Source: Williamsia maris (GTDB lineage: Bacteria; Actinomycetota; Actinomycetes; Mycobacteriales; Mycobacteriaceae). From it: DNA of 64,000 nt. Within the stretch, counting starts at the first letter, position 1. Every line of letters starts with the position of its first letter. This document shows positions 1-64,000 of this stretch, one piece after another. The notes under the pieces were generated by a model. That model saw only the letters and a program-made list of their open reading frames with translations. It had not been told where the DNA came from and ran no database searches. The stretch covers positions 930,001 through 994,000 of the forward strand of contig NZ_JAMTCJ010000001.1 in the NCBI RefSeq assembly GCF_024171815.1, in the 5' to 3' direction. The position numbers were made by a program, and so were the translations under genes.

Positions 1-1
1 A

Positions 2-280
2 TTTTTCCTGGGCCGTCTCTCCGGCCCGCTGCGTGAGGATCACGGCTCCGGGGCCGTCGCCGCCGACCTGACCTACGTGCGGGACTGCCGATGGACAGCC
101 GACCCCGTTCCCGAACACGAGGTGCCCGCGGCGACCCTGCGGACGTTCGCCCGCGGAGGTCGCAACTTCCAGCAGACACACGACCCCGACGTCGGCCGAC
201 AGTCGGCAGCGATCTGGCGGGCACGCGGACCGGACTCGGCCTGGACCGACGTCGGAACGGAGATGAACCCGAACCGGTAG
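2..280 (+). CDS. C-terminal fragment of an unrecognised protein
   Basis: An open frame runs from the window edge to a TAG at 278-280 and gives about 92 residues without a start. The visible end contains YVRDCRW and a Phe-Ala-Arg-Gly-Gly-Arg-Asn-Phe stretch, followed by a polar tail. I do not recognise the family, so no function is offered. Coding is supported by the GC-rich third positions and by the next gene beginning only 33 bases later. Its stop codon lies inside the inverted repeat proposed as the operator of the following TetR gene. Confidence 0.6.
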   Translation, partial: FFLGRLSGPLREDHGSGAVAADLTYVRDCRWTADPVPEHEVPAATLRTFARGGRNFQQTHDPDVGRQSAAIWRARGPDSAWTDVGTEMNPNR

Positions 281-293
281 ACGACTGGTCTAC
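277..293. promoter_or_regulatory. Inverted repeat, probable TetR operator
   Basis: GTAGAC and GTCTAC form a perfect 6-bp inverted repeat around GACTG. Read on the other strand the core is TAGACCAGTCGTCTA, which resembles boxes bound by LmrA/YxaF- and NemR-type TetR repressors (family knowledge). It ends 7 nt before the TAGGGT -10 box (301-306) of the TetR gene, so a bound repressor would block its own promoter. Confidence 0.6.
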
Positions 294-313
294 TAGCGCG
301 TAGGGTCATTCTC

Positions 314-904
314 ATGACCGTGACCGAACAGTCCGAGACCCGCGAGGTGATCATCGCGTGCTCGCAGGTTCTGATGGCCCGAAAGGGTTACACGGCAGTC
401 GGTCTCAACGAGATCCTGACGGCAGCTCACGTGCCGAAGGGATCGTTCTACTACCATTTCGCATCGAAGGACGCCCTCGGCGAGGCGATGCTGCGGTCGT
501 ACTTCGAGGGGTACCTCGCCGATTTCGACGAGATACTCAGTCGCGACGATCACACCTGGGCCGAGCGGATCGGCTTGTACTTCGCTTCGTGGATCGAGTC
601 GCAGAGCAGCTTCGACTGCCAGGGCAAGTGCTTGGCGGTCAAGTTGGGCGCGGAGGTCGCCGACCTGTCCGAGTCGATGCGAGTCGCGCTGCGTGACGGG
701 ATCGGCGAGATCACGAACCGGATCGAGCGGGCGATACGCGCCGGGCTCGACGACGGATCGGTGTCATCGCCCGGCGACCCTGCGGCGACAGCCTCGGCGC
801 TCTATGAGTTGTGGCTCGGCGCAAGCGTGGTCGCCAAGGTGAATCGCTCCACCACGTCGATGGACAGCGCGTTGGCCCACACACGCACGGTTCTGGGTAT
901 CTGA
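314..904 (+). CDS. TetR/AcrR family transcriptional regulator (LmrA/YxaF-like)
   Basis: This 196-residue protein has an N-terminal TetR helix-turn-helix (about residues 12-58, with the recognition region near PKGSFYYHF at 41-49). The C-terminal ligand domain carries the Gly-Lys-Cys-Leu and Glu-Val-Ala-Asp-Leu-Ser pattern of the LmrA/YxaF/NemR-like group. The start is ATG 314: a TAGGGT box ends 7 nt upstream and no Shine-Dalgarno is present, so the mRNA is probably leaderless. It lies 20 nt before a DJ-1-like gene on the same strand, so it probably controls both genes. NemR-type members sense electrophiles; that role here is inference. Confidence 0.88.
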   Translation: MTVTEQSETREVIIACSQVLMARKGYTAVGLNEILTAAHVPKGSFYYHFASKDALGEAMLRSYFEGYLADFDEILSRDDHTWAERIGLYFASWIESQSSFDCQGKCLAVKLGAEVADLSESMRVALRDGIGEITNRIERAIRAGLDDGSVSSPGDPAATASALYELWLGASVVAKVNRSTTSMDSALAHTRTVLGI

Positions 905-924
905 CCCTCACAAAGGAGAGATAG

Positions 925-1608
925 ATGAAGATTCTGATGGTTCTCACGTCGCACGACGCGCTGGGCGACACCGGCAAGAAGACCGGGTTCTGGCTCGAGG
1001 AACTCGCCGCACCCTACTTCCGGTTCAAGGACGCGGGCGCCGAGATCGTGCTCGCATCGCCCGCCGGCGGACAACCGCCCCTGGACCCGAAGAGCAACGA
1101 GCCCGACTTCCAGACCGACGACACCCACCGCTTCGAGGCGGACGACGCCGCGAAAGCCCAACTCGCCGAGACCGTCGAGCTGAAGTCGGTCAGGCCGAAC
1201 GACTTCGACGCCGTCTTCTACCCCGGCGGACACGGACCACTGTGGGATCTCGCCGAGGATCGCGACTCGATCGGCCTCATCGAAACCGCCCTGCGCGCCG
1301 ACATCCCGGTCGCCCTCGTCTGTCACGCACCCGGCGTCCTGCGGCACGTCACCAGCCCCGACGGACAACCGCTCGTGAAGGGCCGCACCGTCACCGGCTT
1401 CACCAACGGTGAGGAAGACGGCGTCGGGCTGACCGACATCGTCCCGTTCCTCGTCGAGGACGAACTGATCAAGCTGGGCGGCGACTACAGCAAGGGGCCG
1501 GATTGGGCGTCGTACGTCGTCCGCGACGGCATCCTCATCACCGGCCAGAACCCCAACTCGTCAGCCGAGGCCGCAACCGCGCTCATCGATCTGCTCCAGA
1601 AGGCCTGA
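925..1608 (+). CDS. Type 1 glutamine amidotransferase-like (DJ-1/PfpI/HchA) protein
   Basis: The 227-residue protein belongs to the DJ-1/PfpI superfamily, HchA-like branch. A nucleophile elbow Val-Cys-His-Ala-Pro-Gly carries Cys133 and His134, and an acidic pair at Glu25-Glu26 sits where the family places its conserved glutamate. Relatives act as glyoxalase III, deglycase or chaperone on methylglyoxal-type electrophiles; which activity applies here cannot be read from sequence. AAGGAGAG lies about 6 nt before the ATG. Co-transcription with a NemR-like TetR regulator 20 nt upstream suggests carbonyl or electrophile stress defence. Confidence 0.88.
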   Translation: MKILMVLTSHDALGDTGKKTGFWLEELAAPYFRFKDAGAEIVLASPAGGQPPLDPKSNEPDFQTDDTHRFEADDAAKAQLAETVELKSVRPNDFDAVFYPGGHGPLWDLAEDRDSIGLIETALRADIPVALVCHAPGVLRHVTSPDGQPLVKGRTVTGFTNGEEDGVGLTDIVPFLVEDELIKLGGDYSKGPDWASYVVRDGILITGQNPNSSAEAATALIDLLQKA

Positions 1609-1625
1609 CCCACGGCGTGATCCGA

Positions 1626-1665
1626 CCGGGCGGGAGGCGCGACGAGTCCGTCGCCTCCCGCCCGG
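1626..1665. terminator. Bidirectional hairpin terminator
   Basis: A perfect 14-bp stem (1626-1639 with 1652-1665, 12-nt loop) sits between the convergent DJ-1-like and TetR genes. There is no T-tract, as is usual for actinobacterial terminators. Confidence 0.7.
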
Positions 1666-1675
1666 CCGCTGGTCG

Positions 1676-2263
1676 TCACCCCTGATGCGCCTGATCGAGC
1701 AGCATCTCGACGGTTGATCGGGCGACCACCCATGGCTCGACATCGTCGAGCGATGTCGACAACGCGGCGGCACCCTCATAGAGAAGCGCGATCTGATGTC
1801 CGAGTCGGTCCGGATCGTCGACTCCGAGGTCCCGACACAGGTCGATGATCGCTTCGGCGAAAGCCTTTTTCTGCGTGTGGACGAACTCGGTGACCTCAGG
1901 CATCACCGAGGCGGCCTCCACGGCCGCATTGTGGAACGGGCATCCGCGGAGCCGGCCACCACCGGGTTGCGGTATCTCGAACAGCAGCATGAGACGTTCA
2001 CGCGGACCGGCGCCCTGCGCCTGCCGGGGATCGACGACCATCCCGCGCAGGAACGTCAGGTACTGCTCGACCAGGTTCACCTTGCTCGGGAAATATTTGT
2101 ACAACGTCCTCTTGGACACGTCCGCCTCGGATGCGATCAGCTCCACTCCCGTGGCGTTGATGCCCTCGACGTAGAACAGCCCGGCAGCCGCCGACAGGAT
2201 GCGGTCCCTCGGGCCCGGTCGGCCCGCGGGCCGACTGGGTTGGCTTCGCGTCGCATTGGCCAT
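1676..2263 (-). CDS. TetR/AcrR family transcriptional regulator
   Basis: This is a TetR repressor of 195 residues from ATG 2263; GTG 2272 would add three residues and neither start has a clear Shine-Dalgarno. The N-terminal HTH ends in the typical SKRTLYKYFPSK recognition segment, and the C-terminal half has the Gly-Gly-Arg-Leu-Arg-Gly-Cys-Pro-Phe pattern seen in many dehalogenase- and hydrolase-linked TetR proteins. It is transcribed divergently from an alpha/beta hydrolase. The 128-bp space between them holds two near-identical operators, so it very likely represses itself and the hydrolase. Confidence 0.88.
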   Translation of the reverse strand: MANATRSQPSRPAGRPGPRDRILSAAAGLFYVEGINATGVELIASEADVSKRTLYKYFPSKVNLVEQYLTFLRGMVVDPRQAQGAGPRERLMLLFEIPQPGGGRLRGCPFHNAAVEAASVMPEVTEFVHTQKKAFAEAIIDLCRDLGVDDPDRLGHQIALLYEGAAALSTSLDDVEPWVVARSTVEMLLDQAHQG

Positions 2264-2306
2264 CTGGATCACCGCTCACTTCGTTCTCACTGATATCGGT
2301 GCCAAA

Positions 2307-2373
2307 TTTACACCGATCGGTTTACAAATGCGAGACGACCACTTATCGTCGTCAGTACACCGATCAGTTTACA
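2307..2373. promoter_or_regulatory. Tandem TetR operators (two palindromic copies)
   Basis: Two sites share TACACCGATC(A/G)GTTTACA: 2307-2326 and 2355-2373, 47 bp apart. The core of the first, ACCGATCGGT, is a perfect 10-bp palindrome, and both are flanked by TTTACA-type arms. They lie between the divergent tetR and hydrolase genes. The second ends 18 nt before the hydrolase ATG. Confidence 0.72.
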
Positions 2374-2391
2374 GCGTCGAAGAGGTCAGCA

Positions 2392-3279
2392 ATGAGCAGC
2401 AACGAGCACGCCACCAACCACACACGCCCGTCGACCGGCGATCCGAAGGTGTTGTGGGCCAACGTCCCCACGCGCACCGTCTCGGTCGGAGGCACCGACT
2501 TCGCCTACCGGGCCTACGGTCCGGACCGCGGCGTACCCGTCGTCTTCCTCCACCACCTCACCGCAAACCTCGACAACTGGGACCCGCGAGTGATCGACGG
2601 GATCGCCGCACACCACCGGGTGGTCGCGTTCGACAACCGGGGCGTGGGCGCATCCGGGGGCACCACCCCCGACACCATCGAGGCCATGGCCGCCGACGCG
2701 ATCGCGTTCATCGACGCGATGGGACTCGAGAAGGTCGACCTGCTCGGCTTCTCGATGGGCGGCTTCATCGCCCAGGTCATCCTCGCTCTCCGGCCCGAGC
2801 TGGTCGGCAAGGTCATCCTGACCGGCACCGGTCCCGCCGGGGGTGTGGGCATCGACAAGGTGACGCGGGTGTCGTACACCGACTCGATCAAAGCGGTTCT
2901 CACGGGCAAGGATCCGAAGCAGAATCTCTTCTTCACTCGCACCGAGAACGGCAAGGCTCGATCGCGTGAGTTCATCGCACGGTTGAAAGAGCGGACCGAG
3001 AACCGTGACGACGCGGTGTCGGTAAAGGTGTTCCGGACCCAGTTGCGCGCCATTCACACCTGGGCATTGCAGACCCCGGCCGATCTGAGCACGATCACGC
3101 ATCCGGTGCTGGTGGCCAACGGGGACGACGACCGTATGGTGCCGACGAGCAACTCACACGACCTGGCCCGACGTCTCCCGAATGCGACCCTGCGGATCTA
3201 TCCGGACGCCGGTCACGGCGGAATCTTCCAGGAGCACCACCAATTCGTCTCGGCCGCACTGGAATTCCTCGCGGACTGA
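2392..3279 (+). CDS. Alpha/beta-fold hydrolase
   Basis: The 295-residue alpha/beta hydrolase has nucleophile Ser121 in GFSMGG, an acidic residue in the NGDDDR segment (about 245-247) and His275 in DAGHGG, a complete catalytic triad. The oxyanion region is HHLTANLDNWDP in place of the more usual HG. Substrate cannot be assigned. ATG 2392 is preferred over an upstream GTG at 2299 because AGAGG lies 8 nt before it and the upstream extension would encode the operators. Expression is probably controlled by the divergent TetR. Confidence 0.9.
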   Translation: MSSNEHATNHTRPSTGDPKVLWANVPTRTVSVGGTDFAYRAYGPDRGVPVVFLHHLTANLDNWDPRVIDGIAAHHRVVAFDNRGVGASGGTTPDTIEAMAADAIAFIDAMGLEKVDLLGFSMGGFIAQVILALRPELVGKVILTGTGPAGGVGIDKVTRVSYTDSIKAVLTGKDPKQNLFFTRTENGKARSREFIARLKERTENRDDAVSVKVFRTQLRAIHTWALQTPADLSTITHPVLVANGDDDRMVPTSNSHDLARRLPNATLRIYPDAGHGGIFQEHHQFVSAALEFLAD

Positions 3280-3340
3280 CCGCACGCGATCACCCGTCGG
3301 CGCCGCGGGTGCCGACTCATCCCGACAGAAAGTCATCACC

Positions 3341-4060
3341 ATGCCCACTCTCCACGACTCCGTGGTCCTCGTGACCGGAGCCAACGGCGGCCTCGGCCGG
3401 CAGTTCGTCACCCAGGCCCTGGAACTCGGCGCCCGAAAGGTGTACGCCGCAGCGCGATCTCCCCGCGACTGGGACGACGAGCGCGTCGTCCCGCTGCGCC
3501 TCGATGTCACCGACGGCGAATCCATCGCCGCCGCCGTCGCGGCCGCACCCGATGTGACGGTGCTCATCAACAACGCCGGCGCGGTCCCACCCACGGCCAG
3601 TCTCGTCGAACTGCCCGAGGCCGACCTGCGCGCCAACATGGAGACCAACTTTTTCGGGCCGGTCCTGCTCGCGCAGGCGTTCACCCCGGCGCTCTACGCC
3701 GCCCGTGACGCCGTGCTCATCGACATCCACTCGGTGGCCAGCTGGTTCGCCTTCGGTGGCGTCTACAGCGCGTCGAAAGCGGCGCTGTGGTCGGCGACCA
3801 ACTCGCTGCGCCTGGAGCTCGCGCCGAAGGGTGTCCACGTCGTCGGCGTGCACATGGGATACGTCGACACCGCGATGGCGGCCGACGCAGAGTGCCCCAA
3901 GTTGGCGCCGGCGGATCTTGTCGCGCAGATCTACGACACGGTTGCCGCAGGCGGTTACGAGGTGATCGGCGACGCCCTCACCGCCGGCGCCAAGGTCGGC
4001 CTGAGCGGGACCATCGAGGACATGTACCCGGGCCTGCGCACCGTCGGGGCCTCGTCGTGA
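3341..4060 (+). CDS. SDR family oxidoreductase
   Basis: This is a classical short-chain dehydrogenase/reductase of 239 residues. It has the Rossmann motif TGANGGLG (12-19), NNAG (77-80) and a Ser131/Tyr142-x3-Lys146 catalytic set. Start ATG 3341 puts the Rossmann motif at the usual distance from the N-terminus; the upstream open frame lacks SDR similarity. It lies 61 bp after the hydrolase gene and may share its transcript. The substrate is unknown; family members reduce or oxidise alcohols and carbonyls with NAD(P)(H). Confidence 0.9.
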   Translation: MPTLHDSVVLVTGANGGLGRQFVTQALELGARKVYAAARSPRDWDDERVVPLRLDVTDGESIAAAVAAAPDVTVLINNAGAVPPTASLVELPEADLRANMETNFFGPVLLAQAFTPALYAARDAVLIDIHSVASWFAFGGVYSASKAALWSATNSLRLELAPKGVHVVGVHMGYVDTAMAADAECPKLAPADLVAQIYDTVAAGGYEVIGDALTAGAKVGLSGTIEDMYPGLRTVGASS

Positions 4061-4090
4061 CCTCCTGCGGTGATGCTCGCTCGGACTTCG

Positions 4091-4131
4091 CGCTCCACTT
4101 TTGTCGCGACGCTCCACTTGTAAGTGGAGCG
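4091..4131. promoter_or_regulatory. 22-bp perfect palindrome plus extra half-site
   Basis: CGCTCCACTT-GT-AAGTGGAGCG (4110-4131) is a perfect inverted repeat, preceded by another CGCTCCACTT at 4091-4100. It sits in the 142-bp gap upstream of the quinone-type oxidoreductase. TetR or HxlR-type binding is likely from its form. The half-site AAGTGGAG also occurs in front of the TetR gene at 17.4 kb. Confidence 0.6.
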
Positions 4132-4202
4132 TGGCTCGGGAACCGGAGCGCGAACCGGATCCTGAGCGATCTCACGTCTGCTCGACCCGAGAAGAGGATC
4201 CG

Positions 4203-5201
4203 TTGAAAGCGTTCGTCATCGACAAGTACAAGGGCCCGGTCCACGCCGCCGAGGTGTCCGTCCCCGCGGTAGGACCGCGCGATGTGCTCGTCAAAGTCGT
4301 TGCCGCGAGCGTCAACCCGCTGGACACGTTGGTGCGCAGCGGTGAGTTCAAGCAGCTGCTCAAGTACAGGTTGCCGCTCGTCCTGGGCCACGACGTCGCG
4401 GGAACCGTGATCAAGATCGGCAGTGCGGTCACCGGGTTCGCGATCGGCGACGACGTCTACTCCCGCCCCCGGGATCTGCACATCGGCACCTTCGCCGAGT
4501 TCATCGCCATCGACGAGGCGGATGTCGCACGCAAACCGTCGAACCTGTCGTTCACCGAGGCGGCGGCGGTCCCGCTGGTGGCGCTCGCGGCCTGGCAGAT
4601 CCTGGTCGAGCGCGGCAACGTCGGCCCTGGGTCGAGGGTGCTGGTACACGGCGGAGCCGGCGGACTCGGTTCGACGGTCATCCAACTGGCCAAGTACCTC
4701 GGTGCGCATGTGGCCACCACGGCAGGAACCAGCTCGATCGACCTGGTGACCGCTCTGGGAGCCGATGTCGTGGTCGACTACCGGAAGGCCGACTTCGCCG
4801 ACGTGCTCTCCGGTTACGACCTGGCCATCGACGCCGTCGGCGGCGACAACCTCATGAAGACACTGACTGTCCTGAAACCCGGTGGACTCGCCCTCGGTGT
4901 CACCGGGCCGCCTGATGCGGGATTCGCGAAGCAGCTCAACGCGCCCAAACCGTTCGAGTGGGTGCTGTCGTTGCTCAGCCGGAAGGTACGCGCGGCAGCG
5001 AAGATGGCCGGCGTGACGTACTCATTCTTCTTCATGCGCGCCGATGGTGCGCAGCTCGCGTCATTGGCAGTCCTCTACGAGGCCGGACACCTGCGACCGG
5101 TCGTGGACACGACCTTTTCGTTCGATCAGACCCACGAGGCCATCGCCTACGTCGATGCCGGCAAGTCACGAGGCGGCAAGGTCGTCATCACCCACGACTG
5201 A
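4203..5201 (+). CDS. NAD(P)-dependent quinone-type oxidoreductase (MDR superfamily)
   Basis: A 332-residue zinc-independent medium-chain dehydrogenase/reductase. The N-terminal GroES-like domain includes GHDVAG (62-67), followed by the Rossmann segment VHGGAGGLGS (148-157). The structural zinc cysteines of alcohol dehydrogenases are absent, which fits quinone/enone reductases. The start is TTG 4203, with GAAGAGGA a few bases before it; the methionines upstream lie in the palindromic regulatory region. It forms a unit with the SDR gene at 5258, 56 nt downstream. Confidence 0.88.
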   Translation: MKAFVIDKYKGPVHAAEVSVPAVGPRDVLVKVVAASVNPLDTLVRSGEFKQLLKYRLPLVLGHDVAGTVIKIGSAVTGFAIGDDVYSRPRDLHIGTFAEFIAIDEADVARKPSNLSFTEAAAVPLVALAAWQILVERGNVGPGSRVLVHGGAGGLGSTVIQLAKYLGAHVATTAGTSSIDLVTALGADVVVDYRKADFADVLSGYDLAIDAVGGDNLMKTLTVLKPGGLALGVTGPPDAGFAKQLNAPKPFEWVLSLLSRKVRAAAKMAGVTYSFFFMRADGAQLASLAVLYEAGHLRPVVDTTFSFDQTHEAIAYVDAGKSRGGKVVITHD

Positions 5202-5257
5202 TCCGCGGCTGCCACCGGCAATCCCGGTCTCCTCTCCACTCACACGAAAGGTTCGAC

Positions 5258-6091
5258 ATGTCTTCAGTACTGGTCACCGGAGCAGGACGCGGTATCGGCC
5301 TTGCGATCACCAAGCGAATGAGTGCCGCAGGGTGGACGGTGTACGCCACCGCCCGCTCCTCCTCGGCCCTCGCCGAACTCGACGCGCTCGACAACGTCAT
5401 CGGCATCCCCCTCGACATCACCGATCGTGACGCCATCGCCGCACTTCCCCAGCATCTCCCGACGACGCTGGACGGGGTCGTGAACAACGCAGGCATCATC
5501 GTCAGCGGACCCGTCGAGGGGCTGTCGATGGACGAGTTGTCGAAGCAGTTCGACGTCAACGTCGTGTCGCAGATCGCGGTCACGCAGGCGGTCCTCCCGG
5601 CTCTGCGAGCCGGCCATGGCCGGATCGTGTTCATCTCGTCGGTCAGCGGTCTGATCACGACCCCCGGCACCGGCGCCTACAGCGCGTCGAAGTACGCCGT
5701 GGAATCACTGGCCGATGCCCTACGGATGGAGCTGCGGCCCTGGAAGATCCCCGTCTCACTCGTCGAGCCCGGTCCGATCAAGACCGACATGTGGGGCGGG
5801 ATGCTCGACGACCACGACGCGATGGCCGCCAAACTGACCGACGAGATCCGCGACCTCTACGCCGCGCATCTGACGGGGAGCCGAAAGCTGCTGGGCCGCA
5901 TGCAGAAACTCGCCGCCGACCCGAAACGTGTCACCAAGGCCGTCGAACACGCACTCACGTCGTCGCGACCCAGGCGCCGCTACGTCCTCGACGCGGCAAG
6001 TCGTGCACAGAAGCTCATGGTGGGAATGACACCCACCGCGGTCACCGATCGCGTCCTCGCGGCCGCCACCACTTCACGGCATTCTCGCTGA
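5258..6091 (+). CDS. SDR family oxidoreductase
   Basis: A 277-residue short-chain dehydrogenase with TGAGRGIG (7-14), NNAG (76-79), and Ser128, Tyr141 and Lys145. The C-terminal extension of about 40 residues beyond the Rossmann core, with basic patches, resembles SDRs acting on bulky hydrophobic substrates; that is inference. ATG 5258 follows a GAAAGG stretch 8 nt upstream. The long upstream open frame belongs to the preceding gene's shadow. It is probably co-transcribed with the oxidoreductase at 4203. Confidence 0.88.
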   Translation: MSSVLVTGAGRGIGLAITKRMSAAGWTVYATARSSSALAELDALDNVIGIPLDITDRDAIAALPQHLPTTLDGVVNNAGIIVSGPVEGLSMDELSKQFDVNVVSQIAVTQAVLPALRAGHGRIVFISSVSGLITTPGTGAYSASKYAVESLADALRMELRPWKIPVSLVEPGPIKTDMWGGMLDDHDAMAAKLTDEIRDLYAAHLTGSRKLLGRMQKLAADPKRVTKAVEHALTSSRPRRRYVLDAASRAQKLMVGMTPTAVTDRVLAAATTSRHSR

Positions 6092-6192
6092 ACCTATATA
6101 CAGACAGCTTTTGTCCGTAATAGAGTGCGGGATGTGAGACGACTACGCCGTGCCGCCGAAATCCCTTCCGTGACCGGCCGCCGGGCGCTCCC

Positions 6193-7824
6193 ATGACCAT
6201 CGGTAGCCACCTGGTGACGGGCGCACGTTCCGCGGTCGAGGCCTCGGTGGAGGGCGTTCGTGGTGTGTCCGTGCTGGTCAGGCGGGGACTCTTCGACCTG
6301 CGCCGACCGGACCACGCCCTGCACGCGTACCGGTGCGCGGAGAAGTGGGGTCCACTGGCCGGCACCGTCGCGCATCGCGCCTGGCTGTCGCCCGATGCCG
6401 TCGCCATCGTCGACGACGACGGTCCGGTGACCCACCGCGAACTCGACGAATCGTCGAACGCACTGGCCCGGGCACTCGTGGAGGGTGGATTGGGCGAGAC
6501 ATCGGTCGTGGCGGTGCTCGCGCGAGATCATCGCGGTCTGGTGGTCCCCATGCTCGCGGCCGCGAAGATCGGGGCCCGCCTCGTACTGCTGAACACCGGA
6601 ACGGCCGGGCCGCAGCTTGCCGAGGTGGTCGATCGCGAGGGTGTGGCCATGCTCATCCACGACGTCGACTTCGCGACGGTGGTCGAGGCCGTACCCGCCT
6701 CGGTGCCACGGATGCTCACCCACCCGGGCCCTGTCGTCACCCACTCGACACGACCGTTGACCCCGCCCACGACTCCCGGCGGGTTGGTGCTGCTCAGCAG
6801 TGGCACGACCGGCACTCCGAAAGGCGCTCCTCGCGAGCGTGTCTCGATCCTGCAGTCGGCGGCATTTCTCGACCGTGTCCCGCTTCCCAGCGGTCGCCCG
6901 ATGGTGATGGCGGCACCGATCTTCCACGGCACCGGATTGTCCCAGTTCATCCTGGGCCTGGCGCTGGGATGTACCGTCGTGCTCCGTCGTCGATTCGACG
7001 CCGAGGCCACCGTGGCTGCGGTCGCCGAGCATCGAGCCGCGTCACTGATCCTGGTGCCGACGATGCTGCAGCGGATCCTCGACCTCGACCCCGACGTGCT
7101 CGCCCGCCACGACACGAGCTCGTTGTCGGTGATCCTCTCCGCCGGTTCGGCATTGCCGATCGACCTGAGCCGCCGCGCTGCGGTGGCATTCGGTCCGGTG
7201 CTGCACAACCTGTACGGGTCGACCGAGGTCGCCGTCGCCCTGGTGGCCACACCTGACGAACTGCGGCGTGCGCCCGGCACCGTCGGCCGACCCCCGGTGG
7301 GGTGTCAGGTGTCCGTCCTCGACGATGCAGGCCTACCGATCACCGAACCCGGCGTGGTTGGCCGCGTATTCGCCCGCAGCGCACTCAGTTTCAGCGGATA
7401 CACCGACGGTCGCCACAAGGAGATCGCCGACGGCAAGTTGTCGACCGGCGACGTCGGGCACGTCGACGACGAAGGATTGTTCTTCATCGACGGCCGCGAC
7501 GACGACATGATCGTCTCGGGCGGGGAGAACGTCTATCCGCTCGAGGTGGAGAACCTCCTGACCGAACACCCGCACATTCTCGAGGCGGCCGTCGTCGGCG
7601 TGGACGACCCCGACTACGGCTCTCGTCTACGCGCGCACGTCGTTGTCGCGCCGGGCCACACCCTCGACGCTGACGCGGTTCGCGCCCACGTCAAGGACAA
7701 CCTGGCGCGATACAAGGTGCCCCGTGACGTCGTGTTCGTCTCCGAGCTGCCGCGCAATGCGACCGGAAAGGTGCTGCGGCGGAATCTGACTGACCCGACA
7801 TCCACCGACACGGCCCATCCGTGA
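6193..7824 (+). CDS. Acyl-CoA synthetase (AMP-forming), FadD12-like
   Basis: A 543-residue adenylate-forming enzyme that activates a carboxylate as acyl-AMP and passes it to CoA. Core motifs are SSGTTGTPKGA (202-212), YGSTE (341-345), STGDVG with the DGRDDDMIVSGGENVYP hinge region, and the catalytic lysine in PRNATGKVLRR near the C-terminus. About 60 residues precede the AMP-binding domain, as in mycobacterial FadD12. Its stop overlaps the start of the following hydrolase gene (GTGA), so the two are translationally coupled. The acyl substrate is unknown. Confidence 0.9.
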   Translation: MTIGSHLVTGARSAVEASVEGVRGVSVLVRRGLFDLRRPDHALHAYRCAEKWGPLAGTVAHRAWLSPDAVAIVDDDGPVTHRELDESSNALARALVEGGLGETSVVAVLARDHRGLVVPMLAAAKIGARLVLLNTGTAGPQLAEVVDREGVAMLIHDVDFATVVEAVPASVPRMLTHPGPVVTHSTRPLTPPTTPGGLVLLSSGTTGTPKGAPRERVSILQSAAFLDRVPLPSGRPMVMAAPIFHGTGLSQFILGLALGCTVVLRRRFDAEATVAAVAEHRAASLILVPTMLQRILDLDPDVLARHDTSSLSVILSAGSALPIDLSRRAAVAFGPVLHNLYGSTEVAVALVATPDELRRAPGTVGRPPVGCQVSVLDDAGLPITEPGVVGRVFARSALSFSGYTDGRHKEIADGKLSTGDVGHVDDEGLFFIDGRDDDMIVSGGENVYPLEVENLLTEHPHILEAAVVGVDDPDYGSRLRAHVVVAPGHTLDADAVRAHVKDNLARYKVPRDVVFVSELPRNATGKVLRRNLTDPTSTDTAHP

Positions 7825-8753
7825 GCGCGGCGTGGTCGGACCTCCGCTCCGTCGTGGCCATGTTCGCACCGACGCGCGCCGTGCCACAGCTACCGGCGCC
7901 CGTGGTGCCGTGGACCGAGACGACCGTCGTCGACCTCGGCGAACGCGGCCGCCTCACCGTGCGGCACACGCCGGGCATCGCGGCGTCGACCACGATGCCC
8001 GTCGTGCTCCTGCACGGCATCACCCTCGTGGCGGACGTCAACTTCTTCGCGCTCGCGGATCTGTTCGGCGCGGACCGGCCGGCGATCACCTTCGACCTCC
8101 CGAACCATGGGACGGGAATCCGCGTCGACGAGTTCACCTTCGACGCGGCCGCCGATGATGTGGTCGCGGTGTTGGACCAGCTCGGCGTCGAGCGGGCGGT
8201 GGTGTGCGGGTACTCGCTCGGCGGTATCACCGCCATGGTCATCGCCGATCGTCATCCACGCCGTGTTGCGGGAGTCGTGGTGCAGGCCGCGGCGATGCGG
8301 TACGGGGTCGCGGTGCGCGAGCGGCTGTTCCTGCAGTCGGTTGCCGCTGTCCATCGACTACGACTCGATCAGGCCACCCGCACCCTGCCGGCCCGCTACT
8401 GGCGCGCCAGTGGCCGCACCAGTGTCGCTGCCGCAGCGCGATGGTCGTGGGTTCGCCAGCAGTTGTCGGTGACCGGGAGAATTCAGCAGTCGACCGTGTG
8501 GGACGCCGTCCGACGTGCGGATCATCGGGGATTGCGATCATCCGCTCCGACCGCGGTCCTGGTGCTGAAAGCCGATCGCGTCTGCCCACCCAAGCTGCAA
8601 CGAGAGACCGCGAAACTGCTGCGGGGCCGGCGCTTCGATCTCGAGGCGGACCACGATCTGCCGGTCGCGGATCCGAGCGCCTACGCGTCGATCACGGACG
8701 AGGCGCTGCGGTGGGTGTTCGGATCCATCGCCGAGCAGGATGCCGCTCGCTAG
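7821..8753 (+). CDS. Alpha/beta hydrolase coupled to the acyl-CoA ligase
   Basis: A 310-residue alpha/beta hydrolase with LHGIT as oxyanion strand and nucleophile Ser132 in GYSLGG. Asp and His candidates sit in the C-terminal third (LKADRVCPP and EADHDLP). The GTG start overlaps the stop of the ligase by 4 nt. The pairing suggests the hydrolase releases or tailors a fatty acid or ester that the ligase then activates, which is inference. Another TetR gene is convergent 11 bp downstream. Confidence 0.87.
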   Translation: MSAAWSDLRSVVAMFAPTRAVPQLPAPVVPWTETTVVDLGERGRLTVRHTPGIAASTTMPVVLLHGITLVADVNFFALADLFGADRPAITFDLPNHGTGIRVDEFTFDAAADDVVAVLDQLGVERAVVCGYSLGGITAMVIADRHPRRVAGVVVQAAAMRYGVAVRERLFLQSVAAVHRLRLDQATRTLPARYWRASGRTSVAAAARWSWVRQQLSVTGRIQQSTVWDAVRRADHRGLRSSAPTAVLVLKADRVCPPKLQRETAKLLRGRRFDLEADHDLPVADPSAYASITDEALRWVFGSIAEQDAAR

Positions 8754-8764
8754 CGCAGCCCCGG

Positions 8765-9361
8765 TCAGCCCAATCGGCGCACGATCGCGCTCAACTGCTC
8801 TGCCGCCCGCTGACGAAACTCCGCCGACCGCGGGTCCAGACCTGTGAGGCGTTTCGCCTCGGCCGGAAAGAGGCTGCCGGACACCGTCATCGCCTCGAGG
8901 AACAACAACACGAAGGCCGGGTCGAGCTCGTCGCCGATCTCCCCAGCGCGCTGCCGTCGGCGTAGATCGACCACCTCGACCGAATCGGGCTCGTACTCGA
9001 CGTCCCCGGGATCCTGATCGAGGTTCTCTCGCAGAAAGATCCGCTCGAGATCCGGGTTGTCCCCGAACGCGGCGAAGTACCGCAGTGCGAGTTCGGGCAG
9101 AGGTGTGTCCGGGGTGTCGAACTCGGCCACCAGCGCGTGCCTGCGTTCGGTGACCGCGTTGTACAGACCCTGCTTCCCGCCGAAGTAGTACGCGATGAGC
9201 TGTTTGTTGACCCCGGCCCGAGTGGCGATCGCGTCCACGCGCCCGCCCGAGTACCCCTTCTCGGCGAACTCCGCCTGAGCCGCATCCAGAAGTGCCGCTC
9301 GACTGCGTTCGGCGTCTCGAACGCGCGTGGAGGGTTCGGGGTGTCGACGTGGGCCCGGCAT
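8765..9361 (-). CDS. TetR/AcrR family transcriptional regulator
   Basis: A 198-residue TetR protein with HTH at about residues 18-65 (VDAIATRAGVNKQLIAYYFG is the recognition part) and an all-helical C-terminal domain. ATG 9361 is preceded on its strand by TACGGT and a 6-nt gap with no Shine-Dalgarno, so it is likely leaderless. It is divergent from a DrrAB-type exporter with 71 bp between starts. Two inverted repeats there overlap its promoter, so it probably represses the exporter and itself. Confidence 0.88.
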   Translation of the reverse strand: MPGPRRHPEPSTRVRDAERSRAALLDAAQAEFAEKGYSGGRVDAIATRAGVNKQLIAYYFGGKQGLYNAVTERRHALVAEFDTPDTPLPELALRYFAAFGDNPDLERIFLRENLDQDPGDVEYEPDSVEVVDLRRRQRAGEIGDELDPAFVLLFLEAMTVSGSLFPAEAKRLTGLDPRSAEFRQRAAEQLSAIVRRLG

Positions 9362-9363
9362 TC

Positions 9364-9407
9364 GTCAACCGTACATCACACTTAGTCACCCATTTGGTTG
9401 ACAAATG
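9364..9407. promoter_or_regulatory. Inverted repeats between tetR and ABC exporter
   Basis: GTCAACC (9364-9370) is mirrored by GGTTGAC (9396-9402), and CATTTG-GTTGA-CAAATG (9391-9407) is a perfect 6-bp inverted repeat. Both overlap the short divergent promoter region and are the best operator candidates for the TetR at 8765-9361. Confidence 0.6.
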
Positions 9408-9432
9408 TTCTCGGCGGGCGCACGGTTGCACC

Positions 9433-10419
9433 ATGGAAGCAATGCTGCAGGCCCAGGGCCTGATCAAGACCTATGGCACCGTGCGGGCCCTGGATCGGGT
9501 AGATCTCGAGGTCCCATCGGGGCAGGTGTTCGCGCTAATGGGACCGAACGGCGCGGGCAAGACCACCCTGGTGCGGGCCATCGCCACGCTGACGCGTCTC
9601 GACTCGGGCACGCTTCGTGTCGCCGGCCACGACGTTCGGACCGACAGCCAGTCAGTCCGTCGGGCAATCGGTCTGGCGGGGCAGTTCGCGGCGGTCGACC
9701 CCGCGCTGACCGGGCGAGAGAACCTCAGGATGATCGCGAGACTGTTCGGGCACGACCGTCGAGGGGCGCGCGACGCCACCGACCGGGTCCTCGATCAATT
9801 GGGTCTCACCGACGCCGGTTCACGAACGGTGCGCACCTACTCCGGCGGGATGCGCCGGCGTCTCGATCTGGGCGCCAGCCTCGTCGGCGCGCCGAAGCTC
9901 CTGTTGCTGGACGAGCCGACCACCGGACTAGACCCCAGAAGCCGTAACGAGTTGTGGACGGCGTTGGAGGAGCTGGTATCTCAGGGCACCGACGTCATGC
10001 TGACCACCCAGTACCTGGACGAGGCAGATCGGCTCGCGGATTCCATCGCGATCATCGACCGGGGCCGGATCGTGGCGAACGGAACTGCCGAGGAGTTGAA
10101 GACCCAAGCGGGCCAGGATCTTCTCGACGTCCGCCTCCATCACTCCGAGGACCTCGTCCGTGCAGCCGAGTTGATCGGCGGCCAACCCACGATCGACCAC
10201 GCCGAGCGACGCATCACCGCACCGGTACGCGACGGCGCTCCCGAGATGCTCGCCCGCGCCGGGTCATTGACCGACGCCGGCATCGACATCGCCGACGTGG
10301 CCCTCCGCCGACCCAGCCTGGACGACGTGTTCCTGGCCCTGACCGGACACCTGACCGAGGGCTCCCCCGATCCGGACGACAACTCCACCAGCGCAACCAC
10401 ACCGAAGGAAGCCGCATGA
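9433..10419 (+). CDS. ABC transporter ATP-binding protein, DrrA family
   Basis: A 328-residue nucleotide-binding subunit with Walker A GPNGAGKTT (37-45), signature YSGGM (136-140), Walker B LLLLDEP with catalytic glutamate (157-163) and TTQYLDEADRLAD switch region. The roughly 100-residue C-terminal extension is typical of DrrA-type drug/lipid exporters. ATG 9433 is chosen because the upstream frame overlaps the divergent TetR gene. The permease gene overlaps it by 4 nt (ATGA). The cargo is unknown; antibiotics or lipids are usual for the family. Confidence 0.92.
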   Translation: MEAMLQAQGLIKTYGTVRALDRVDLEVPSGQVFALMGPNGAGKTTLVRAIATLTRLDSGTLRVAGHDVRTDSQSVRRAIGLAGQFAAVDPALTGRENLRMIARLFGHDRRGARDATDRVLDQLGLTDAGSRTVRTYSGGMRRRLDLGASLVGAPKLLLLDEPTTGLDPRSRNELWTALEELVSQGTDVMLTTQYLDEADRLADSIAIIDRGRIVANGTAEELKTQAGQDLLDVRLHHSEDLVRAAELIGGQPTIDHAERRITAPVRDGAPEMLARAGSLTDAGIDIADVALRRPSLDDVFLALTGHLTEGSPDPDDNSTSATTPKEAA

Positions 10420-11249
10420 GCGCGACCACAACTGCCGGCGCCCCGACGGCATCGGTGAACACGCCGGTCGGGACCGCCGGAGCGATCACCACCGTCGGCG
10501 CTGTCGCGCTGCGCACCGGCCTGAAGATCCTTCGCAGCCCACAGATACTGGGCATCGCCATCGCGCAGAGTGTGCTGTTTCTGCTGATGTTCCGCTATGT
10601 ACTCGGCGGCGCCATCAGCACGAGCGGCAGTTCTTACGTCAACTACTTCACTCCGGGCTTCGTCGTCGTCACCGTGCTGTTCAACGCCGGCGGTGGAGCG
10701 GTCGCCGTGGCCGAGGAGGCAGCAGCCGGACTCTACGACCGACTGAGATCTCTCCCGATCCCCGACGCAGCGGTACTGGCCGGCCGCGCCCTGGCCGATG
10801 CCGCCCTCGTCTTCGGCGTCGCCGTCATCACCCTCGGACTCGGCTTCGCGGTCGGATTCCGCAGCAGCGCAAGCGCGGCCCAGTGGATCACCGCGATTGC
10901 ACTGCTCGCCCTGGTGTCGATCACCACCGGCCTCATCTTCGTGTGGGTCGGATTGGCAAGCGGCTCAGCGCAGGCGGCCAACGGGCTCGGCTTGATCAGC
11001 GTTCCGTTCTCGTTCCTGTCCAGCGCGTTCGTCCCCATCGACTCGATGCCCGGCGTCGTGCAGGCCTTCGCCAAATGGCAACCCCTGACGTTCTTCACCG
11101 ACTCCTGGCGCGGTCTACTTCTCGGGCCATCCGTGACCGACACGCTGGATCATCCGCTCGCCTTCTCCGTCGTCGGCTCACTCATCTGGTGTGCGGTGCT
11201 CGCACTCGTTGCGACACCCCTCGCGCTGCGCAGCTATCGCAAGGATTGA
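10416..11249 (+). CDS. ABC-2 type permease, DrrB family
   Basis: A 277-residue ABC-2 membrane subunit with about six hydrophobic segments. The first follows a 40-residue cytoplasmic N-terminus; a conserved GG-A-V-AEEAAAGLYDRLRSLPI coupling stretch comes between helices 2 and 3. The ATG overlaps the stop of the ATPase gene, so translational coupling sets 1:1 stoichiometry. With the ATPase it forms an exporter whose expression is probably governed by the divergent TetR. Confidence 0.92.
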   Translation: MSATTTAGAPTASVNTPVGTAGAITTVGAVALRTGLKILRSPQILGIAIAQSVLFLLMFRYVLGGAISTSGSSYVNYFTPGFVVVTVLFNAGGGAVAVAEEAAAGLYDRLRSLPIPDAAVLAGRALADAALVFGVAVITLGLGFAVGFRSSASAAQWITAIALLALVSITTGLIFVWVGLASGSAQAANGLGLISVPFSFLSSAFVPIDSMPGVVQAFAKWQPLTFFTDSWRGLLLGPSVTDTLDHPLAFSVVGSLIWCAVLALVATPLALRSYRKD

Positions 11250-11279
11250 GCTCGGATGTCCAGCTCGGCGAGGTGAACC

Positions 11280-12497
11280 TCACGCAGCGAGCATGCCGTG
11301 TGGGTCGATGACGAACTTCCGGGCCACACCGCTGTCGAACTCCTGATAGCCCCGCGGTGCATCGTCGAGGGTGATGATCGTGGCGTTGACCGCCTTGGCG
11401 ATCGAGACACGGTCGGCGAGGATCGCATTCATCAACTCGCGGTGGTACGACATCACCGGACACTGTCCCGTGGCGAACGACAGCGACTTGGCCCACCCGG
11501 TGCCGAGACTGAGTGAGAGCGCGCCACGCTGCGCGGCGTCGTCGACACCCCCGGGGTCGCCGGTCACGTAGAGCCCGGGAATACCGATCCCGCCACCGGC
11601 GGTCGTGACATCCATCAGCGAGTTCAAAACTGTGGCCGGCGCCTCCTGGCCGGAATCGGCTCCGTGCCCCTTTGCCTCGAAGCCCACGGCATCGACGGCC
11701 GCATCGACTTCGGGGATTCCGAGGATCTGCTCGATCTGGTCTTGTGGTGACCCCTTGCTGACGTCGACCGTCTCACACCCGAAGGACCGCGCCTGGGCGA
11801 GTCTGTCCTCGTTCATGTCACCGACGATCACGACGGCCGCGCCCAACAGTTGCGCACCCACCGCTGCGGCGAGACCCACCGGACCTGCGCCGGCGATGTA
11901 GACCGTCGAGCCGGGCTTGGCGCCTGCAGTGATCGCTCCGTGGAAACCGGTCGGGAAGATGTCCGACAGCATCGTCAGGTCGAGGATCTTCTCCATGGCT
12001 TGATCACGGTCGGGGAACTTCAGAAGGTTGAAATCGGCATAAGGTGCCATGACGTACTCCGCCTGGCCACCGACCCAGCCGCCCATGTCGACGTAACCGA
12101 ACGCCGACCCCGGCCGGTCCGGGTTCACGTTCAGGCAGATACCGGTCTTGCGTTCTTTGCAGTTGCGGCAGCGACCGCAGGCGATGTTGAACGGGACCGA
12201 GCAGAGGTCACCGACCTTCAAGAACTCGACGTCGCGTCCGACTTCCACGATCTCACCGGTGATCTCGTGGCCGAGTATCAGTCCTTCCGGTGCGGTGGTG
12301 CGGCCTCGGACCATGTGCTGGTCGCTCCCACAGATGTTCGTCGAGACGACCTTGAGGATCACGCCGTGTTCGCACTTTCGACCCACGTTGGCCGGGTTGA
12401 CACCCGGCCCGTCGGCGAGCTCGAGTTTGGGATAGGCGATGTCGTGAACCTCGACCTTGCCCGCTCCTGCGTAGCTGACTGCTCTGTTGTCTGCCAT
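11280..12497 (-). CDS. fdhA: Glutathione-independent formaldehyde dehydrogenase
   Basis: A 405-residue zinc-dependent MDR enzyme that closely resembles NAD-dependent, thiol-independent formaldehyde dehydrogenase/dismutase. Catalytic zinc ligands are Cys56, His77 and Glu78 region; structural zinc cysteines are 107, 110, 113 and 121. The Rossmann GAGPVGLAAA follows near residue 210. AAAGGAG lies 6 nt before ATG 12497. It would oxidise formaldehyde to formate in the cytosol. It is a single-gene unit, tail-to-tail with the ABC exporter genes. Confidence 0.9.
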   Translation of the reverse strand: MADNRAVSYAGAGKVEVHDIAYPKLELADGPGVNPANVGRKCEHGVILKVVSTNICGSDQHMVRGRTTAPEGLILGHEITGEIVEVGRDVEFLKVGDLCSVPFNIACGRCRNCKERKTGICLNVNPDRPGSAFGYVDMGGWVGGQAEYVMAPYADFNLLKFPDRDQAMEKILDLTMLSDIFPTGFHGAITAGAKPGSTVYIAGAGPVGLAAAVGAQLLGAAVVIVGDMNEDRLAQARSFGCETVDVSKGSPQDQIEQILGIPEVDAAVDAVGFEAKGHGADSGQEAPATVLNSLMDVTTAGGGIGIPGLYVTGDPGGVDDAAQRGALSLSLGTGWAKSLSFATGQCPVMSYHRELMNAILADRVSIAKAVNATIITLDDAPRGYQEFDSGVARKFVIDPHGMLAA

Positions 12498-12931
12498 GTC
12501 GGACTCCTTTGTCCGTTAGCCAGGGACCGTTGAGCCATCGGCTGGGTCCCCGGCGAAATGTGTAGCGACATAACGCACCGCGCCATCAGCGCGAGCTTTC
12601 AGGAGCCCCTCTTTGGCCTGGCCCGAACTGAGCCGCCTCCGAGCGACTGTCCCTCCAGGCACCATAGAACGTTCTCTGGCGTCACATTGCGCGATTCGAA
12701 TACATGATGTGTGCGTTGGCCTTTCAAGATCCACCTTTGCACTCCCCCGTCACCGCCGATCAGAGACACCCGGCAGGCGTGAACACCGCAGCAGGTGCTT
12801 TGCTGCCTGAGTTCTTCGATCGCGCTCCGCGGAGCGCGGCTTCGAGTCGGTGGTGTCGCGCAGCTGGTGCGACTGATCGTTCTAAGGTGTTGTCCAGACC
12901 TTCACCGGGTCCAGACCAGAAGGGAGCGACG
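12498..12931. other. 434-bp gap before the alarmone synthetase gene
   Basis: I see no supported gene here. Reading frames on both strands are short and lack family features. The stretch is less GC-rich than its surroundings. It holds the 18-bp palindrome at 12821-12838 and a TAAGGT that could serve as -10 box for the downstream gene. Confidence 0.5.
12821..12838. repeat. Palindrome copy 1 (CGCGCTCCGCGGAGCGCG)
   Basis: Perfect 18-bp palindrome. Its inner 16 bases recur at 14849-14864, so the two copies bracket the alarmone synthetase and the Fic remnant. Confidence 0.6.
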
Positions 12932-13885
12932 GTGACCTCGGCAATCGAGAGATACCTTCGTGATTTCAGCCGCTTTCAGAAACTCACCGGGGCGATGGAA
13001 CGGTCCGTGACGGCACGACTCACGGAGTCCTACATCGCGGTGCACGCAGTTCAGTCCCGCACCAAGGAGCCTGATTCCGCGGCCGGCAAGTTCGCACGAC
13101 TCGACGAATTCGGGATTTCCATCTTCACGGATCCGCTGCACGAGGTGACCGACCTGGTGGGCGTCCGGGTGATCACCTATCTGACGTCGGACATCGCTCG
13201 CGTCGAGCAGGCGTTGACGTCGGCGTTCGAGGTGCGTCAGCGGGTCGACAAGACGTCCGTCACGCAGAACGCCGGCACATTCGGCTACGCCGGTACCCAC
13301 CTGATTCTCCGCGCCGACGACGAATTCCACTTCGAGGTACAGATCTGCACGGTGCTGCAGCATGCGTGGGCCGAGATCGAGCACGGCATTCGCTACAAAG
13401 GTTCGCGCACGTCGCCGTCGGCGCCGATCGACCGCGCCTTCACGCTGGCCGCCGGCCTGATCGAGCTGGCCGACGCGCAGTTCGCTGAGGTCGACGCGCT
13501 TCACAAAAGCGATCTGGCGCATGCCCGCGCCACAGAGGAGATCGAGATCGGCACACTGCAGGAGGTGCTGACCGCCGCCCTGCCGGACGTCAATCCTGGG
13601 CGCGCGAACGCCTACGAATGGCTGATCACGCTGTTGGCCGCGAACGGCGTCACGGTGCGCGAAGATCTCGACGAGTTCCTCGCCGCCTCCGACGTCGACG
13701 CCGTCATCGCGGCGATGGACTACAAATTCGCGCCCACGCACGTCCGATTGGTCGACGATCTCCTGCTCGCCAGGTTCGGCGAGGACCACATCGAGCGGAC
13801 GGCCGGCATGGCGTCGGACCGCGATCGCGAACCCAAACTCCGCTACCGGCTGGGGCGGCTCACTCAACACAGCCCGCCGAAGTGA
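12932..13885 (+). CDS. RelA/SpoT-domain protein, orphan small alarmone synthetase
   Basis: A 317-residue protein with a single ppGpp synthetase domain. Visible motifs are Arg-x-Lys-x-x-x-Ser at 43-49, DLVGVRV (74-80), GYAGTHL (118-124) and EVQ...QHAWAEIEH (135-151), which carries the catalytic glutamate. No HD hydrolase, TGS or ACT domain is present. The region after about residue 190 is unassigned. It would transfer pyrophosphate from ATP to GTP/GDP. GTG 12932 has AGAAGGGAG 6 nt upstream. Its neighbour is a broken Fic gene near a tRNA cluster, so this is an accessory locus. Confidence 0.83.
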   Translation: MTSAIERYLRDFSRFQKLTGAMERSVTARLTESYIAVHAVQSRTKEPDSAAGKFARLDEFGISIFTDPLHEVTDLVGVRVITYLTSDIARVEQALTSAFEVRQRVDKTSVTQNAGTFGYAGTHLILRADDEFHFEVQICTVLQHAWAEIEHGIRYKGSRTSPSAPIDRAFTLAAGLIELADAQFAEVDALHKSDLAHARATEEIEIGTLQEVLTAALPDVNPGRANAYEWLITLLAANGVTVREDLDEFLAASDVDAVIAAMDYKFAPTHVRLVDDLLLARFGEDHIERTAGMASDRDREPKLRYRLGRLTQHSPPK

Positions 13886-13902
13886 CGTTGCGATCCGTGG
13901 AT

Positions 13903-13929
13903 AGCATCACTTAGTCGTCAAGTGATGCT
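13903..13929. terminator. Hairpin after the alarmone synthetase gene
   Basis: AGCATCACTT pairs perfectly with AAGTGATGCT across a 7-nt loop, 18 nt after the stop codon. It may terminate the synthetase transcript. A third GCATCAC follows at about 13943, so a protein-binding site is an alternative. Confidence 0.5.
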
Positions 13930-13940
13930 TACGTCGAACG

Positions 13941-14823
13941 ATGGCATCACATCGGGGAACCGCGGTCGCCTACGAAACGCTGCAGTGGCCGATTCCGGCC
14001 GACGCGGGTTACGCCATGGCGGATCTGCGCGCTGCGACGCCAATCGGGCGACTACCGGCCCGCGGTGCCGGCGATGATCGCCGAGCTCGAGACAGACCTG
14101 CCTGCACGCGTGCTCGCCGATGCCGACATGGCCGGTCGCGAAGTGGCGAGGTTCGACGCCGAGCTCGGAGATGAGATCGCGCCCTTCGCGTCGGTCCTGC
14201 TCCGATCGGAGTCCGTGGCCAGCTCCACCATCGAGAAATCCGCCGCATGCGCACGCGCCATCGCCGAGGCCGAAGCACTCGGTACCACCGGAGGGTGCTT
14301 TCGGTCCTCGGTGCGCCGACTTCATCGCTCCCCACCACGAACGGGTTGCGCCCGCGATCGCCGACCTGCTGGCCTTCGCGCGACGCGGCGACATCCCGAC
14401 GTTGACCCACGTCGCCCCTACTTCGAGGCGCTCGGATCCTACCGAGAGGGAAACCCCGCCCCCATCGTCGAACGACTCTCCGAGGCATCGATCCTCGCCG
14501 ACATCAACGACCGACACCTCGTCAGCGGCCTCCGGACGATACGCAGTCAGTGGAATTCACAGATCATTGCGCGCAGCGACTCCGCGGTCCATCGCGTCGC
14601 AGATCTGCTCATCAGACAACCGGTGTTCGACGCGCTGACTCTGCGGCGCAAACTCGGTATCACCACAGGCAACGCCCGCAGATACATCGACCCACTCGTG
14701 ACGGCCGGTGTCATCATCGAGTTCACCGATCGCGCGTGCAATCGCGCCTGGCGAGCGCCAGAGGTGCTCGGTGCGCTCGACGGATTCGCCGAACGCGCCG
14801 GCCGACGCACACTCGGGACATGA
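13941..14823 (+). pseudogene. Decayed Fic-family (filamentation induced by cAMP) gene
   Basis: Fic protein segments lie in three different frames. The start (MASHRGTAVAYETLQW) is at 13941; RRQSGDYRPAVPAMIAELE to EAEALG is in the frame of 14065; CADFIAPHHERV to LTHVA is in the frame of 14120; YFEALGSYREG to the stop returns to the 14065 frame. The stretch between LTHVA and YFEALG, which in intact Fic proteins holds the HPFxDGNGR catalytic motif, is missing, as is part of the preceding inhibitory-helix region. The two later shifts compensate, leaving a long but meaningless open frame. No AMPylation activity is possible. Confidence 0.8.
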
Positions 14824-14848
14824 GCTGGAGCACTGGCCCCTCTCCGTT

Positions 14849-14866
14849 GCGCTCCGCGGAGCGCGC
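14849..14866. repeat. Palindrome copy 2
   Basis: GCGCTCCGCGGAGCGC, the same 16-base palindrome as at 12822-12837, about 25 bases after the Fic remnant ends. It may act as a terminator hairpin or mark a former insertion boundary. Confidence 0.55.
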
Positions 14867-14883
14867 TGACACGGCGATCGGCA

Positions 14884-15174
14884 TCAGTTGGCGTGGCGGA
14901 TCTGACGCCAGGTCTCGCCGGCAATGAGGTAGATCTCCGATTTCATCCGGTGTGCATCGCCGTCGAGCTGCAGATCGTTCAAACTGCCACTCCCACCGAA
15001 AGAGGTGAAAAGACGCTGCACAGCGTAGGGGTCTCCTGCGGCGATGGCCGGTCGGATCTCCCCGATCCGCCGCGCCCAGAAATCCACACCTGCGGTGACG
15101 AGCGCGAGTTCGAAGTCTCGTAAGAGCACCAACAGCTGTTCCGGGATATCCACACCGTCCCCGGCGTTGCTCAT
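14884..15174 (-). CDS. Small unrecognised protein
   Basis: A 96-residue protein from ATG 15174 (GTG 15177 is possible). It is mostly helical by composition, with MSNAGDGVDIPEQLLVLLRD at the start and FTSFGGSGSLNDL in the middle. There is no signal peptide, membrane segment or cysteine pair. I do not recognise the family confidently. Coding is supported by compositional bias and by the absence of any better frame. It stands between the Fic remnant and tRNA-Phe. Confidence 0.6.
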   Translation of the reverse strand: MSNAGDGVDIPEQLLVLLRDFELALVTAGVDFWARRIGEIRPAIAAGDPYAVQRLFTSFGGSGSLNDLQLDGDAHRMKSEIYLIAGETWRQIRHAN

Positions 15175-15291
15175 CACGAGGGCGGAAGGCGCTCGAAGGT
15201 GAGGGGGTGGAGGAGTCGTGAACGTGAACAGCCGGTCGACATCACACGAGACTAGGTCGTGGCTAAGGAGGCGTCACGCAGTAACAATGTG

Positions 15292-15365
15292 TGGCCAGAG
15301 TCGGGATCGAACCGACGACCTTCCGCTTTTCAGGCGGACGCTCGTACCGACTGAGCTACCTGGCC
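15292..15365 (-). tRNA. tRNA-Phe (GAA)
   Basis: Cloverleaf reads on the minus strand: acceptor GGCCAGG pairs with TCTGGCC, anticodon loop CTGAAAA gives GAA, T-loop GGTTCGATCCC is intact, discriminator A. CCA is not encoded. Confidence 0.95.
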
Positions 15366-15434
15366 GTACGGCAAACATACCGACCGAAATCGGACTGCGT
15401 TGCCGCTTACGATCTCTCCTCAGAGAGATCAAAG

Positions 15435-15508
15435 CGACCCTGACGGGACTCGAACCCGCGACCTCCGCCGTGACAGGGCGGCGCGCTAACCAACTGCGCC
15501 ACAGGGCC
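15435..15508 (-). tRNA. tRNA-Asp (GTC)
   Basis: Minus-strand cloverleaf with acceptor GGCCCTG pairing to CAGGGTC, anticodon loop CTGTCAC (GTC), T-loop GGTTCGAGTCC and discriminator G. It is 69 bases upstream, in transcription order, of tRNA-Phe. Confidence 0.95.
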
Positions 15509-15569
15509 TTGCTTGTACAACACGTGCTCCGGCGTATCTCGAGTTGTCACCTCGAACGCCGGGTCAGCG

Positions 15570-15642
15570 TACCCCCTACGGGATTCGAACCCGCGCTACC
15601 GCCTTGAAAGGGCGGCGTCCTAGGCCGCTAAACGAAGGGGGC
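15570..15642 (-). tRNA. tRNA-Glu (TTC)
   Basis: Minus-strand cloverleaf: acceptor GCCCCCT pairs with AGGGGGT, anticodon loop CTTTCAA gives TTC, T-loop GGTTCGAATCC intact. It is first of the Glu-Asp-Phe series, probably one transcript. Confidence 0.95.
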
Positions 15643-15755
15643 CAGTATCTCCGTGGGGAGCTAGATGAGCTTAGGACATCCCCCGTTTATTTCTCAAATC
15701 AGCTGGACACAGGCCCGGGGCCGCCGACCTCGGCGACCCCGGGAATCCACTGTGA

Positions 15756-17270
15756 TCAGGCGTGGACGACGACCGCGTCCTCCGGCGTGGCCGGCAGCTT
15801 GCCGCTGCGGACCAGTGCGGCTGCGAGCAGTCCGCCGATGGCGAAGATGCCCGCGGCCCATCCGAACGCCGTGGTGTAGCTGTGCACGGCGGCCAGCTGG
15901 CCGGTGTACTGCGGGTTCGACGCCACCTGCGACGCGTGGTCGGTCAGGTACGACGCGACGGCACTCGAGGCGATCGTGCTGAGCAACGCGGTACCGACGG
16001 ATCCGCCGACCTGCTGCATCGTGTTGACCGTGGCCGAGGCGACGCCGGCATCCTCGGCGGAGACACCGGAGATGGCGCCCTGCATGGCCGGAGCCATCGA
16101 CGACCCGATACCGAGGCCCATGATGATCAGGCCGGGCAGGATGTGCGCGGCGTAGGTGCTGGTCTCGGTCAGCTGGGTCAGGTAGAGCATGCCGCCGGCG
16201 GCGACGAGCATGCCGATCGTCATCAGCCAGCGCGGACCGAACCGGGGCAGCAACACTGCCGTCGACATCGTCGCGGTGAGCACCAGGGCGCCGATCATCG
16301 GCAGGAACGCGAGTCCGGTGCTGATGGGGCTGAAGCCGAGGTTCTGCTGCAGGTAGTAGGTGAGGAACAGGAAGATGCCGAACATCCCGATGCCGGCGAT
16401 GAACACCACCAGGTACGAACCACCGCGGGTGCGGTCGAGGACGATGCGCAGCGGCAGCAGGGCGTGCGCGGTGCGGGACTGTAGGTAGACGAACGTCGCG
16501 AGGAGCACGGCACCGGCGACCAGCCAGGTGATGGTGGCCCAGTCGGCCCAGCCGTTGGTCTCGGCATTGGAGAAGCCGTAGACGATCGAGAACAGTGCGG
16601 CCGAGACGGTCACGACACCGGGCATGTCCAGACGAGGCCGGACGGCTGCCTTCTGCGAACCGATGAACAGCAACGCGCCGACGAGTGCGATCGCGGCGAT
16701 CGCCAGGTTCACGTAGAGGCACCAGCGCCAGTCGGCCCACTCGGTGAGCATGCCGCCGAGCAGCAGACCGATGGCACCGCCACCGCCGGCGATCGCGCCG
16801 AAGATGCCGAACGCCTTACCGCGCTCCTTGGGGTCGGTGAAGGTGGTGGTCAGCAGTGACAGGGCCGCGGGTGCGAGCAGCGCTCCGAAGACGCCCTGGC
16901 CGGCACGGGCGAACACCAGCATCTCGAAGTTCACCGCTGCGCCGCCGACGGCGGACATCACGGCGAAGCCGACCAGGCCGACCATCAGCGTGGTGCGCCG
17001 GCCGAAGATGTCGGAGAGGCGGCCGCCGAGCAGCAGCAGGCTGCCGAAGGCGAGTGCGTAGGCGGTGACGATCCACTGACGGTCGGCATTGTCGAAGCCG
17101 AGCGACGCCTGGGCGTGCGGCAGTGCGATGTTCACGATGGTGGCGTCGAGCACCACCATCAGCTGTGCGAGTGCGAGGACGCCGAGGATCACCCAGCGGA
17201 GCCGGTGGTGCCGGTCCCCTGCGCTCTCTCCGACTCCCTGCGGGTCGAGCTCTTTGCTCAATGTGGTCAT
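15756..17270 (-). CDS. MFS multidrug exporter, DHA2 (EmrB/QacA) family
   Basis: A 504-residue protein with about 14 membrane helices. The helix 1 motif LDATIVNIALP and the Gly-Arg-Leu-Ser-Asp-x-Phe-Gly-Arg-Arg motif A between helices 2 and 3 mark a proton-driven drug antiporter of the DHA2 branch. Start ATG 17270 has GGAGAATCTC directly before it; the longer frame upstream runs through the operator region. It is divergent from a TetR gene 103 bp away. That arrangement is typical of drug-inducible efflux. Confidence 0.92.
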   Translation of the reverse strand: MTTLSKELDPQGVGESAGDRHHRLRWVILGVLALAQLMVVLDATIVNIALPHAQASLGFDNADRQWIVTAYALAFGSLLLLGGRLSDIFGRRTTLMVGLVGFAVMSAVGGAAVNFEMLVFARAGQGVFGALLAPAALSLLTTTFTDPKERGKAFGIFGAIAGGGGAIGLLLGGMLTEWADWRWCLYVNLAIAAIALVGALLFIGSQKAAVRPRLDMPGVVTVSAALFSIVYGFSNAETNGWADWATITWLVAGAVLLATFVYLQSRTAHALLPLRIVLDRTRGGSYLVVFIAGIGMFGIFLFLTYYLQQNLGFSPISTGLAFLPMIGALVLTATMSTAVLLPRFGPRWLMTIGMLVAAGGMLYLTQLTETSTYAAHILPGLIIMGLGIGSSMAPAMQGAISGVSAEDAGVASATVNTMQQVGGSVGTALLSTIASSAVASYLTDHASQVASNPQYTGQLAAVHSYTTAFGWAAGIFAIGGLLAAALVRSGKLPATPEDAVVVHA

Positions 17271-17296
17271 GAGATTCTCCGTGTTCTGAAATCTAG

Positions 17297-17359
17297 CGGA
17301 GGAACGACCTCCGGTTACGAAGATCACGGTAGCACTAAGTGGAGGTTTGAGCTCCAGTT
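17297..17359. promoter_or_regulatory. Two inverted repeats between MFS exporter and tetR
   Basis: CGGAGG-AACGA-CCTCCG (17297-17313) is a perfect repeat near the exporter start. AAGTGGAG at 17337-17344 faces CTCCAGTT at 17352-17359 across 7 nt, just before the TATGGT -10 box of tetR. Both are operator candidates for the TetR at 17374. Confidence 0.6.
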
Positions 17360-17373
17360 GATATGGTGTGAGT

Positions 17374-18048
17374 ATGACCACTACCGATACGACTGTCGGG
17401 ACGGCCGCGATCCGGCCACTCCGCGCAGACGCCGAACGCAACCGCCTGCGCATCATCGCCGCAGCTCGCGAGCTGTTCGCCGACCGTGGGCTCGAGGTGA
17501 CGCTCGACGACGTGGCCGCCCACGCGGGAGTGGGCGTGGGCACCGTCTACCGCCGTTTCGACAACCGCGACCAGCTCATCGAGGGCGTCTTCGTCGAGCA
17601 TCTACACGAGGTGGCGACCCGCCTGACCGCTGCCCTCGAATCACCGGACACGTGGAACGGGGTAGTCACGCTCTTCACGTACGTGGGCGAATCGATGGCC
17701 GGTGACCGCGGATTGGCCGCGGTGATGATGCGTATCGACCACACCGCCCCGGCCATCGAGACGGCCAAGCTGGCGATGACGTCGCTGATCGAGCAGGTGC
17801 ACCGACGGGGTGTGGACGAGGGCGTCCTGCGGCCGGAGATCGAGCGCACCGACTTCTTCGCGTTCTTCACCATGCTCTCGGCCGTCGCCGACGTCACGCA
17901 GTCGACCGCGCCCGGCACGTGGCGTCGCTACCTCGAACTCATGCTCGACAGCATCCGCGCCGACGGGAACCGACAGCCATTGGCGACACCGGCTCTCACC
18001 GACGCCCAGATCCGTCAGGCCCAGGCAGCGCGCTGCCAGACCCGCTGA
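17374..18048 (+). CDS. TetR/AcrR family transcriptional regulator
   Basis: A 224-residue TetR protein with the HTH at about residues 20-65 (LDDVAAHAGVGVGTVYRRF, typical of the SbtR/TetR_C_9-like group). ATG 17374 stands 6 nt after TATGGT with no Shine-Dalgarno, so it is probably leaderless; GTG 17368 is an alternative. It is divergent from the DHA2 exporter and very likely represses it. It ends 94 bp before tRNA-Lys. Confidence 0.9.
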   Translation: MTTTDTTVGTAAIRPLRADAERNRLRIIAAARELFADRGLEVTLDDVAAHAGVGVGTVYRRFDNRDQLIEGVFVEHLHEVATRLTAALESPDTWNGVVTLFTYVGESMAGDRGLAAVMMRIDHTAPAIETAKLAMTSLIEQVHRRGVDEGVLRPEIERTDFFAFFTMLSAVADVTQSTAPGTWRRYLELMLDSIRADGNRQPLATPALTDAQIRQAQAARCQTR

Positions 18049-18142
18049 CATCCGACGCGACGCAGCCGTCGAGCCATGTCAGCCGACGACGTGCGCGTCT
18101 GTAAACTTCTCTCCGATGCCGCGGATGTTTCCGCGAGCTCAT

Positions 18143-18218
18143 GCCCCTATAGCTCAGTTGGTAGAGCTACGGACTTTTAATCCGCAGGTCGTAGGTTCGA
18201 GCCCTACTGGGGGCACCA
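18143..18218 (+). tRNA. tRNA-Lys (TTT), CCA encoded
   Basis: Cloverleaf with acceptor GCCCCTA pairing to TGGGGGC, D-arm AGCTCAGTTGGTAGAGC, anticodon loop CTTTTAA (TTT), T-arm TAGGTTCGAGCCCTA, discriminator A and genomic CCA at 18216-18218. The other three tRNAs here lack encoded CCA. Confidence 0.96.
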
Positions 18219-18221
18219 GCG

Positions 18222-18947
18222 TCACGATTCCGAGTGCACCGACGGGATCGGATGATCTGCGTCGATCAGCTGTCGCGCGAGCTCGACGACCGGGGTGTTC
18301 GAGTCCTGCGACAGCCGCCGGATCAGCTCCCACGCCCGCAGCGCGTCGATGTCGAAGCGCTCCATGATCATTCCCTTGGCCTGCCCGATGATGTCGCGAC
18401 TGGCCAGCGCACTCGCGAACTGCTCCTCGCGGCGCGCGGCGTGCAGGGCGAGCGCAGCATGGGTCGCGACCGCGATCCCGAGCTCCTCGGCCTCGGCCGT
18501 GAAAGCCCCGGGCTGACCGCTGTGGATGTTCAGCGAACCCATGGCGGCATCACTGCGGTACAGCTGGAACGCGATGGTCGATCTGACCGGTGTCTCACTC
18601 AGCGCGAGAGCGATGAACTCGGGCCACCGCGTCTCCGACCCGTAATCGTCCGAGCGGACGATGTGGCCTCTCCATTCGGTGGCCGCTTGCACGCACGGGC
18701 CCGCCCCTACCGATTCCTGCAGGTGATCGACGTGTTTCGCGATGTCGTCGGTCGGTGCGACCGATACGACCCTGCGTTTGGACACCAGCGTGATACCGGC
18801 CCATTCGGCCCCGGGGACCTGTTCGACGGCGGCTGCGGTGACCGAGGTCAACAGGTCCGACTCGTCGGCGGGGAGTTGTTCGAAGAGTTCACGGGCCTTG
18901 TCGGCCATCGCGGTCAAGCGGGTCGTGACGTCGTTGTTGTCGCTCAA
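18222..18947 (-). CDS. GAF-ANTAR domain regulator
   Basis: A 241-residue soluble protein. The N-terminal GAF domain (about 15-160) includes WAGITLVSKRR and a FQLYRSDAAMGSLNIHS core. The C-terminal ANTAR domain (about 180-235) shows Gln-Ala-Lys-Gly-Met-Ile-Met-Glu-Arg and AWELIRRLSQ. ANTAR proteins bind paired hairpins in RNA and act as antiterminators, with GAF as a probable ligand sensor. The start is TTG 18947, with GGAGG 6 nt before it; upstream residues have no domain match. The RNA target is not evident nearby. Confidence 0.87.
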   Translation of the reverse strand: MSDNNDVTTRLTAMADKARELFEQLPADESDLLTSVTAAAVEQVPGAEWAGITLVSKRRVVSVAPTDDIAKHVDHLQESVGAGPCVQAATEWRGHIVRSDDYGSETRWPEFIALALSETPVRSTIAFQLYRSDAAMGSLNIHSGQPGAFTAEAEELGIAVATHAALALHAARREEQFASALASRDIIGQAKGMIMERFDIDALRAWELIRRLSQDSNTPVVELARQLIDADHPIPSVHSES

Positions 18948-19146
18948 TGTCGGCCTCCACGGGCGCGACACCCTCCGTTGCCGCGCGCTGAACTGGTTGC
19001 GCGCCTGCAGCCTTGACGGACAGCAGGCGCGGCAGCCGGTTGTTTCAGCCGCACTCCGACCATTAAACACAATGGCGGTGACGGCACGGAAAGAACCACC
19101 TACTCCAATGTTGGTGTGGCATTGACCCACCCGAGGGGGCGCCGTG

Positions 19147-19371
19147 ATGGATCATCGGGTCATGACGACACCGCCGGGACACACACCCGAGGAACTCGAC
19201 GACGACGCGCTGATCGCGGAGATCAAGCGGTTGCGCGACGCCGTACAGGCCGAGTTCGATTCACTGACCTCCGACGGGGACCGTTCCGGCCACGACGCAC
19301 GGGTCGCCGAGCTCGACGCCGCCACGAGGGCCGCGAAGGGGCGAGGACTCGACGTACCACTCGGTAAGTGA
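19147..19371 (+). CDS. Small uncharacterised acidic protein
   Basis: A 74-residue protein that is strongly charged and probably helical, with core DALIAEIKRLRDAVQAEFDS followed by a second Glu/Asp/Arg-rich helix. It resembles short actinobacterial DUF6158-like proteins, but I am not certain of the assignment. ATG 19147 follows GAGGGGG by 8 nt; GTG 19144 and ATG 19162 are alternatives. No membrane segment or metal motif is visible. It stands alone between the ANTAR regulator and a GlxA-type regulator. Confidence 0.6.
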   Translation: MDHRVMTTPPGHTPEELDDDALIAEIKRLRDAVQAEFDSLTSDGDRSGHDARVAELDAATRAAKGRGLDVPLGK

Positions 19372-19399
19372 CTGCTGAAGCCACGGCGACCTAGTGCCC

Positions 19400-20506
19400 C
19401 TACGCGGGATCGGCCAGTTGTTCGGCACCGAGATCCGCAGCGATGGAACGACTTTGCGAACGGTCGTCGATACGGGTCACCAACGCTTCACCCTCAGGCG
19501 CGCTCTCGTCGACGACGTCGCTCGACACCGTCGACCGGAAGCGGCGCTGGTATTTGCTCGGCGAGATGCCCAGTCGGGCGACGAACGCGCGTCGTAGGGC
19601 CTCGCCGCTGCCGTATCCGGCGGCGGTCGCGGTCTCGGTGACCGACAGGCCGGCGTCGAGCTTGTCGCGCGCGAGCGCGAAGCGAACCTGCGCGACGTAC
19701 TCCGCCGGTGAGCTCTCGAGTTCGGCGCGGAACAACCGGGTGAGATGGCGTGCACTGACACCGGCGTGGGCGGCCAGCGACCGGACCGTGTGCGCCTCGG
19801 TGGGATCGGCGCAGATGAGGTCGGTCAGCTCACGGACGAGGTCGCTGCGCGGGACCGGACCGGTCAACGACGCGGAGAACTGCGACTGTCCGCCGGCCCG
19901 CTGCATGTAGACCAGCAGCGACTGCGCGACGCGGCGCGCAGCGTGCGGACCGTGATCCTCCTCGACCAGCGCCAACGCGAGATCCATACCCGCAGCCACC
20001 CCGGCCGAGCTGTAGACGTTGCCGTCGCGGACGAAGATCGAATCGGGTTCGACGTCCACCGCCGGGTACAACCGGGCCAGGTTGTCGGTGAACTTCCAGT
20101 GCGTGGTCGCGCGCCGACCGTCGAGAACCCCGAGTGCCGCGAGGACGAAGGCGCCGCTGCAGACCGACGCCAGCCTCCGGGTGCCCTGGGCGAGACTGGT
20201 GGTCGCCGCGAGCACCTCGGGGGTGACGAACCGGCTCGGCGACATCTCGCTGCCCGGGATGATCACCGTGTCGCACCATCCGGCGTCGGCTGCCGCGGCC
20301 GACACCGACATCCGCGCGCCGATCGATGTGGCGACATCGTTGCCGTCCGGCGACACCAACACCACGTCGTAGTTGTCGACCGTCTGATTGGCCTCGATGA
20401 ACACCTCTGCGGGCCCTGCGAAATCCAACATCTTGACGCCGTCGAAGACCAGGATGCCGATACGCCGTCGGGGAACGGGGCCGGTCGGTAGATCGAGCAG
20501 CGTCAT
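19400..20506 (-). CDS. GlxA-family AraC-type transcriptional regulator
   Basis: A 368-residue protein with a DJ-1/PfpI-like N-terminal domain (about 14-190), including SVCSGAFVLAALG with Cys116, and a C-terminal AraC/XylS DNA-binding domain (about 235-345; TVRSLAAHAGVSARHLTRLF and GYGSGEALRRAF). In this family the amidotransferase-like domain senses a ligand and is not usually catalytic. ATG 20506 is chosen; a 13-residue extension from 20545 would overlap the divergent promoter. It faces a TetR gene across 59 bp. Confidence 0.88.
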   Translation of the reverse strand: MTLLDLPTGPVPRRRIGILVFDGVKMLDFAGPAEVFIEANQTVDNYDVVLVSPDGNDVATSIGARMSVSAAAADAGWCDTVIIPGSEMSPSRFVTPEVLAATTSLAQGTRRLASVCSGAFVLAALGVLDGRRATTHWKFTDNLARLYPAVDVEPDSIFVRDGNVYSSAGVAAGMDLALALVEEDHGPHAARRVAQSLLVYMQRAGGQSQFSASLTGPVPRSDLVRELTDLICADPTEAHTVRSLAAHAGVSARHLTRLFRAELESSPAEYVAQVRFALARDKLDAGLSVTETATAAGYGSGEALRRAFVARLGISPSKYQRRFRSTVSSDVVDESAPEGEALVTRIDDRSQSRSIAADLGAEQLADPA

Positions 20507-20516
20507 AGTTATGGAA

Positions 20517-20530
20517 TTGTGCCTCCACAA
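20517..20530. promoter_or_regulatory. Inverted repeat in the glxA-type/tetR divergent promoter
   Basis: TTGTG-CCTC-CACAA is a perfect 5-bp inverted repeat midway between the two starts. It is a plausible binding site for either regulator. Confidence 0.4.
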
Positions 20531-20565
20531 TCCCGATTCCGCCACACATTGCTACGTTTGTCGCC

Positions 20566-21150
20566 ATGGGACGCCCACGCCGGTTCGACGAGAACGCGTT
20601 GATCGACGCCGCCGAGGAACTGTTCTGGTCGCGTGGCTTCGACGGCACCTCGGTCGAGGACGTGTCGGCGGCGACCGGCGTCGGCAACGGCAGCATCTAC
20701 GCCGCGTACTCGAACAAGATGGGTCTGTTCGTCGCTGTTCTCGACCGGTACTGCGACCGCCGGGCGGCGTTCGTGCAGGCAACACTCGACGCCACCGGCG
20801 GTTCGGCCAAGCACGCGGTCCGCGTGTACTTCGACGCCGTGATCGCCGACTGCGGGTCGCACCCGGACCGTCGCGGGTGCCTGATGTTGAACACGCTGGC
20901 GCACATGGGGGATCGCGTGCCCGCCGTGACCACCGTCATCGGCCGCGCCACGCAACGCATGGAAACCGCGGTGGCACATCGACTCCGCGGGCCGGGATTC
21001 GACGAGCTGCCCGAGGCGGAGATCTCGGCGCTGAGCGCTCACGTCGTGATGGTGTCGCAGGGTCTGATCCAACTCAGCCGCCTGGGCACGTCACCACCAC
21101 GCCTCGCTGAGATCGCCGCTGTGTCAGCCGATCTGCTGCCCACCGCCTGA
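20566..21150 (+). CDS. TetR/AcrR family transcriptional regulator
   Basis: A 194-residue TetR protein with HTH VEDVSAATGVGNGSIYAAYS and a C-terminal domain with Asp-Arg-Arg-Gly-Cys-Leu-Met-Leu-Asn-Thr, as in many YxaF/AcrR relatives. ATG 20566 lies 7 nt after TACGTT without a Shine-Dalgarno, so it is likely leaderless. It is divergent from the GlxA-type regulator and meets the HxlR gene tail-to-tail with no gap (stops at 21150 and 21151). Confidence 0.87.
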   Translation: MGRPRRFDENALIDAAEELFWSRGFDGTSVEDVSAATGVGNGSIYAAYSNKMGLFVAVLDRYCDRRAAFVQATLDATGGSAKHAVRVYFDAVIADCGSHPDRRGCLMLNTLAHMGDRVPAVTTVIGRATQRMETAVAHRLRGPGFDELPEAEISALSAHVVMVSQGLIQLSRLGTSPPRLAEIAAVSADLLPTA

Positions 21151-21579
21151 TCAATCACGGTCGGCGTCGAACGTCTTACGGCGAGTGAACACCTCGTCCA
21201 TGTTCGCCTGGGCCCACTCCTTGACGCCGCCGATGACGTGGTTCAGAGACAGACCCAGATCCGTCAGCTCGTAGGACACCGTCACGGGGACGGTCGGCGT
21301 GACCGTTCGGGAGACCAGACCATCGCGCTCCAGCGAACGCAGCGTCTGGGTCAGCATCTTCTGACTGACACCGGCGAGCAGGCGCCCCAGTTCGGAGTAG
21401 CGCATCGCACGGGGTTCACCGTCGCATCCGGCTCCGCCGCCACCGAGACCGACCAGGATCAACGTGACCCATTTGTCGGAGATTCGATCCAGCAGATGGC
21501 GACTAGGGCATCCGGCCAGGAATGCGTCGTAGTCCACCTTGGCCTGCGCTCGCTTCTGGGCCGCTGTCGTCGTCGCCAT
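21151..21579 (-). CDS. HxlR (DUF24) family winged-helix regulator
   Basis: A 142-residue winged-helix protein with the family signature around Cys24 (AGCPSRHLLDRISDKWVTLI) and a recognition region LLAGVSQKMLTQTLRSLERDGL. HxlR/DUF24 proteins such as YodB and QorR sense quinones, diamide or aldehydes through the N-terminal cysteine. ATG 21579 has GGAAGAGG 6 nt before it. It is divergent from an aldo/keto reductase gene, a common HxlR target type. Confidence 0.9.
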   Translation of the reverse strand: MATTTAAQKRAQAKVDYDAFLAGCPSRHLLDRISDKWVTLILVGLGGGGAGCDGEPRAMRYSELGRLLAGVSQKMLTQTLRSLERDGLVSRTVTPTVPVTVSYELTDLGLSLNHVIGGVKEWAQANMDEVFTRRKTFDADRD

Positions 21580-21608
21580 CGAACACCTCTTCCTGGTCGG
21601 AGAGTTAC

Positions 21609-21622
21609 GCACTTACAGGTGC
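21609..21622. promoter_or_regulatory. Imperfect palindrome, HxlR operator candidate
   Basis: GCACTTACAGGTGC has 4-bp outer arms (GCAC/GTGC) and an ACTTACAGGT core, close to the ACTTACAAGT-type sites reported for HxlR/DUF24 regulators. It sits between the divergent hxlR-type and reductase genes. Confidence 0.45.
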
Positions 21623-21691
21623 CTACTTCCCGTTGGGATGCTACCCGGCCAGAATTTCAGGTGACAGACCACCAGAACGAAAGGCACACGA

Positions 21692-22573
21692 ATGAGCACG
21701 TCCTCGTCATCCCTCCCCGGCGGAACCTGGCCGTTGGGTGAGCTGGCCATGACCCGCGTCGGCTACGGCGCCATGCAACTCGCAGGACCGGGGGTGATGG
21801 GCCCGCCCGCCGACGTCGACGCTGCGATCGAGACCTTGCGCGGGGTCGTCGAACTGGGAATCACCCACATCGACACCGCCGACGCGTACGGACCGCGCAT
21901 CACCAACGAACTGATCCGAACGGCCCTGCACCCATACCCGAAATCCCTGCACATCGTGACAAAGGTCGGCGCGAGGCGGGACGAGCACGGCGGATGGCCA
22001 CCGGCACGCGGGCAGGAGGACGTGCGCCGCGCGGTGCAGGACAACCTGGAGACACTCGGCCTCGACGTCCTGGACGTGGTCAACCTCCGCCTGGGCGACG
22101 CCACCGGGCCACAGGACGGTTCGGTTGCCGAGCCGTTCGAGACGCTGGTCGAACTCCAGCAGCGCGGCCTCATCCGACATGTCGGGGTGAGCAATGCGAC
22201 AGCGGAACAGGTCGCCGAGGCCCGCTCGATCGCCCCGATCGTCTGCGTCCAGAACATGTACAACCTCGCCCATCGGCAGGACGACGAGCTGATCGACGAA
22301 CTCGCCGCCGCCGGTATCGCCTACGTGCCGTTCTTTCCCCTCGGCGGCTTCAGCCCGCTGCAGTCCTCGGCGCTCTCGGCCGTGGCCGATCGATTGGGGT
22401 CGACGCCGATGTCGGTGGGCCTGGCCTGGTTGCTCCAGCGGTCGCCGAACATCCTGCTGATCCCGGGGACTTCGTCGTCGACGCATCTGCGCGAGAACAC
22501 ATTCGGTGCCGGGCTCACACTGTCCGATGACGATTGGGCCGCGCTCGACCAGATCGGTCGGCCGGCGCAGTGA
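21692..22573 (+). CDS. Aldo/keto reductase
   Basis: A 293-residue TIM-barrel NADPH-dependent reductase. Asp61 and Tyr66 (HIDTADAYG) and Lys91 (TKVG) of the catalytic tetrad are present. The usual His in DLVxxH is Arg133 (VVNLR), a variation known in some AKR subgroups. It would reduce small aldehydes or ketones. ATG 21692 follows GAAAGG by about 8 nt. The divergent HxlR-type sensor suggests induction by carbonyl or quinone stress. Confidence 0.9.
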   Translation: MSTSSSSLPGGTWPLGELAMTRVGYGAMQLAGPGVMGPPADVDAAIETLRGVVELGITHIDTADAYGPRITNELIRTALHPYPKSLHIVTKVGARRDEHGGWPPARGQEDVRRAVQDNLETLGLDVLDVVNLRLGDATGPQDGSVAEPFETLVELQQRGLIRHVGVSNATAEQVAEARSIAPIVCVQNMYNLAHRQDDELIDELAAAGIAYVPFFPLGGFSPLQSSALSAVADRLGSTPMSVGLAWLLQRSPNILLIPGTSSSTHLRENTFGAGLTLSDDDWAALDQIGRPAQ

Positions 22574-22599
22574 ACTGTCCATCGGCCTGACACGACGAA

Positions 22600-22640
22600 G
22601 CCGACCGGCGCCGCGCGTGGGGTCGCGGGCACCGGTCGGC
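22600..22640. terminator. Bidirectional hairpin terminator
   Basis: GCCGACCGG (22600-22608) pairs with CCGGTCGGC (22632-22640) around a GC-rich inner loop and is followed by a G-run. It lies between the convergent reductase and repeat-protein genes. Confidence 0.65.
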
Positions 22641-22663
22641 GGGGGGGTGTGGAAACTACGAGT

Positions 22664-23137
22664 TCAGCGTCCTCCGAGCAGACCCTGCAGGGTGTTGTTC
22701 AGGCCGGTGCCCACGCTCGTCAGCGTTTCGGTGCCCGCGGTGCCCAGGTTCTTCTGGGTCTCCGAGCCCGCGGTGCCGAGGTTGGTCTGGGTCTCCGAAC
22801 CGGCGGTGCCCAGGTTCTTCTGGGTCTCCGAGCCCGCGGTGCCCAGGTTCTTCTGGGTCTCCGAGCCCGCGGTGCCCAGGTTCTTCTGGGTCTCCGAGCC
22901 CGCGGTGCCCAGGTTCTGCTGAGTCTGCGAGCCGGCAGTGCCCAGGTTCTGCTGCGTCTGGCTGCCCGCGGTGCCCAGCTGGGTGATCGTCTGGGTTCCT
23001 GCGGTGCCGAGCTGGTTGAGCAGAGACGGCGCTGCGGACGCGGTGCCCGCGCCCAGAACCGCGGCGAAAGCAGCAGCTGCTGCGACAGATCCGGCGAGAG
23101 TTCCGATGCGCTTGGCGCGTGCGATGTTGTTTGTCAT
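22664..23137 (-). CDS. Secreted protein of tandem 11-residue repeats
   Basis: A 157-residue protein with a signal peptide (basic MTNNIARAKR, hydrophobic 11-30, likely cleavage after Ala-Ser-Ala at 33-35). Residues 43-141 are nine consecutive 11-mers of form LGTAGSETQKN, with a degenerate tenth (142-152) and a LLGGR tail. There are no cysteines or catalytic motifs. I do not recognise the family. An 11-residue period suits an amphipathic extended helix, as in LEA-type or apolipoprotein-like proteins, but the Gly content argues for disorder. It is monocistronic with its own terminator. Confidence 0.82.
   Translation of the reverse strand: MTNNIARAKRIGTLAGSVAAAAAFAAVLGAGTASAAPSLLNQLGTAGTQTITQLGTAGSQTQQNLGTAGSQTQQNLGTAGSETQKNLGTAGSETQKNLGTAGSETQKNLGTAGSETQTNLGTAGSETQKNLGTAGTETLTSVGTGLNNTLQGLLGGR
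22682..23011. repeat. 33-bp coding tandem repeat, ten units
   Basis: Ten 33-bp units encode the 11-residue repeats of the secreted protein. The central units are almost identical at DNA level, so copy number may vary by slippage or recombination. Confidence 0.85.
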
Positions 23138-23289
23138 GAGTGAGATACAACACCGCGAATTCTCTGTCGAATAGTGCTTTGACCAGGGTTTTCGAAGTAG
23201 GGGGATGATCCCCCGATCCCCTATCGGTGATCAGCCGAGAATCCCCCGCATCGATCAGGGGAAATCCCCGCACCCCCTATATCGACCCC

Positions 23290-23973
23290 CTACGGGGCCG
23301 ATTCGACACCGGGTAATCGATATTCCTGTTTCGGTCGCCCGGTGCTGCCGTATCGCAGCTTCATCACCAGTTGTCCGTCGGCCACCAGCGAGGCCAGGTA
23401 CCGACGAGCGGTGGGTGGGGAGATGCCGACGACCGAGGAGAGTTCGTCGGCGAACATCGGGCGCGCCTGGTCTGCGAAGGCCCCGAGAATCGACTTCTCG
23501 GTCTGCGAACTCTCGTCCCCACGAGCCTGTGGGACGCGGTCGCCCCGCATGGTCGCCACGGCCGAATCCACCTGTGCCTGACCCAGAGTGGTGGTGTCGA
23601 CGATGCGCCGGTACTGCGCGTAGCCGGCCAGTCGGCGGGCCAGTTCGGTGTTCTCGAAGGGCTTGATGAGATACGCCAGCGCACCGGCAGTGAAGGCGTG
23701 ACGGACGGCCGTCGCGCTCTCCTCAGCCGTGACGACGAAAGCGTCGCAACGCATCTCGCGGATCAACTCGATGCCGGAACCGTCGGGCAGGTGGACGTCG
23801 ACGAGCGCCAGATCGATCTCGGGGTGGTCGACGAGTGCGGTCCGTGCCTCGGCGATGCTGCCGACCCTGGCCTCGGTGCGGAACCCGATCATCGCGTCGG
23901 CGATCGACGCGTGCAGTGCCGCCACGCGGAAGTCGTCGTCGACGACCAGCAGCGATAGCTCGTTCCTGCTCAT
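23290..23973 (-). CDS. citB: Response regulator, CitB/DpiA (DcuR) family
   Basis: A 227-residue regulator. The receiver domain (6-120) has an acidic pocket at Asp12-Asp14, phospho-acceptor Asp59 (LALVDVHLP) and Lys104 (YLIKPF). The C-terminal half holds a winged HTH (PMFADELSSVVGISPPTARRYL) like CitB/DpiA. Its start overlaps the end of the kinase gene by 4 nt, so the pair is coupled. Next to a CitMHS transporter, it probably activates citrate uptake, as CitAB does in Corynebacterium glutamicum (family knowledge). Confidence 0.88.
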   Translation of the reverse strand: MSRNELSLLVVDDDFRVAALHASIADAMIGFRTEARVGSIAEARTALVDHPEIDLALVDVHLPDGSGIELIREMRCDAFVVTAEESATAVRHAFTAGALAYLIKPFENTELARRLAGYAQYRRIVDTTTLGQAQVDSAVATMRGDRVPQARGDESSQTEKSILGAFADQARPMFADELSSVVGISPPTARRYLASLVADGQLVMKLRYGSTGRPKQEYRLPGVESAP

Positions 23974-25697
23974 CGGACACCACCCTCACGCAGCACATCG
24001 GGGATCCGCGCGACCATGATCGCGCCGCCCAACGGATTCTCGTCCCCGATGCTCTCACCCGTGACTGCGTCGGCTGCCGACCCGGGGTCACCGATCACCA
24101 CGTCGCCGCCGTGTCCTCGGGCCGACTGCCGGGACAGCGCGAGGCCCATGCCGCGGCCCCCGGGGACCGCGGAGTCGGCATGGGTCGTCACGCCCTCGGT
24201 GAACACGTCGCCGGGGTCGGGGACGCTGATGCCGTCACCACTGTCGGCCACAGTGACCAGGAGGTTCGCGTCCTCCATGACAAGCTCGACCTCCACGACC
24301 CGCGGTTCGCGACCACCGGTGCGCGCTGCGTCGATGGCGTTGTCGACCAGGTTGCCGACGATGGTGATCACGTCGACCGGCGACACCAACTCGCCGTCCA
24401 CCCACGTCTGCGGGCCGAGGGTGAGCACGACGCCACTCTCCCGGGCCGCGGCCGCCTTGGCGTCGAGAAAGGCGTGCAGGTGGGGTTCGGCGACGTTGTC
24501 GAGGCCCGGCACCTCGATCGCATAGCGTCCGCTGCCGGTCACCTCGTCGAGGTAATCGAGTGCCGCGGCGGCATCGCCCTGACGGATCAGACCGGCGACC
24601 ACGTGGATCCGGTTCGCCGACTCGTGGCGCTGGGCACGCAACGCGTCGCTGATCGCCTTGATCGACGCGACCTCACGCGTGAGTCCCTCGACGTCGGTGC
24701 GGTCGACCACCGACACCACGATGCCGAGGTCACGGCCGTCCTGTCGGACCCGCCGGGAGCTCACGAGCACGATCCGGTCACCGACGGCCGCAGCGCGCGG
24801 GATCTCGACCGGGTCGCGGGCCACCTCCAGCACACGCGGCGTCAGGCCGACGGTCTCGATGCGTTGCCCGACGTCTCCGGTCAGCGCCAGCAGATCGCGG
24901 GCCCGGTCGTTGATCACCCGCACCACACCACCGGCGTCGACCGCGACGACGCCGTCGCCGATCGAGTGCAACACCGCCTGCTGCTCACGGACGAGCTCGG
25001 TGAGCTGATCGGGCTCGAGGCCGAGCGTGAGTCGACGCCATCGGCGGGCCAACGCGATCGACCCGATGATCCCGATCGCCAACGCCACCAACGCGATCGC
25101 CGACGTCGTGAACAGGTCGTCGCGGACATCACCGCCGATCTTCTCCGTCGAGATGCCGACGCTGACGAGTCCGATGACCGCACCCGTGCGGGCGAAGATC
25201 GGCACCTTGGCCCGCACCGACTCCCCGAGGGTGCCGCGATCGGTGTTGACGTCCTCGTCGCCGCCGAGCGCCCTCGTGGGGTCGGTGCTCAACGGCTTGC
25301 CGAGTTCGTCGATCTCGGGGTGCGCCAACCGGATACCGCGGTCGTTGGCGATCACGACGAACAACGCGCCGGTGCGGGCGGCGACCGCACGCGCCTGATT
25401 CTCCAACGGTCCGTCGGCCAAGACGGCGCCGGTCGGCGACACCGTGCCGCCTGCCGACGCGTACCGGGCGACCTCGTCACGTACCTGTTGATCGCTGGCC
25501 ACCGACCGCGCGATCGCCAGTGCGCGCTGGGCGTATTCGTCCCGAAGCCGATCACCGGAACCGGCGATCAGAACCCCGAATCCCACCGCGAGGCTGATCG
25601 CGATGACGACGATCTGCAGCAGCAGGACCTGGGTGCGCAGCTTCATGGGTCCGGATCGCAAGGGTCTGGCGCGCATCACCTCACCGACCCGGGCCAT
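23970..25697 (-). CDS. citA: Sensor histidine kinase, CitA/DcuS family
   Basis: A 575-residue membrane kinase: TM1 at about 24-47, an extracytoplasmic PAS-like (PDC) sensor domain, TM2 near 180-203, a cytoplasmic PAS, then the phospho-acceptor helix with LRAQRHESANRIH and a HATPase_c domain (NLVDNAIDA, DSGDGI, GRGMGLAL). This matches citrate/dicarboxylate sensors. ATG 25697 is chosen because TACCCT lies 6 nt upstream, the leaderless arrangement common in this window. The transporter gene upstream reads in the same direction with an 81-bp gap. Confidence 0.88.
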   Translation of the reverse strand: MARVGEVMRARPLRSGPMKLRTQVLLLQIVVIAISLAVGFGVLIAGSGDRLRDEYAQRALAIARSVASDQQVRDEVARYASAGGTVSPTGAVLADGPLENQARAVAARTGALFVVIANDRGIRLAHPEIDELGKPLSTDPTRALGGDEDVNTDRGTLGESVRAKVPIFARTGAVIGLVSVGISTEKIGGDVRDDLFTTSAIALVALAIGIIGSIALARRWRRLTLGLEPDQLTELVREQQAVLHSIGDGVVAVDAGGVVRVINDRARDLLALTGDVGQRIETVGLTPRVLEVARDPVEIPRAAAVGDRIVLVSSRRVRQDGRDLGIVVSVVDRTDVEGLTREVASIKAISDALRAQRHESANRIHVVAGLIRQGDAAAALDYLDEVTGSGRYAIEVPGLDNVAEPHLHAFLDAKAAAARESGVVLTLGPQTWVDGELVSPVDVITIVGNLVDNAIDAARTGGREPRVVEVELVMEDANLLVTVADSGDGISVPDPGDVFTEGVTTHADSAVPGGRGMGLALSRQSARGHGGDVVIGDPGSAADAVTGESIGDENPLGGAIMVARIPDVLREGGVR

Positions 25698-25778
25698 CAG
25701 ACCAGGGTAGGCACCCGGCGGATGACGGGTGCCCACCTTGGACGAGATCGCGGAGCCGACGGTCAGAAAGGGCTCAGC

Positions 25779-27245
25779 TCACAACGGGATCTGACCGACG
25801 AGGACGCCGACCGCCAGCATCGTCAGCGAGACGACGGCCGCGCGCCACAGCACCTTCTTGTGATGGTCGGCCAGCGACACCCCGGCGAGGGCGATGAGCA
25901 GCAGGATCGCGGGCACCAGCGGGCTCTGCATGTGGAACGGCTGACCGGTGATGGAGGCGCGGGCCACCTCGGAGGGGTCGATGCCGTACTTGCCCGCGGT
26001 CTCCGAGAGCACCGGCAGCACACCGAAGTAGAAGGCGTCGTTGGACATGAAGAACGTGAACGGGATCGACAGGACGCCGATGACGATGGCCATGTGCGGT
26101 CCGAGGAACTCCGGCAGGATGGAGGTCAGCCACTGTGCGATGTCGGAGACCATGCCGGTCCCGGACATGACACCGGTGAGTACGGCGGCGGCGAGCACCA
26201 TCGCCACCACGGCGACGATCGAGGACGAGTGCCGCGTGATGGCGGCCTGCTGCTCGGCGACGCGGGGAAAGTTGATGACCAGCGCGATGCCGGCGGCGAT
26301 CATGAACAGAACCGGGATGGCGATGACGTCCATACCGAGCACGGCGAGCAGGGCAACGGTCAGACCGGCGTTGACCCACAACAGCTTCGGGCGCAGTGTC
26401 TCCCGGTTCTCGTCGAGCGCTCCCCCGGCGAAGCCGGAGTTCTTGGTGTCACCGGCGAAACCGGAGTTCGTGGAACCGGAGTCGGCGGCCGGGGCGTCGT
26501 CGGTGTCGTCGGGGCCGTCGCCGGTACCCATCGACCGACGGGGCGGGGTTCCACCGGGGCCGTCGAGAACGGCGATCGAGGAGTCACCGCCGGAACCCGA
26601 ACGGGCGAGCACGGATTCGCGGATCTCGATCTTACCGATGCGCCGACGCTCCATGATGCCGAGGTGGTAGCTGAACAGCAGCACGACGAGCAGTCCGACG
26701 ACGAGCGACGGGATCATCGGGACGAACACGTCCGACGGTGAGACGCCGAGTGCCGCGGCGGCGCGGGTGGTCGGGCCTCCCCACGGGAGGATGTTCATCG
26801 TGCCGTTGGCCAGGCCGGCGACAACGGTGAGGACCACCGGGCTGACGCCGAGCTTGAGGTACAGCGGGAGCAGGGCGGAGGTGGTGATGATGAAGGTGGT
26901 CGAGCCGTCACCGTCGAGGGAGACGATCATCGCCAGGACCGCTGTTCCCAGAACGAGTTTCGCGGGATCGTCGCGGACCAGCTTCACCACGAGGCGGACC
27001 ACCGGGTCGAAGAGTCCGACGTCGATCATGATCCCGAAGAACACGATCGCGAAGAACAGCATCGCCGCGGTCGGCGCGAGGTCCTTGATCCCGTCGGTGA
27101 TCATGTCGCTGATACCCAGCCCGGCGCCGGCGAACAGACCGAACGCGACGGGCACCAACATCAGTGCGACCACCGGTGTCGAGCGCTTGGTGATGATGAG
27201 GAACATGAACGTGGCCACCATCAGTAGGCCGAGAGCTACAAGCAT
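25779..27245 (-). CDS. Citrate:metal/proton symporter, CitMHS family
   Basis: A 488-residue transporter with about 12 membrane helices. CitMHS features include FGIMIDVGLFDP and Gly-Asp-Gly-Ser-Thr-Thr-Phe near residues 125-131. It would import citrate complexed with Mg2+ or Ca2+ with protons. A roughly 70-residue cytoplasmic loop near residues 215-285 is low-complexity and contains NSGFAG twice. ATG 27245 has AAGGAAG upstream. The CitAB genes follow downstream on the same strand, so substrate sensing and uptake are linked. Confidence 0.9.
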   Translation of the reverse strand: MLVALGLLMVATFMFLIITKRSTPVVALMLVPVAFGLFAGAGLGISDMITDGIKDLAPTAAMLFFAIVFFGIMIDVGLFDPVVRLVVKLVRDDPAKLVLGTAVLAMIVSLDGDGSTTFIITTSALLPLYLKLGVSPVVLTVVAGLANGTMNILPWGGPTTRAAAALGVSPSDVFVPMIPSLVVGLLVVLLFSYHLGIMERRRIGKIEIRESVLARSGSGGDSSIAVLDGPGGTPPRRSMGTGDGPDDTDDAPAADSGSTNSGFAGDTKNSGFAGGALDENRETLRPKLLWVNAGLTVALLAVLGMDVIAIPVLFMIAAGIALVINFPRVAEQQAAITRHSSSIVAVVAMVLAAAVLTGVMSGTGMVSDIAQWLTSILPEFLGPHMAIVIGVLSIPFTFFMSNDAFYFGVLPVLSETAGKYGIDPSEVARASITGQPFHMQSPLVPAILLLIALAGVSLADHHKKVLWRAAVVSLTMLAVGVLVGQIPL

Positions 27246-27449
27246 GTTGGGTACCGCTTCCTTGCGAGGCATGCATTCGGGGCGAAGTGATCTTCGCTAC
27301 ATCTGGAGTCTCGGGGTCGCGTGGATCACAGTCACGGTTGAGCGCGTAAGACTCGTTTTGCGCGTTTTGCTCACAGTTTCGATCGCACACGACGCCGCCG
27401 ACCAGCCGGTTCCGCTCATCACCGTCGATGCCAGTGCCATGCTGGACTG

Positions 27450-28358
27450 ATGATCGACGTAGTACGCCCCAAGATCGAGGGGTCCGTTGCCGTGGGAGAG
27501 GGCCGTCGCATCGGCTTCGCCGAGTTCGGCTCACCCCATGGACGTGCGGTTTTCTGGCTCCACGGCACGCCGGGGGCTCGTCGCCAGATCCCCCTCGAAG
27601 CGCGCCGCTGGGCCGACGCGGAGAACATCCGGATCATCGGACTCGACCGGCCCGGCGTCGGGTCGTCCACGCCGTACCGGTACCCGTCGGTCTTCGGTTT
27701 CGCCGATGACCTGCGCACCGTCGCCGACACTCTCGGCGTCGACCAGATGGCGATGATCGGCCTGTCCGGGGGCGGTCCCTACGCCCTGGGAGTCGCCGCC
27801 GCGTTGCCCGAACGTGTCGTCGTCGCCGGAATCCTCGGCGGTGTCGCGCCGACCGTCGGCCCGGATGCCGTCTCGGGCGGGGCCATGGAACTCGGTCGCC
27901 ACGCGGCGGGCATCCTGCAGGTCGCAGGCGCGCCCATCGGACGAACGGTCAGCTCGTTCATCCGCGTCGCCCGCCCGATTGCGAGCCCGGCCATCGGGAT
28001 CTACGGACTGCTCTCCCCCAAGGCCGATCGGCAGTTGCTCGCCCGCCCGGAGTTCAAGGCCATGTTCCTCGATGACCTCCTCAACGGGGGCCGCCATCGC
28101 ATGGAGGCACCGTTCGCCGACGTCGTCGTGTTCTCTCGTGATTGGGGTTTCCGGGTCGGTGACGTCACCGTCCCGGTGCGCTGGTGGCACGGCGACCGCG
28201 ACCACATCATCCCGCACCGCCACGGCGAGCACATGGTGGATCTGCTGCCCGACGCGAAGCTGTTCACCATGCCCGGCGACAGTCACCTCGGCGGTCTCGG
28301 CATGGCCACCGACATCCTCGCCGAGCTGATGTCGGTGTGGGACAACAGCGGTCGGTGA
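27450..28358 (+). CDS. Alpha/beta hydrolase
   Basis: A 302-residue hydrolase with LHGTPG as oxyanion motif, nucleophile serine in GLSGGGPYA, an acid in WHGDRDHIIP and a His in PGDSHLGG. The size and lid resemble actinobacterial esterases and epoxide-hydrolase-like proteins; the substrate is not deducible. Its TGA overlaps the GTG of the following lipoprotein gene, so both are made from one mRNA. Confidence 0.88.
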   Translation: MIDVVRPKIEGSVAVGEGRRIGFAEFGSPHGRAVFWLHGTPGARRQIPLEARRWADAENIRIIGLDRPGVGSSTPYRYPSVFGFADDLRTVADTLGVDQMAMIGLSGGGPYALGVAAALPERVVVAGILGGVAPTVGPDAVSGGAMELGRHAAGILQVAGAPIGRTVSSFIRVARPIASPAIGIYGLLSPKADRQLLARPEFKAMFLDDLLNGGRHRMEAPFADVVVFSRDWGFRVGDVTVPVRWWHGDRDHIIPHRHGEHMVDLLPDAKLFTMPGDSHLGGLGMATDILAELMSVWDNSGR

Positions 28359-29182
28359 GGGCGCCTGCTCTGCTGGTGATCGCGGCGCTCGCGCTGGCGG
28401 CGTGTTCGACCGCCGACAACACCGACGCGGGACCCACGTCGTCACCTGCACGGACAACGGTCGGGGTCACGCTGCCCCCAACCACGGGCGGCTTCGACTA
28501 TCAACTCGGCGGGGCGTACCCGCCGCCTGCCGGCGTCACCGTCGTCGAGCGAGACAGCACCACTGATCCTGTGCCCGGTGTGTACTCGGTCTGTTACGTC
28601 AACGGTTTTCAGACGCAGCCCGGGGTCACGTGGCCCGATGAGCTCCTCGTCCACCGCAGCGATGGTTCGCTGCTCGTCGACCCGGGGTGGCCCGACGAGC
28701 ATCTGATCGACCTGTCGACATCGGCCCACCGCAGGTCGGCAGCCGATCGCCACCAGACGACCATCGACCTGTGCGCACGAAAGGGATTCCGCGCCGTCGA
28801 GTTCGACAACCTCGACTCGTATACGCGGTCGAAGGGGGCATTCGGAGTCGACGACGCCATCGACTTCGCCCGCATGCTCACCGACCGCGCGCACGATGCC
28901 GGGCTCGCGGTCGCACAGAAGAACGCCGCCGATCTCGTCGACCGAGGGCGGACCGAGGTCGGTTTCGACTTCGCCATCTCCGAGGAGTGCGACCGCTACG
29001 ACGAGTGCTCGGAGTTCGCGAGTGCCTACGGCGACCACGTCTACGACATCGAGTACACCGATGACCTACGCGACAGTTTCAGCGATGCATGTCAACGGTC
29101 CGACACTCCGCGCATGACGATCCTGCGCGACCGGGATCTCGTGGCACCGGACAACCCGGCACATCGCTACGACCACTGCTGA
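28355..29182 (+). CDS. Lipoprotein with GH114 (endo-alpha-1,4-polygalactosaminidase-like) domain
   Basis: A 275-residue lipoprotein. The signal peptide ends in the lipobox LAAC (Cys at about 17), then a Thr/Ser-rich linker. The body has the GH114/TM1410-type barrel pattern: GFDYQLGG, CYVNGFQ, the acidic FRAVEFDNLDSY strand and SEECDRYDEC. Enzymes of the family hydrolyse galactosaminogalactan-type polymers; activity on an envelope or biofilm polysaccharide is inference. The GTG start overlaps the preceding hydrolase stop by 4 nt. Confidence 0.82.
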   Translation: MRAPALLVIAALALAACSTADNTDAGPTSSPARTTVGVTLPPTTGGFDYQLGGAYPPPAGVTVVERDSTTDPVPGVYSVCYVNGFQTQPGVTWPDELLVHRSDGSLLVDPGWPDEHLIDLSTSAHRRSAADRHQTTIDLCARKGFRAVEFDNLDSYTRSKGAFGVDDAIDFARMLTDRAHDAGLAVAQKNAADLVDRGRTEVGFDFAISEECDRYDECSEFASAYGDHVYDIEYTDDLRDSFSDACQRSDTPRMTILRDRDLVAPDNPAHRYDHC

Positions 29183-29202
29183 GCACGTCACGACGTGCCC
29201 GT

Positions 29203-29306
29203 GCCGACCGTGCCGAAAATGACCGTCGAGCGTGCGGTCTCCGCGCACCAGTTGACGTCCACGCTTCGCCGCCGCACGCTCGGCGCGCATTTTCGGCACG
29301 GTCGGC
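29203..29306. repeat. 104-bp long inverted repeat (hairpin)
   Basis: Outer arms of 19 bp (29203-29221 and 29288-29306) match perfectly; a 5x5 mismatch follows, then an 11-bp perfect inner stem (29227-29237 and 29272-29282) around a 34-nt loop. A further copy of TCGGCACGGTCGGCGG, part of the right arm, repeats at 29315-29330. It lies between the GH114 gene and the ABC transporter operon and could be a terminator or a small repeated element. Confidence 0.8.
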
Positions 29307-29394
29307 GGTACTTATCGGCACGGTCGGCGGAAAGTTCCGCGCGGTCAGCGGGCCATTGGCGCACTGACCCGGTCTGGTGCTGCTTGGATGAGGC

Positions 29395-30866
29395 ATGACC
29401 TTCAGATCGCACGCGCTGCGTAGATCTATGACGCTGCCGCTGCTGATCCTGACGATGCTGCTGGCCGTGATGGCGGGCTCCACGGCGCTGGCGTCGCGTG
29501 CCGATGCCGCACCCGCGATATCGACCATCGAGCCCGGCGTGCTGACGGTGGGTACCGAGGGGACGTACACGCCGTTCAGCTACCACGTGAATGGCACCGG
29601 CCCGATCACCGGCTTCGACATCGACGTGATCACCGACGTCGCCAAGAAACTCGGTCTGCGGGTCAAATTCGTCGAGACCCCCTTCGACAGCATCTTTCCC
29701 GCTCTGGAGGCGCGACGCTTCGACATCGTCGCCAACCAGATCTCGTACTCCGCCGAACGCGCGCAGAGATACGACCTCTCTGACTCGTACGTCGAGTCCG
29801 CCGGAGTGGTCGTCACCAAGTCGGATGACAATTCGATCAAATCGGTCAACGACCTGCGAGGGAAGACGTCGGCGCAGTCGCTGACCAGCAACTACGCCGA
29901 GATCGCGAAGTCCGCCGGTGCCGTGGTCGAACCCGTGCCGGGCTTCGACCAGGCCATCACCCTCGTCCGTCAGGGGCGTGTGCAGGCCACGGTGAACGAC
30001 GAGCTCACCGTCAAGGACTTCCTGACCAGGACCGGCGACAAGTCCGTGAAGATCGCGGCGAAGACGCCCGACGTGAGCAAGCAGGTGTTCGCGGCCCGGA
30101 AGGGCTCGGGCCTGATGCCTGCCGTCAACGAGCAGATCACCGCATTGCGGTCGGACGGCACCCTCGACTCGACGTACGCCAAATACTTCGATGCAACCGA
30201 CCGGGCACCGAGCGCCTGGAGCGTGGTGCGCCAGAACCTGGTGCCGCTGCTGAAGTCGGCGATCACGGGGACGATCCCGCTGACGGCGATCAGCTTTGTG
30301 ATCGGCCTCGCGATCGCCCTCGGGGTGGCACTCGCCCGCATGTCGAGCCGTCGAGCCGTCAGCAGCATTGCCTCGCTGTACATCTCGATCATTCGCGGCA
30401 CGCCGCTGCTGGTGCAGCTGTTCGTCATCTTCTACGCGCTGCCAGAGCTGGGCATCGTGGTGAGCCCGTTCCCGGCCGCGATCGTCGCCTTCAGCCTCAA
30501 TGTCGGTGGCTACGCGGCCGAGATCATCCGTGCGGCGATCGAGTCGATCAACAAGGGCCAGTGGGAGGCAGCGGCGACCATCGGCATGAACTACACGACG
30601 ACGCTGCGTCGGATCATCCTGCCGCAGGCCGCCCGCACCGCGGTTCCACCGCTGTCGAACACGCTCATCTCGCTGGTCAAGGACACATCGCTGGCGTCGA
30701 CGATCCTGGTCACCGAGCTGTTCCGCCAGGCCCAGAACGCATCTGCGGCGACCTTCCAGTACCTCGCGCTGTACAGCACCGCAGCGGCGTACTACCTGGT
30801 GATCTGCCTGGTGTTGTCCTTCGGTCAATCCAATCTCGAGACCCGGCTCAGAAAGTTTGTGGCGAC

Positions 30867-30870
<4 letters not shown>
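29395..30870 (+). CDS. Amino-acid ABC transporter, fused substrate-binding and permease protein
   Basis: A 491-residue fusion. After a signal/anchor segment (about 12-38) comes a PBPb-type solute-binding domain (about 45-265; VGTEGTYTPFSYH, ITGFDIDVITDVAKKLG), then a HisM/GlnP-type permease (about 275-485) with the coupling loop around Gln-Trp-Glu-Ala-Ala-Ala-Thr-Ile-Gly-Met. Such fusions import polar amino acids, with cystine or glutamine frequent substrates. ATG 29395 is taken; the ATG at residue 12 is possible. The ATPase gene overlaps its stop (ATGA). Confidence 0.9.
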
Positions 30871-31703
<833 letters not shown>

Positions 31704-31721
31704 GCATCACCGACTCCCAAC

Positions 31722-31735
31722 CAAGCGAGCGCTTG
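31722..31735. promoter_or_regulatory. Inverted repeat upstream of the NTF2-like gene
   Basis: CAAGCG-AG-CGCTTG is a 6-bp inverted repeat with a 2-nt centre. It ends 6 nt before the TAGGGT -10 box (31742-31747), so a bound regulator would block that promoter. A TetR-type site is likely. Confidence 0.5.
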
Positions 31736-31754
31736 ATCGCCTAGGGTGCGGGTC

Positions 31755-32261
31755 ATGACTCCCCGCTTCGACGCCGATGAGTTGACCGCTGCGTTCCAGC
31801 AGTTCGAGCAGACCACCGAGCGGTGCGCCGCGACCGGTGCATGGGACCCGTGGGCCGAACAGTTCACCGTCGACGCCGATTACATCGAGCACGCGATGGG
31901 GACGATGAAAGGTCGCGAACAGATCCGCCCCTGGATCAAGAAGACGATGGGGTCGTTCCCGGGCAACCACATGGTGGCGTTCCCGTCGCTGTGGCACGTC
32001 ACCGATCCGGCCACGGCACGGGTCATCTGCGAGATCGACAACCCGCTGCGCGACCCCGGCGACGGGTCGGTGATCACCGCGACGAACATCACGATCCTCA
32101 CCTACGCGGGCGACGGCCTCTGGTCCTGCGAGGAGGACGTGTACAACCCCATGAAGTTCGGTCGCGCCGCCATGACCTGGTGCGTCCGGGCAAAGGAACT
32201 TGGCACCCTCACCGACGAGGCCCGGGCGTGGATGTCCACGACGGGTTCCTACTTCGCCTGA
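31755..32261 (+). CDS. NTF2-like (SnoaL-type) protein
   Basis: A 168-residue alpha+beta barrel protein of the NTF2/SnoaL superfamily, with FTVDADYIEHAMGTMKGREQ forming the first strand/helix and a WSCEEDVYNPMKF sheet edge. Some relatives are isomerases or hydratases, many only bind ligands; no function is assigned. ATG 31755 is exactly 7 nt after TAGGGT and lacks a Shine-Dalgarno, so it is probably leaderless; GTG 31746 would lie within the promoter. Confidence 0.82.
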   Translation: MTPRFDADELTAAFQQFEQTTERCAATGAWDPWAEQFTVDADYIEHAMGTMKGREQIRPWIKKTMGSFPGNHMVAFPSLWHVTDPATARVICEIDNPLRDPGDGSVITATNITILTYAGDGLWSCEEDVYNPMKFGRAAMTWCVRAKELGTLTDEARAWMSTTGSYFA

Positions 32262-32367
32262 GCTGCGTTGGTATTCGTCACGACACCGTTGCGAAAAGTT
32301 GGGTCACCCAGGTCGGTCCCGTAGTCTTGATCCTTGATCACGCACGATGTCGAAGGGGTTGAAGTAC

Positions 32368-33360
32368 ATGGCACGCGATCTCACCCAACTCGAGCTCTTG
32401 CAGCAGCTGTCACCGGTTGCCGAGGAGAACGTGAATCGCCACCTGGCCGTGGCCAAGGACTGGAACCCGCACGACTACGTGCCGTGGGACGAGGGCAAGA
32501 ACTTCGCCGCCCTCGGTGGTGTCGACTACTCCGACGATCAGTCCGAGCTCGGTGACGTCGCCAAGGCGGCCATGATCACCAACCTGCTGACCGAGGACAA
32601 CCTGCCCTCGTACCACCGGGAGATCGCCAACAACTTCTCCACCGACGACGCCTGGGGTCACTGGGTGGGCCGGTGGACCGCCGAGGAGAACCGCCACGGT
32701 CTCGCCATGCGCGACTACCTGGTGGTCACCCGCGGTGTCGATCCCGTCGCCCTCGAAGAGGCGCGGATGATCCACATGACCAACAGCTTCACCTCGGTCG
32801 GTGTCGGTGGCGACCGCGCCGACGAGGTCGAGGCCCACGGTGGCGAACTCGGCCTGCTGCACACCGTCGCCTACGTGACGTTCCAGGAGCTCGCGACCCG
32901 CGTCTCGCACCGCAACACCGGTCGCGCCTGCAACGACCCCATCGCCGACAAGATGCTGCAGCGCATCGCGGCCGACGAGAACCTGCACATGATCTTCTAC
33001 CGCAACGTCGTCGCCGCGGCGATGGATCTCGCGCCGGATCAGACCATGCGTGCGGTCACCGACGTCATCTGCAACTTCCAGATGCCCGGCGCCGGCATGC
33101 CCAACTTCCGTCGCCACGGCGTCCTGATGGCCAAGCACGGCATCTACGACCTCCGTCAGCACCACGAGGAAGTCGTCCTGCCCATCCTGCGCAAGCTCAA
33201 CGTCTTCGACCGCGACGACTTCGGCGCACAGGGCCAGGCCGACCAGGAACGTCTCGGCCTCTTCGTCGAGAAGCTCGGCGAGGACACACTCAAGTTCGAG
33301 GAAATGCGTGATCGTGCGCTCGCCCGTGAGGCGGCAAAGCGCGAGGCGCGGGCTTCGTGA
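32368..33360 (+). CDS. desA1: Acyl-[acyl-carrier-protein] desaturase, DesA1-like
   Basis: A 330-residue soluble di-iron desaturase. Ferritin-like iron ligands are TEDNLPSYH, AEENRH and DENLHM (Glu-x-x-His pairs). N-terminal MARDLTQLELLQQL aligns with mycobacterial DesA1 from its first residue, supporting ATG 32368 (AAGGGG upstream) over ATG 32347. DesA1 desaturates long acyl-ACP chains during mycolic acid assembly. Its partner ferredoxin and reductase are not in the window. dusB follows immediately, overlapping or 7 nt apart. Confidence 0.92.
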   Translation: MARDLTQLELLQQLSPVAEENVNRHLAVAKDWNPHDYVPWDEGKNFAALGGVDYSDDQSELGDVAKAAMITNLLTEDNLPSYHREIANNFSTDDAWGHWVGRWTAEENRHGLAMRDYLVVTRGVDPVALEEARMIHMTNSFTSVGVGGDRADEVEAHGGELGLLHTVAYVTFQELATRVSHRNTGRACNDPIADKMLQRIAADENLHMIFYRNVVAAAMDLAPDQTMRAVTDVICNFQMPGAGMPNFRRHGVLMAKHGIYDLRQHHEEVVLPILRKLNVFDRDDFGAQGQADQERLGLFVEKLGEDTLKFEEMRDRALAREAAKREARAS

Positions 33361-34585
33361 GGTTGTCCTGACCACCCTGATCGACACCCCGACCGCCGCA
33401 CCGGAGACCTCCGACGCGGCGGTCTCGGTGTCCCCGGGCACACGTCCGGGACTGTCGATCGGGCCGTTCGATCTGCAGAGCCCGGTGGTGTTGGCACCGA
33501 TGGCCGGCGTCACCAACGTCGCGTTCCGCTCACTGTGCCGCGAACTCGAACTCGCGCGCACCGGTACCGTCTCGGGCCTCTACGTCTGCGAGATGGTCAC
33601 CGCTCGGGCGCTCGTCGAACGGCATCCGACCACGATGCACATGACGACGTTCGCCCCCGACGAGAACCCGCGGTCGATGCAGCTCTACACCGTCGATCCG
33701 GAGTACACCTACGCCGCGGCCAAGATGATCGTCGACGAGAACCTCGCCGACCACATCGACATGAACTTCGGATGCCCGGTCCCGAAGGTCACCCGCAAGG
33801 GTGGTGGGTCGGCAATTCCCTACAAGCGCAAGCTGTTCCAGAACATCGTCGCCGCAGCGGTGCGTGCCGTCGAGGGTACTGACGTGCCGGTCACGGTGAA
33901 GTTCCGCATCGGCATCGACGACGAACACCACACCCACCTCGACGCCGGTCGCATCGCGGCCGCCGAGGGCGCGAAAGCAGTTGCGCTACATGCCCGTACC
34001 GCGTCGCAGCGCTACTCCGGACGCGCGGACTGGGGCGAGATCTCCCGGCTCAAGGACCACGTGACCGACGTGCCGGTGCTCGGTAACGGCGACATCTTCG
34101 AGGCGCCGGACGCCGTCGCGATGATGGAACAGACCGGCTGCGACGGCGTCGTCATCGGCCGCGGCTGCCTCGGACGTCCGTGGCTGTTCGCCGAGCTGAG
34201 CGCCGAACTCAACGGATTGCCTTGTCCCACACCGCCGAACCTCGGGGAGGTCGGCGAGATCATCGTCCGACATGGGCGTCTGCTCGCCGACCACCACGGC
34301 GAGGACAAGGGCATGCGGGAGATCCGCAAGCATGTCGCCTGGTACCTCCGTGGTTTCCCGGTCGGCTCCGACATCCGTCGTGACCTCGCGCTGGTGACCA
34401 CGGTCGACCAGCTCATCGATCTGGTCGGCACCCTGCCCGCCGATGCCCCGTTCCCGCTCGACGGCCACGGCCCGCGCGGACGACAGGGATCGCCCGCCGC
34501 GGTCGCCCTCCCGCACGGTTGGCTCGACGATCCCGACGACGATGCGGTCCCCGCAGGCGCCGAGATCATGCATTCGGGCGGTTAG
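33308..34585 (+). CDS. dusB: tRNA-dihydrouridine synthase
   Basis: An FMN-dependent reductase that converts uridine to dihydrouridine in tRNA D-loops. The TIM barrel starts VVLAPMAGVTN and continues with NFGCPVPKVTRKGGGS, which holds the catalytic cysteine, and GNGDIF; a C-terminal tRNA-binding helical domain follows. The first allowed start is GTG 33308, which overlaps desA1 by 53 nt, with GTG 33326 also possible. A CTG at 33368 has GAGG 5 nt before it and would give the natural-looking MTTLIDTPTA, so the true protein may be 405 residues. Confidence 0.88.
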   Translation: MIVRSPVRRQSARRGLREVVLTTLIDTPTAAPETSDAAVSVSPGTRPGLSIGPFDLQSPVVLAPMAGVTNVAFRSLCRELELARTGTVSGLYVCEMVTARALVERHPTTMHMTTFAPDENPRSMQLYTVDPEYTYAAAKMIVDENLADHIDMNFGCPVPKVTRKGGGSAIPYKRKLFQNIVAAAVRAVEGTDVPVTVKFRIGIDDEHHTHLDAGRIAAAEGAKAVALHARTASQRYSGRADWGEISRLKDHVTDVPVLGNGDIFEAPDAVAMMEQTGCDGVVIGRGCLGRPWLFAELSAELNGLPCPTPPNLGEVGEIIVRHGRLLADHHGEDKGMREIRKHVAWYLRGFPVGSDIRRDLALVTTVDQLIDLVGTLPADAPFPLDGHGPRGRQGSPAAVALPHGWLDDPDDDAVPAGAEIMHSGG

Positions 34586-34670
34586 TGCAGCCCCGCCGGA
34601 AACCGTTCCCACTCGGTCATACCGCCTCCTGCCAGTACCATTGGCGAGACATTGACAGCGGAGGAGTTCG

Positions 34671-36755
34671 GTGAGCGACGACCACACTCCCGAATCCAAC
34701 GATTCGGGTGAACCTCCGCGTCCCCCCAGGGACGGCAGCCGCCCGTCGGACGCGCGGCCGGACAGCCCGTCCCCCGACAACATCCGGGACGACATCCGGC
34801 GCCGTCTGGACCGACCGTCCGACGATGTCCTCCGGGAACCCGCCGGTCGCGGCGGTGTTCCGCGTGGTCGCACCCAACGCCTGACCGTCGCCGAGCTGCT
34901 CCGTCAGATGGAGCAGTCCGGCCAGTCCTCGCCCGGACAGCCCACGTCAGGCCCCGCGGCCTCGGGCACGGCACCGTCGTCATCGGCGACATCGAGCCCC
35001 ACCCCGCCCAGGTCACGACCGTCCGCATCTCGCCCCGCACCGCCCGCCGACATCGACGACGACGCGACACAGACGATCACCCCGGTCCCGGCCGACGCCG
35101 ACTCGTCCGACACCCCCACGCGAGCGAGCGGCCACCGCCGTCGTCGCAACGCCGGCCCGGCCGTGCTGCCGCCCAGCGACGACCGACTCGCCGAGGCCGC
35201 CAGACGCCAACACCGACGCCACGCCGCGACCACGGCCGGTCGAGTCCTCATCGCCGTGGCCTGCGTGCTCGCCCTCGTCGGCACCGGGACCGTGTGGGGC
35301 TATCTCCGGGCGACCAACGGGGAGTTCCGCACCATCGAGGCCGTCAACGCCAACGACAAGAACATCCGCAACAAGGACGCCCAGTACGGCGACCAGACCT
35401 ACCTGATCGTCGGCACCGACACCCGCGTCGGCAAGAACGGCAAAGTCGGAGCGGGTACGACCGCCGACGCCGAGGGCGCCCGTTCGGACACCGTGATCCT
35501 GGTGAACATCCCGGCCAACCGCAGCCGCGTGGTCGCGGTGTCGTTCCCCCGTGACCTGCAGATCGACCGCCCGCAGTGCGCCGGCTGGGACAACAACACC
35601 GGTACGTACACGAGCGACGTGGTACCCGCCGAGACCGGCGCGAAGCTGAACACCGCCTACGGCGACGGCGGTCCGAAATGCGCGGTCGAGGTCATCCAGC
35701 AGCTCTCCGGCCTCAACATCAACCACTTCATCGCCATGGACTTCTTCGGCTTCGAGCAGGTGGTGAACAAGCTCGGCGGCGTGCAGGTCTGCTCGCCCAC
35801 CCCGCTCTACGACTACGAACTCGGACAGATCCTGTCGAAGGCGGGCTCGCAGAAGGTCACCGGCAAGCGGGCGTTGAACTACGTGCGTGCCCGCACCGTC
35901 GACACCGAGGGCAACGGCGACTACGGCCGCATCAAACGCCAGCAACTGTTCCTGTCGTCACTGCTCCGCGGGATGCTCTCCGGCCAGGTCCTGTCCAACC
36001 CGGTCAAGCTCAACGGCATCATCAACACGTTCATCAAGAACAGCTTCGTCGATCAGGTGAACACCCAGGACCTGATCAATCTCGGGCAGTCGCTGCAGGG
36101 CCTGCAGGCCGGTCGCGTCACCTTCCTGACGACACCGACGTCGGGCACCACGACCGACGGCTCGAACAACGAGATCCCCCGCACCGAGGACATCAACGCG
36201 ATCTTCGACGCGATCATCAACGACGAGCAGTTGCCCGGCGAGCAGAAGGCCGCCGCACCGTCGTCGTCCTCGTCGTCATCCAGCTCGAGCAGCAGTTCCA
36301 GTGCCCCCACGTCGACCGCACCCGAGACCCCGACCCAGGCGACCGCGTCGGCGACGACCCCGGGCAATGTGGGTGTGCGGGTGCTCAACGGCACCGGAAC
36401 CGCCGGCCTCGCATCGCGGGTGTCCGACAGCCTGTCGCAGCTGGGTTTCGACGTCCGCGGTGTCGCCGACGCCTCGGAGAACCAGACGACCACGGTCGTG
36501 CGTTACGGACCCGGCCAGCAGGCCGCCGCCGCGACCGTCGCGTCGATGATCACCGGGGCGGTCATCCAGCCCGACCGCACGGTCAAGTCCGGCGTCGAGG
36601 TGCTCCTCGGTAGCGACTACCCGGGCGAGCTGAAGCCGGTACCCGATGCGGGCACGCGCTTGACGGTGACCGAGAACCCGCAGTCGTCGGAGGCCATCGA
36701 CCTGCCCAGCGACCTCAGCGTCACCAACGGGGCGGACACCTCCTGTAGCGGCTGA
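34671..36755 (+). CDS. LytR-CpsA-Psr (LCP) cell-wall ligase with LytR_C domain
   Basis: A 694-residue membrane protein: about 190 disordered Pro/Ser/Asp-rich cytoplasmic residues, one TM (about 191-212), an LCP domain (about 240-430; YLIVGTDTR, VSFPRDLQI, GGVQVC, NYVRART, RIKRQQ), a Ser-rich linker with a run of about 14 serines (near 529-543), then a LytR_C domain (565-650). LCP enzymes of this lineage attach arabinogalactan to peptidoglycan. GTG 34671 has GAGGAG upstream. From memory, this corresponds to Rv0822c by position. Confidence 0.9.
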   Translation: MSDDHTPESNDSGEPPRPPRDGSRPSDARPDSPSPDNIRDDIRRRLDRPSDDVLREPAGRGGVPRGRTQRLTVAELLRQMEQSGQSSPGQPTSGPAASGTAPSSSATSSPTPPRSRPSASRPAPPADIDDDATQTITPVPADADSSDTPTRASGHRRRRNAGPAVLPPSDDRLAEAARRQHRRHAATTAGRVLIAVACVLALVGTGTVWGYLRATNGEFRTIEAVNANDKNIRNKDAQYGDQTYLIVGTDTRVGKNGKVGAGTTADAEGARSDTVILVNIPANRSRVVAVSFPRDLQIDRPQCAGWDNNTGTYTSDVVPAETGAKLNTAYGDGGPKCAVEVIQQLSGLNINHFIAMDFFGFEQVVNKLGGVQVCSPTPLYDYELGQILSKAGSQKVTGKRALNYVRARTVDTEGNGDYGRIKRQQLFLSSLLRGMLSGQVLSNPVKLNGIINTFIKNSFVDQVNTQDLINLGQSLQGLQAGRVTFLTTPTSGTTTDGSNNEIPRTEDINAIFDAIINDEQLPGEQKAAAPSSSSSSSSSSSSSSAPTSTAPETPTQATASATTPGNVGVRVLNGTGTAGLASRVSDSLSQLGFDVRGVADASENQTTTVVRYGPGQQAAAATVASMITGAVIQPDRTVKSGVEVLLGSDYPGELKPVPDAGTRLTVTENPQSSEAIDLPSDLSVTNGADTSCSG

Positions 36756-36795
36756 CGTGCGGTGCGATGGGTCGGATCGGAGGTATCCGCGTCCC

Positions 36796-36813
36796 GTTCA
36801 CCACGCGTTCACC
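36796..36813. promoter_or_regulatory. PHO box (two direct GTTCACC repeats) before phoU
   Basis: GTTCACC-ACGC-GTTCACC has the exact 11-bp period of actinobacterial PHO boxes. It ends 31 nt before the phoU -10 box TACCCT (36845-36850), so it overlaps the -35 region. Activation by a PhoP/RegX3-type regulator under phosphate limitation is the likely meaning. Confidence 0.75.
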
Positions 36814-36856
36814 GGGATAGAACCGTTCGCTTCGCCGTCACCAGTACCCTTGGCAC

Positions 36857-37534
36857 ATGCGTACCGCGTACCACGAGCAGATGGCTGACCTGAACCGCAT
36901 CCTGGGACACATGTCCCAGCTTGCCGGTGTCGCCATGGAGCGCTCGACACAGGCACTTCTCCAGGCCGACCTCGCCGTAGCCGAGGGCGTCATCTCCGAC
37001 CACGAGCAGATCGTCCGTCTCTCGGCGCAGGCCGAGGAACAGGCGTTCGCCCTCCTCGCGCTGCAGGCACCGGTCGCCGGTGATCTGCGCGCGATCGTCA
37101 GCGGCTTCCAGATCGTCGCCGACGTCGACCGGATGGGTGCGCTCGCGCTGCACGTCTCCAAGGTCGCCCGTCGCCGGCATCCCGCGAAGGCGCTGCCCGA
37201 GGAGGTCAACGGTTACTTCGCCGAGATGGGCCGACTCGCGGTCGCCCTGGCGATGAACGCCCGTGAGGTGCTCAACAGCCAGGACCCGTCCGACGCGCTG
37301 CGCCTGCAGGCCGACGACGACGCGATGGACGACCTGCATCGGCACCTGTTCACGGTGCTCATGGACCGCGAGTGGCGCCACGGCGTCGCCGCGGCGGTCG
37401 ACGTCACGCTGCTGGGTCGCTACTACGAGCGCTTCGCCGACCACGCCGTGCTCATCGGTCGGCGCGTGGTGTTCCAGTCCACCGGCAAGACCCCCGAGCA
37501 GTTCCTGGAGGGACAGCAGCAGGCCCAGGCCTGA
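36857..37534 (+). CDS. phoU: Phosphate transport regulator PhoU/PhoY
   Basis: A 225-residue protein with two three-helix PhoU repeats and acidic metal-binding E/D-x3-D motifs (for example [11 protein letters not shown] and [13 protein letters not shown]). PhoU links Pst transport to the SenX3-type kinase and damps the Pho response. ATG 36857 lies 6 nt after TACCCT with no Shine-Dalgarno, so it is probably leaderless. It is convergent with the pstSCAB operon. It matches PhoY2 of M. tuberculosis by position. Confidence 0.93.
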
Positions 37535-37559
37535 CCCGTTCTCGGAGCCAGACGAACAA

Positions 37560-37594
37560 AGAGCCCCGGCCCTCTCGAGGAGGACCGGGGCTCT
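37560..37594. terminator. Bidirectional terminator between phoU and pstB
   Basis: AGAGCCCCGG (37560-37569) pairs with CCGGGGCTCT (37585-37594), with partial pairing inside the loop and a short T-rich exit on each side. Confidence 0.8.
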
Positions 37595-37609
37595 TGTCGT
37601 CGGTGGGGT

Positions 37610-38386
37610 CTATCCGAAGCGGCCGGAGATGTAATCTTCCGTGGCGCGCTGCTCGGGGTTGGAGAACATGGTCTCGGTGTCGTTGACCTCGATGAGCTGA
37701 CCCGGCTTGCCCGTCGCCGCCAGGTTGAAGAACGCCGTCTGGTCACTCACACGCGCGGCCTGCTGCATGTTGTGGGTGACGATGACGATCGTGTAGTCCT
37801 TCTTGAGCTCGGTGATCAGGTCCTCGATCGCGAGGGTCGAGATCGGGTCGAGCGCGGAACACGGCTCGTCCATGAGCAGCACCTCGGGCGAGACCGCGAT
37901 CGCACGTGCGATGCACAGACGCTGCTGCTGTCCACCGGAGAGGCCACCACCGGGCTTGCCGAGACGGTCCTTGACCTCTTCCCACAGGTTCGCGCCACGC
38001 AGGCTGCGCTCGGCGACCTCGTCGAGCTCCTTCTTGTTGCGCAGACCCTGCAGCTTGAGGCCGGCCACGACGTTGTCGCGGATCGACATGGTCGGGAACG
38101 GGTTGGGGCGCTGGAACACCATGCCGATGGTGGAGCGGACGCTCACCGGGTCGACGGAACGGCCGTAGATGTCCTCGCCGTCGAGCAGCACCTTGCCCTC
38201 CACGCGGGCACCGGGGGTGACCTCGTGCATGCGGTTCAGCGTGCGCAGGACCGTCGACTTGCCGCAGCCCGACGGGCCGATGAAAGCGGTGATGGAGCGC
38301 GGCGGGACGTCGAGGCTGACGTCCTTCACGGCGTGGAATGCGCTGTAGTAGATGTTCAGGTCTTTGAGGTCGAGACGCTTTGCCAT
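37610..38386 (-). CDS. pstB: Phosphate ABC transporter ATP-binding protein
   Basis: A 258-residue ATPase of the high-affinity phosphate importer. Motifs are Walker [11 protein letters not shown]-loop [13 protein letters not shown] (PstB-specific), signature LSGGQQQRL, Walker [14 protein letters not shown] and HIS-loop THNM. It is the last gene of pstSCAB, 61 bp after pstA. M. tuberculosis has only this pst gene (phoT) at the equivalent position, as far as I recall; here the whole importer is present. Confidence 0.95.
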
Positions 38387-38447
38387 GGTGTCGCTTTCGT
38401 TCGAGTCGTTCGAATGTCTGTGGGGCCGAGGGGCCGTCGGAGAGTGG

Positions 38448-39353
38448 TCAGGCCTTCTTGGGGGCGAACAGGCGGGACACGAGCTTGGCGCCGAAGTAGA
38501 TCACCGCGACGATCAGTACCAGGGTCAACGCCGCGCCCCAGACCTTGTCGAGTGCGTCGGGACCGTTGTTGTACTGCTGCACCATCATCAGAGGCAGCGA
38601 CTGCTGATTGCCCTCGAACGGGTTGTTGTTGACCGCTCGGGTGGAGCCGACCAGGATCAACACCGGCGCGGACTCACCCATGACTCTCGCAACCGAGAGC
38701 ATCACACCCGTCACGATTCCCGAGAGTGCCGTCGGCAGGACGATGCTGACGATGGTGCGCCACTTGGGCACACCCAGCGCGTAGGACGCCTCGCGCAGAT
38801 CCTGCGGGACGATCTTCAGCATCTCCTCGGTGGAGCGCACGACGATCGGGATCATCAGCAGCACCAGGGCCAGCGCCACGACGAAGCCGGAGCGCGGCAG
38901 GCCGAGGGTGGTGCGCCACACGGCGTAGATGAACAGGGCCGCGACGATCGACGGGACTCCGGAGAGGATGTCGACCATGAAGGTGGTGAAACGCGCCAGC
39001 ACCGACTTGTTGCCGTACTCGACGAGGTAGATGGCGACGAAGATGCCCACCGGGATCGAGATGACCGCGGCCAGCAGCGTCTGCTGGAGGGTGCCGACGA
39101 TCGCGTTGAACGCGCCGCCGTGCAGCTCGTCGAACTGCCACCAGTCGGCGGACAGGATCGGGCTGATGCCCCGGACGACGAGGGTGACGAGCAACCAGAC
39201 CAGCGGCGCGAGGGCGATCAGAAGCGCGGCCGAGACCAGCACGAGCGCGGTCCGGTCGGTGAACTTGCGTCGGCCGGTGACCTTGGTGAAGCCGGACGCG
39301 TCCCGCTTGACCGGACCGAGGCTGGGATTCGGGGTCTCGAGAGTGGCAGTCAT
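38448..39353 (-). CDS. pstA: Phosphate ABC transporter permease PstA
   Basis: A 301-residue permease with six membrane helices and the EAA-type coupling loop ([22 protein letters not shown]). Its ATG overlaps the pstC stop by 4 nt, giving coupled synthesis of the heterodimeric channel. It moves phosphate released by PstS into the cytoplasm, powered by PstB. Confidence 0.95.
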
Positions 39354-40441
39354 GACTTCGCCTTTCCGGCGACGACCGAGCGGGCCGCGGCATTGACGAT
39401 GAAGGTCAGCACGAACAGGGTCAGGCCGGCGGAGATGTAGGCGCCGGTCTTGATGGGCGAGTCGAACTCGGCGGCGTTGTTGGCGATCTTGGTCGCAAAC
39501 GTCTCACCGCTCTCCATCAGGTTGAAGTCCAGCGGACCCGCGGTGGAGATGATGAGCAGCAGCGCCATCGTCTCGCCGAGGGCGCGGCCCAGGCCGAGCA
39601 TCGAGCCGCTGATGTAGCCGGAGAACCCGAAGGGCAGCACCGAGACCCGGACGACCTCCCACTTCGTAGCGCCGAGGGCGAGTGCGGCCTCACGCTGCGC
39701 GGTGGGGGTCTGCACGAAGACCTCGCGGGTGACCGCGGTGATGATCGGCAGGATCATCACGGCGAGGACGATTCCCGCGGTGAGCAGGGTGCCGCCGGTG
39801 GAGAGGTTGGCGACCTGAGTCGGTTCCTGGAAGAACGGCAGGAACGAGAGGTTGTCGACCAGCCAGTTGTCGAGGGGCACCAGGGCCGGCCCGAGAACCA
39901 GGATGCCCCACAGGCCGTAGACGATCGAGGGCACCGCGGCGAGCAGGTCGACAAGGTAGGTGATCGGCCCGACGAGACGTTTGGGGGCGTACTGGGTGAG
40001 GAAGATCGAGATGCCCAGCGCGATCGGCATGGCCAGGATCAGCGCGATCACCGACACGACCAGCGTCGCGTAGAAGAGGTTGGCGATACCGAACTGGAGA
40101 TCGTCACCCGAGGTGACCCAGTCACCGGTGTAGGTGAAGAAGTTCTCCGAGTTCTTCAGCAGCGCCGGTACCGCCTGGATGACCAGGAAGATCGCGATCA
40201 GCGCGATGAGCACCGAGATGACGATGCCGGAGCCGACCGAGAGGGTCCGGAAGATGCGGTCCCCGAGTCGGATCACCGACCCCTTGCCCGGGGCGTCGGG
40301 CTTGTCCGCGTTGTCCCCGGTCGGTTCTGGGCCGGGTGCGACGCCGGCCATCGGGTCCGGGCCGCTGATCGATGACGTCATGGATCCTTCTGAGTCAGCC
40401 GTCTGGCCGGCGCGCAAGCTGCCACCGTGCACTTCGGTCAT
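39350..40441 (-). CDS. pstC: Phosphate ABC transporter permease PstC
   Basis: A 363-residue permease from ATG 40441 (GGGGG 9 nt upstream); ATG 40381 with AGAAGGA just before it would give 343 residues and is a serious alternative. A polar N-terminal tail of about 55 residues precedes six membrane helices. The coupling loop is QREAALALGATKWEVVRVSVLP. A strong hairpin stands between pstS and this gene. Confidence 0.94.
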   Translation of the reverse strand: MTEVHGGSLRAGQTADSEGSMTSSISGPDPMAGVAPGPEPTGDNADKPDAPGKGSVIRLGDRIFRTLSVGSGIVISVLIALIAIFLVIQAVPALLKNSENFFTYTGDWVTSGDDLQFGIANLFYATLVVSVIALILAMPIALGISIFLTQYAPKRLVGPITYLVDLLAAVPSIVYGLWGILVLGPALVPLDNWLVDNLSFLPFFQEPTQVANLSTGGTLLTAGIVLAVMILPIITAVTREVFVQTPTAQREAALALGATKWEVVRVSVLPFGFSGYISGSMLGLGRALGETMALLLIISTAGPLDFNLMESGETFATKIANNAAEFDSPIKTGAYISAGLTLFVLTFIVNAAARSVVAGKAKS

Positions 40442-40472
40442 GAGCAATGTCCCCCAAGTGTCTCAACTGCGT

Positions 40473-40502
40473 CCGCGGGGCCGCAATGTCGCGGCCCCGC
40501 GG
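40473..40502. promoter_or_regulatory. Intercistronic hairpin between pstS and pstC
   Basis: A perfect 12-bp GC-rich stem (40473-40484 with 40491-40502) around a 6-nt loop lies in the 102-bp gap after pstS. It probably protects or terminates a fraction of transcripts, so the binding protein is made in excess over the permease. Confidence 0.65.
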
Positions 40503-40543
40503 GCGTCAGATGTCGTTCTTCGATCTGGCCCGGTGAATCCGGA

Positions 40544-41653
40544 TCAGCCCAGCGCGTCGACGGTTCCCTGCAGGGTCGTCTTGTAGCTGTCGGGCAGGGC
40601 GACGTAGCCCTCGTCGGCCAGGCCTTCCTGGCCGTTGTTCAGGATGGTGGTGAACGCGGACTTCAGGATCGCGCCCTTGTTGCCGGTGTAACCCTTGGAG
40701 CAGACGATCTCGTAGGTCGTGAGCAGCAGCGGGTAGGCGCCTGCGGTGTTGGTGGCGAAGAGCTTGTCGGTGTCGACGACCAGGTCCTTGGAGCCGGGGG
40801 TCTTGAACGACACGTTCTCCAGCGCCTTGCCCGCGGTCTCCGAGGTCAGCTTGGTTGCGCCCGAACCGAAGTCGAGCTGCGACAGGCTGAGCTTGTTCTG
40901 CTCGGCGAAGCCCCACTCGACGTAGGTGATGGAGCCGGGGGTCTTCTTGACGGTGTCACCGACACCGGTCGACTTCGACGCGGCCGAGCCGCCCTGGCCC
41001 TTGAACGTCTTGTCGTGCGCGTACGGCCAGTCCGCCTTGGCGGTGTCGCCGAGGAAGCGCTGGAAGTTGTCGGTGGTGCCCGAGCTGTCGCTGCGATGGA
41101 CCGGGACGATCTTGTCCGACGGGAGGGTCTTGCCCGGGTTCAGTGCTGCGATGGCCGGGTCGTTCCAGGTGGTGATCTTCGAGTCGAAGATCTTCGCGAG
41201 GACGCTGGGGTTCAGGATCAGGTCGTCGACGCCGCTGAGGTTGTAGGCGATGGCGACGGGGCCCGCGACCAGCGGGATGTGCCATGCGTCGTTGCCCGCG
41301 CAACGGGTCTTGGCGGTGGCGGCCTCGTCGGCCTTGAGGGCCGAGTCCGAGCCGGCGAAGTCGACGTCGCTGCTCAGGAACTTCTTGACGCCGTCTCCCG
41401 AGCCGCTGCCGGTGTAGTTGAGGACGATGCCGCCGTTGCTGGCGAGGACATCCTGGAACTTCTCCACGGCCTTCTGCTGGGCGGTGGAACCCTCGCCGCT
41501 GACGGCCTGGCCGCTGAAGCTGTTGTCGCCGCTGGCGTCGCCGGAATCGCTTCCGCCCCCGCCGCTGCAGGCCGACAAGGTGAGTGCGGCCGCGACCACG
41601 ATGCTCGCGGCGACACCGCCGCTGCGCGCAGCCGAGCTCAGGTTGAGTTTCAC
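40544..41653 (-). CDS. pstS: Phosphate-binding lipoprotein PstS
   Basis: A 369-residue lipoprotein: signal peptide with lipobox LSAC (Cys29), a Gly/Ser/Asp-rich linker, then the phosphate-binding fold with TGSGSGDG and RSDSSGTTDNFQRFL, which supply phosphate-binding residues. GTG 41653 is preceded by GGAGGA at 7 nt; the in-frame ATG upstream would run through the promoter. It captures phosphate outside the membrane for PstCAB. A PHO box lies about 80 bp upstream. Confidence 0.95.
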   Translation of the reverse strand: MKLNLSSAARSGGVAASIVVAAALTLSACSGGGGSDSGDASGDNSFSGQAVSGEGSTAQQKAVEKFQDVLASNGGIVLNYTGSGSGDGVKKFLSSDVDFAGSDSALKADEAATAKTRCAGNDAWHIPLVAGPVAIAYNLSGVDDLILNPSVLAKIFDSKITTWNDPAIAALNPGKTLPSDKIVPVHRSDSSGTTDNFQRFLGDTAKADWPYAHDKTFKGQGGSAASKSTGVGDTVKKTPGSITYVEWGFAEQNKLSLSQLDFGSGATKLTSETAGKALENVSFKTPGSKDLVVDTDKLFATNTAGAYPLLLTTYEIVCSKGYTGNKGAILKSAFTTILNNGQEGLADEGYVALPDSYKTTLQGTVDALG

Positions 41654-41733
41654 GCCAAGGTCCTCCGTTGTGTGGTGATGCTTGCTCTTGGAGTGAAAGT
41701 TAGGGCGCAGTGGTGGACGGTCCGCCGACAAAA

Positions 41734-41751
41734 GGTGAACGCGCGGTGAAT
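41734..41751. promoter_or_regulatory. PHO box before pstS
   Basis: On the minus strand ATTCACC-GCGC-GTTCACC repeats with the same 11-bp period as the box before phoU. It is 81 nt upstream of the pstS start and probably binds the phosphate response regulator. Confidence 0.72.
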
Positions 41752-41891
41752 AGATCAGCCGTCAACATGGTCGGTCGGCCAACACACGGCACAACCCATC
41801 AGTCCAGGTGAGAACCGTTTCCGGAGGCAACGAATTGGCGTGAGCAAGCACACACCCGGGCCGGGCCGGGAACGCAAGGTTCGGAGCTTTC

Positions 41892-42833
41892 TCAGCCGTA
41901 TGCGACGTCGATGGAGTGCTGCGTGAAACCGAGGCGCGCGTAGGTGTGCAGCGCGGCGGCGTTGTCGCCCTCGACGTACAACTCGACCTCGCCGAGGCCG
42001 GTGTCCTCGAGGTACCGGATACCCGCGAGGGTCAGGATCCGACCGAGTCCGCGGCCCTGGGTTCCGGTGTCGACACCGACGATGTAGACCTCGCCGAGTG
42101 CCGGCTCGTCCTCGCCATCCGGGTTCGTCACGGCCGGGTGCACCTTGGTCCAGTGGAAGCCCAGCAGTGTGTTCGGGTCGGCGCGGTCGAAGACCAGGAA
42201 CAGGCCCTCGGGGTCGAACCAATCCGACCCCGTTCGCGCGGTGATCTCGTCGATGGCCCAGCCGCCCTGCTCGGGGTGCCAGTCGAACGCGGCGTTGTTG
42301 ACGCGGAGGATCTCGGCGTCGTCGCCGCTGCCCTCATAGGTCCGCAGCAGCAGGTCATCGGGGATGTCCAACGGCGGCAACGGGTTGTCGGCGTCGCCGA
42401 GCGGGCGACGCAGCGAGAGGAGCTCGCGCAGGGCGGTGAGTTCGAGCTTTGTCGCCAGCGCCTTCGCGCCGGGGAGGTCGCCGTGGGCCCAGATGCGTGC
42501 GGGGTCGGGTGCCGTGTCGAGCGCGGATCGGACCAGCGCGAGACCGTGACCGTGCCGCCGGTGACCGGGATCGACGGCTGCCTCGACCATCGACGGTTCG
42601 TCGTCGCGACCCGGGGTGATGTTGGCGTAGCCGACCAGCGTGCCGTCGTCGGTAGCCCTGCGCACGACATGGGTGACACCACCGGAATCGATTGCCGCCC
42701 GGGCCTGTTCGGACAGACCGTCCACGCCGTCCGCTCTCGCGACGCGCTCGACGAGGTCGCGGGCGGCCGCTGCCGTGGAGGGATCGAGGTCGTCGAGGGT
42801 CTCGACATCCGATCCGACGGAGTCAGTTGCCAT
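41892..42833 (-). CDS. mshD: Mycothiol synthase
   Basis: A 313-residue protein with two tandem GNAT acetyltransferase domains. The N-terminal one has [11 protein letters not shown] and the C-terminal one [11 protein letters not shown] as acetyl-CoA loops. It acetylates Cys-GlcN-Ins in the last step of mycothiol synthesis. The start overlaps the glnR stop by 11 nt, so the pair is coupled, as in mycobacteria (Rv0818-Rv0819 order, from memory). Confidence 0.93.
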
Positions 42834-43605
42834 TGCTGATCGGGCTCAGGACGGTGTCGTCGAAATCGGTGTCGGTCGATTCGTCATCGGGATTCGGTTC
42901 GTCAGGTGCCGACCCCTCGGAGGACTCGCCACGGCCACGACTCGGACGGACCGCCTTGTAACCGACGTTGCGGACCGTCCCGATGAGCGCCTCGTGCTCG
43001 GGGCCCAGCTTCGCGCGCAGGCGTCGGACGTGGACGTCGACCGTGCGGGTGCCACCGAAGAAGTCGTAACCCCACACCTCCTGCAGCAGCTGTGCACGGG
43101 TGAAGACCCGACCTGCGTTCTGCGCCAGGTACTTCAGGAGCTCGAACTCCTTGTAGGTGAGGTCGAGGGGCCGACCGCGCAGCCGCGCGGTGTAGGTGCC
43201 CTCGTCGATCACCAGGTCGCCCAGGGAGACCTTGCCGCTCGACTCCTCGGCGGCCACTCCCCTCGTGCGCACCACCAGCAGGCGGAGCCGCGTGTCGAGC
43301 TCGGCCGGGCCGGTGTTCGGGAGCAGGAACTCGTCGAGCCCCCACTCCGCGTTGACCGCGACCAACCCGCCCTCGGTGAGGACGGCGACCACGGGCACCG
43401 ACGACCCGGTGCTGCCGAGCAGCCGACACAGGCCACGAGCAGCGGCCAGGTCGGTCCGGGCATCGACGATCGCCACGTCGGCGTTGCCTGCCTCCATGAG
43501 CGAGGACACCTCGGTGGGAACGACGCGAACTGTATGAGCCAGCAGTGACAACGACGGCAAGACGGACTCAGGGGTGGGATCGGCTGTCAGTAACAAGAGA
43601 TCCAC
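42823..43605 (-). CDS. glnR: OmpR-type response regulator GlnR
   Basis: A 260-residue orphan regulator. The receiver domain (1-115) contains Ala-Ile-Val-Asp-Ala-Arg with the conserved aspartate but lacks the full acidic triad, as in GlnR proteins that work unphosphorylated. The winged-helix domain ([34 protein letters not shown]) is nearly invariant with mycobacterial GlnR. The C-terminal Asp/Ser tail is extra. GTG 43605 has GGAG 6 nt upstream and matches the mycobacterial start. It controls nitrogen assimilation genes. Confidence 0.93.
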
Positions 43606-43742
43606 AAACCACTCCGATCTCAATTGATCGCCATATGTACGCTGGCTTACCAACGTGTGCGAGACAGGTGTCAGAATAACCGCAATATGGCCCGAGCCTG
43701 TTACCGGCCGTTGATCCGGCGCTGTCGAACGGAGGGTTTCGA

Positions 43743-44672
43743 GTGCGCAGGACCCTCACATTTCTCGCCCTGGGCCTGGTTGTAGTGGTCGTCGCGCTCC
43801 TCGGGATCGACACCGGATTCGCCATCAATGCGGAGCGCAGCTTTGCGCGTGCGTTGATGGAATCGCGGGCATCCGACGGTGAATCGCCTGCCCTGCGCTA
43901 CGAACCCGAGGTCACGATCTCCGGGTTCCCCGCCACCCGATCGATAGCCGACGGTCATTACTCGGGCATCGGCATCACGGCGCGAGCAGTCGATGCGACC
44001 GGACCGGCGACCTTCTCTGGTAACCGGCAGCCCCGAATGGCGCACGCATGCACGGGTGACAATCCTTGTCATGTCGACATCCGATCGCGACTCACCGGTG
44101 TCCGGGTCGGGGGGTCGCGGTCGTTGACCCGCCCGTTCCCGCCCGAAAGCGGGTTGCGCGTGGCCTCGGCCAGCGCCTCGACGACGCTGGACACGGTGGC
44201 CCTCGGCCGGTTCCTCGGGATCGACGACCTGACGGTGAACACTCCAGCCCCTCGCGGAAAGGCGGGCGGAGGCGGCCCCGGCGACGGCCTGCTCTCCCGG
44301 ACGTCGGGAATCCTGATGACCGGAACGGTCCAGACGGCGCGGCCCGACGTGCGGGAAGTGAAGGTCAGCGTCACTGTCGACGTATCCGTGCGCAACGGAT
44401 CGCTGCACCTCGAGGCGACCGGTTTCTACGACGGACCAGAGGAGCACTCGGGCACCACCGTCGCCCCGGACGACTCCGACGTCGTGCTTGGCCGGTTCAC
44501 CGCCACCCTCCCGCCGTTGCCGATGGCCTGGGGCACAACGGCCACGTCTGCCCGGAGCAGCGGCAGCGACCTCATGCTCGAGGGCACTCCGCATCCCGAG
44601 ATCTACTCACCGTTGCTGTTCCTCGACGCGGAGAGCGTGCACTGGATGTACTACACCGGTCCGCCCCGATGA
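43743..44672 (+). CDS. lmeA: LmeA-type phospholipid-binding protein (DUF2993)
   Basis: A 309-residue exported or anchored protein: uncleaved-looking N-terminal hydrophobic segment (3-25), then a DUF2993 beta-rich domain beginning at [18 protein letters not shown]. In mycobacteria LmeA binds phospholipids in the periplasm and supports mannan elongation of lipomannan. GTG 43743 has GGAGGG 7 nt upstream. It is divergent from glnR-mshD and lies just before the cysteine-rich leader. Confidence 0.88.
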
Positions 44673-44716
44673 GCCGCTGGTCAGATGATCGCGCGGCCTT
44701 TGTTACCCTCGACCCC

Positions 44717-44797
44717 ATGCTGACGCGCCGTGAGTTCATGCTCACCCGCCGCCGGGCGATCGACTTCTGTCGATTCGCCACCTGCCGCTGTCGCTAG
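44717..44797 (+). CDS. Cysteine-rich leader peptide (attenuator uORF)
   Basis: A 26-residue ORF, MLTRREFMLTRRR then AIDFCRFATCRCR, with Cys codons at 18, 23 and 25 just before the stop. TACCCT ends 7 nt before the ATG, so it is leaderless. Mycobacterial sulfur operons carry such Cys-rich leaderless ORFs, where slow decoding at Cys codons relieves sequestration of the downstream Shine-Dalgarno (published mechanism for the family). The sulfurtransferase gene begins 126 bp downstream. That it acts as a cysteine sensor here is inference from form and position. Confidence 0.85.
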   Translation: MLTRREFMLTRRRAIDFCRFATCRCR

Positions 44798-44923
44798 TCG
44801 GGTCCTTCGCGGTCTCACCGCCACCCGACCACATCCGTTCCATCCGCGCCGTATCTCGCTGCGCACATCCCACCGATGAACCCTCGGGCAAAACATCACG
44901 TACGTCCCTATGAAAGGAACACC

Positions 44924-45757
44924 ATGGCTCGCTCCGATGTCCTGGTCAGCGCCGACTGGGCTGAGCAGAACCTGAACACCGACAAGGTCGTGCTCGTCGA
45001 GGTCGACGAGGACACCACCGCCTACGACGGCGGCCACATCGCCGGCGCGATCAAGCTCGACTGGAAGGCGGACCTGCAGGACCAGGTCCGTCGCGACTTC
45101 CTGAACCAGGAGCAGTTCTCCGACCTGCTGTCGACACGCGGCATCGCCAACGACGACACCGTGATCCTGTACGGCGGCAACAACAACTGGTTCGCCGCCT
45201 ACGCCTACTGGTACTTCAAGCTGTACGGCCACAAGGACGTCCGCCTGCTCGACGGTGGTCGCAAGAAGTGGGAGCTCGACGGCCGCCCGCTGTCGACCGA
45301 CGCCGTGTCGCGTCAGGGCACCTCGTACAAGGCCGAGGCCCCCGACCTGTCGATCCGTGCGTTCCGCGACGAGGTCATCGACGCCATCGGCACCAAGAAC
45401 CTGCTCGACATCCGGTCGCCCGACGAGTACTCGGGCAAGATCCTCGCGCCGGCCCACCTCCCGCAGGAGCAGAGCCAGCGTCCCGGCCACATCCCCGGCG
45501 CGGTCAACGTGCCGTGGAGCAAGGCCGCCAACGAGGACGGCACCTTCAAGTCCGACGACGAGCTCAAGGAGCTCTACGACGGTGTCGGCATCGATCCCGC
45601 CAAGGGCACCATCGCCTACTGCCGCATCGGCGAGCGTTCGTCGCACAGCTGGTTCGCACTGACCCAGCTGCTCGGCTACGACAACGTCAAGAACTACGAC
45701 GGCAGCTGGACCGAATACGGCTCTCTGGTGGGCGCCCCCATCGAGCTTGGAGAATAG
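44924..45757 (+). CDS. sseA: Thiosulfate sulfurtransferase (rhodanese), CysA2/SseA type
   Basis: A 277-residue two-domain rhodanese. The C-terminal domain has the active loop CRIGERS with Cys233; the N-terminal domain is degenerate at that position, as usual. It moves sulfane sulfur from thiosulfate to a thiol acceptor. Length and active-site position match mycobacterial CysA2. ATG 44924 follows GAAAGGAAC by a few bases. It is under the proposed Cys-leader control and overlaps the signals of sseC downstream. Confidence 0.94.
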   Translation: MARSDVLVSADWAEQNLNTDKVVLVEVDEDTTAYDGGHIAGAIKLDWKADLQDQVRRDFLNQEQFSDLLSTRGIANDDTVILYGGNNNWFAAYAYWYFKLYGHKDVRLLDGGRKKWELDGRPLSTDAVSRQGTSYKAEAPDLSIRAFRDEVIDAIGTKNLLDIRSPDEYSGKILAPAHLPQEQSQRPGHIPGAVNVPWSKAANEDGTFKSDDELKELYDGVGIDPAKGTIAYCRIGERSSHSWFALTQLLGYDNVKNYDGSWTEYGSLVGAPIELGE

Positions 45758-45759
45758 AT

Positions 45760-46068
45760 ATGTGTGCAGCACCGAAGCAGGGGCAGAAGTTGCCCGCCGG
45801 AGTCGACGTCGAGAAGGAGACCGTCCTGACCGGTCAGGTTCTCGACGCTGACGGATCCCCCGTGGCGGGCGCGTTCGTCCGCCTGCTCGACGGGACCCGC
45901 GAGTTCACCGCCGAGGTCGTCGCGAGCGGAACCGGCGATTTCCGGTTCTTCGCCGCGCCCGGCACGTGGACCATCCGCGCGCTGTCGTCGCGGGGCAACG
46001 GTGAGACCACCGTGACCCCGGACGGCACCGGCGTGTTCGAACACGACGTCACGGTCGCCCCGAGCTGA
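45760..46068 (+). CDS. sseC: DUF1416 protein, SseC/Rv0814c type
   Basis: A 102-residue protein starting MCAAPKQGQKLPAG and folding as a carboxypeptidase-regulatory-like beta sandwich (LTGQVLDADGSPVAGAFVRL). The second-residue cysteine is conserved in the family. It always accompanies the rhodanese gene in mycobacteria and is thought to serve sulfur transfer; the biochemical role is unproven. GGAG inside the end of sseA lies 8 nt before the ATG; the stop-to-start gap is 2 nt. Confidence 0.92.
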   Translation: MCAAPKQGQKLPAGVDVEKETVLTGQVLDADGSPVAGAFVRLLDGTREFTAEVVASGTGDFRFFAAPGTWTIRALSSRGNGETTVTPDGTGVFEHDVTVAPS

Positions 46069-46084
46069 CCCACGTCCCTTCGAC

Positions 46085-46125
46085 GACGAGTCGCCCCCAT
46101 CGCATCGCGGTGGGGGCGACTCGTC
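46085..46125. terminator. Bidirectional terminator after sseC
   Basis: A perfect 15-bp stem (46085-46099 with 46111-46125, 11-nt loop) separates sseC from the convergent NTF2-like gene. Confidence 0.82.
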
Positions 46126-46138
46126 TCTGCGGGTGTGG

Positions 46139-46522
46139 CTACCGCGGATCGAGGAACGTGTAGAGCGCGGTGAACCGGCCCGCCCGGACATGCGCGACGT
46201 CCATGCCGGTCACCACCGCGGGACCACCCGCAGGCCCGAGGGCCCAGGACACGCGGCCCAGATCGTCGATCACCGCGGGCTCGACGCCGATGGTGAACGT
46301 CAGGCCGGGTGCGTCGAGCTGCAGCGTCCGGATCTTCGCGTCGATCGCGTCGTACCCGGACACCGACCCCTCGGCGTCGTAGAAGTGGGCGTTGGGGTCG
46401 TAGAGAGCCTCGATCAGCTCGCGGCGGGCGACGTCGTCGGTGGTGTTGAACACCTCGAGAACGTTGCGGCGCATGGCATCTGCGATGGCGTCGGACGAAT
46501 TGGTGCTGGTGGTCTGCGACAC
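46139..46522 (-). CDS. NTF2-like (SnoaL-type) protein
   Basis: A 127-residue NTF2-fold protein (ELIEALYDPNAHFYDAEG, MDVAHVRAGRFTALYTFLD). GTG 46522 has AGAGG 6 nt upstream and starts VSQTTSTNSS; the longer frame from 46588 reads into the palindrome that overlaps the MarR start. It is divergent from a MarR regulator and probably its target. Function is not deducible; the family includes isomerases and non-catalytic ligand binders. Confidence 0.82.
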   Translation of the reverse strand: MSQTTSTNSSDAIADAMRRNVLEVFNTTDDVARRELIEALYDPNAHFYDAEGSVSGYDAIDAKIRTLQLDAPGLTFTIGVEPAVIDDLGRVSWALGPAGGPAVVTGMDVAHVRAGRFTALYTFLDPR

Positions 46523-46583
46523 GGGAACCTCTATGGTGATGATCGGAGGGCGGACGTCGCCCGAGTGATCGATGACCCGAAAG

Positions 46584-46601
46584 TACATGACATGTCACGT
46601 A
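46584..46601. promoter_or_regulatory. 18-bp palindrome over the MarR start codon
   Basis: TACATGACATGTCACGTA is palindromic except for one base pair. It includes the MarR ATG (46592) and lies 62 nt upstream of the divergent NTF2-like gene, a typical MarR autoregulatory operator. Confidence 0.62.
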
Positions 46602-47077
46602 ATGACCAGTCGCGGGACGCGCCGTGGCTGACGGCTGCGCAGCAGCAGACGTGGCGTTCGTACATGGGGTTGTCGCTGCAGATGACCTATGAGATGAACC
46701 GGCAACTCTCCGAGGACGCCGACCTCTCGCTCGCCGACTATTCGGTGCTCGTCGCGTTGGCCGACAGCGACGACGGACGACGCGGACTGACCGACCTCGC
46801 CACCGAGATCGGATGGGAACGCAGCCGGCTGTCGCATCATCTGAAACGGATGTGTACCCGCGGCCTGACCGAGCGCCACCCGTCGAGGACCGATGGTCGG
46901 GCGACCGACGCGACCTTGACGTCGGCCGGCCGCGTGGCCCTCGAGGCCGCGGCCGCCGGTCACGTCGACCTCGTGCAGCGACTCTTCTTCGCGCCCCTCG
47001 CCGAGCAGGACGTCGTGTCGCTCGGCGAGGTTCTCGACCGGCTGAGATCCCACGTCCGTGACGCGGGCACCCTCTGA
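46592..47077 (+). CDS. MarR family transcriptional regulator
   Basis: A 161-residue winged-helix MarR protein: dimerisation helices at both ends and a DNA-binding part with LTDLATEIGWERSRLSHHLKRM and a wing ending in SRTDGRATDATLT. ATG 46592 is embedded in an 18-bp palindrome, so it may block its own translation start region when bound. The divergent NTF2-like gene is the likely co-target. The effector is unknown. Confidence 0.88.
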   Translation: MSRNDQSRDAPWLTAAQQQTWRSYMGLSLQMTYEMNRQLSEDADLSLADYSVLVALADSDDGRRGLTDLATEIGWERSRLSHHLKRMCTRGLTERHPSRTDGRATDATLTSAGRVALEAAAAGHVDLVQRLFFAPLAEQDVVSLGEVLDRLRSHVRDAGTL

Positions 47078-47134
47078 CCACCCCACGAGTACCGGCGTGA
47101 CGCGGTCCCGACGTTTCGTCGTAGAATCGACGAC

Positions 47135-47233
47135 GTGGTCATCTTCTTCGAAGTCCTGCTGGTGCTGGCGACGCTCGCGATCGTCTGGTTCGGCCTGTAC
47201 ACGCTGTACCGGTTGATCAACGACGAGTCGTGA
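47135..47233 (+). CDS. 32-residue leaderless membrane peptide
   Basis: A short ORF beginning VVIFFEVLLVLATLAIVW, with a single hydrophobic helix (about residues 2-20) and a charged tail ending LINDES. A consensus TAGAAT -10 box (47122-47127) ends 7 nt before the GTG, the leaderless pattern. The stop is 39 bp before the nitrobindin gene, so the two may share an mRNA. I know no characterised relative. It is too short for most gene callers. Confidence 0.68.
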   Translation: MVIFFEVLLVLATLAIVWFGLYTLYRLINDES

Positions 47234-47272
47234 TCCGCACGCTCACTGCGCTCACACCTCACGGGGACACAC

Positions 47273-47947
47273 ATGCCGACCGATGACGCGTCCGGCGCGG
47301 AATCGACGCCGCCCGTCATCGCGGGCAATGATGCGATCGCTGCCGCCGAAGAGCGTGCGGCGCACACCGCCGACGCCAACATCCCCAACCTCACCGGGCT
47401 CCCGTTGCCCGACGACACCGCCAACCTGCGCCAAGGCCCCGATCTGCATCCGGGCCTGCTCGGCCTGCTTCCACTGGTCGGCGTCTGGCGCGGTCTGGGC
47501 GAGGGCAACGATCCGGCTTCGGGCAAGTACCACTTCGGGCAGCAGATCGTCATCAGCCACGACGGGCAGAACTACCTGAGCTGGGAGTCGCGCTCCTGGG
47601 TGATCGACGACGACGCCCAGTACGTCGGCCCGAGCCTGCGGGAGTCGGGCTTCTGGCGCATCAGCGGACCCGACAGCGACGAGACGATCGAGTTCCTCGT
47701 GACGCACGCCGAGGGATGGATCGAGTTGTTCTACGGATCGCCGTTGAACCAGACGTCGTGGGAGCTCGTGACCGACGTGGTGATCACGTCGGCCTCCGGC
47801 ACCGCCGACGGACGCCAGATCGGCGGCGCCAAGCGTCTTTACGGTCTCGTCGAGGACGGCGATCTCGCCTACGTCGAGGAACGTGTCGACGCCGACGGCG
47901 ACCTGGTCCCGCGGCTCTCGGCGAAGTTGCAACGTCACATCGGGTGA
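47273..47947 (+). CDS. Nitrobindin-type heme-binding beta-barrel protein (Rv0813c-like)
   Basis: A 224-residue protein with a roughly 60-residue polar N-terminal part, then a ten-stranded barrel opened by GVWRGLGEG (70-78, family motif GxWxGxG). It ends with His222, the proximal heme ligand in nitrobindins. Relatives bind ferric heme and isomerise peroxynitrite to nitrate; the M. tuberculosis ortholog was first described as a fatty-acid-binding-like protein. ATG 47273 follows a weak GGGGAC. Confidence 0.9.
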
Positions 47948-47961
47948 CGTCCCGTCAGTGA

Positions 47962-47973
47962 AGTAGCACTACT
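47962..47973. promoter_or_regulatory. AGTAGCACTACT palindrome upstream of the DinB-family gene
   Basis: A perfect inverted repeat (AGTAG/CTACT, 2-nt centre). It is the exact reverse complement of the 12-mer at 54951-54962 upstream of cydA. It lies 67 nt before the DinB-family start. Confidence 0.6.
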
Positions 47974-48039
47974 GCGGTGTGTCGGATACTGGACTAAGGG
48001 TTGATGCGCGCAATGCCCTGTTGGTGAGAAGCTGACAGG

Positions 48040-48588
48040 ATGATGATTGCGAGCGCGAATGTGCCGGGCGAACGCGAGACGCTGATCGAGATCTACGGAG
48101 ATCAGCGCAAGGCACTCCTCGTCACCCTCGACGGGCTCTCCGAGGACGACGCACGCAAGGCATCCACCGTGAGCGAGCTGACCCTCGGTGGTCTCGTGAA
48201 GCATCTGACGAACCTCGAGAAGTACTGGATCACGACCATCGCGGAGGCCGATCCGGACTCGGAGTTCGATGTGGCCGGCGCGGAGAACGCCTACACGCTG
48301 ACCGACGGCGACACCTTCGAGGCGTGGCTGGCCGAGTACCGCGACCAGGCTCAGCGCACCGACGAGTTCATCGCGACCGTCCCCGATCTCGACCTGTTGA
48401 TCCCGGTCCCGACCGCGCCGTGGGCGCCGGTCCGCCAGCACCACACGGTGCGGCGCATCCTGCTGCACCTGTTCCGCGAGACCGCGCAGCACAGTGGCCA
48501 TGCCGACCTGATCCGCGAGTCGATCGACGGACAGAGCACCACCACGACGATGGCGTCGGACGCCAACCGGAGTTCCGACCGGGCCTGA
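48040..48588 (+). CDS. DinB family (DUF664) four-helix protein
   Basis: A 182-residue DinB-like protein with His residues placed for a metal site: VKHLTN in helix 2 and QHSGHAD in helix 4. The superfamily includes mycothiol- and bacillithiol-dependent transferases, which fits an organism with mshD, but the substrate is unknown. ATG 48040 is taken; ATG 48043 is equally possible. The upstream palindrome is shared with the cyd operon, hinting at common control. Confidence 0.87.
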   Translation: MMIASANVPGERETLIEIYGDQRKALLVTLDGLSEDDARKASTVSELTLGGLVKHLTNLEKYWITTIAEADPDSEFDVAGAENAYTLTDGDTFEAWLAEYRDQAQRTDEFIATVPDLDLLIPVPTAPWAPVRQHHTVRRILLHLFRETAQHSGHADLIRESIDGQSTTTTMASDANRSSDRA

Positions 48589-48881
48589 ACCCCCCCGGAC
48601 ATGGGACGACCCCCGCACCGCTCCCTGGGGAGCCGAGCCTGTCAGGACATGACAGGGGTACGGGGGCCGGGCGACCACCTGGGATTCGCAGGGTGACGGC
48701 GCCGCTGTCACGTCAACCGTGACGGGCGGTTTCGCACCGGGGAACCCGGGCAACACGCCACCTAACTGATGGTCACCTCACGTGTCCATATGTTTTTCAA
48801 CTGCAGACCACCTCCTTCCTCGTGTACGCCCGACGCTACGCGCGCTCCGACCGCTCGGCAACGGATTAATCGAGTCATCGA
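48589..48881. other. 293-bp structured non-coding gap at a convergent junction
   Basis: No gene is supported. Several hairpins are visible: 48638-48656 (CCTGTCA/TGACAGG), 48707-48723 (GTCACG/CGTGAC) and a CCGGGGAACCCGGG-type stretch near 48740-48752. The region separates the DinB-family gene from the end of cydC. It may hold terminators for both or an unassigned structured RNA. Confidence 0.45.
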
Positions 48882-50567
48882 TTACGCGGCACGCGAACGC
48901 GACCGCGCCTGGCGGCCTTGACAACCGAGATCCACCACGCGGGCCGTACCGATGTCCGTCGGCAGACGGTGTGTCACCAGGACGACGGTGCGTCCCGGTT
49001 CGACCAGACCGCTGTCGGGGTCGAGCAGGGCGCGGTGCAGTCGGTCGGACTCGGTGCGGTCGAGGTGCTCGCACGGCTCGTCGAGCAGCAGCACTGGTGC
49101 CGGGTTGATCAGCGCCCGTGCCAGCAGCAGACGTCGGCGTTGCCCGGCGCTCATCGCGTCGGCGCCGCTGTCGAGGACGGTGTCGAGGCCGTCGGGCAGT
49201 CCGGCCACCCAGTGGTGCAGGCCGACCGCGTCGAGCGCCGCGTGCAGCATCGCGTCGCCCGCGTCGCCGCGGGAGACCAGCAGGTTCTCTCGCACCGAGG
49301 TCGTGAAGACGTGGCCGTCCTCCCCGAAGTAGCGGACCGCGTCGTCGAGCGTTCCACCCGGCGCACGCACCGTGCCTGCGATCGGCTCGAGCAATCCGGC
49401 GAGGGTGAGCAGCAGGGCGGTCTTGCCGCAGCCACTGAGACCCACGACCGCGACCCGGTCGCCGGGTTCGATGACGTCGAGGTCGGTGTCGGGGCCGAAC
49501 GCCGTCGCGCTCGGGTGGCCCCAGCGCAGACCATCGGTACGCAGCGTCGGTGTCGCATCAGGCGGCACCGGTCGCGACGCGCTCGGTCGGGGTACGGACG
49601 CGAGGTCGGTGGCGGGCCCGGCCCCGTCGACGAGGTCCATCACCCGCGCCGCGGCGAGCCGACTGCGGTGCAGTTGCCTGCCCGCGTCGATGAGCGAGCC
49701 GGCCGTCTCGAACGCACTGAGCGGCAACAGGATCAACACACCGATGGTGGTGGCGTCGGAGGTCGAGCTCATCCCGACGGCGATCAGGCACGCGATCAGG
49801 GTCGTGAGCGCGAAGGCGGCGGGCAACACCGCGGCGGCGGCGGATTCGATGCGTCGCCCGCGGTCGTGAGCGATCAGCGCCCGACGCTCGGCGTCCTCGG
49901 CCCGGCCCAGTAGCCAGTCCCGACGGCCGGCCACGACGAGTTCCGGTGCGTGCCACAGCAGAGTCGCGGTGATCTCGGCGACCTCGTCGCGCGCGGTGTG
50001 CGCGTCGCGTTCCGAGCGCGCGGCACCCGCGGCGGCCGCGATCGGTGCGACGACTCCGGCGAGGACCCATGCGGCGGCCATCGCGACGCCGGCCCACGGC
50101 GAGATCCACGCCATGACCGCGACGGCGGCGACGGCGGTGACCGCGGCGGACCCGATGGGGATGAGGCCGCGGATGAGGGCGTTGCCCACCTCGTCGATGT
50201 CGTCGCCGCTGCGCGAGACGATCTCGGCGCGACGCAACGTCACCGAGTACGACGGCGACCCACCCGCCAACGCGCGATAGAGCCGTTGACGGGCGGTGGC
50301 CATGGCGTCGAGGGCGAGGTCGTGTGTGGCCAGGCGCTCCAGATATCGCAGCAGAGCACGCGAGATACCCAGTGCGCGAACGGCGGTGACCGCCACCGAC
50401 AGCGCCAGCACGGGTGGCATCTGCCAGGCCCGGGTGATCAGCCACGCCGACAGGCCGGCCAACGCCAGTGCGCTCATGGCGGCCGCGGCACCGAGCATCA
50501 TGGACTTGGCGACCGGTCGGACGCGGAGTCCGAGCAGTCGCAGCGCGCGAACCAGCGGATCAGACAT
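48882..50567 (-). CDS. cydC: Thiol reductant ABC exporter subunit CydC
   Basis: A 561-residue half-transporter with six membrane helices and a C-terminal ATPase: Walker A GLSGCGKT, signature MSAGQRRRL and Walker B VLLLDEP. With CydD it exports cysteine/glutathione-type thiols needed to assemble cytochrome bd. ATG 50567 overlaps the cydD end by 8 nt. It is last in cydABDC. The signature serine-alanine-glycine (SAGQ) replaces the usual SGGQ. Confidence 0.92.
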   Translation of the reverse strand: MSDPLVRALRLLGLRVRPVAKSMMLGAAAAMSALALAGLSAWLITRAWQMPPVLALSVAVTAVRALGISRALLRYLERLATHDLALDAMATARQRLYRALAGGSPSYSVTLRRAEIVSRSGDDIDEVGNALIRGLIPIGSAAVTAVAAVAVMAWISPWAGVAMAAAWVLAGVVAPIAAAAGAARSERDAHTARDEVAEITATLLWHAPELVVAGRRDWLLGRAEDAERRALIAHDRGRRIESAAAAVLPAAFALTTLIACLIAVGMSSTSDATTIGVLILLPLSAFETAGSLIDAGRQLHRSRLAAARVMDLVDGAGPATDLASVPRPSASRPVPPDATPTLRTDGLRWGHPSATAFGPDTDLDVIEPGDRVAVVGLSGCGKTALLLTLAGLLEPIAGTVRAPGGTLDDAVRYFGEDGHVFTTSVRENLLVSRGDAGDAMLHAALDAVGLHHWVAGLPDGLDTVLDSGADAMSAGQRRRLLLARALINPAPVLLLDEPCEHLDRTESDRLHRALLDPDSGLVEPGRTVVLVTHRLPTDIGTARVVDLGCQGRQARSRSRAA

Positions 50568-52332
50568 GGACCGCGCCCATCTCGATGATGTGCCCGGCGG
50601 ACGCGAGTACGGCCGGTCGATGACTGACGACGATGACCGTGTCGCCCGCAGCCGCACGGGCACGCAGAGCGTCGATGACGCGGGCCTCGGACGCGTCGTC
50701 GAGGTGCGCGGTCGGCTCGTCGAGCAGGAGCAGCCGCGCGGGCGACGCCAGCACCCGGGTGAGCGCGAGGCGTTGTCGCTGCCCGGCCGAGATGCCCACA
50801 CCGCCGGTACCGATCAGGGTGTCGACGCCGTCGCGTAGTTCGCGCACGACGGTGTCGAAACCGATGGCACGCGCGGCGGTGTCGATGGCCGAACGGTCGG
50901 CGTCGAAGAGCATGAGGTTGTCGAGGACGGTGCCGGGCACCACGACCGGTGGCTCGGCCAGCCAGGCGATGTCGCCGACCGACGGTCCGGTCACGGGGGT
51001 GTCGCCGATCAGGACGGCGCCCTCGTCGGGACGGATCAGGCCGGCGATGGCCTGCAGCGTGGTGCTCTTGCCGGTGCCGTTCTCACCGGTGATGACGGTG
51101 ATGACGCCGGGTTCGCATCGGGCGGTGAGTCCGCGCGGGGCCCACCCGTCGCGGTCCACGATCCCGAGGTTCACGAACTCCACCCCCGTCGACCGGGCGG
51201 TTGCAGACATCGACTGGGCACTTAACGGCGTCAATTGGGCACTTGAACCCGTTGGTTGGGCACTCGACGCCTGTAGGTGCCCAACTGGCGGGTGTACGTG
51301 CCCAACTAGCGGGTGTACGTGCCCAACTGGCGGGTGTACGTGCCCAACTGGCGGGTCGAGGATCGCGAGGACATCGTCGGCCGCGGTGCGACCGGCCTCG
51401 GAGTTGTGGAACTGCGTACCCACCGACCGCAACGGCAGGTAGACCTCCGGCGCCAGGATCAGCGCGAGGATTCCCGCGTTCAGGCTCATCTCGCCGTAGA
51501 CCAGCCGCAGCCCGATACCCACGGCCACGACGGCGACACACAGCGTCGCCAGCAACTCGAGCACCGCACCGGAGAGGAACGCGATGCGCAGCGCACCCAT
51601 CGTCGAGCGTCGGTTGGCCTGCCCCAGCGCACCGACACGATCGACCGGCTCGTCGGCGCGATGCAGCGCCCGCAGGGTGGGGATGCCGGCCACGAGGTCC
51701 AGGAGTTGCGCAACCTGTCGGTTCATGGCGTTCAGGCGAGCGCGGGTCCGCTCGCGGGTCATCAGACCGATCAGCACCATGAACACCGGGATCAGCGGCA
51801 GCGTGACGACGACGATCACCGCGGACGTCAGGTCGGTGAACGCCATCACCACGATGACCGCGGGCGTGACGGTCACCGACAACACCAGCGAGGGAACGAA
51901 CGACGTCAGATACGGTCCGAGTCCTTCGAGTCCCCGGGTCAGGACGGTCATCAGGTCGCCGCGCCGGCGCTGCAGATCGCGCGGGCTGGTGCGCGCCGGG
52001 TCGGTGAGGGCCTCCAGCGCGGCACCCCGCAGTTCGGCGATGACCGCCGCGGACGCACGATGCGCGTACCGGTCGTGGCCCATGGTCGCGACCACCCGCA
52101 CCACGAATGCCGCCGCCACCATCCCGAGATGCGCCGCCTGGGCGTCGAGCGACTGCGACGACGGATCGGTGACCAGCTCCGAGAGGATCGCGGCGATGGC
52201 CACCGCACCGACGACCACGGCCGCAGCCGTCACCACACCCATGGCACTGGTGATCACGACGTAGCGACGGGCGCTGGGCGACCGGCGGAGCAGCCGGGGG
52301 TCGATCGGCGGTCGCGATGTCGCGCTCATCAT
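50560..52332 (-). CDS. cydD: Thiol reductant ABC exporter subunit CydD with repeat linker
   Basis: A 590-residue half-transporter: six helices, then ATPase with Walker A GENGTGKST, signature ISAGQRQRL and Walker B LLLLDEP. Between the membrane part and ATPase lies an unusual linker of about 45 residues: four PPVGHVH-type heptads followed by three SSAQ-type heptads, encoded by seven 21-bp units in opposing orientation. ATG 52332 overlaps the cydB stop (ATGATGA). The linker is absent from textbook CydD proteins. Confidence 0.9.
   Translation of the reverse strand: MMSATSRPPIDPRLLRRSPSARRYVVITSAMGVVTAAAVVVGAVAIAAILSELVTDPSSQSLDAQAAHLGMVAAAFVVRVVATMGHDRYAHRASAAVIAELRGAALEALTDPARTSPRDLQRRRGDLMTVLTRGLEGLGPYLTSFVPSLVLSVTVTPAVIVVMAFTDLTSAVIVVVTLPLIPVFMVLIGLMTRERTRARLNAMNRQVAQLLDLVAGIPTLRALHRADEPVDRVGALGQANRRSTMGALRIAFLSGAVLELLATLCVAVVAVGIGLRLVYGEMSLNAGILALILAPEVYLPLRSVGTQFHNSEAGRTAADDVLAILDPPVGHVHPPVGHVHPLVGHVHPPVGHLQASSAQPTGSSAQLTPLSAQSMSATARSTGVEFVNLGIVDRDGWAPRGLTARCEPGVITVITGENGTGKSTTLQAIAGLIRPDEGAVLIGDTPVTGPSVGDIAWLAEPPVVVPGTVLDNLMLFDADRSAIDTAARAIGFDTVVRELRDGVDTLIGTGGVGISAGQRQRLALTRVLASPARLLLLDEPTAHLDDASEARVIDALRARAAAGDTVIVVSHRPAVLASAGHIIEMGAVHV
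51215..51346. repeat. Seven 21-bp units arranged as an inverted repeat inside cydD
   Basis: TGGGCAC occurs at 51215, 51236 and 51257, then the reverse complement GTGCCCA at 51277, 51298, 51319 and 51340. Spacing is exactly 21 bp in each arm and symmetric about 51270. The four right units share a longer GGCGGGTGTACGTGCCCAACT consensus. Confidence 0.9.
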
Positions 52333-53402
52333 GATCGGTTCTCGGCAGCCGCGTCGGAGGGCGCCCGCATCGACAGCCCGATCGACGACGGGATGTCGCG
52401 GGTGGAGATCCGTTGCCGGAACACCCAGTACGTCCACGCCTGGTAACCGACGACCACCGGGACCGTCACGATCGACGCCCAGCTGATGACGGTGAGCGTG
52501 TAGTGGCTCGAGGTGGCGCCCGCGATGGTCAGGTCGAAGGCAGGATCGATCGTCGACGGGATCAAGGCCCCCCACAACGTGCCGAAGATGATGACCGCGA
52601 CCGCTGCGATGGTCAGACTCGTGGCCACGAACGCGAGAACCTCGCGCCGCGCAGTCGTCGCGATCGCGGTGACGACGGCGGCGACCGCAGCCACCGCCAG
52701 AGCGATTGCGGTGACACGGGTTCCGTGCTCCGCCTGGTTCCACAGGCCGAAGGCGAGGACCACCACCGCGGTGGGAACGGCGAGTCGGCGGGCGACGGTC
52801 ATCGACGCGACCCGCATCTCGTCCGCGGTCTTCAGCGAGAGGAACACCGCCCCGTGCGTCACGAACAGGATGGTCGTCGCCACGCCACCGAGCAATGCGT
52901 AGGGGTGGACCAGATCGCCTATGCCGCCCACGAACTGGTGGTCGGCATTGATGGGCAGGCCGCGCATGAGGTTCGCGAACGCGACTCCCCACAGGAAGGC
53001 GGGCAGCCAGGATCCCAGCCCGATGCCGACATCGCACCACCGCCGCCAGCGGGGGTCGTCGATCTTGCCCCGCCATTCGATGGCGACCACCCGGGCGATG
53101 AGTCCGACCAGGATGAGCAGCAACGGAAGGTACAGGCCGCTGAACATCGTTGCGTACCAACCGGGGAAAGCCGCGAACATCGCACCCGCACCGGTGATCA
53201 CCCACACCTCGTTGCCGTCCCACACCGGGCCGATGGTGTTGATCAGCACGCGCCGTCGGACGTCGCCCTCCTGCGCCGTCTCGCCGCGGCGTCGGCCGAC
53301 GAACGGCATCAGCATGCCGACCCCGAAGTCGAACCCTTCGAGGAGGAAGTAGCCGGCGAACAGCACGGCCACCACCACGAACCAGATCTCCGGAAGACTC
53401 AT
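52329..53402 (-). CDS. cydB: Cytochrome bd ubiquinol/menaquinol oxidase subunit II
   Basis: A 357-residue membrane subunit with about nine helices, starting MSLPEIWFVVVAVLFAGYF and containing the GFDFGVGML and WDGNEVWVI motifs of CydB. With CydA it forms the high-affinity terminal oxidase that reduces oxygen to water with menaquinol. It overlaps cydD by 4 nt and follows cydA by 17 bp, so all four cyd genes form one operon. Confidence 0.94.
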   Translation of the reverse strand: MSLPEIWFVVVAVLFAGYFLLEGFDFGVGMLMPFVGRRRGETAQEGDVRRRVLINTIGPVWDGNEVWVITGAGAMFAAFPGWYATMFSGLYLPLLLILVGLIARVVAIEWRGKIDDPRWRRWCDVGIGLGSWLPAFLWGVAFANLMRGLPINADHQFVGGIGDLVHPYALLGGVATTILFVTHGAVFLSLKTADEMRVASMTVARRLAVPTAVVVLAFGLWNQAEHGTRVTAIALAVAAVAAVVTAIATTARREVLAFVATSLTIAAVAVIIFGTLWGALIPSTIDPAFDLTIAGATSSHYTLTVISWASIVTVPVVVGYQAWTYWVFRQRISTRDIPSSIGLSMRAPSDAAAENRS

Positions 53403-53419
53403 CGGAACCGACCTCTCAC

Positions 53420-54931
53420 CTAGTAGGCGAACGAAAGTTTCTCGGACGCATCGTCGTCCGCGCCGTCGCCGTCGCCGTCGCGCGCCGAGTCGTCGGTCGG
53501 CGGATGGGCGTCATGGGCCAACGGCCCCTCCACCGCGTACCGGCGGATCAGCGAGAACCAGATCACCGCGAGCGCGCCGTAGACCAGCGTGAACGTGATC
53601 AGCGAGACCAATACCGTCGCACTCGAGTTGTTCGACACCCCCTGCTGCACGGTCAGGTGGATGTTCGGGTCACCGGTTGGGTTGGGCACCACCATCCACG
53701 GTTGGCGACCCATCTCGGTGAACACCCAGCCGGAACTGTTGGCCAGGAACGGCGTCGGGATGGCTGCGATCGCGAGGCGTCCCAACCACTTCGATTCAGG
53801 AACCCGCCCCTTGCGGGTGAACCACAGTCCCGCCAGGGCCAGCAGCGCCGACCCACCGGCCCACCCGATCATGGCGCGGAACGCCCAGTAGGTGACGAAC
53901 AGATTGGGGCGGTAGTCGCCGGGGCCGACGGTCTCGTTGTAGAACTGCTGCATCTCGGCGACGCCGGGGAGGGTCGCGTCGAAGGTGTTCGTGGCCAGGA
54001 ACGACGTGAGGTTGGGCAGCTCGATGACCCGGGTGATGGAGTCACAGTTGTTGTGCGTACCGATGGTGAGGACGGAGAACGCCGCGCCGGTCTCGGTGTG
54101 ACACAACGACTCGGCCGACGCCATCTTCATCGGCTGCTGCTCGAACATCAACTTGCCCTGGACATCTCCGGTGATGGCGAGCGCCACACCGGACACCACG
54201 ATCACCCACAGCGCGAAGCGGGTCACCGGGCGGTAGAGGGTGCGGGCATCGGTCCGCAGCGTCGATGCCAGTTCGACGTCGGCGGTTCGCTTCGCCCGTC
54301 GCGAGTTGCGCACCATCCACCAGATGCCGATCGCGGCGACGAAGGTGCCCGCGGTCAGGAATGACCCGGCCAGGGTGTGCGGGAACGCGGCCAACGTCGT
54401 GTTGTTCGTCATCACGGCCCAGAAGTCCACGAGCTCAGCGCGTTTGGTCTCGGGGTTGAACCGCGCACCGACCGGGTGTTGCATCCACGAGTTGGCCGCG
54501 ATGATGAAGTAGGCGGACGCGTTGACACCGATCGCGACGAGCCAGATGCAGGCGAGATGGACCTTCTTGGGCAGTCGCGCCCAACCGAAGATCCACAGAC
54601 CGAGGAAGGTCGACTCGAGGAAGAACGCGACCAGGCCCTCGAGGGCCAGTGGCGCACCGAAGACGTCGCCGACGAACCGGCTGTACTCGCTCCAGTTCAT
54701 CCCGAACTGGAACTCCTGCACGATGCCGGTGGCGACGCCGAGCGCGAAGTTGATGAGGAACAGCTTCCCGAAGAACTTGGTGGCGCGGTACCACTGTTCG
54801 TTGCCGGTGACGGTCCACACGGTCTGCATCACCGCGACCATCGGCGCCAGACCGATCGTGAGCGGCACCAGGATGAAGTGGTAGACCGTCGTGATCCCGA
54901 ATTGCCATCGCGAGATGTCGAGCGCGTTCAT
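53420..54931 (-). CDS. cydA: Cytochrome bd oxidase subunit I
   Basis: A 503-residue subunit carrying hemes b558, b595 and d. His18 (TTVYHF) is a heme ligand, and GWVFTEMGRQPW near residue 398 is the conserved quinol-site/heme region. The Q-loop is of the short type usual in actinobacteria. ATG 54931 has GAGG at 7 nt. The C-terminus ends in an Asp-rich tail. The operon is preceded by two GTAGT-CTAC palindromes, a probable operator for oxygen or redox control. Confidence 0.95.
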   Translation of the reverse strand: MNALDISRWQFGITTVYHFILVPLTIGLAPMVAVMQTVWTVTGNEQWYRATKFFGKLFLINFALGVATGIVQEFQFGMNWSEYSRFVGDVFGAPLALEGLVAFFLESTFLGLWIFGWARLPKKVHLACIWLVAIGVNASAYFIIAANSWMQHPVGARFNPETKRAELVDFWAVMTNNTTLAAFPHTLAGSFLTAGTFVAAIGIWWMVRNSRRAKRTADVELASTLRTDARTLYRPVTRFALWVIVVSGVALAITGDVQGKLMFEQQPMKMASAESLCHTETGAAFSVLTIGTHNNCDSITRVIELPNLTSFLATNTFDATLPGVAEMQQFYNETVGPGDYRPNLFVTYWAFRAMIGWAGGSALLALAGLWFTRKGRVPESKWLGRLAIAAIPTPFLANSSGWVFTEMGRQPWMVVPNPTGDPNIHLTVQQGVSNNSSATVLVSLITFTLVYGALAVIWFSLIRRYAVEGPLAHDAHPPTDDSARDGDGDGADDDASEKLSFAY

Positions 54932-54950
54932 CACAGGACCTCACTGTCCG

Positions 54951-54979
54951 AGTAGTGCTACTACCCTCCGTAGTACTAC
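54951..54979. promoter_or_regulatory. Paired GTAGTNCTAC palindromes upstream of cydA
   Basis: AGTAGTGCTACT (54951-54962) and GTAGTACTAC (54970-54979) are perfect inverted repeats spaced 18 bp apart, 20-48 nt before the cydA ATG. The first is repeated in reverse at 47962-47973. They are the likely operator of the cyd operon. Confidence 0.68.
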
Positions 54980-55089
54980 AGCCGACCGTAGACCTGGGCA
55001 GCATTGATCGCCAGAGGTCGGAGGTGTCTCCTGCACCACAGAGGGCGCGGAGCGAATGTGAAGCGGCCGACCGACGCCGACCGGCGAAG

Positions 55090-56007
55090 TCAGCCTGCGA
55101 TGGCCCGATCCACCAGCGCACCGAACTCCTCGGCGCGGGCCGGAACGGGCATCGTGTACCCGTTGAGCTCCGTCACCCGGGCGGCGAGGGTGATGCTGGA
55201 GAGCAGCCACACCCCGTCTGCAGCAATGAGATCGGCGGCCCGGAGACGTCGGGTCTCGGTCCGGAAGCCCTCTTTCTCGGCGAGCGCGAACAAAGCCTGT
55301 TGCGCCGTCCCGTGCAGGATGCCGTTCTTGGCCGGGGGCGTCAGCAGCGCGTCGCCGTTGAGCACGACGACCGTCGCCCGGGGGCTCTCGAGCACATCAC
55401 CCTCGCTGCTGGTGTAGATCACGTCGTCGACACCCTGGCCAGACGCGTATCGCAGTGCAGCCATGTTCGTGGCGTAGCTCAGGGTCTTCGCACCGATCAG
55501 CTGCCACGGCGCGTCCGCCGCATGGTCGATCGAATAGCCGCGCGGGAGGGTGATGACCTTCACGCCCTCGGAACGGGAGGTCGCGACGCGAGCGGGCACC
55601 GGTCCGACGGTGAGGTAGGCCGTCGCCTCGTTGGATTCGCGGGTGATGCCGGTTTCGGCGTGGTCGCGTTCGACCACTGCGCCGGCGGGGGCGCTCTCGC
55701 GTCCACGGGAGTAGACCAGCCGCATCATGCCCTCGGTCGACTTGCCGTTCTTGTCGGCCCAGACCCGCTGACCGGTGTCGATCGCGGACCGCCAGGCGTC
55801 GGCGTCGGGCTTGGGCAGGTCCAGCGCGGCGGCGCTGCGGGCGAGTCGCTTGAGGTGCAGGCCCACACATCGGGCGGTGCCCTCACGCACGAGAAGGGTC
55901 TCGAAGATCCCGTCGCCGCGCACCGCAGCGAGGTCGTCGGCGTGCAGAAACGGCACGTCAGGGTCGAGAACGGCACCGTCGATGGTCACGAGGATCGGTT
56001 GCGACAT
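55090..56007 (-). CDS. pabC: Aminodeoxychorismate lyase / class IV aminotransferase
   Basis: A 305-residue fold-type IV PLP enzyme. The PLP lysine is in IGAKTLSYATNM and the phosphate-cup residues in SSEGDVLESPRATVVVL. By position (Rv0812 equivalent, from memory) it releases 4-aminobenzoate for folate synthesis; D- or branched-chain aminotransferase activity cannot be excluded. ATG 56007 lies 7 nt after TAGGCT with no Shine-Dalgarno, so it is leaderless. It is divergent from ygfZ with 36 bp between starts. Confidence 0.88.
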   Translation of the reverse strand: MSQPILVTIDGAVLDPDVPFLHADDLAAVRGDGIFETLLVREGTARCVGLHLKRLARSAAALDLPKPDADAWRSAIDTGQRVWADKNGKSTEGMMRLVYSRGRESAPAGAVVERDHAETGITRESNEATAYLTVGPVPARVATSRSEGVKVITLPRGYSIDHAADAPWQLIGAKTLSYATNMAALRYASGQGVDDVIYTSSEGDVLESPRATVVVLNGDALLTPPAKNGILHGTAQQALFALAEKEGFRTETRRLRAADLIAADGVWLLSSITLAARVTELNGYTMPVPARAEEFGALVDRAIAG

Positions 56008-56043
56008 GGGCGTCAGCCTAGCGGGTGCTCGTACGATGGATGA

Positions 56044-57237
56044 GTGACCGACTCGCTCGGCGGCCCCACCGCCACCCCCTCTCCCCTTCTCGTCGCGCAA
56101 CGGTCCGCCGGCGCGGTCGGCGGACCCGACGAATCACCCGATTCCCAGGTCGCCTGGCACTTCGGAGACCCACTGGCGGAGCAGCGTTCGGCGGAACGAT
56201 CCGCGGTGGTGATCGACCGTTCACACCGCGGGATCATCGAGATCAGCGGCGACGAACGGCTGAGCTGGTTGCACACCATCTCCAGTCAGTTCGTCAGCAA
56301 CCTGGCCGACCGCACGTCGGCGGAGAACCTCAGCCTCGATCTGAACGGTCGGGTGGAGGACCATTTCGTCGTCACCGACATCGACGAGCTCACCTTCCTC
56401 GACACCGAACGCGAGCGCCTCGACCCGCTCCTCGGGTTCCTGCAGAAGATGGTGTTCTGGGCCAAGGCCGAGCCCGTCCTGCGCGACGACCTCGCGATCC
56501 TGACGCTGCTGGGCCCCGACGCGGTCACCGGACCGATCGCCGACCTCCTCGAGATCCCGGCAGACGCGGGGATCTACCAGGCCGGACGTTTCCCCGAGCA
56601 GCGCCACGACGACGAGCCGTCGGGCTTCTGGCGCATCATGCCGCCGTTCGGTGACCCCGACTCGATCGGCGTCCGGACGATGCCGCGCGTCGACGTGATG
56701 GTGCCCGCGACGCAGCTGACCGAGTGGTGGCAGCGCCTCACCGATGCCGGCGCCAAGCCCGCGGGCATGTGGACCTACGAGGCCCTGCGGGTCGCGGCCG
56801 GGTTCCCCCGTCTGGGTCTCGACACCGACGACCGGACCATCCCGCACGAGGTCGAGTGGATCGGCGGACCGGACGAGTTCGGCGCCGTGCACCTGGAGAA
56901 GGGGTGCTACCGCGGGCAGGAGACCGTCGCGCGCGTGCACAACCTCGGCAAACCGCCCCGACGGCTGGTGCTGCTGCAGCTCGACGGCAGCGCCGACAGC
57001 CGACCGTCCACCGGCGATCCGGTCACCGCCGAGGGCCGCGCGATCGGTCGCGTCGGGACCGTCATCGACCACTACGAGTACGGCCCGATCGCGTTGGCGC
57101 TGATCAAGCGGTCGGTCCCGGCCGACACCCCGCTCGTCGCCGGTGGCGCCGACGCGACCATCGACCCGACCTCGCTGCGGGCCGACGACCGCATCCAGGC
57201 CGGTCGCGCAGCGATCGAGGGATTGCGGTCGCGATGA
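56044..57237 (+). CDS. ygfZ: Folate-binding YgfZ/GcvT-like protein
   Basis: A 397-residue GcvT-fold protein with the signature KGCYRGQE (Cys288) that defines YgfZ. It uses tetrahydrofolate to help build or repair Fe-S clusters. About 35 extra residues precede the fold. GTG 56044 lies 6 nt after TACGAT, so the mRNA is probably leaderless. Both divergent genes, pabC and ygfZ, have folate links. A MOSC gene follows with ATGA overlap. Confidence 0.9.
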   Translation: MTDSLGGPTATPSPLLVAQRSAGAVGGPDESPDSQVAWHFGDPLAEQRSAERSAVVIDRSHRGIIEISGDERLSWLHTISSQFVSNLADRTSAENLSLDLNGRVEDHFVVTDIDELTFLDTERERLDPLLGFLQKMVFWAKAEPVLRDDLAILTLLGPDAVTGPIADLLEIPADAGIYQAGRFPEQRHDDEPSGFWRIMPPFGDPDSIGVRTMPRVDVMVPATQLTEWWQRLTDAGAKPAGMWTYEALRVAAGFPRLGLDTDDRTIPHEVEWIGGPDEFGAVHLEKGCYRGQETVARVHNLGKPPRRLVLLQLDGSADSRPSTGDPVTAEGRAIGRVGTVIDHYEYGPIALALIKRSVPADTPLVAGGADATIDPTSLRADDRIQAGRAAIEGLRSR

Positions 57238-57911
57238 GCGCACCTCTCGCACAGGGCGTCGTGCTGGCCGTGTGCGCCGCGCACGTCCCGGTCCACCTCG
57301 AGCGCATCGGCGACAGCGGAATCGCGAAGTCCCCGGTCACGGGCCCGGTGACGGTCTCTGCAGACGGGGTCGACGGCGATCTGATCTGTGACACCAAGCA
57401 CCACGGGGGCGTCGATCAGGCGGTCTACGCCTACAGCGAAACCGAGGCGCGTCGCTGGGCCGAGGATCTCGGCCGCGACCTGCCCGCGGGCTGGTTCGGC
57501 GAGAACATCCGCATCGACGGGATCGAGGTGACCGACGCGATCGTCGGCGAACGCTGGCGCATCGGCGACACCGTCGAGGTCGAGTGCACCATCCCCCGCA
57601 CCCCGTGTCGCACCTTCGCCCAGTGGGCCGAGGAGGAGCGGTGGGTCGCGCGCTTCGCCGAGCGGGCCGACACCGGCGCCTACCTGCGGGTTGTCGTGGG
57701 CGGACCGATCCAGGCCGGCGACGCGGTGACGGTGCTGTCGCAGCCGTCGCACGGCGTCCGGGTCCGCGAGTTGTTTGTCGGCGGCGCCGACATCGAGGGA
57801 CTCACCCACCTCGAGTCCGATCCGCGCTACACCGGCAAGGTGGCGCGCGAGGCCGGACGGATGCTGCGCAAGCACGTCCGCGCCGCCGCACGCCAGGGAT
57901 CCGGGGCCTGA
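57234..57911 (+). CDS. MOSC domain protein, YiiM-like
   Basis: A 225-residue MOSC protein with DTKHHGGVDQAVYAY, GWFGENI and PRTPCRTF (conserved cysteine), the YiiM pattern. YiiM-type proteins reduce N-hydroxylated compounds with a molybdenum cofactor; the MOSC domain binds the cofactor or transfers sulfur. The ATG overlaps the ygfZ stop by 4 nt, so the proteins are co-produced. A 3-alpha C-terminal domain follows (SDPRYTGKVAREAGRML). Confidence 0.9.
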   Translation: MSAPLAQGVVLAVCAAHVPVHLERIGDSGIAKSPVTGPVTVSADGVDGDLICDTKHHGGVDQAVYAYSETEARRWAEDLGRDLPAGWFGENIRIDGIEVTDAIVGERWRIGDTVEVECTIPRTPCRTFAQWAEEERWVARFAERADTGAYLRVVVGGPIQAGDAVTVLSQPSHGVRVRELFVGGADIEGLTHLESDPRYTGKVAREAGRMLRKHVRAAARQGSGA

Positions 57912-58059
57912 GGCCGCGACCGATGCCGAATTGAGGCCCTGACTCTGCTCGCGCCTGGTCCGCACAGCCCGTTCGAGCGCGCTAGACTGTTTCTCACGAC
58001 AAGGTTTATAAACTCAGAATGGGGCCGCCAGTCTTGATTGGCCGCCCCGTCATTGTGCG

Positions 58060-58072
58060 AGGGGGTCCCCCT
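58060..58072 (+). promoter_or_regulatory. Shine-Dalgarno in a self-complementary stretch
   Basis: AGGGGG-T-CCCCCT sits directly against the DUF3073 ATG. The purine arm is the only ribosome-binding sequence and can pair with the pyrimidine arm, so translation may depend on unfolding. Confidence 0.5.
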
Positions 58073-58252
58073 ATGGGCCGCGGCAGAGCAAAAGCAAAGC
58101 AGACGAAGGTCGCTCGGGAGCTGAAGTACAGCTCTCCGAACATGGACCTCACGAGCCTGCAGCGAGAGCTGGCGAACGAACCAGAACGCCCCTCCGATCG
58201 CCCGGACCCCGCAGAGGCCTGGGCCGACGAAGACGAGTGGCGCCGAGCCTGA
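58073..58252 (+). CDS. DUF3073 small protein
   Basis: A 59-residue conserved actinobacterial protein. The N-terminus MGRGRAKAKQTKVARELKYS is strongly basic and nearly invariant; the C-terminal half is acidic (DPAEAWADEDEW). Function is unknown; the basic part suggests nucleic acid or ribosome contact (inference). A TAGACT -10 box at 57983-57988 predicts a leader of about 80 nt with a GGGGC/GCCCC hairpin. M. tuberculosis Rv0810c occupies the same place next to purM. Confidence 0.9.
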   Translation: MGRGRAKAKQTKVARELKYSSPNMDLTSLQRELANEPERPSDRPDPAEAWADEDEWRRA

Positions 58253-58263
58253 TCTCGGCTGGA

Positions 58264-58292
58264 CGGCCGACCGATCGCTGATCGGTCGGCCG
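58264..58292. terminator. Bidirectional terminator between DUF3073 gene and purM
   Basis: CGGCCGACCGAT (58264-58275) pairs perfectly with ATCGGTCGGCCG (58281-58292) around a 5-nt loop. Confidence 0.82.
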
Positions 58293-58312
58293 ATCGTCGT
58301 CCACACACGGCG

Positions 58313-59422
58313 TCAGAACCGCGGGTGTTCCCCGTTCAGTGCGGCAGCACCGGCCTGATCCTTGCCGTCGTGTGACTTCTTGATCGACCCCAACACCCAG
58401 CAGTCCAGGTGCCGTGCGGTCAGTACCGCCAGCGCCCGGTCGGTGTCCTCGGGGGCCACGATCGCGACCATCCCGACGCCCATGTTGAAGGTGCGTTCCA
58501 TCTCCATGCGCTCGACCCGACCGCGCTGCGCGATCATCGCGAAGATCGGTGCCGGGGTCCACGTCCCGCGGTCGAGTTCGGCCGCGAGACCCGCCGGGAT
58601 GACGCGTGACAGGTTCTCCGCGAGTCCGCCGCCGGTGACGTGCGAGAACGTCCGGACGTCGGTCTCCGCGGCCAGGGCCAGGCAGTCCTTGGCGTAGATG
58701 CGGGTGGGTTCGAGCATCTCCTCGCCCAGCGTCCGACCGAACTCCTCGACGTGCCCGCCGAGATCCATGTGTCCCCATTCGAGCAGGACCTTGCGGGCGA
58801 GCGAGTAGCCGTTGGAGTGCAGTCCCGACGACCCCATGGCGATGACCACGTCACCGGGGCGGACGCGATCGGGTGAGAGCACCGAGTCGGCCTCGACCAC
58901 GCCGACGCCGGTCGCGGACAGGTCGTAGTCGGAGTTCTCCATCAGACCGGGATGCTCGGCGGTCTCGCCGCCGAGCAGTGCGCATCCGGCCTCGACGCAT
59001 CCGTCGGCGATACCCTTGACCAGCTCGGCGACGGTCTCCGGGATCACCTTGCCGACGGCGATGTAGTCCTGCAGGAACAGCGGCTCGGCACCGCACACGA
59101 CGAGATCGTCGACGACCATGGCGACCAGGTCGCGACCCACGGTGTCGTGTTTACCCATCGCCTGCGCGATCGCGAGCTTGGTCCCGACGCCGTCCGTGGA
59201 CGCCGCGAGCACGGGTTCCCGGTAGGTGCCCTTCAGCGCGAAGAGGCCGGCGAAGCCACCCAGGCCCCCGAGGACCTCGGGGCGGGAGGCACGCTTGGCG
59301 TGCGGCGCGAAGAGCTTGACGGCGCGATCACCGGCGTCGATGTCGACCCCCGCCTCGGCGTAGGACGCTCCCCGCGAAGTGGATGTCGGCTCACCTGCGG
59401 GATCAGAGTCCTGTTGTGTCAC
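58313..59422 (-). CDS. purM: Phosphoribosylformylglycinamidine cyclo-ligase (AIR synthase)
   Basis: A 369-residue ATP-dependent enzyme that closes the imidazole ring in purine synthesis. It begins with SYAEAGVDIDAGDRAVKLF and contains STDGVGTK and GGETAEHPG, the AIRS signatures. The C-terminal extension with Lys-Lys-Ser-His-Asp is typical of this lineage. GTG 59422 lies 7 nt after TACCGT, so it is leaderless. purF normally adjoins purM in mycobacteria; here an OPT transporter gene separates them. Confidence 0.95.
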   Translation of the reverse strand: MTQQDSDPAGEPTSTSRGASYAEAGVDIDAGDRAVKLFAPHAKRASRPEVLGGLGGFAGLFALKGTYREPVLAASTDGVGTKLAIAQAMGKHDTVGRDLVAMVVDDLVVCGAEPLFLQDYIAVGKVIPETVAELVKGIADGCVEAGCALLGGETAEHPGLMENSDYDLSATGVGVVEADSVLSPDRVRPGDVVIAMGSSGLHSNGYSLARKVLLEWGHMDLGGHVEEFGRTLGEEMLEPTRIYAKDCLALAAETDVRTFSHVTGGGLAENLSRVIPAGLAAELDRGTWTPAPIFAMIAQRGRVERMEMERTFNMGVGMVAIVAPEDTDRALAVLTARHLDCWVLGSIKKSHDGKDQAGAAALNGEHPRF

Positions 59423-59567
59423 GGGCTACACGGTACCGGAGCGCGTGACGACCCATCGCCCCTGCTCCCGCCTGTGGCGCCACATCGAACCGACCGTCAT
59501 CGCACATTTGCCGACCACTTCCCCCCATACTTTGTGCACATCACCGTTGGTCGACGAGGAGGACTCG

Positions 59568-61583
59568 ATGTCCGTTGTGAGCAGTACCCGGGGTAGCGCC
59601 GTACGCGAGTTGACCCTGCGCGGTGTCATACTCGGCGGTCTCATCACCCTGGTCTTCACGGCGGCCAACGTCTACCTCGGCCTCAAGGTCGGCCTGACCT
59701 TCGCGACTTCCATTCCGGCCGCGGTGATCTCGATGAGCGTGCTGCGCTATTTCGCGAACCACTCACTGGTCGAGAACAACATCGTGCAGACCATCGCGTC
59801 GGCCGCCGGAACGCTCTCGGCGATCATCTTCGTGCTCCCCGGGCTGATCATCGTCGGCTACTGGAGCGGCTTCCCGTACTGGATCACCGCAGCGGTGTGT
59901 GCAACCGGCGGCATCCTGGGCGTCGCGTTCTCCATCCCGTTGCGCCGGGCGTTGGTGACCGGAACCGACCTACCGTTTCCCGAGGGGGTGGCCGGGGCCG
60001 AGGTACTCAAGGTCGGCACGTCGGATTCGGCGCAGGCCGCCGCCGACAACAAGACCGGGTTGCGGATGTTGTCGGTGGCCGCCGTGGTCGCGGCGGGCTT
60101 CTCGCTGGTGTCGTCGTTGAAGGTGATCAGCAACGCGGTGTCGACGTCGTTCAAGGTCGGCTCCGGCGGCACCATGGTCGGCGCGAGCCTGTCGATGGCG
60201 CTCATCGGCGTGGGCCACCTGGTGGGCGTCACCGTCGCCATCGCGATGGTGGTGGGCCTCATCATCTCGTACGGCTTCCTGTTGCCGATCCGCACGTCCG
60301 GGAATCTCTCCGGATCCGAGGCGCTGGCCGACACTGTCTCGTCGACCTTCTCCTCCGACGTCCGGTTCATCGGCGCAGGCGCGATCGCGGTCGCCGCGGT
60401 GTGGACGCTGGTCACCATCATCCGTCCGATCGTCACCGGCATCATCGAGTCGGCTCGCTCGGCCCGGCTGCGTCGCGGTGGCACCGAGGTCGAGGTCGTC
60501 GAACGCGACATCCCGATCCAGATCGTCGCCGCCGTGACCGTGTTCATGCTCATCCCCATCGGTTTCCTGCTGTGGGACTTCACGAGCGACACCGCACTCA
60601 ACGGCGGCGCGGCCGGGATCATCACCGTGAGCCTCGTCTACCTGCTCGTCTTCGGTCTGGTCATCGCCGCCGTCTGCGGTTACATGGCCGGACTCATCGG
60701 CTCCTCGAACAGCCCGCTGTCGGGTGTCGGCATCCTGGTGGCGATCAGCGCCGCGCTGCTGATCAAGGTGACCTTCGGAGACTCCGGTGATTCACAGACC
60801 ACCGCGCTCATCGCGTACACGCTGTTCACCACCGCGGTCGTCTTCGGTGTCGCGACCATCTCGAACGACAACCTGCAGGATCTCAAGACCGGCCAGCTCG
60901 TCGGCTCTACCCCGTGGAAGCAGCAGGTGGCGTTGGTGATCGGCGTGCTGTTCGGCTCCGCCGTCATACCGCCGATCCTGCAGCTGATGCAGACGGCGTT
61001 CGGGTTCGCCGGCGCACCGGGAGCGGGAGACGACGCGCTCGCCGCGCCACAGGCCTCCCTGATCTCGTCGCTCGTCAGCGGCGTGTTCGGAGACTCGTTG
61101 AACTGGAACCTGATCGGCCTCGGCGCGCTGATCGGCCTGGCCGTGATCGCCATCGACGAGACGATGAGCCGCACCACCCGGTTCCGACTGCCGCCGCTCG
61201 CCGTGGGACTCGGTATGTACCTGCCCATCTCGCTCACGCTGGTCATCCCGATCGGCGCGGTGCTCGGGTTCTTCTACAACCGCTGGGCCGACCGGCACGC
61301 CACGAACGTCGAGCGCACCAAACGACTCGGGGTGCTCCTCGCGTGCGGACTCATCGTCGGCGAGAGCCTGTTCGGCGTGGTGTTCGCAGGCATCGTCGCG
61401 GCGTCGGGAGACGACGACCCGCTGCGGATCGTCGGCGAGGGGTTCGACAACTGGGCGCAGGTCCTCGGGATCCTGGCCTTCGTCCTGGTCGTGGGCTGGC
61501 TCTACAAGCGCACCCAGAAGGTGTCGGAAAACAGTGACGGCGGAGCCGGAACGGTGTCCACGAAACCGGACGCCGCCGTCTGA
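59568..61583 (+). CDS. OPT family oligopeptide transporter
   Basis: A 671-residue membrane protein with about 15-16 helices. OPT signatures include NVYLGLKVGLTFATSIPAAV near the N-terminus and a Pro-Phe-Pro-Glu-Gly stretch (TDLPFPEGVAGAEVLK). Family members import oligopeptides or metal chelates with protons. ATG 59568 has GAGGAGGA 6 nt upstream; the longer frame upstream crosses the divergent purM promoter. It is inserted between purM and purF and convergent with purF. Confidence 0.92.
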   Translation: MSVVSSTRGSAVRELTLRGVILGGLITLVFTAANVYLGLKVGLTFATSIPAAVISMSVLRYFANHSLVENNIVQTIASAAGTLSAIIFVLPGLIIVGYWSGFPYWITAAVCATGGILGVAFSIPLRRALVTGTDLPFPEGVAGAEVLKVGTSDSAQAAADNKTGLRMLSVAAVVAAGFSLVSSLKVISNAVSTSFKVGSGGTMVGASLSMALIGVGHLVGVTVAIAMVVGLIISYGFLLPIRTSGNLSGSEALADTVSSTFSSDVRFIGAGAIAVAAVWTLVTIIRPIVTGIIESARSARLRRGGTEVEVVERDIPIQIVAAVTVFMLIPIGFLLWDFTSDTALNGGAAGIITVSLVYLLVFGLVIAAVCGYMAGLIGSSNSPLSGVGILVAISAALLIKVTFGDSGDSQTTALIAYTLFTTAVVFGVATISNDNLQDLKTGQLVGSTPWKQQVALVIGVLFGSAVIPPILQLMQTAFGFAGAPGAGDDALAAPQASLISSLVSGVFGDSLNWNLIGLGALIGLAVIAIDETMSRTTRFRLPPLAVGLGMYLPISLTLVIPIGAVLGFFYNRWADRHATNVERTKRLGVLLACGLIVGESLFGVVFAGIVAASGDDDPLRIVGEGFDNWAQVLGILAFVLVVGWLYKRTQKVSENSDGGAGTVSTKPDAAV

Positions 61584-61599
61584 TCGATCAGGTCGGCGA

Positions 61600-63171
61600 T
61601 CAGGGGCGGCGCAGCGCGCTGACGTTGTCGTTGGACGCGAGAGGCTCCGCGCCGACCGCGTTCGACAGCATCGTCTCCAGAACGGCCTTGCCCATCGAGG
61701 TCTCGGTGGGCAGGTCGATCGGGTACTTCCCGTCGAAGCAGGCCGCGCAGAGCGCGTCGCGCGGCTGCTCGGTGGCCGCGATCATCTCGTCGATGCTGAT
61801 GTAGGCGAGGGTGTCGGCGCCGATGGCCTGGCGGACGCCCTCGACCATGCCCTGCTCGGACTCCATGCCGTTGGCGATGAGCTCGGCGGGTGAGGCGAAG
61901 TCGATGCCATAGAAGCAGGGCCACCGCACCGGGCTCGACGCGATCCGTACGTGGATCTCGGCGGCGCCGGCTTCGCGCAGCATCCGGATCAGCGCGCGCT
62001 GGGTGTTGCCGCGGACGATCGAATCGTCGACGACGACAAGGCGCTTCCCGCGGATGACCTCTTTGAGCGGGTTGAGCTTGAGCCGGATACCGAGCTGACG
62101 GATGGTCTGCGACGGCTGGATGAAGGTACGACCGACGTAGGCGTTCTTCATCAGACCCTGGCCGTAGGGGATGCCCGATTCCTGGGCGAACCCGGTGGCG
62201 GCCGGCGTCCCGGACTCGGGCACCGGGATCACCAGGTCACCCTCGGCGGGGAACTCACGGGCGAGGCGTCGACCGATCTCGACGCGCGACGAGTGCACCG
62301 ACCGGCCGTTGATGACGCTGTCGGGGCGGGCGAGGTAGACGTACTCGAAGACGCAGGCCTTCGGGGTGGGCTTGGCGAAGCGGGTGCTGCGCACACCGTC
62401 GGCGTCGATGGCCAGCAGTTCGCCGGGCTCGATGTCGCGGACGAACGACGCACCGACGATGTCGAGGGCGGCGGTCTCCGACGCGACGACCCAGCCGCGG
62501 TCGAGGCGTCCGAGACACAGCGGCCGCACACCGTGCGGGTCCCGCGCGGCGTAGAGGGTGTGCTCGTCCATGAAGGTCAGGCAGAACGCGCCCTTGAGGG
62601 TGGGCAGCAGTTCCATGGCGGCCTGCTCGATGGTGCGGTCGGCGGCCCCGTGCGCGAGCAGCGCGCCGACGACGTCGGAGTCCGAGGTGGCGCCACCGTT
62701 CATGCGCGACCCCATCAGGCCCGCGGCGCGCGCGGTGCTGGCGAGATCGGCGGTGTTGACGAGGTTGCCGTTGTGCCCGAGCGCGACACCGGTACCGGCG
62801 GCGGTCGTGCGGAAGATGGGCTGCGAGTTCTCCCAGGTCGTCGACCCGGTGGTGCTGTAGCGGCAGTGTCCGATGGCGACGTGGCCCGGCATCGAGGCCA
62901 GCGTCTGCTCGTCGAACACCTGACTGACCAGTCCGAGGTCCTTGAACACCAGTACCTGCGAGCCGTCACCGACGGCGATGCCGGCGGCTTCCTGGCCGCG
63001 GTGCTGCAGCGCGTACAAGCCGTAATAACTCAGCTTCGCGACGTCCTCCCCCGGTGCCCAGACGCCGAAGACACCGCACTCTTCTCGGGGTTCGTTCTCA
63101 TCGATGTCCAGCTCAGCGCTGGGCTTCAGGTCGGCGAGAAGATTCGGGCTGTGGATCGACAGCTCGGTCAC
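61600..63171 (-). CDS. purF: Amidophosphoribosyltransferase
   Basis: A 523-residue first enzyme of purine synthesis, making phosphoribosylamine from PRPP and glutamine. A 31-residue propeptide precedes Cys32 (EECGVFG), the N-terminal nucleophile exposed by self-cleavage. The PRPP loop is VVVDDSIVRGNT. Cysteines near CVFEYVYLA and LCAACFDGKYP fit the [4Fe-4S] type. GTG 63171 has GGGAG 5 nt upstream; ATG 63195 lacks a ribosome-binding site. Confidence 0.95.
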   Translation of the reverse strand: MTELSIHSPNLLADLKPSAELDIDENEPREECGVFGVWAPGEDVAKLSYYGLYALQHRGQEAAGIAVGDGSQVLVFKDLGLVSQVFDEQTLASMPGHVAIGHCRYSTTGSTTWENSQPIFRTTAAGTGVALGHNGNLVNTADLASTARAAGLMGSRMNGGATSDSDVVGALLAHGAADRTIEQAAMELLPTLKGAFCLTFMDEHTLYAARDPHGVRPLCLGRLDRGWVVASETAALDIVGASFVRDIEPGELLAIDADGVRSTRFAKPTPKACVFEYVYLARPDSVINGRSVHSSRVEIGRRLAREFPAEGDLVIPVPESGTPAATGFAQESGIPYGQGLMKNAYVGRTFIQPSQTIRQLGIRLKLNPLKEVIRGKRLVVVDDSIVRGNTQRALIRMLREAGAAEIHVRIASSPVRWPCFYGIDFASPAELIANGMESEQGMVEGVRQAIGADTLAYISIDEMIAATEQPRDALCAACFDGKYPIDLPTETSMGKAVLETMLSNAVGAEPLASNDNVSALRRP

Positions 63172-63328
63172 GTGCGCTCCCGGGGTGGTGGGCATAACAG
63201 CAGGACTGAACCGAAGTCTACGGGCCAACCCCTGAGCTGGGCGAATCCAGCGGGTGTGAGTCTGCCCCTCCTGCACCACACATCACGACAGGTGCGACGT
63301 ACGTCACCACCGGCGTTGTCGACGACGC

Positions 63329-63727
63329 TCAGATACGCACGATCGGCAACCAACTCGCGACCTCGGCGGCCCGGCTGCCCGATGCGGTGACCCGCCCGTC
63401 GCCGACGGCGTGCGCGAGGTCCTCGAGTCCGGACGCGAGCAGCAGCCACGTCCGCGGGTCCATCTCCACGACGTTCGGGGGCGTTCCGCGTGTGTGCCGC
63501 GGACCCTGGATGCACTGCACCGCGACGAACGGCGGGACCCGCACCTCGACCGAGGCGCCGGGGGCGATCTGGGCGAGAGTGCGTGCGCTCAACCGGACCG
63601 CTGCGGCGAGTTCGGCGCGCGCGGGGGCATCGACGGTGCCGTCGCGCAGCCAGTCGCCGACGACGAGCATGGCCGACCGCATCTCGGCCGGGTCGACTGC
63701 TTTTCCGGGTGCCACACGGCCGATCAT
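63329..63727 (-). CDS. Sterol carrier family protein (Rv0807-like)
   Basis: A 132-residue protein with a helical N-terminus and an SCP-like alpha/beta fold ([40 protein letters not shown]). Mycobacterial genomes carry the same gene next to purF, and it is annotated there as conserved or sterol-carrier-like. It probably binds a lipid or purine-related ligand; nothing firmer can be said. A GACTGGG stretch precedes the ATG. Confidence 0.85.
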
Positions 63728-63804
63728 CCCAGTCGGTGCCGGTCGGGCGGTTCGGGGCCGTCATTCGCCACCATGAGATCGGACATCGGTGACACGATGG
63801 GGCG

Positions 63805-64000
63805 ATGGGCGCCGAGGTCTCCGAGCGGGAGTTCACGAGGGAGGACCGCCGTCGTTTTCGTGAGCAGGTGGGGCGCGGTACCGAGGCGATCGCGCGGATG
63901 CTGGCCGAGGGGTTGTTCACCGATCACGGCAAGCCGCCCGACCCGTTGCTGGGCATGGAGGTCGAACTCAACCTGATCGACCGCGCGATGAACCCGGCGA
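63805..64000 (+). CDS. Glutamate-cysteine ligase family protein (N-terminal part)
   Basis: The frame from ATG 63805 stays open to the window edge (65 residues). It reads MGAEVSEREFTREDRRRF, then a helix, then LLGMEVELNLID. Gly-Met-Glu-x-Glu-Leu-Asn is the opening strand of GCS2-type ATP-dependent carboxylate-amine ligases. The organism makes mycothiol, so a glutathione role is doubtful and another glutamyl or carboxylate ligation is likely. A GATGGGG stretch precedes the start. The rest is outside the window. Confidence 0.8.
   Translation, partial: MGAEVSEREFTREDRRRFREQVGRGTEAIARMLAEGLFTDHGKPPDPLLGMEVELNLIDRAMNPA

Follow-up and report, generated by a model that had tools for sequence, protein, structure and literature searches.

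The 26-codon open reading frame (ORF) that precedes a rhodanese gene in the window, i.e., the whole 64,000-nt stretch of Williamsia maris DNA analysed here, is most probably the Williamsia counterpart of the mycobacterial Ms5788A/cysA2 leader, a cysteine-responsive attenuator of a known kind. The ORF runs from ATG 44717 to TAG 44795–44797 and encodes the peptide MLTRREFMLTRRRAIDFCRFATCRCR. Its length, its Cys codons at positions 18, 23 and 25, the TACCCT box 7 nt ahead of its start and the 126-nt space to the rhodanese gene were all found as described in a first-pass annotation of this DNA (Table 1). Sequence relation, conservation, position and promoter spacing likewise support the likeness to mycobacterial polycysteine attenuators that the annotation had pointed out. 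We infer the cysteine response and the ribosome stalling of this leader from mycobacterial work.

Table 1 Features of the leader and its downstream genes (positions in the window) and of related loci
Feature	Position or loci	Strand	Basis or remark
-10-like box TACCCT	44704..44709	+	7 nt ahead of leader ATG; TANNNT kept in relatives
Leader ORF, 26 codons + TAG	44717..44797	+	Sequence, conservation, profile scores
Cys-bearing leader end, codons 18–25	44768..44791	+	TGT at 18 and 25, TGC at 23
Spacer, 126 nt	44798..44923	+	C-rich: 49 C and 22 G within the 114 nt 44798–44911
Ribosome-binding site GAAAGGAAC of rhodanese gene	44912..44920	+	
cysA2-type thiosulfate sulfurtransferase, two rhodanese stretches (PF00581), 277 aa	44924..45757	+	Domain match, structure-sequence scores
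sseC-like DUF1416 protein (PF07210), 102 aa	45760..46068	+	Domain match
DUF4395-like gene between leader and rhodanese	L025, L030, L039, L047, L049, L055		L049 leader below 25 bits

The position of the promoter-like box relative to the ORF is shared with related loci. All 13 loci tested have TANNNT with a gap of 5–8 nt to the leader ATG, compared with an average of 0.2% of positions in the background. Of the 22 loci whose leader is adjacent to the gene, this test and the ribosome-placement folding described below covered 13; L027, which has a GTG start, and eight more distant loci were omitted. Position 44717 is taken as the conserved start because seven of the eight same-genus loci have a Leu codon where the window has ATG at codon 8; the internal ATG at 44738 was ruled out as a start on the same grounds. 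The transcript would begin at or next to the leader start codon, in a probable leaderless arrangement.

The first-pass annotation had named the rhodanese gene sseA. Its product scores 509 bits to 3aax/3hwi, which we take to be cysA2, vs. 310 bits to 3hzu, named sseA, and an sseA-like gene with 463 bits to 3hzu is located elsewhere in the same genome (L002). Judged by these scores, the rhodanese gene is cysA2-like and not sseA, and the earlier name does not stand. Upstream of the leader lie an LmeA-like gene and genes for a GlnR-type regulator and a GNAT acetyltransferase, neighbours that presumably match the gene order around Rv0815–Rv0819. The closest rhodanese among the matches listed (94% identity) belongs to Rhodococcus sp. 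Leaf247 (L062). At that locus, a stretch of 1115 nt (1489–2603) extending from the ribosome-binding site through the rhodanese gene and beyond is 86% identical to the window's genus, whereas the locus overall matches Rhodococcoides kroppenstedtii (L109, 73%) and carries the leader of that group at a greater distance upstream. The pattern suggests that this strain received its cysA2-sseC pair from a donor resembling Williamsia, by replacement below a leader that stayed in place.

Profile searches place the window leader near known families at scores below their curated limits. The NCBIfam profile leader_Ms5788A (NF042933) matched it with 30.9 bits (E 1.6e-7; curated cut-off 45), and cis_reg_atten (NF042934) matched residues 8–25 with 24.2 bits (E 1.8e-5), below its cut-off of 27. 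The Ms5788A profile gave 34.3 and 37.1 bits for two leaders of the genus, 25.4 bits for a relative in the family (L023) and 54.6, 46.2 and 32.4 bits for three other leaders. When a leader profile was built from 37 of the 39 leaders outside the genus, the window ORF ranked first of 1613 reading-frame fragments (E 6.6e-6), the next fragment having an E value of 0.18. A whole-genome search with cis_reg_atten returned the window leader as the second of nine weak matches (E 8.1e-4), none of them over the cut-off; since 10 of the 14 genomes searched as controls yielded weak matches too, this model proves little by itself.

With the Ms5788A leader and the uORF before cysA2 (Rv0815, Msmeg_5788), the window leader shares the position before a cysA2-type gene, the LTxRRxxDxCR core, the Cys-rich end and, probably, the leaderless arrangement. 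It differs in carrying three Cys, with Cys-Arg-Cys replacing a run, and in lying directly before cysA2, whereas some relatives have a DUF4395-like gene in between. The contiguous run of Cys codons by which polycysteine attenuators are recognized is absent from the window leader. Cys-Arg-Cys occurs in the window and at two other loci of the genus, and Cys-Cys-Cys at the remaining five of eight. The core is also related to that of the Cys-rich Ms4527A leader (NF042936), although in that case the downstream gene encodes a sulfite/nitrite reductase. A second Cys leader in the same genome (L004:1468–1600 on C3, near 324171) is assigned to the Ms4527A family with 39.6 bits (cut-off 45) and is located ahead of a sulfite/nitrite reductase gene. 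Visual inspection places the end of this leader within a stem (TCTTCTG...CAGAAGA) that is followed by a T run and resembles an intrinsic terminator; no counterpart of this stem was found for the window leader.

Both the locus and the class of mechanism are already published for mycobacteria. In PMC4633059, a conserved, Cys-clustered leaderless uORF is described before cysA2 (Rv0815) and Msmeg_5788, with ribosome occupancy at the M. smegmatis ortholog, and attenuation is proposed. PMC1262725 described Cys-run leaders before mycobacterial cys operons in 2005, PMC9094748 reports that six such ORFs are predicted in M. tuberculosis, and PMC9031893 and PMC13236596 cite a 2020 M. smegmatis study for cysteine-dependent attenuation. 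The annotation had held that the ORF extends such attenuators to this sulfurtransferase pair, a claim that fails because PMC4633059 already contains the cysteine uORF at cysA2/Msmeg_5788; an NCBIfam family, Ms5788A, exists as well. The finding is therefore an ordinary one, given that the same leader at the same genes has been described in mycobacteria.

Leaders were compared across relatives. A rhodanese match at E 1e-100 or better was present in 51 of 61 genomes, W. maris included, and the other 10 had no match at this level. Of 52 rhodanese places, 50 were examined (the window's own among them; a second place in G029 and the place in G010 were omitted), and a leader with at least 25 bits was detected at 47 of the 50, close to the gene at 22 loci and farther up at 25. 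This proportion is partly by construction because the profile, which also underlies the count in the second set below, was trained on 18 of those loci. All eight loci of the genus carry a leader, located 125–198 nt before the rhodanese gene and separated from it by the spacer alone. At far-leader loci, the longest ORF between leader and rhodanese gene was of the same protein type in six of nine cases inspected, and the intervening ORF of L030 matches DUF4395. Of the three loci under 25 bits, L049 retains a weakly scoring relative of the leader (10.2 bits), and none was found at L054 and L057. At L054 (G015), the 300 nt before the rhodanese gene contain no leader but, by eye, a TACCGT box shortly before the ribosome-binding site of the gene, as if the leader ORF had been lost and the promoter retained; the rhodanese frame at this locus has one internal TGA. 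In a second set, comprising 80 of 584 confirmed relatives and sharing at least three genomes with the first (L063/L017, L085/L025, L097/L032), a leader was present at 79 of 80 loci among the matches listed. The sole miss is Mycobacterium asiaticum (L120, 14.1 bits), where a leader-like ORF ending 193 nt before the gene has altered core residues and a retained Cys run.

For the coupling between leader and downstream genes, one explanation is that leader and spacer RNA mask the ribosome-binding site of the rhodanese gene, which would become exposed once a ribosome halts at the Cys codons. We regard this as possible but less likely than not. Such a model, in which a stalled ribosome frees a masked ribosome-binding site, was reportedly put forward for M. 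smegmatis by Canestrari in 2020. In the window and two close relatives, the GG of the site is predicted to pair with an upstream GUUCC (probability 0.61–0.92), and outside the genus stalling would increase accessibility of the site by 0.15 at L043 and 0.09 at L021, gains as large being seen in 3% and 5% of 40 shuffles, respectively. However, a ribosome placed on the middle codon of the Cys tract shifted accessibility by −0.01 to 0.02 at all eight genus loci, the largest change in the genus at any position was 0.09 (window, Cys 25 or stop), and at three other loci outside the genus the shift for the middle codon was 0.00 to −0.04. In 93% of shuffles the site is no more open than in the window, and pairing of the spacer to the site resembles that in shuffles (mean fraction 0.55 over all 22 adjacent-leader loci). 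The sequestration of GAAAGGAAC that the annotation had proposed thus received no support at the eight genus loci from folding with and without a ribosome on the leader, a naked-RNA calculation that cannot itself exclude masking.

Other structural features of the leader RNA were also considered. A stem-loop is predicted just past the leader stop, and its stem sequence recurs in L013 and L014. A conserved hairpin at this place was rejected, as z scores of −2 or lower were confined to L013, L015, L028 and the window itself, and the average for the 22 loci was −0.62. The RNA from 44717 to 44963 is not unusually stable (z −1.19). An intrinsic terminator was rejected, none having been found in 44600–45000, and so was a known RNA family, with no Rfam match in 44500–45100.

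A second explanation is transcription attenuation by Rho, which would bind the C-rich spacer while translation of the leader sets the frequency of early stops; we consider it rather doubtful. The excess of C over G in the spacer (C minus G 0.24) ranks within the top 0.1% among 6390 overlapping windows on both strands, 46 of 47 loci have a positive skew in the stretch that follows the leader, and Rho was weakly suggested for mycobacterial cys leaders in 2005 (PMC1262725). Yet at the 25 far-leader loci the skew is higher just before the rhodanese gene (mean 0.20 vs. 0.13). C-richness is not specific to the leader because these control stretches exceed it, and the C-rich spacer was rejected as specific evidence for Rho.

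A third explanation, which we hold to be unlikely, is control by the nascent peptide, in which the conserved non-Cys residues (LTxRRxxDxCR) would act in the exit tunnel and stalling would need the peptide and not only a given supply of Cys. Among the matches listed, the 79 leaders of the 80-locus set all have Arg at the first RR position, Cys at the first and last motif positions and Arg after the first of these Cys, with the second Arg of RR in 78 and the core Asp in 76 (Glu in three). The 45 parsed leaders of the 50-locus set have the last motif Cys and the Asp in every case, the later Arg in 44 and the first motif Cys in 41. Codons for the core Asp vary (GAC in 23 and GAT in 21 of 44 leaders, L023, L043 and L055 being outside the pattern). 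Synonymous-site variation within the genus amounts to 0.122 in the leader vs. 0.146 in the rhodanese gene, a level as low being found in 79 of 250 windows. Excess constraint at the RNA level within the leader ORF was therefore rejected, its synonymous sites being no more constrained than those of the rhodanese gene, and selection seems to act on the peptide. Conservation of non-Cys residues with varied codons thus suggests that the peptide matters. Against this stands that the leaders were found using a profile of the same motif, and that RR in 45 of 45 is by construction because the parsing pattern demanded it; L023 and L043, which did not fit this pattern, carry Leu in place of the second Arg. 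The weak ORF of L120 keeps its Cys run with a decayed core.

Codon choice at the Cys positions was uneven as well. The last motif Cys codon (44789–44791 in the window) is TGT in 41 of 47 leaders of the 50-locus set and, among the matches listed, in 50 of 79 leaders of the 80-locus set, counts that are not independent because the loci are related. The codon two before it is TGT in 70 of 79 leaders among the matches listed in the 80-locus set and exceeds the last one there, so the favoured place of TGT shifts between groups. For comparison, the codon for the rhodanese active-site Cys is TGC at 50 of 50 loci and, among the matches listed, at 79 of 80, and across 32 long ORFs in the window TGT accounts for 24 of 105 codons for Cys. 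The near-invariant non-Cys residues and the mostly-TGT last motif Cys codon are mildly new. Because RR-D-R is near-invariant with free synonymous codons and TGT is favoured at the last motif Cys, the leader could also be read as a peptide-plus-codon arrest sequence, representing a new class of arrest peptides across Actinobacteria, and not as a plain counter of Cys codons; such a reading appears quite improbable to us.

That the ORF arose by chance downstream of the LmeA-like gene is exceedingly improbable: although 7 of 668 short-ORF ends in the window (start 15–60 codons before the stop) are equally Cys-rich, with at least three Cys within the last nine codons, the leader is the only one of the seven with TANNNT 5–8 nt before a start, and chance is refuted by the conservation of sequence, position and promoter spacing. 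By this conservation, the leader ORF is real and more than a chance occurrence.

In the preferred reading of the ORF as a cysteine-responsive cysA2 leader, the leaderless mRNA would start at or next to ATG 44717 and its 26 codons would be translated at once. A shortage of Cys-tRNA would slow the ribosomes at codons 18, 23 and 25, so that the cysA2-sseC pair behind the leader is expressed more strongly. With ample cysteine, translation would run to the end of the leader and expression of the pair would fall. The stall may be coupled to the genes via the freeing of a masked ribosome-binding site or via less premature transcription termination.

The leader opens no new kind of regulation. Williamsia, like most of the relatives examined, retains the cysA2 leader that was originally noticed in mycobacteria, and its form of the leader has fewer, non-contiguous Cys codons. 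Such natural variation can be used to ask which of the Cys codons, and which residues besides them, are important.
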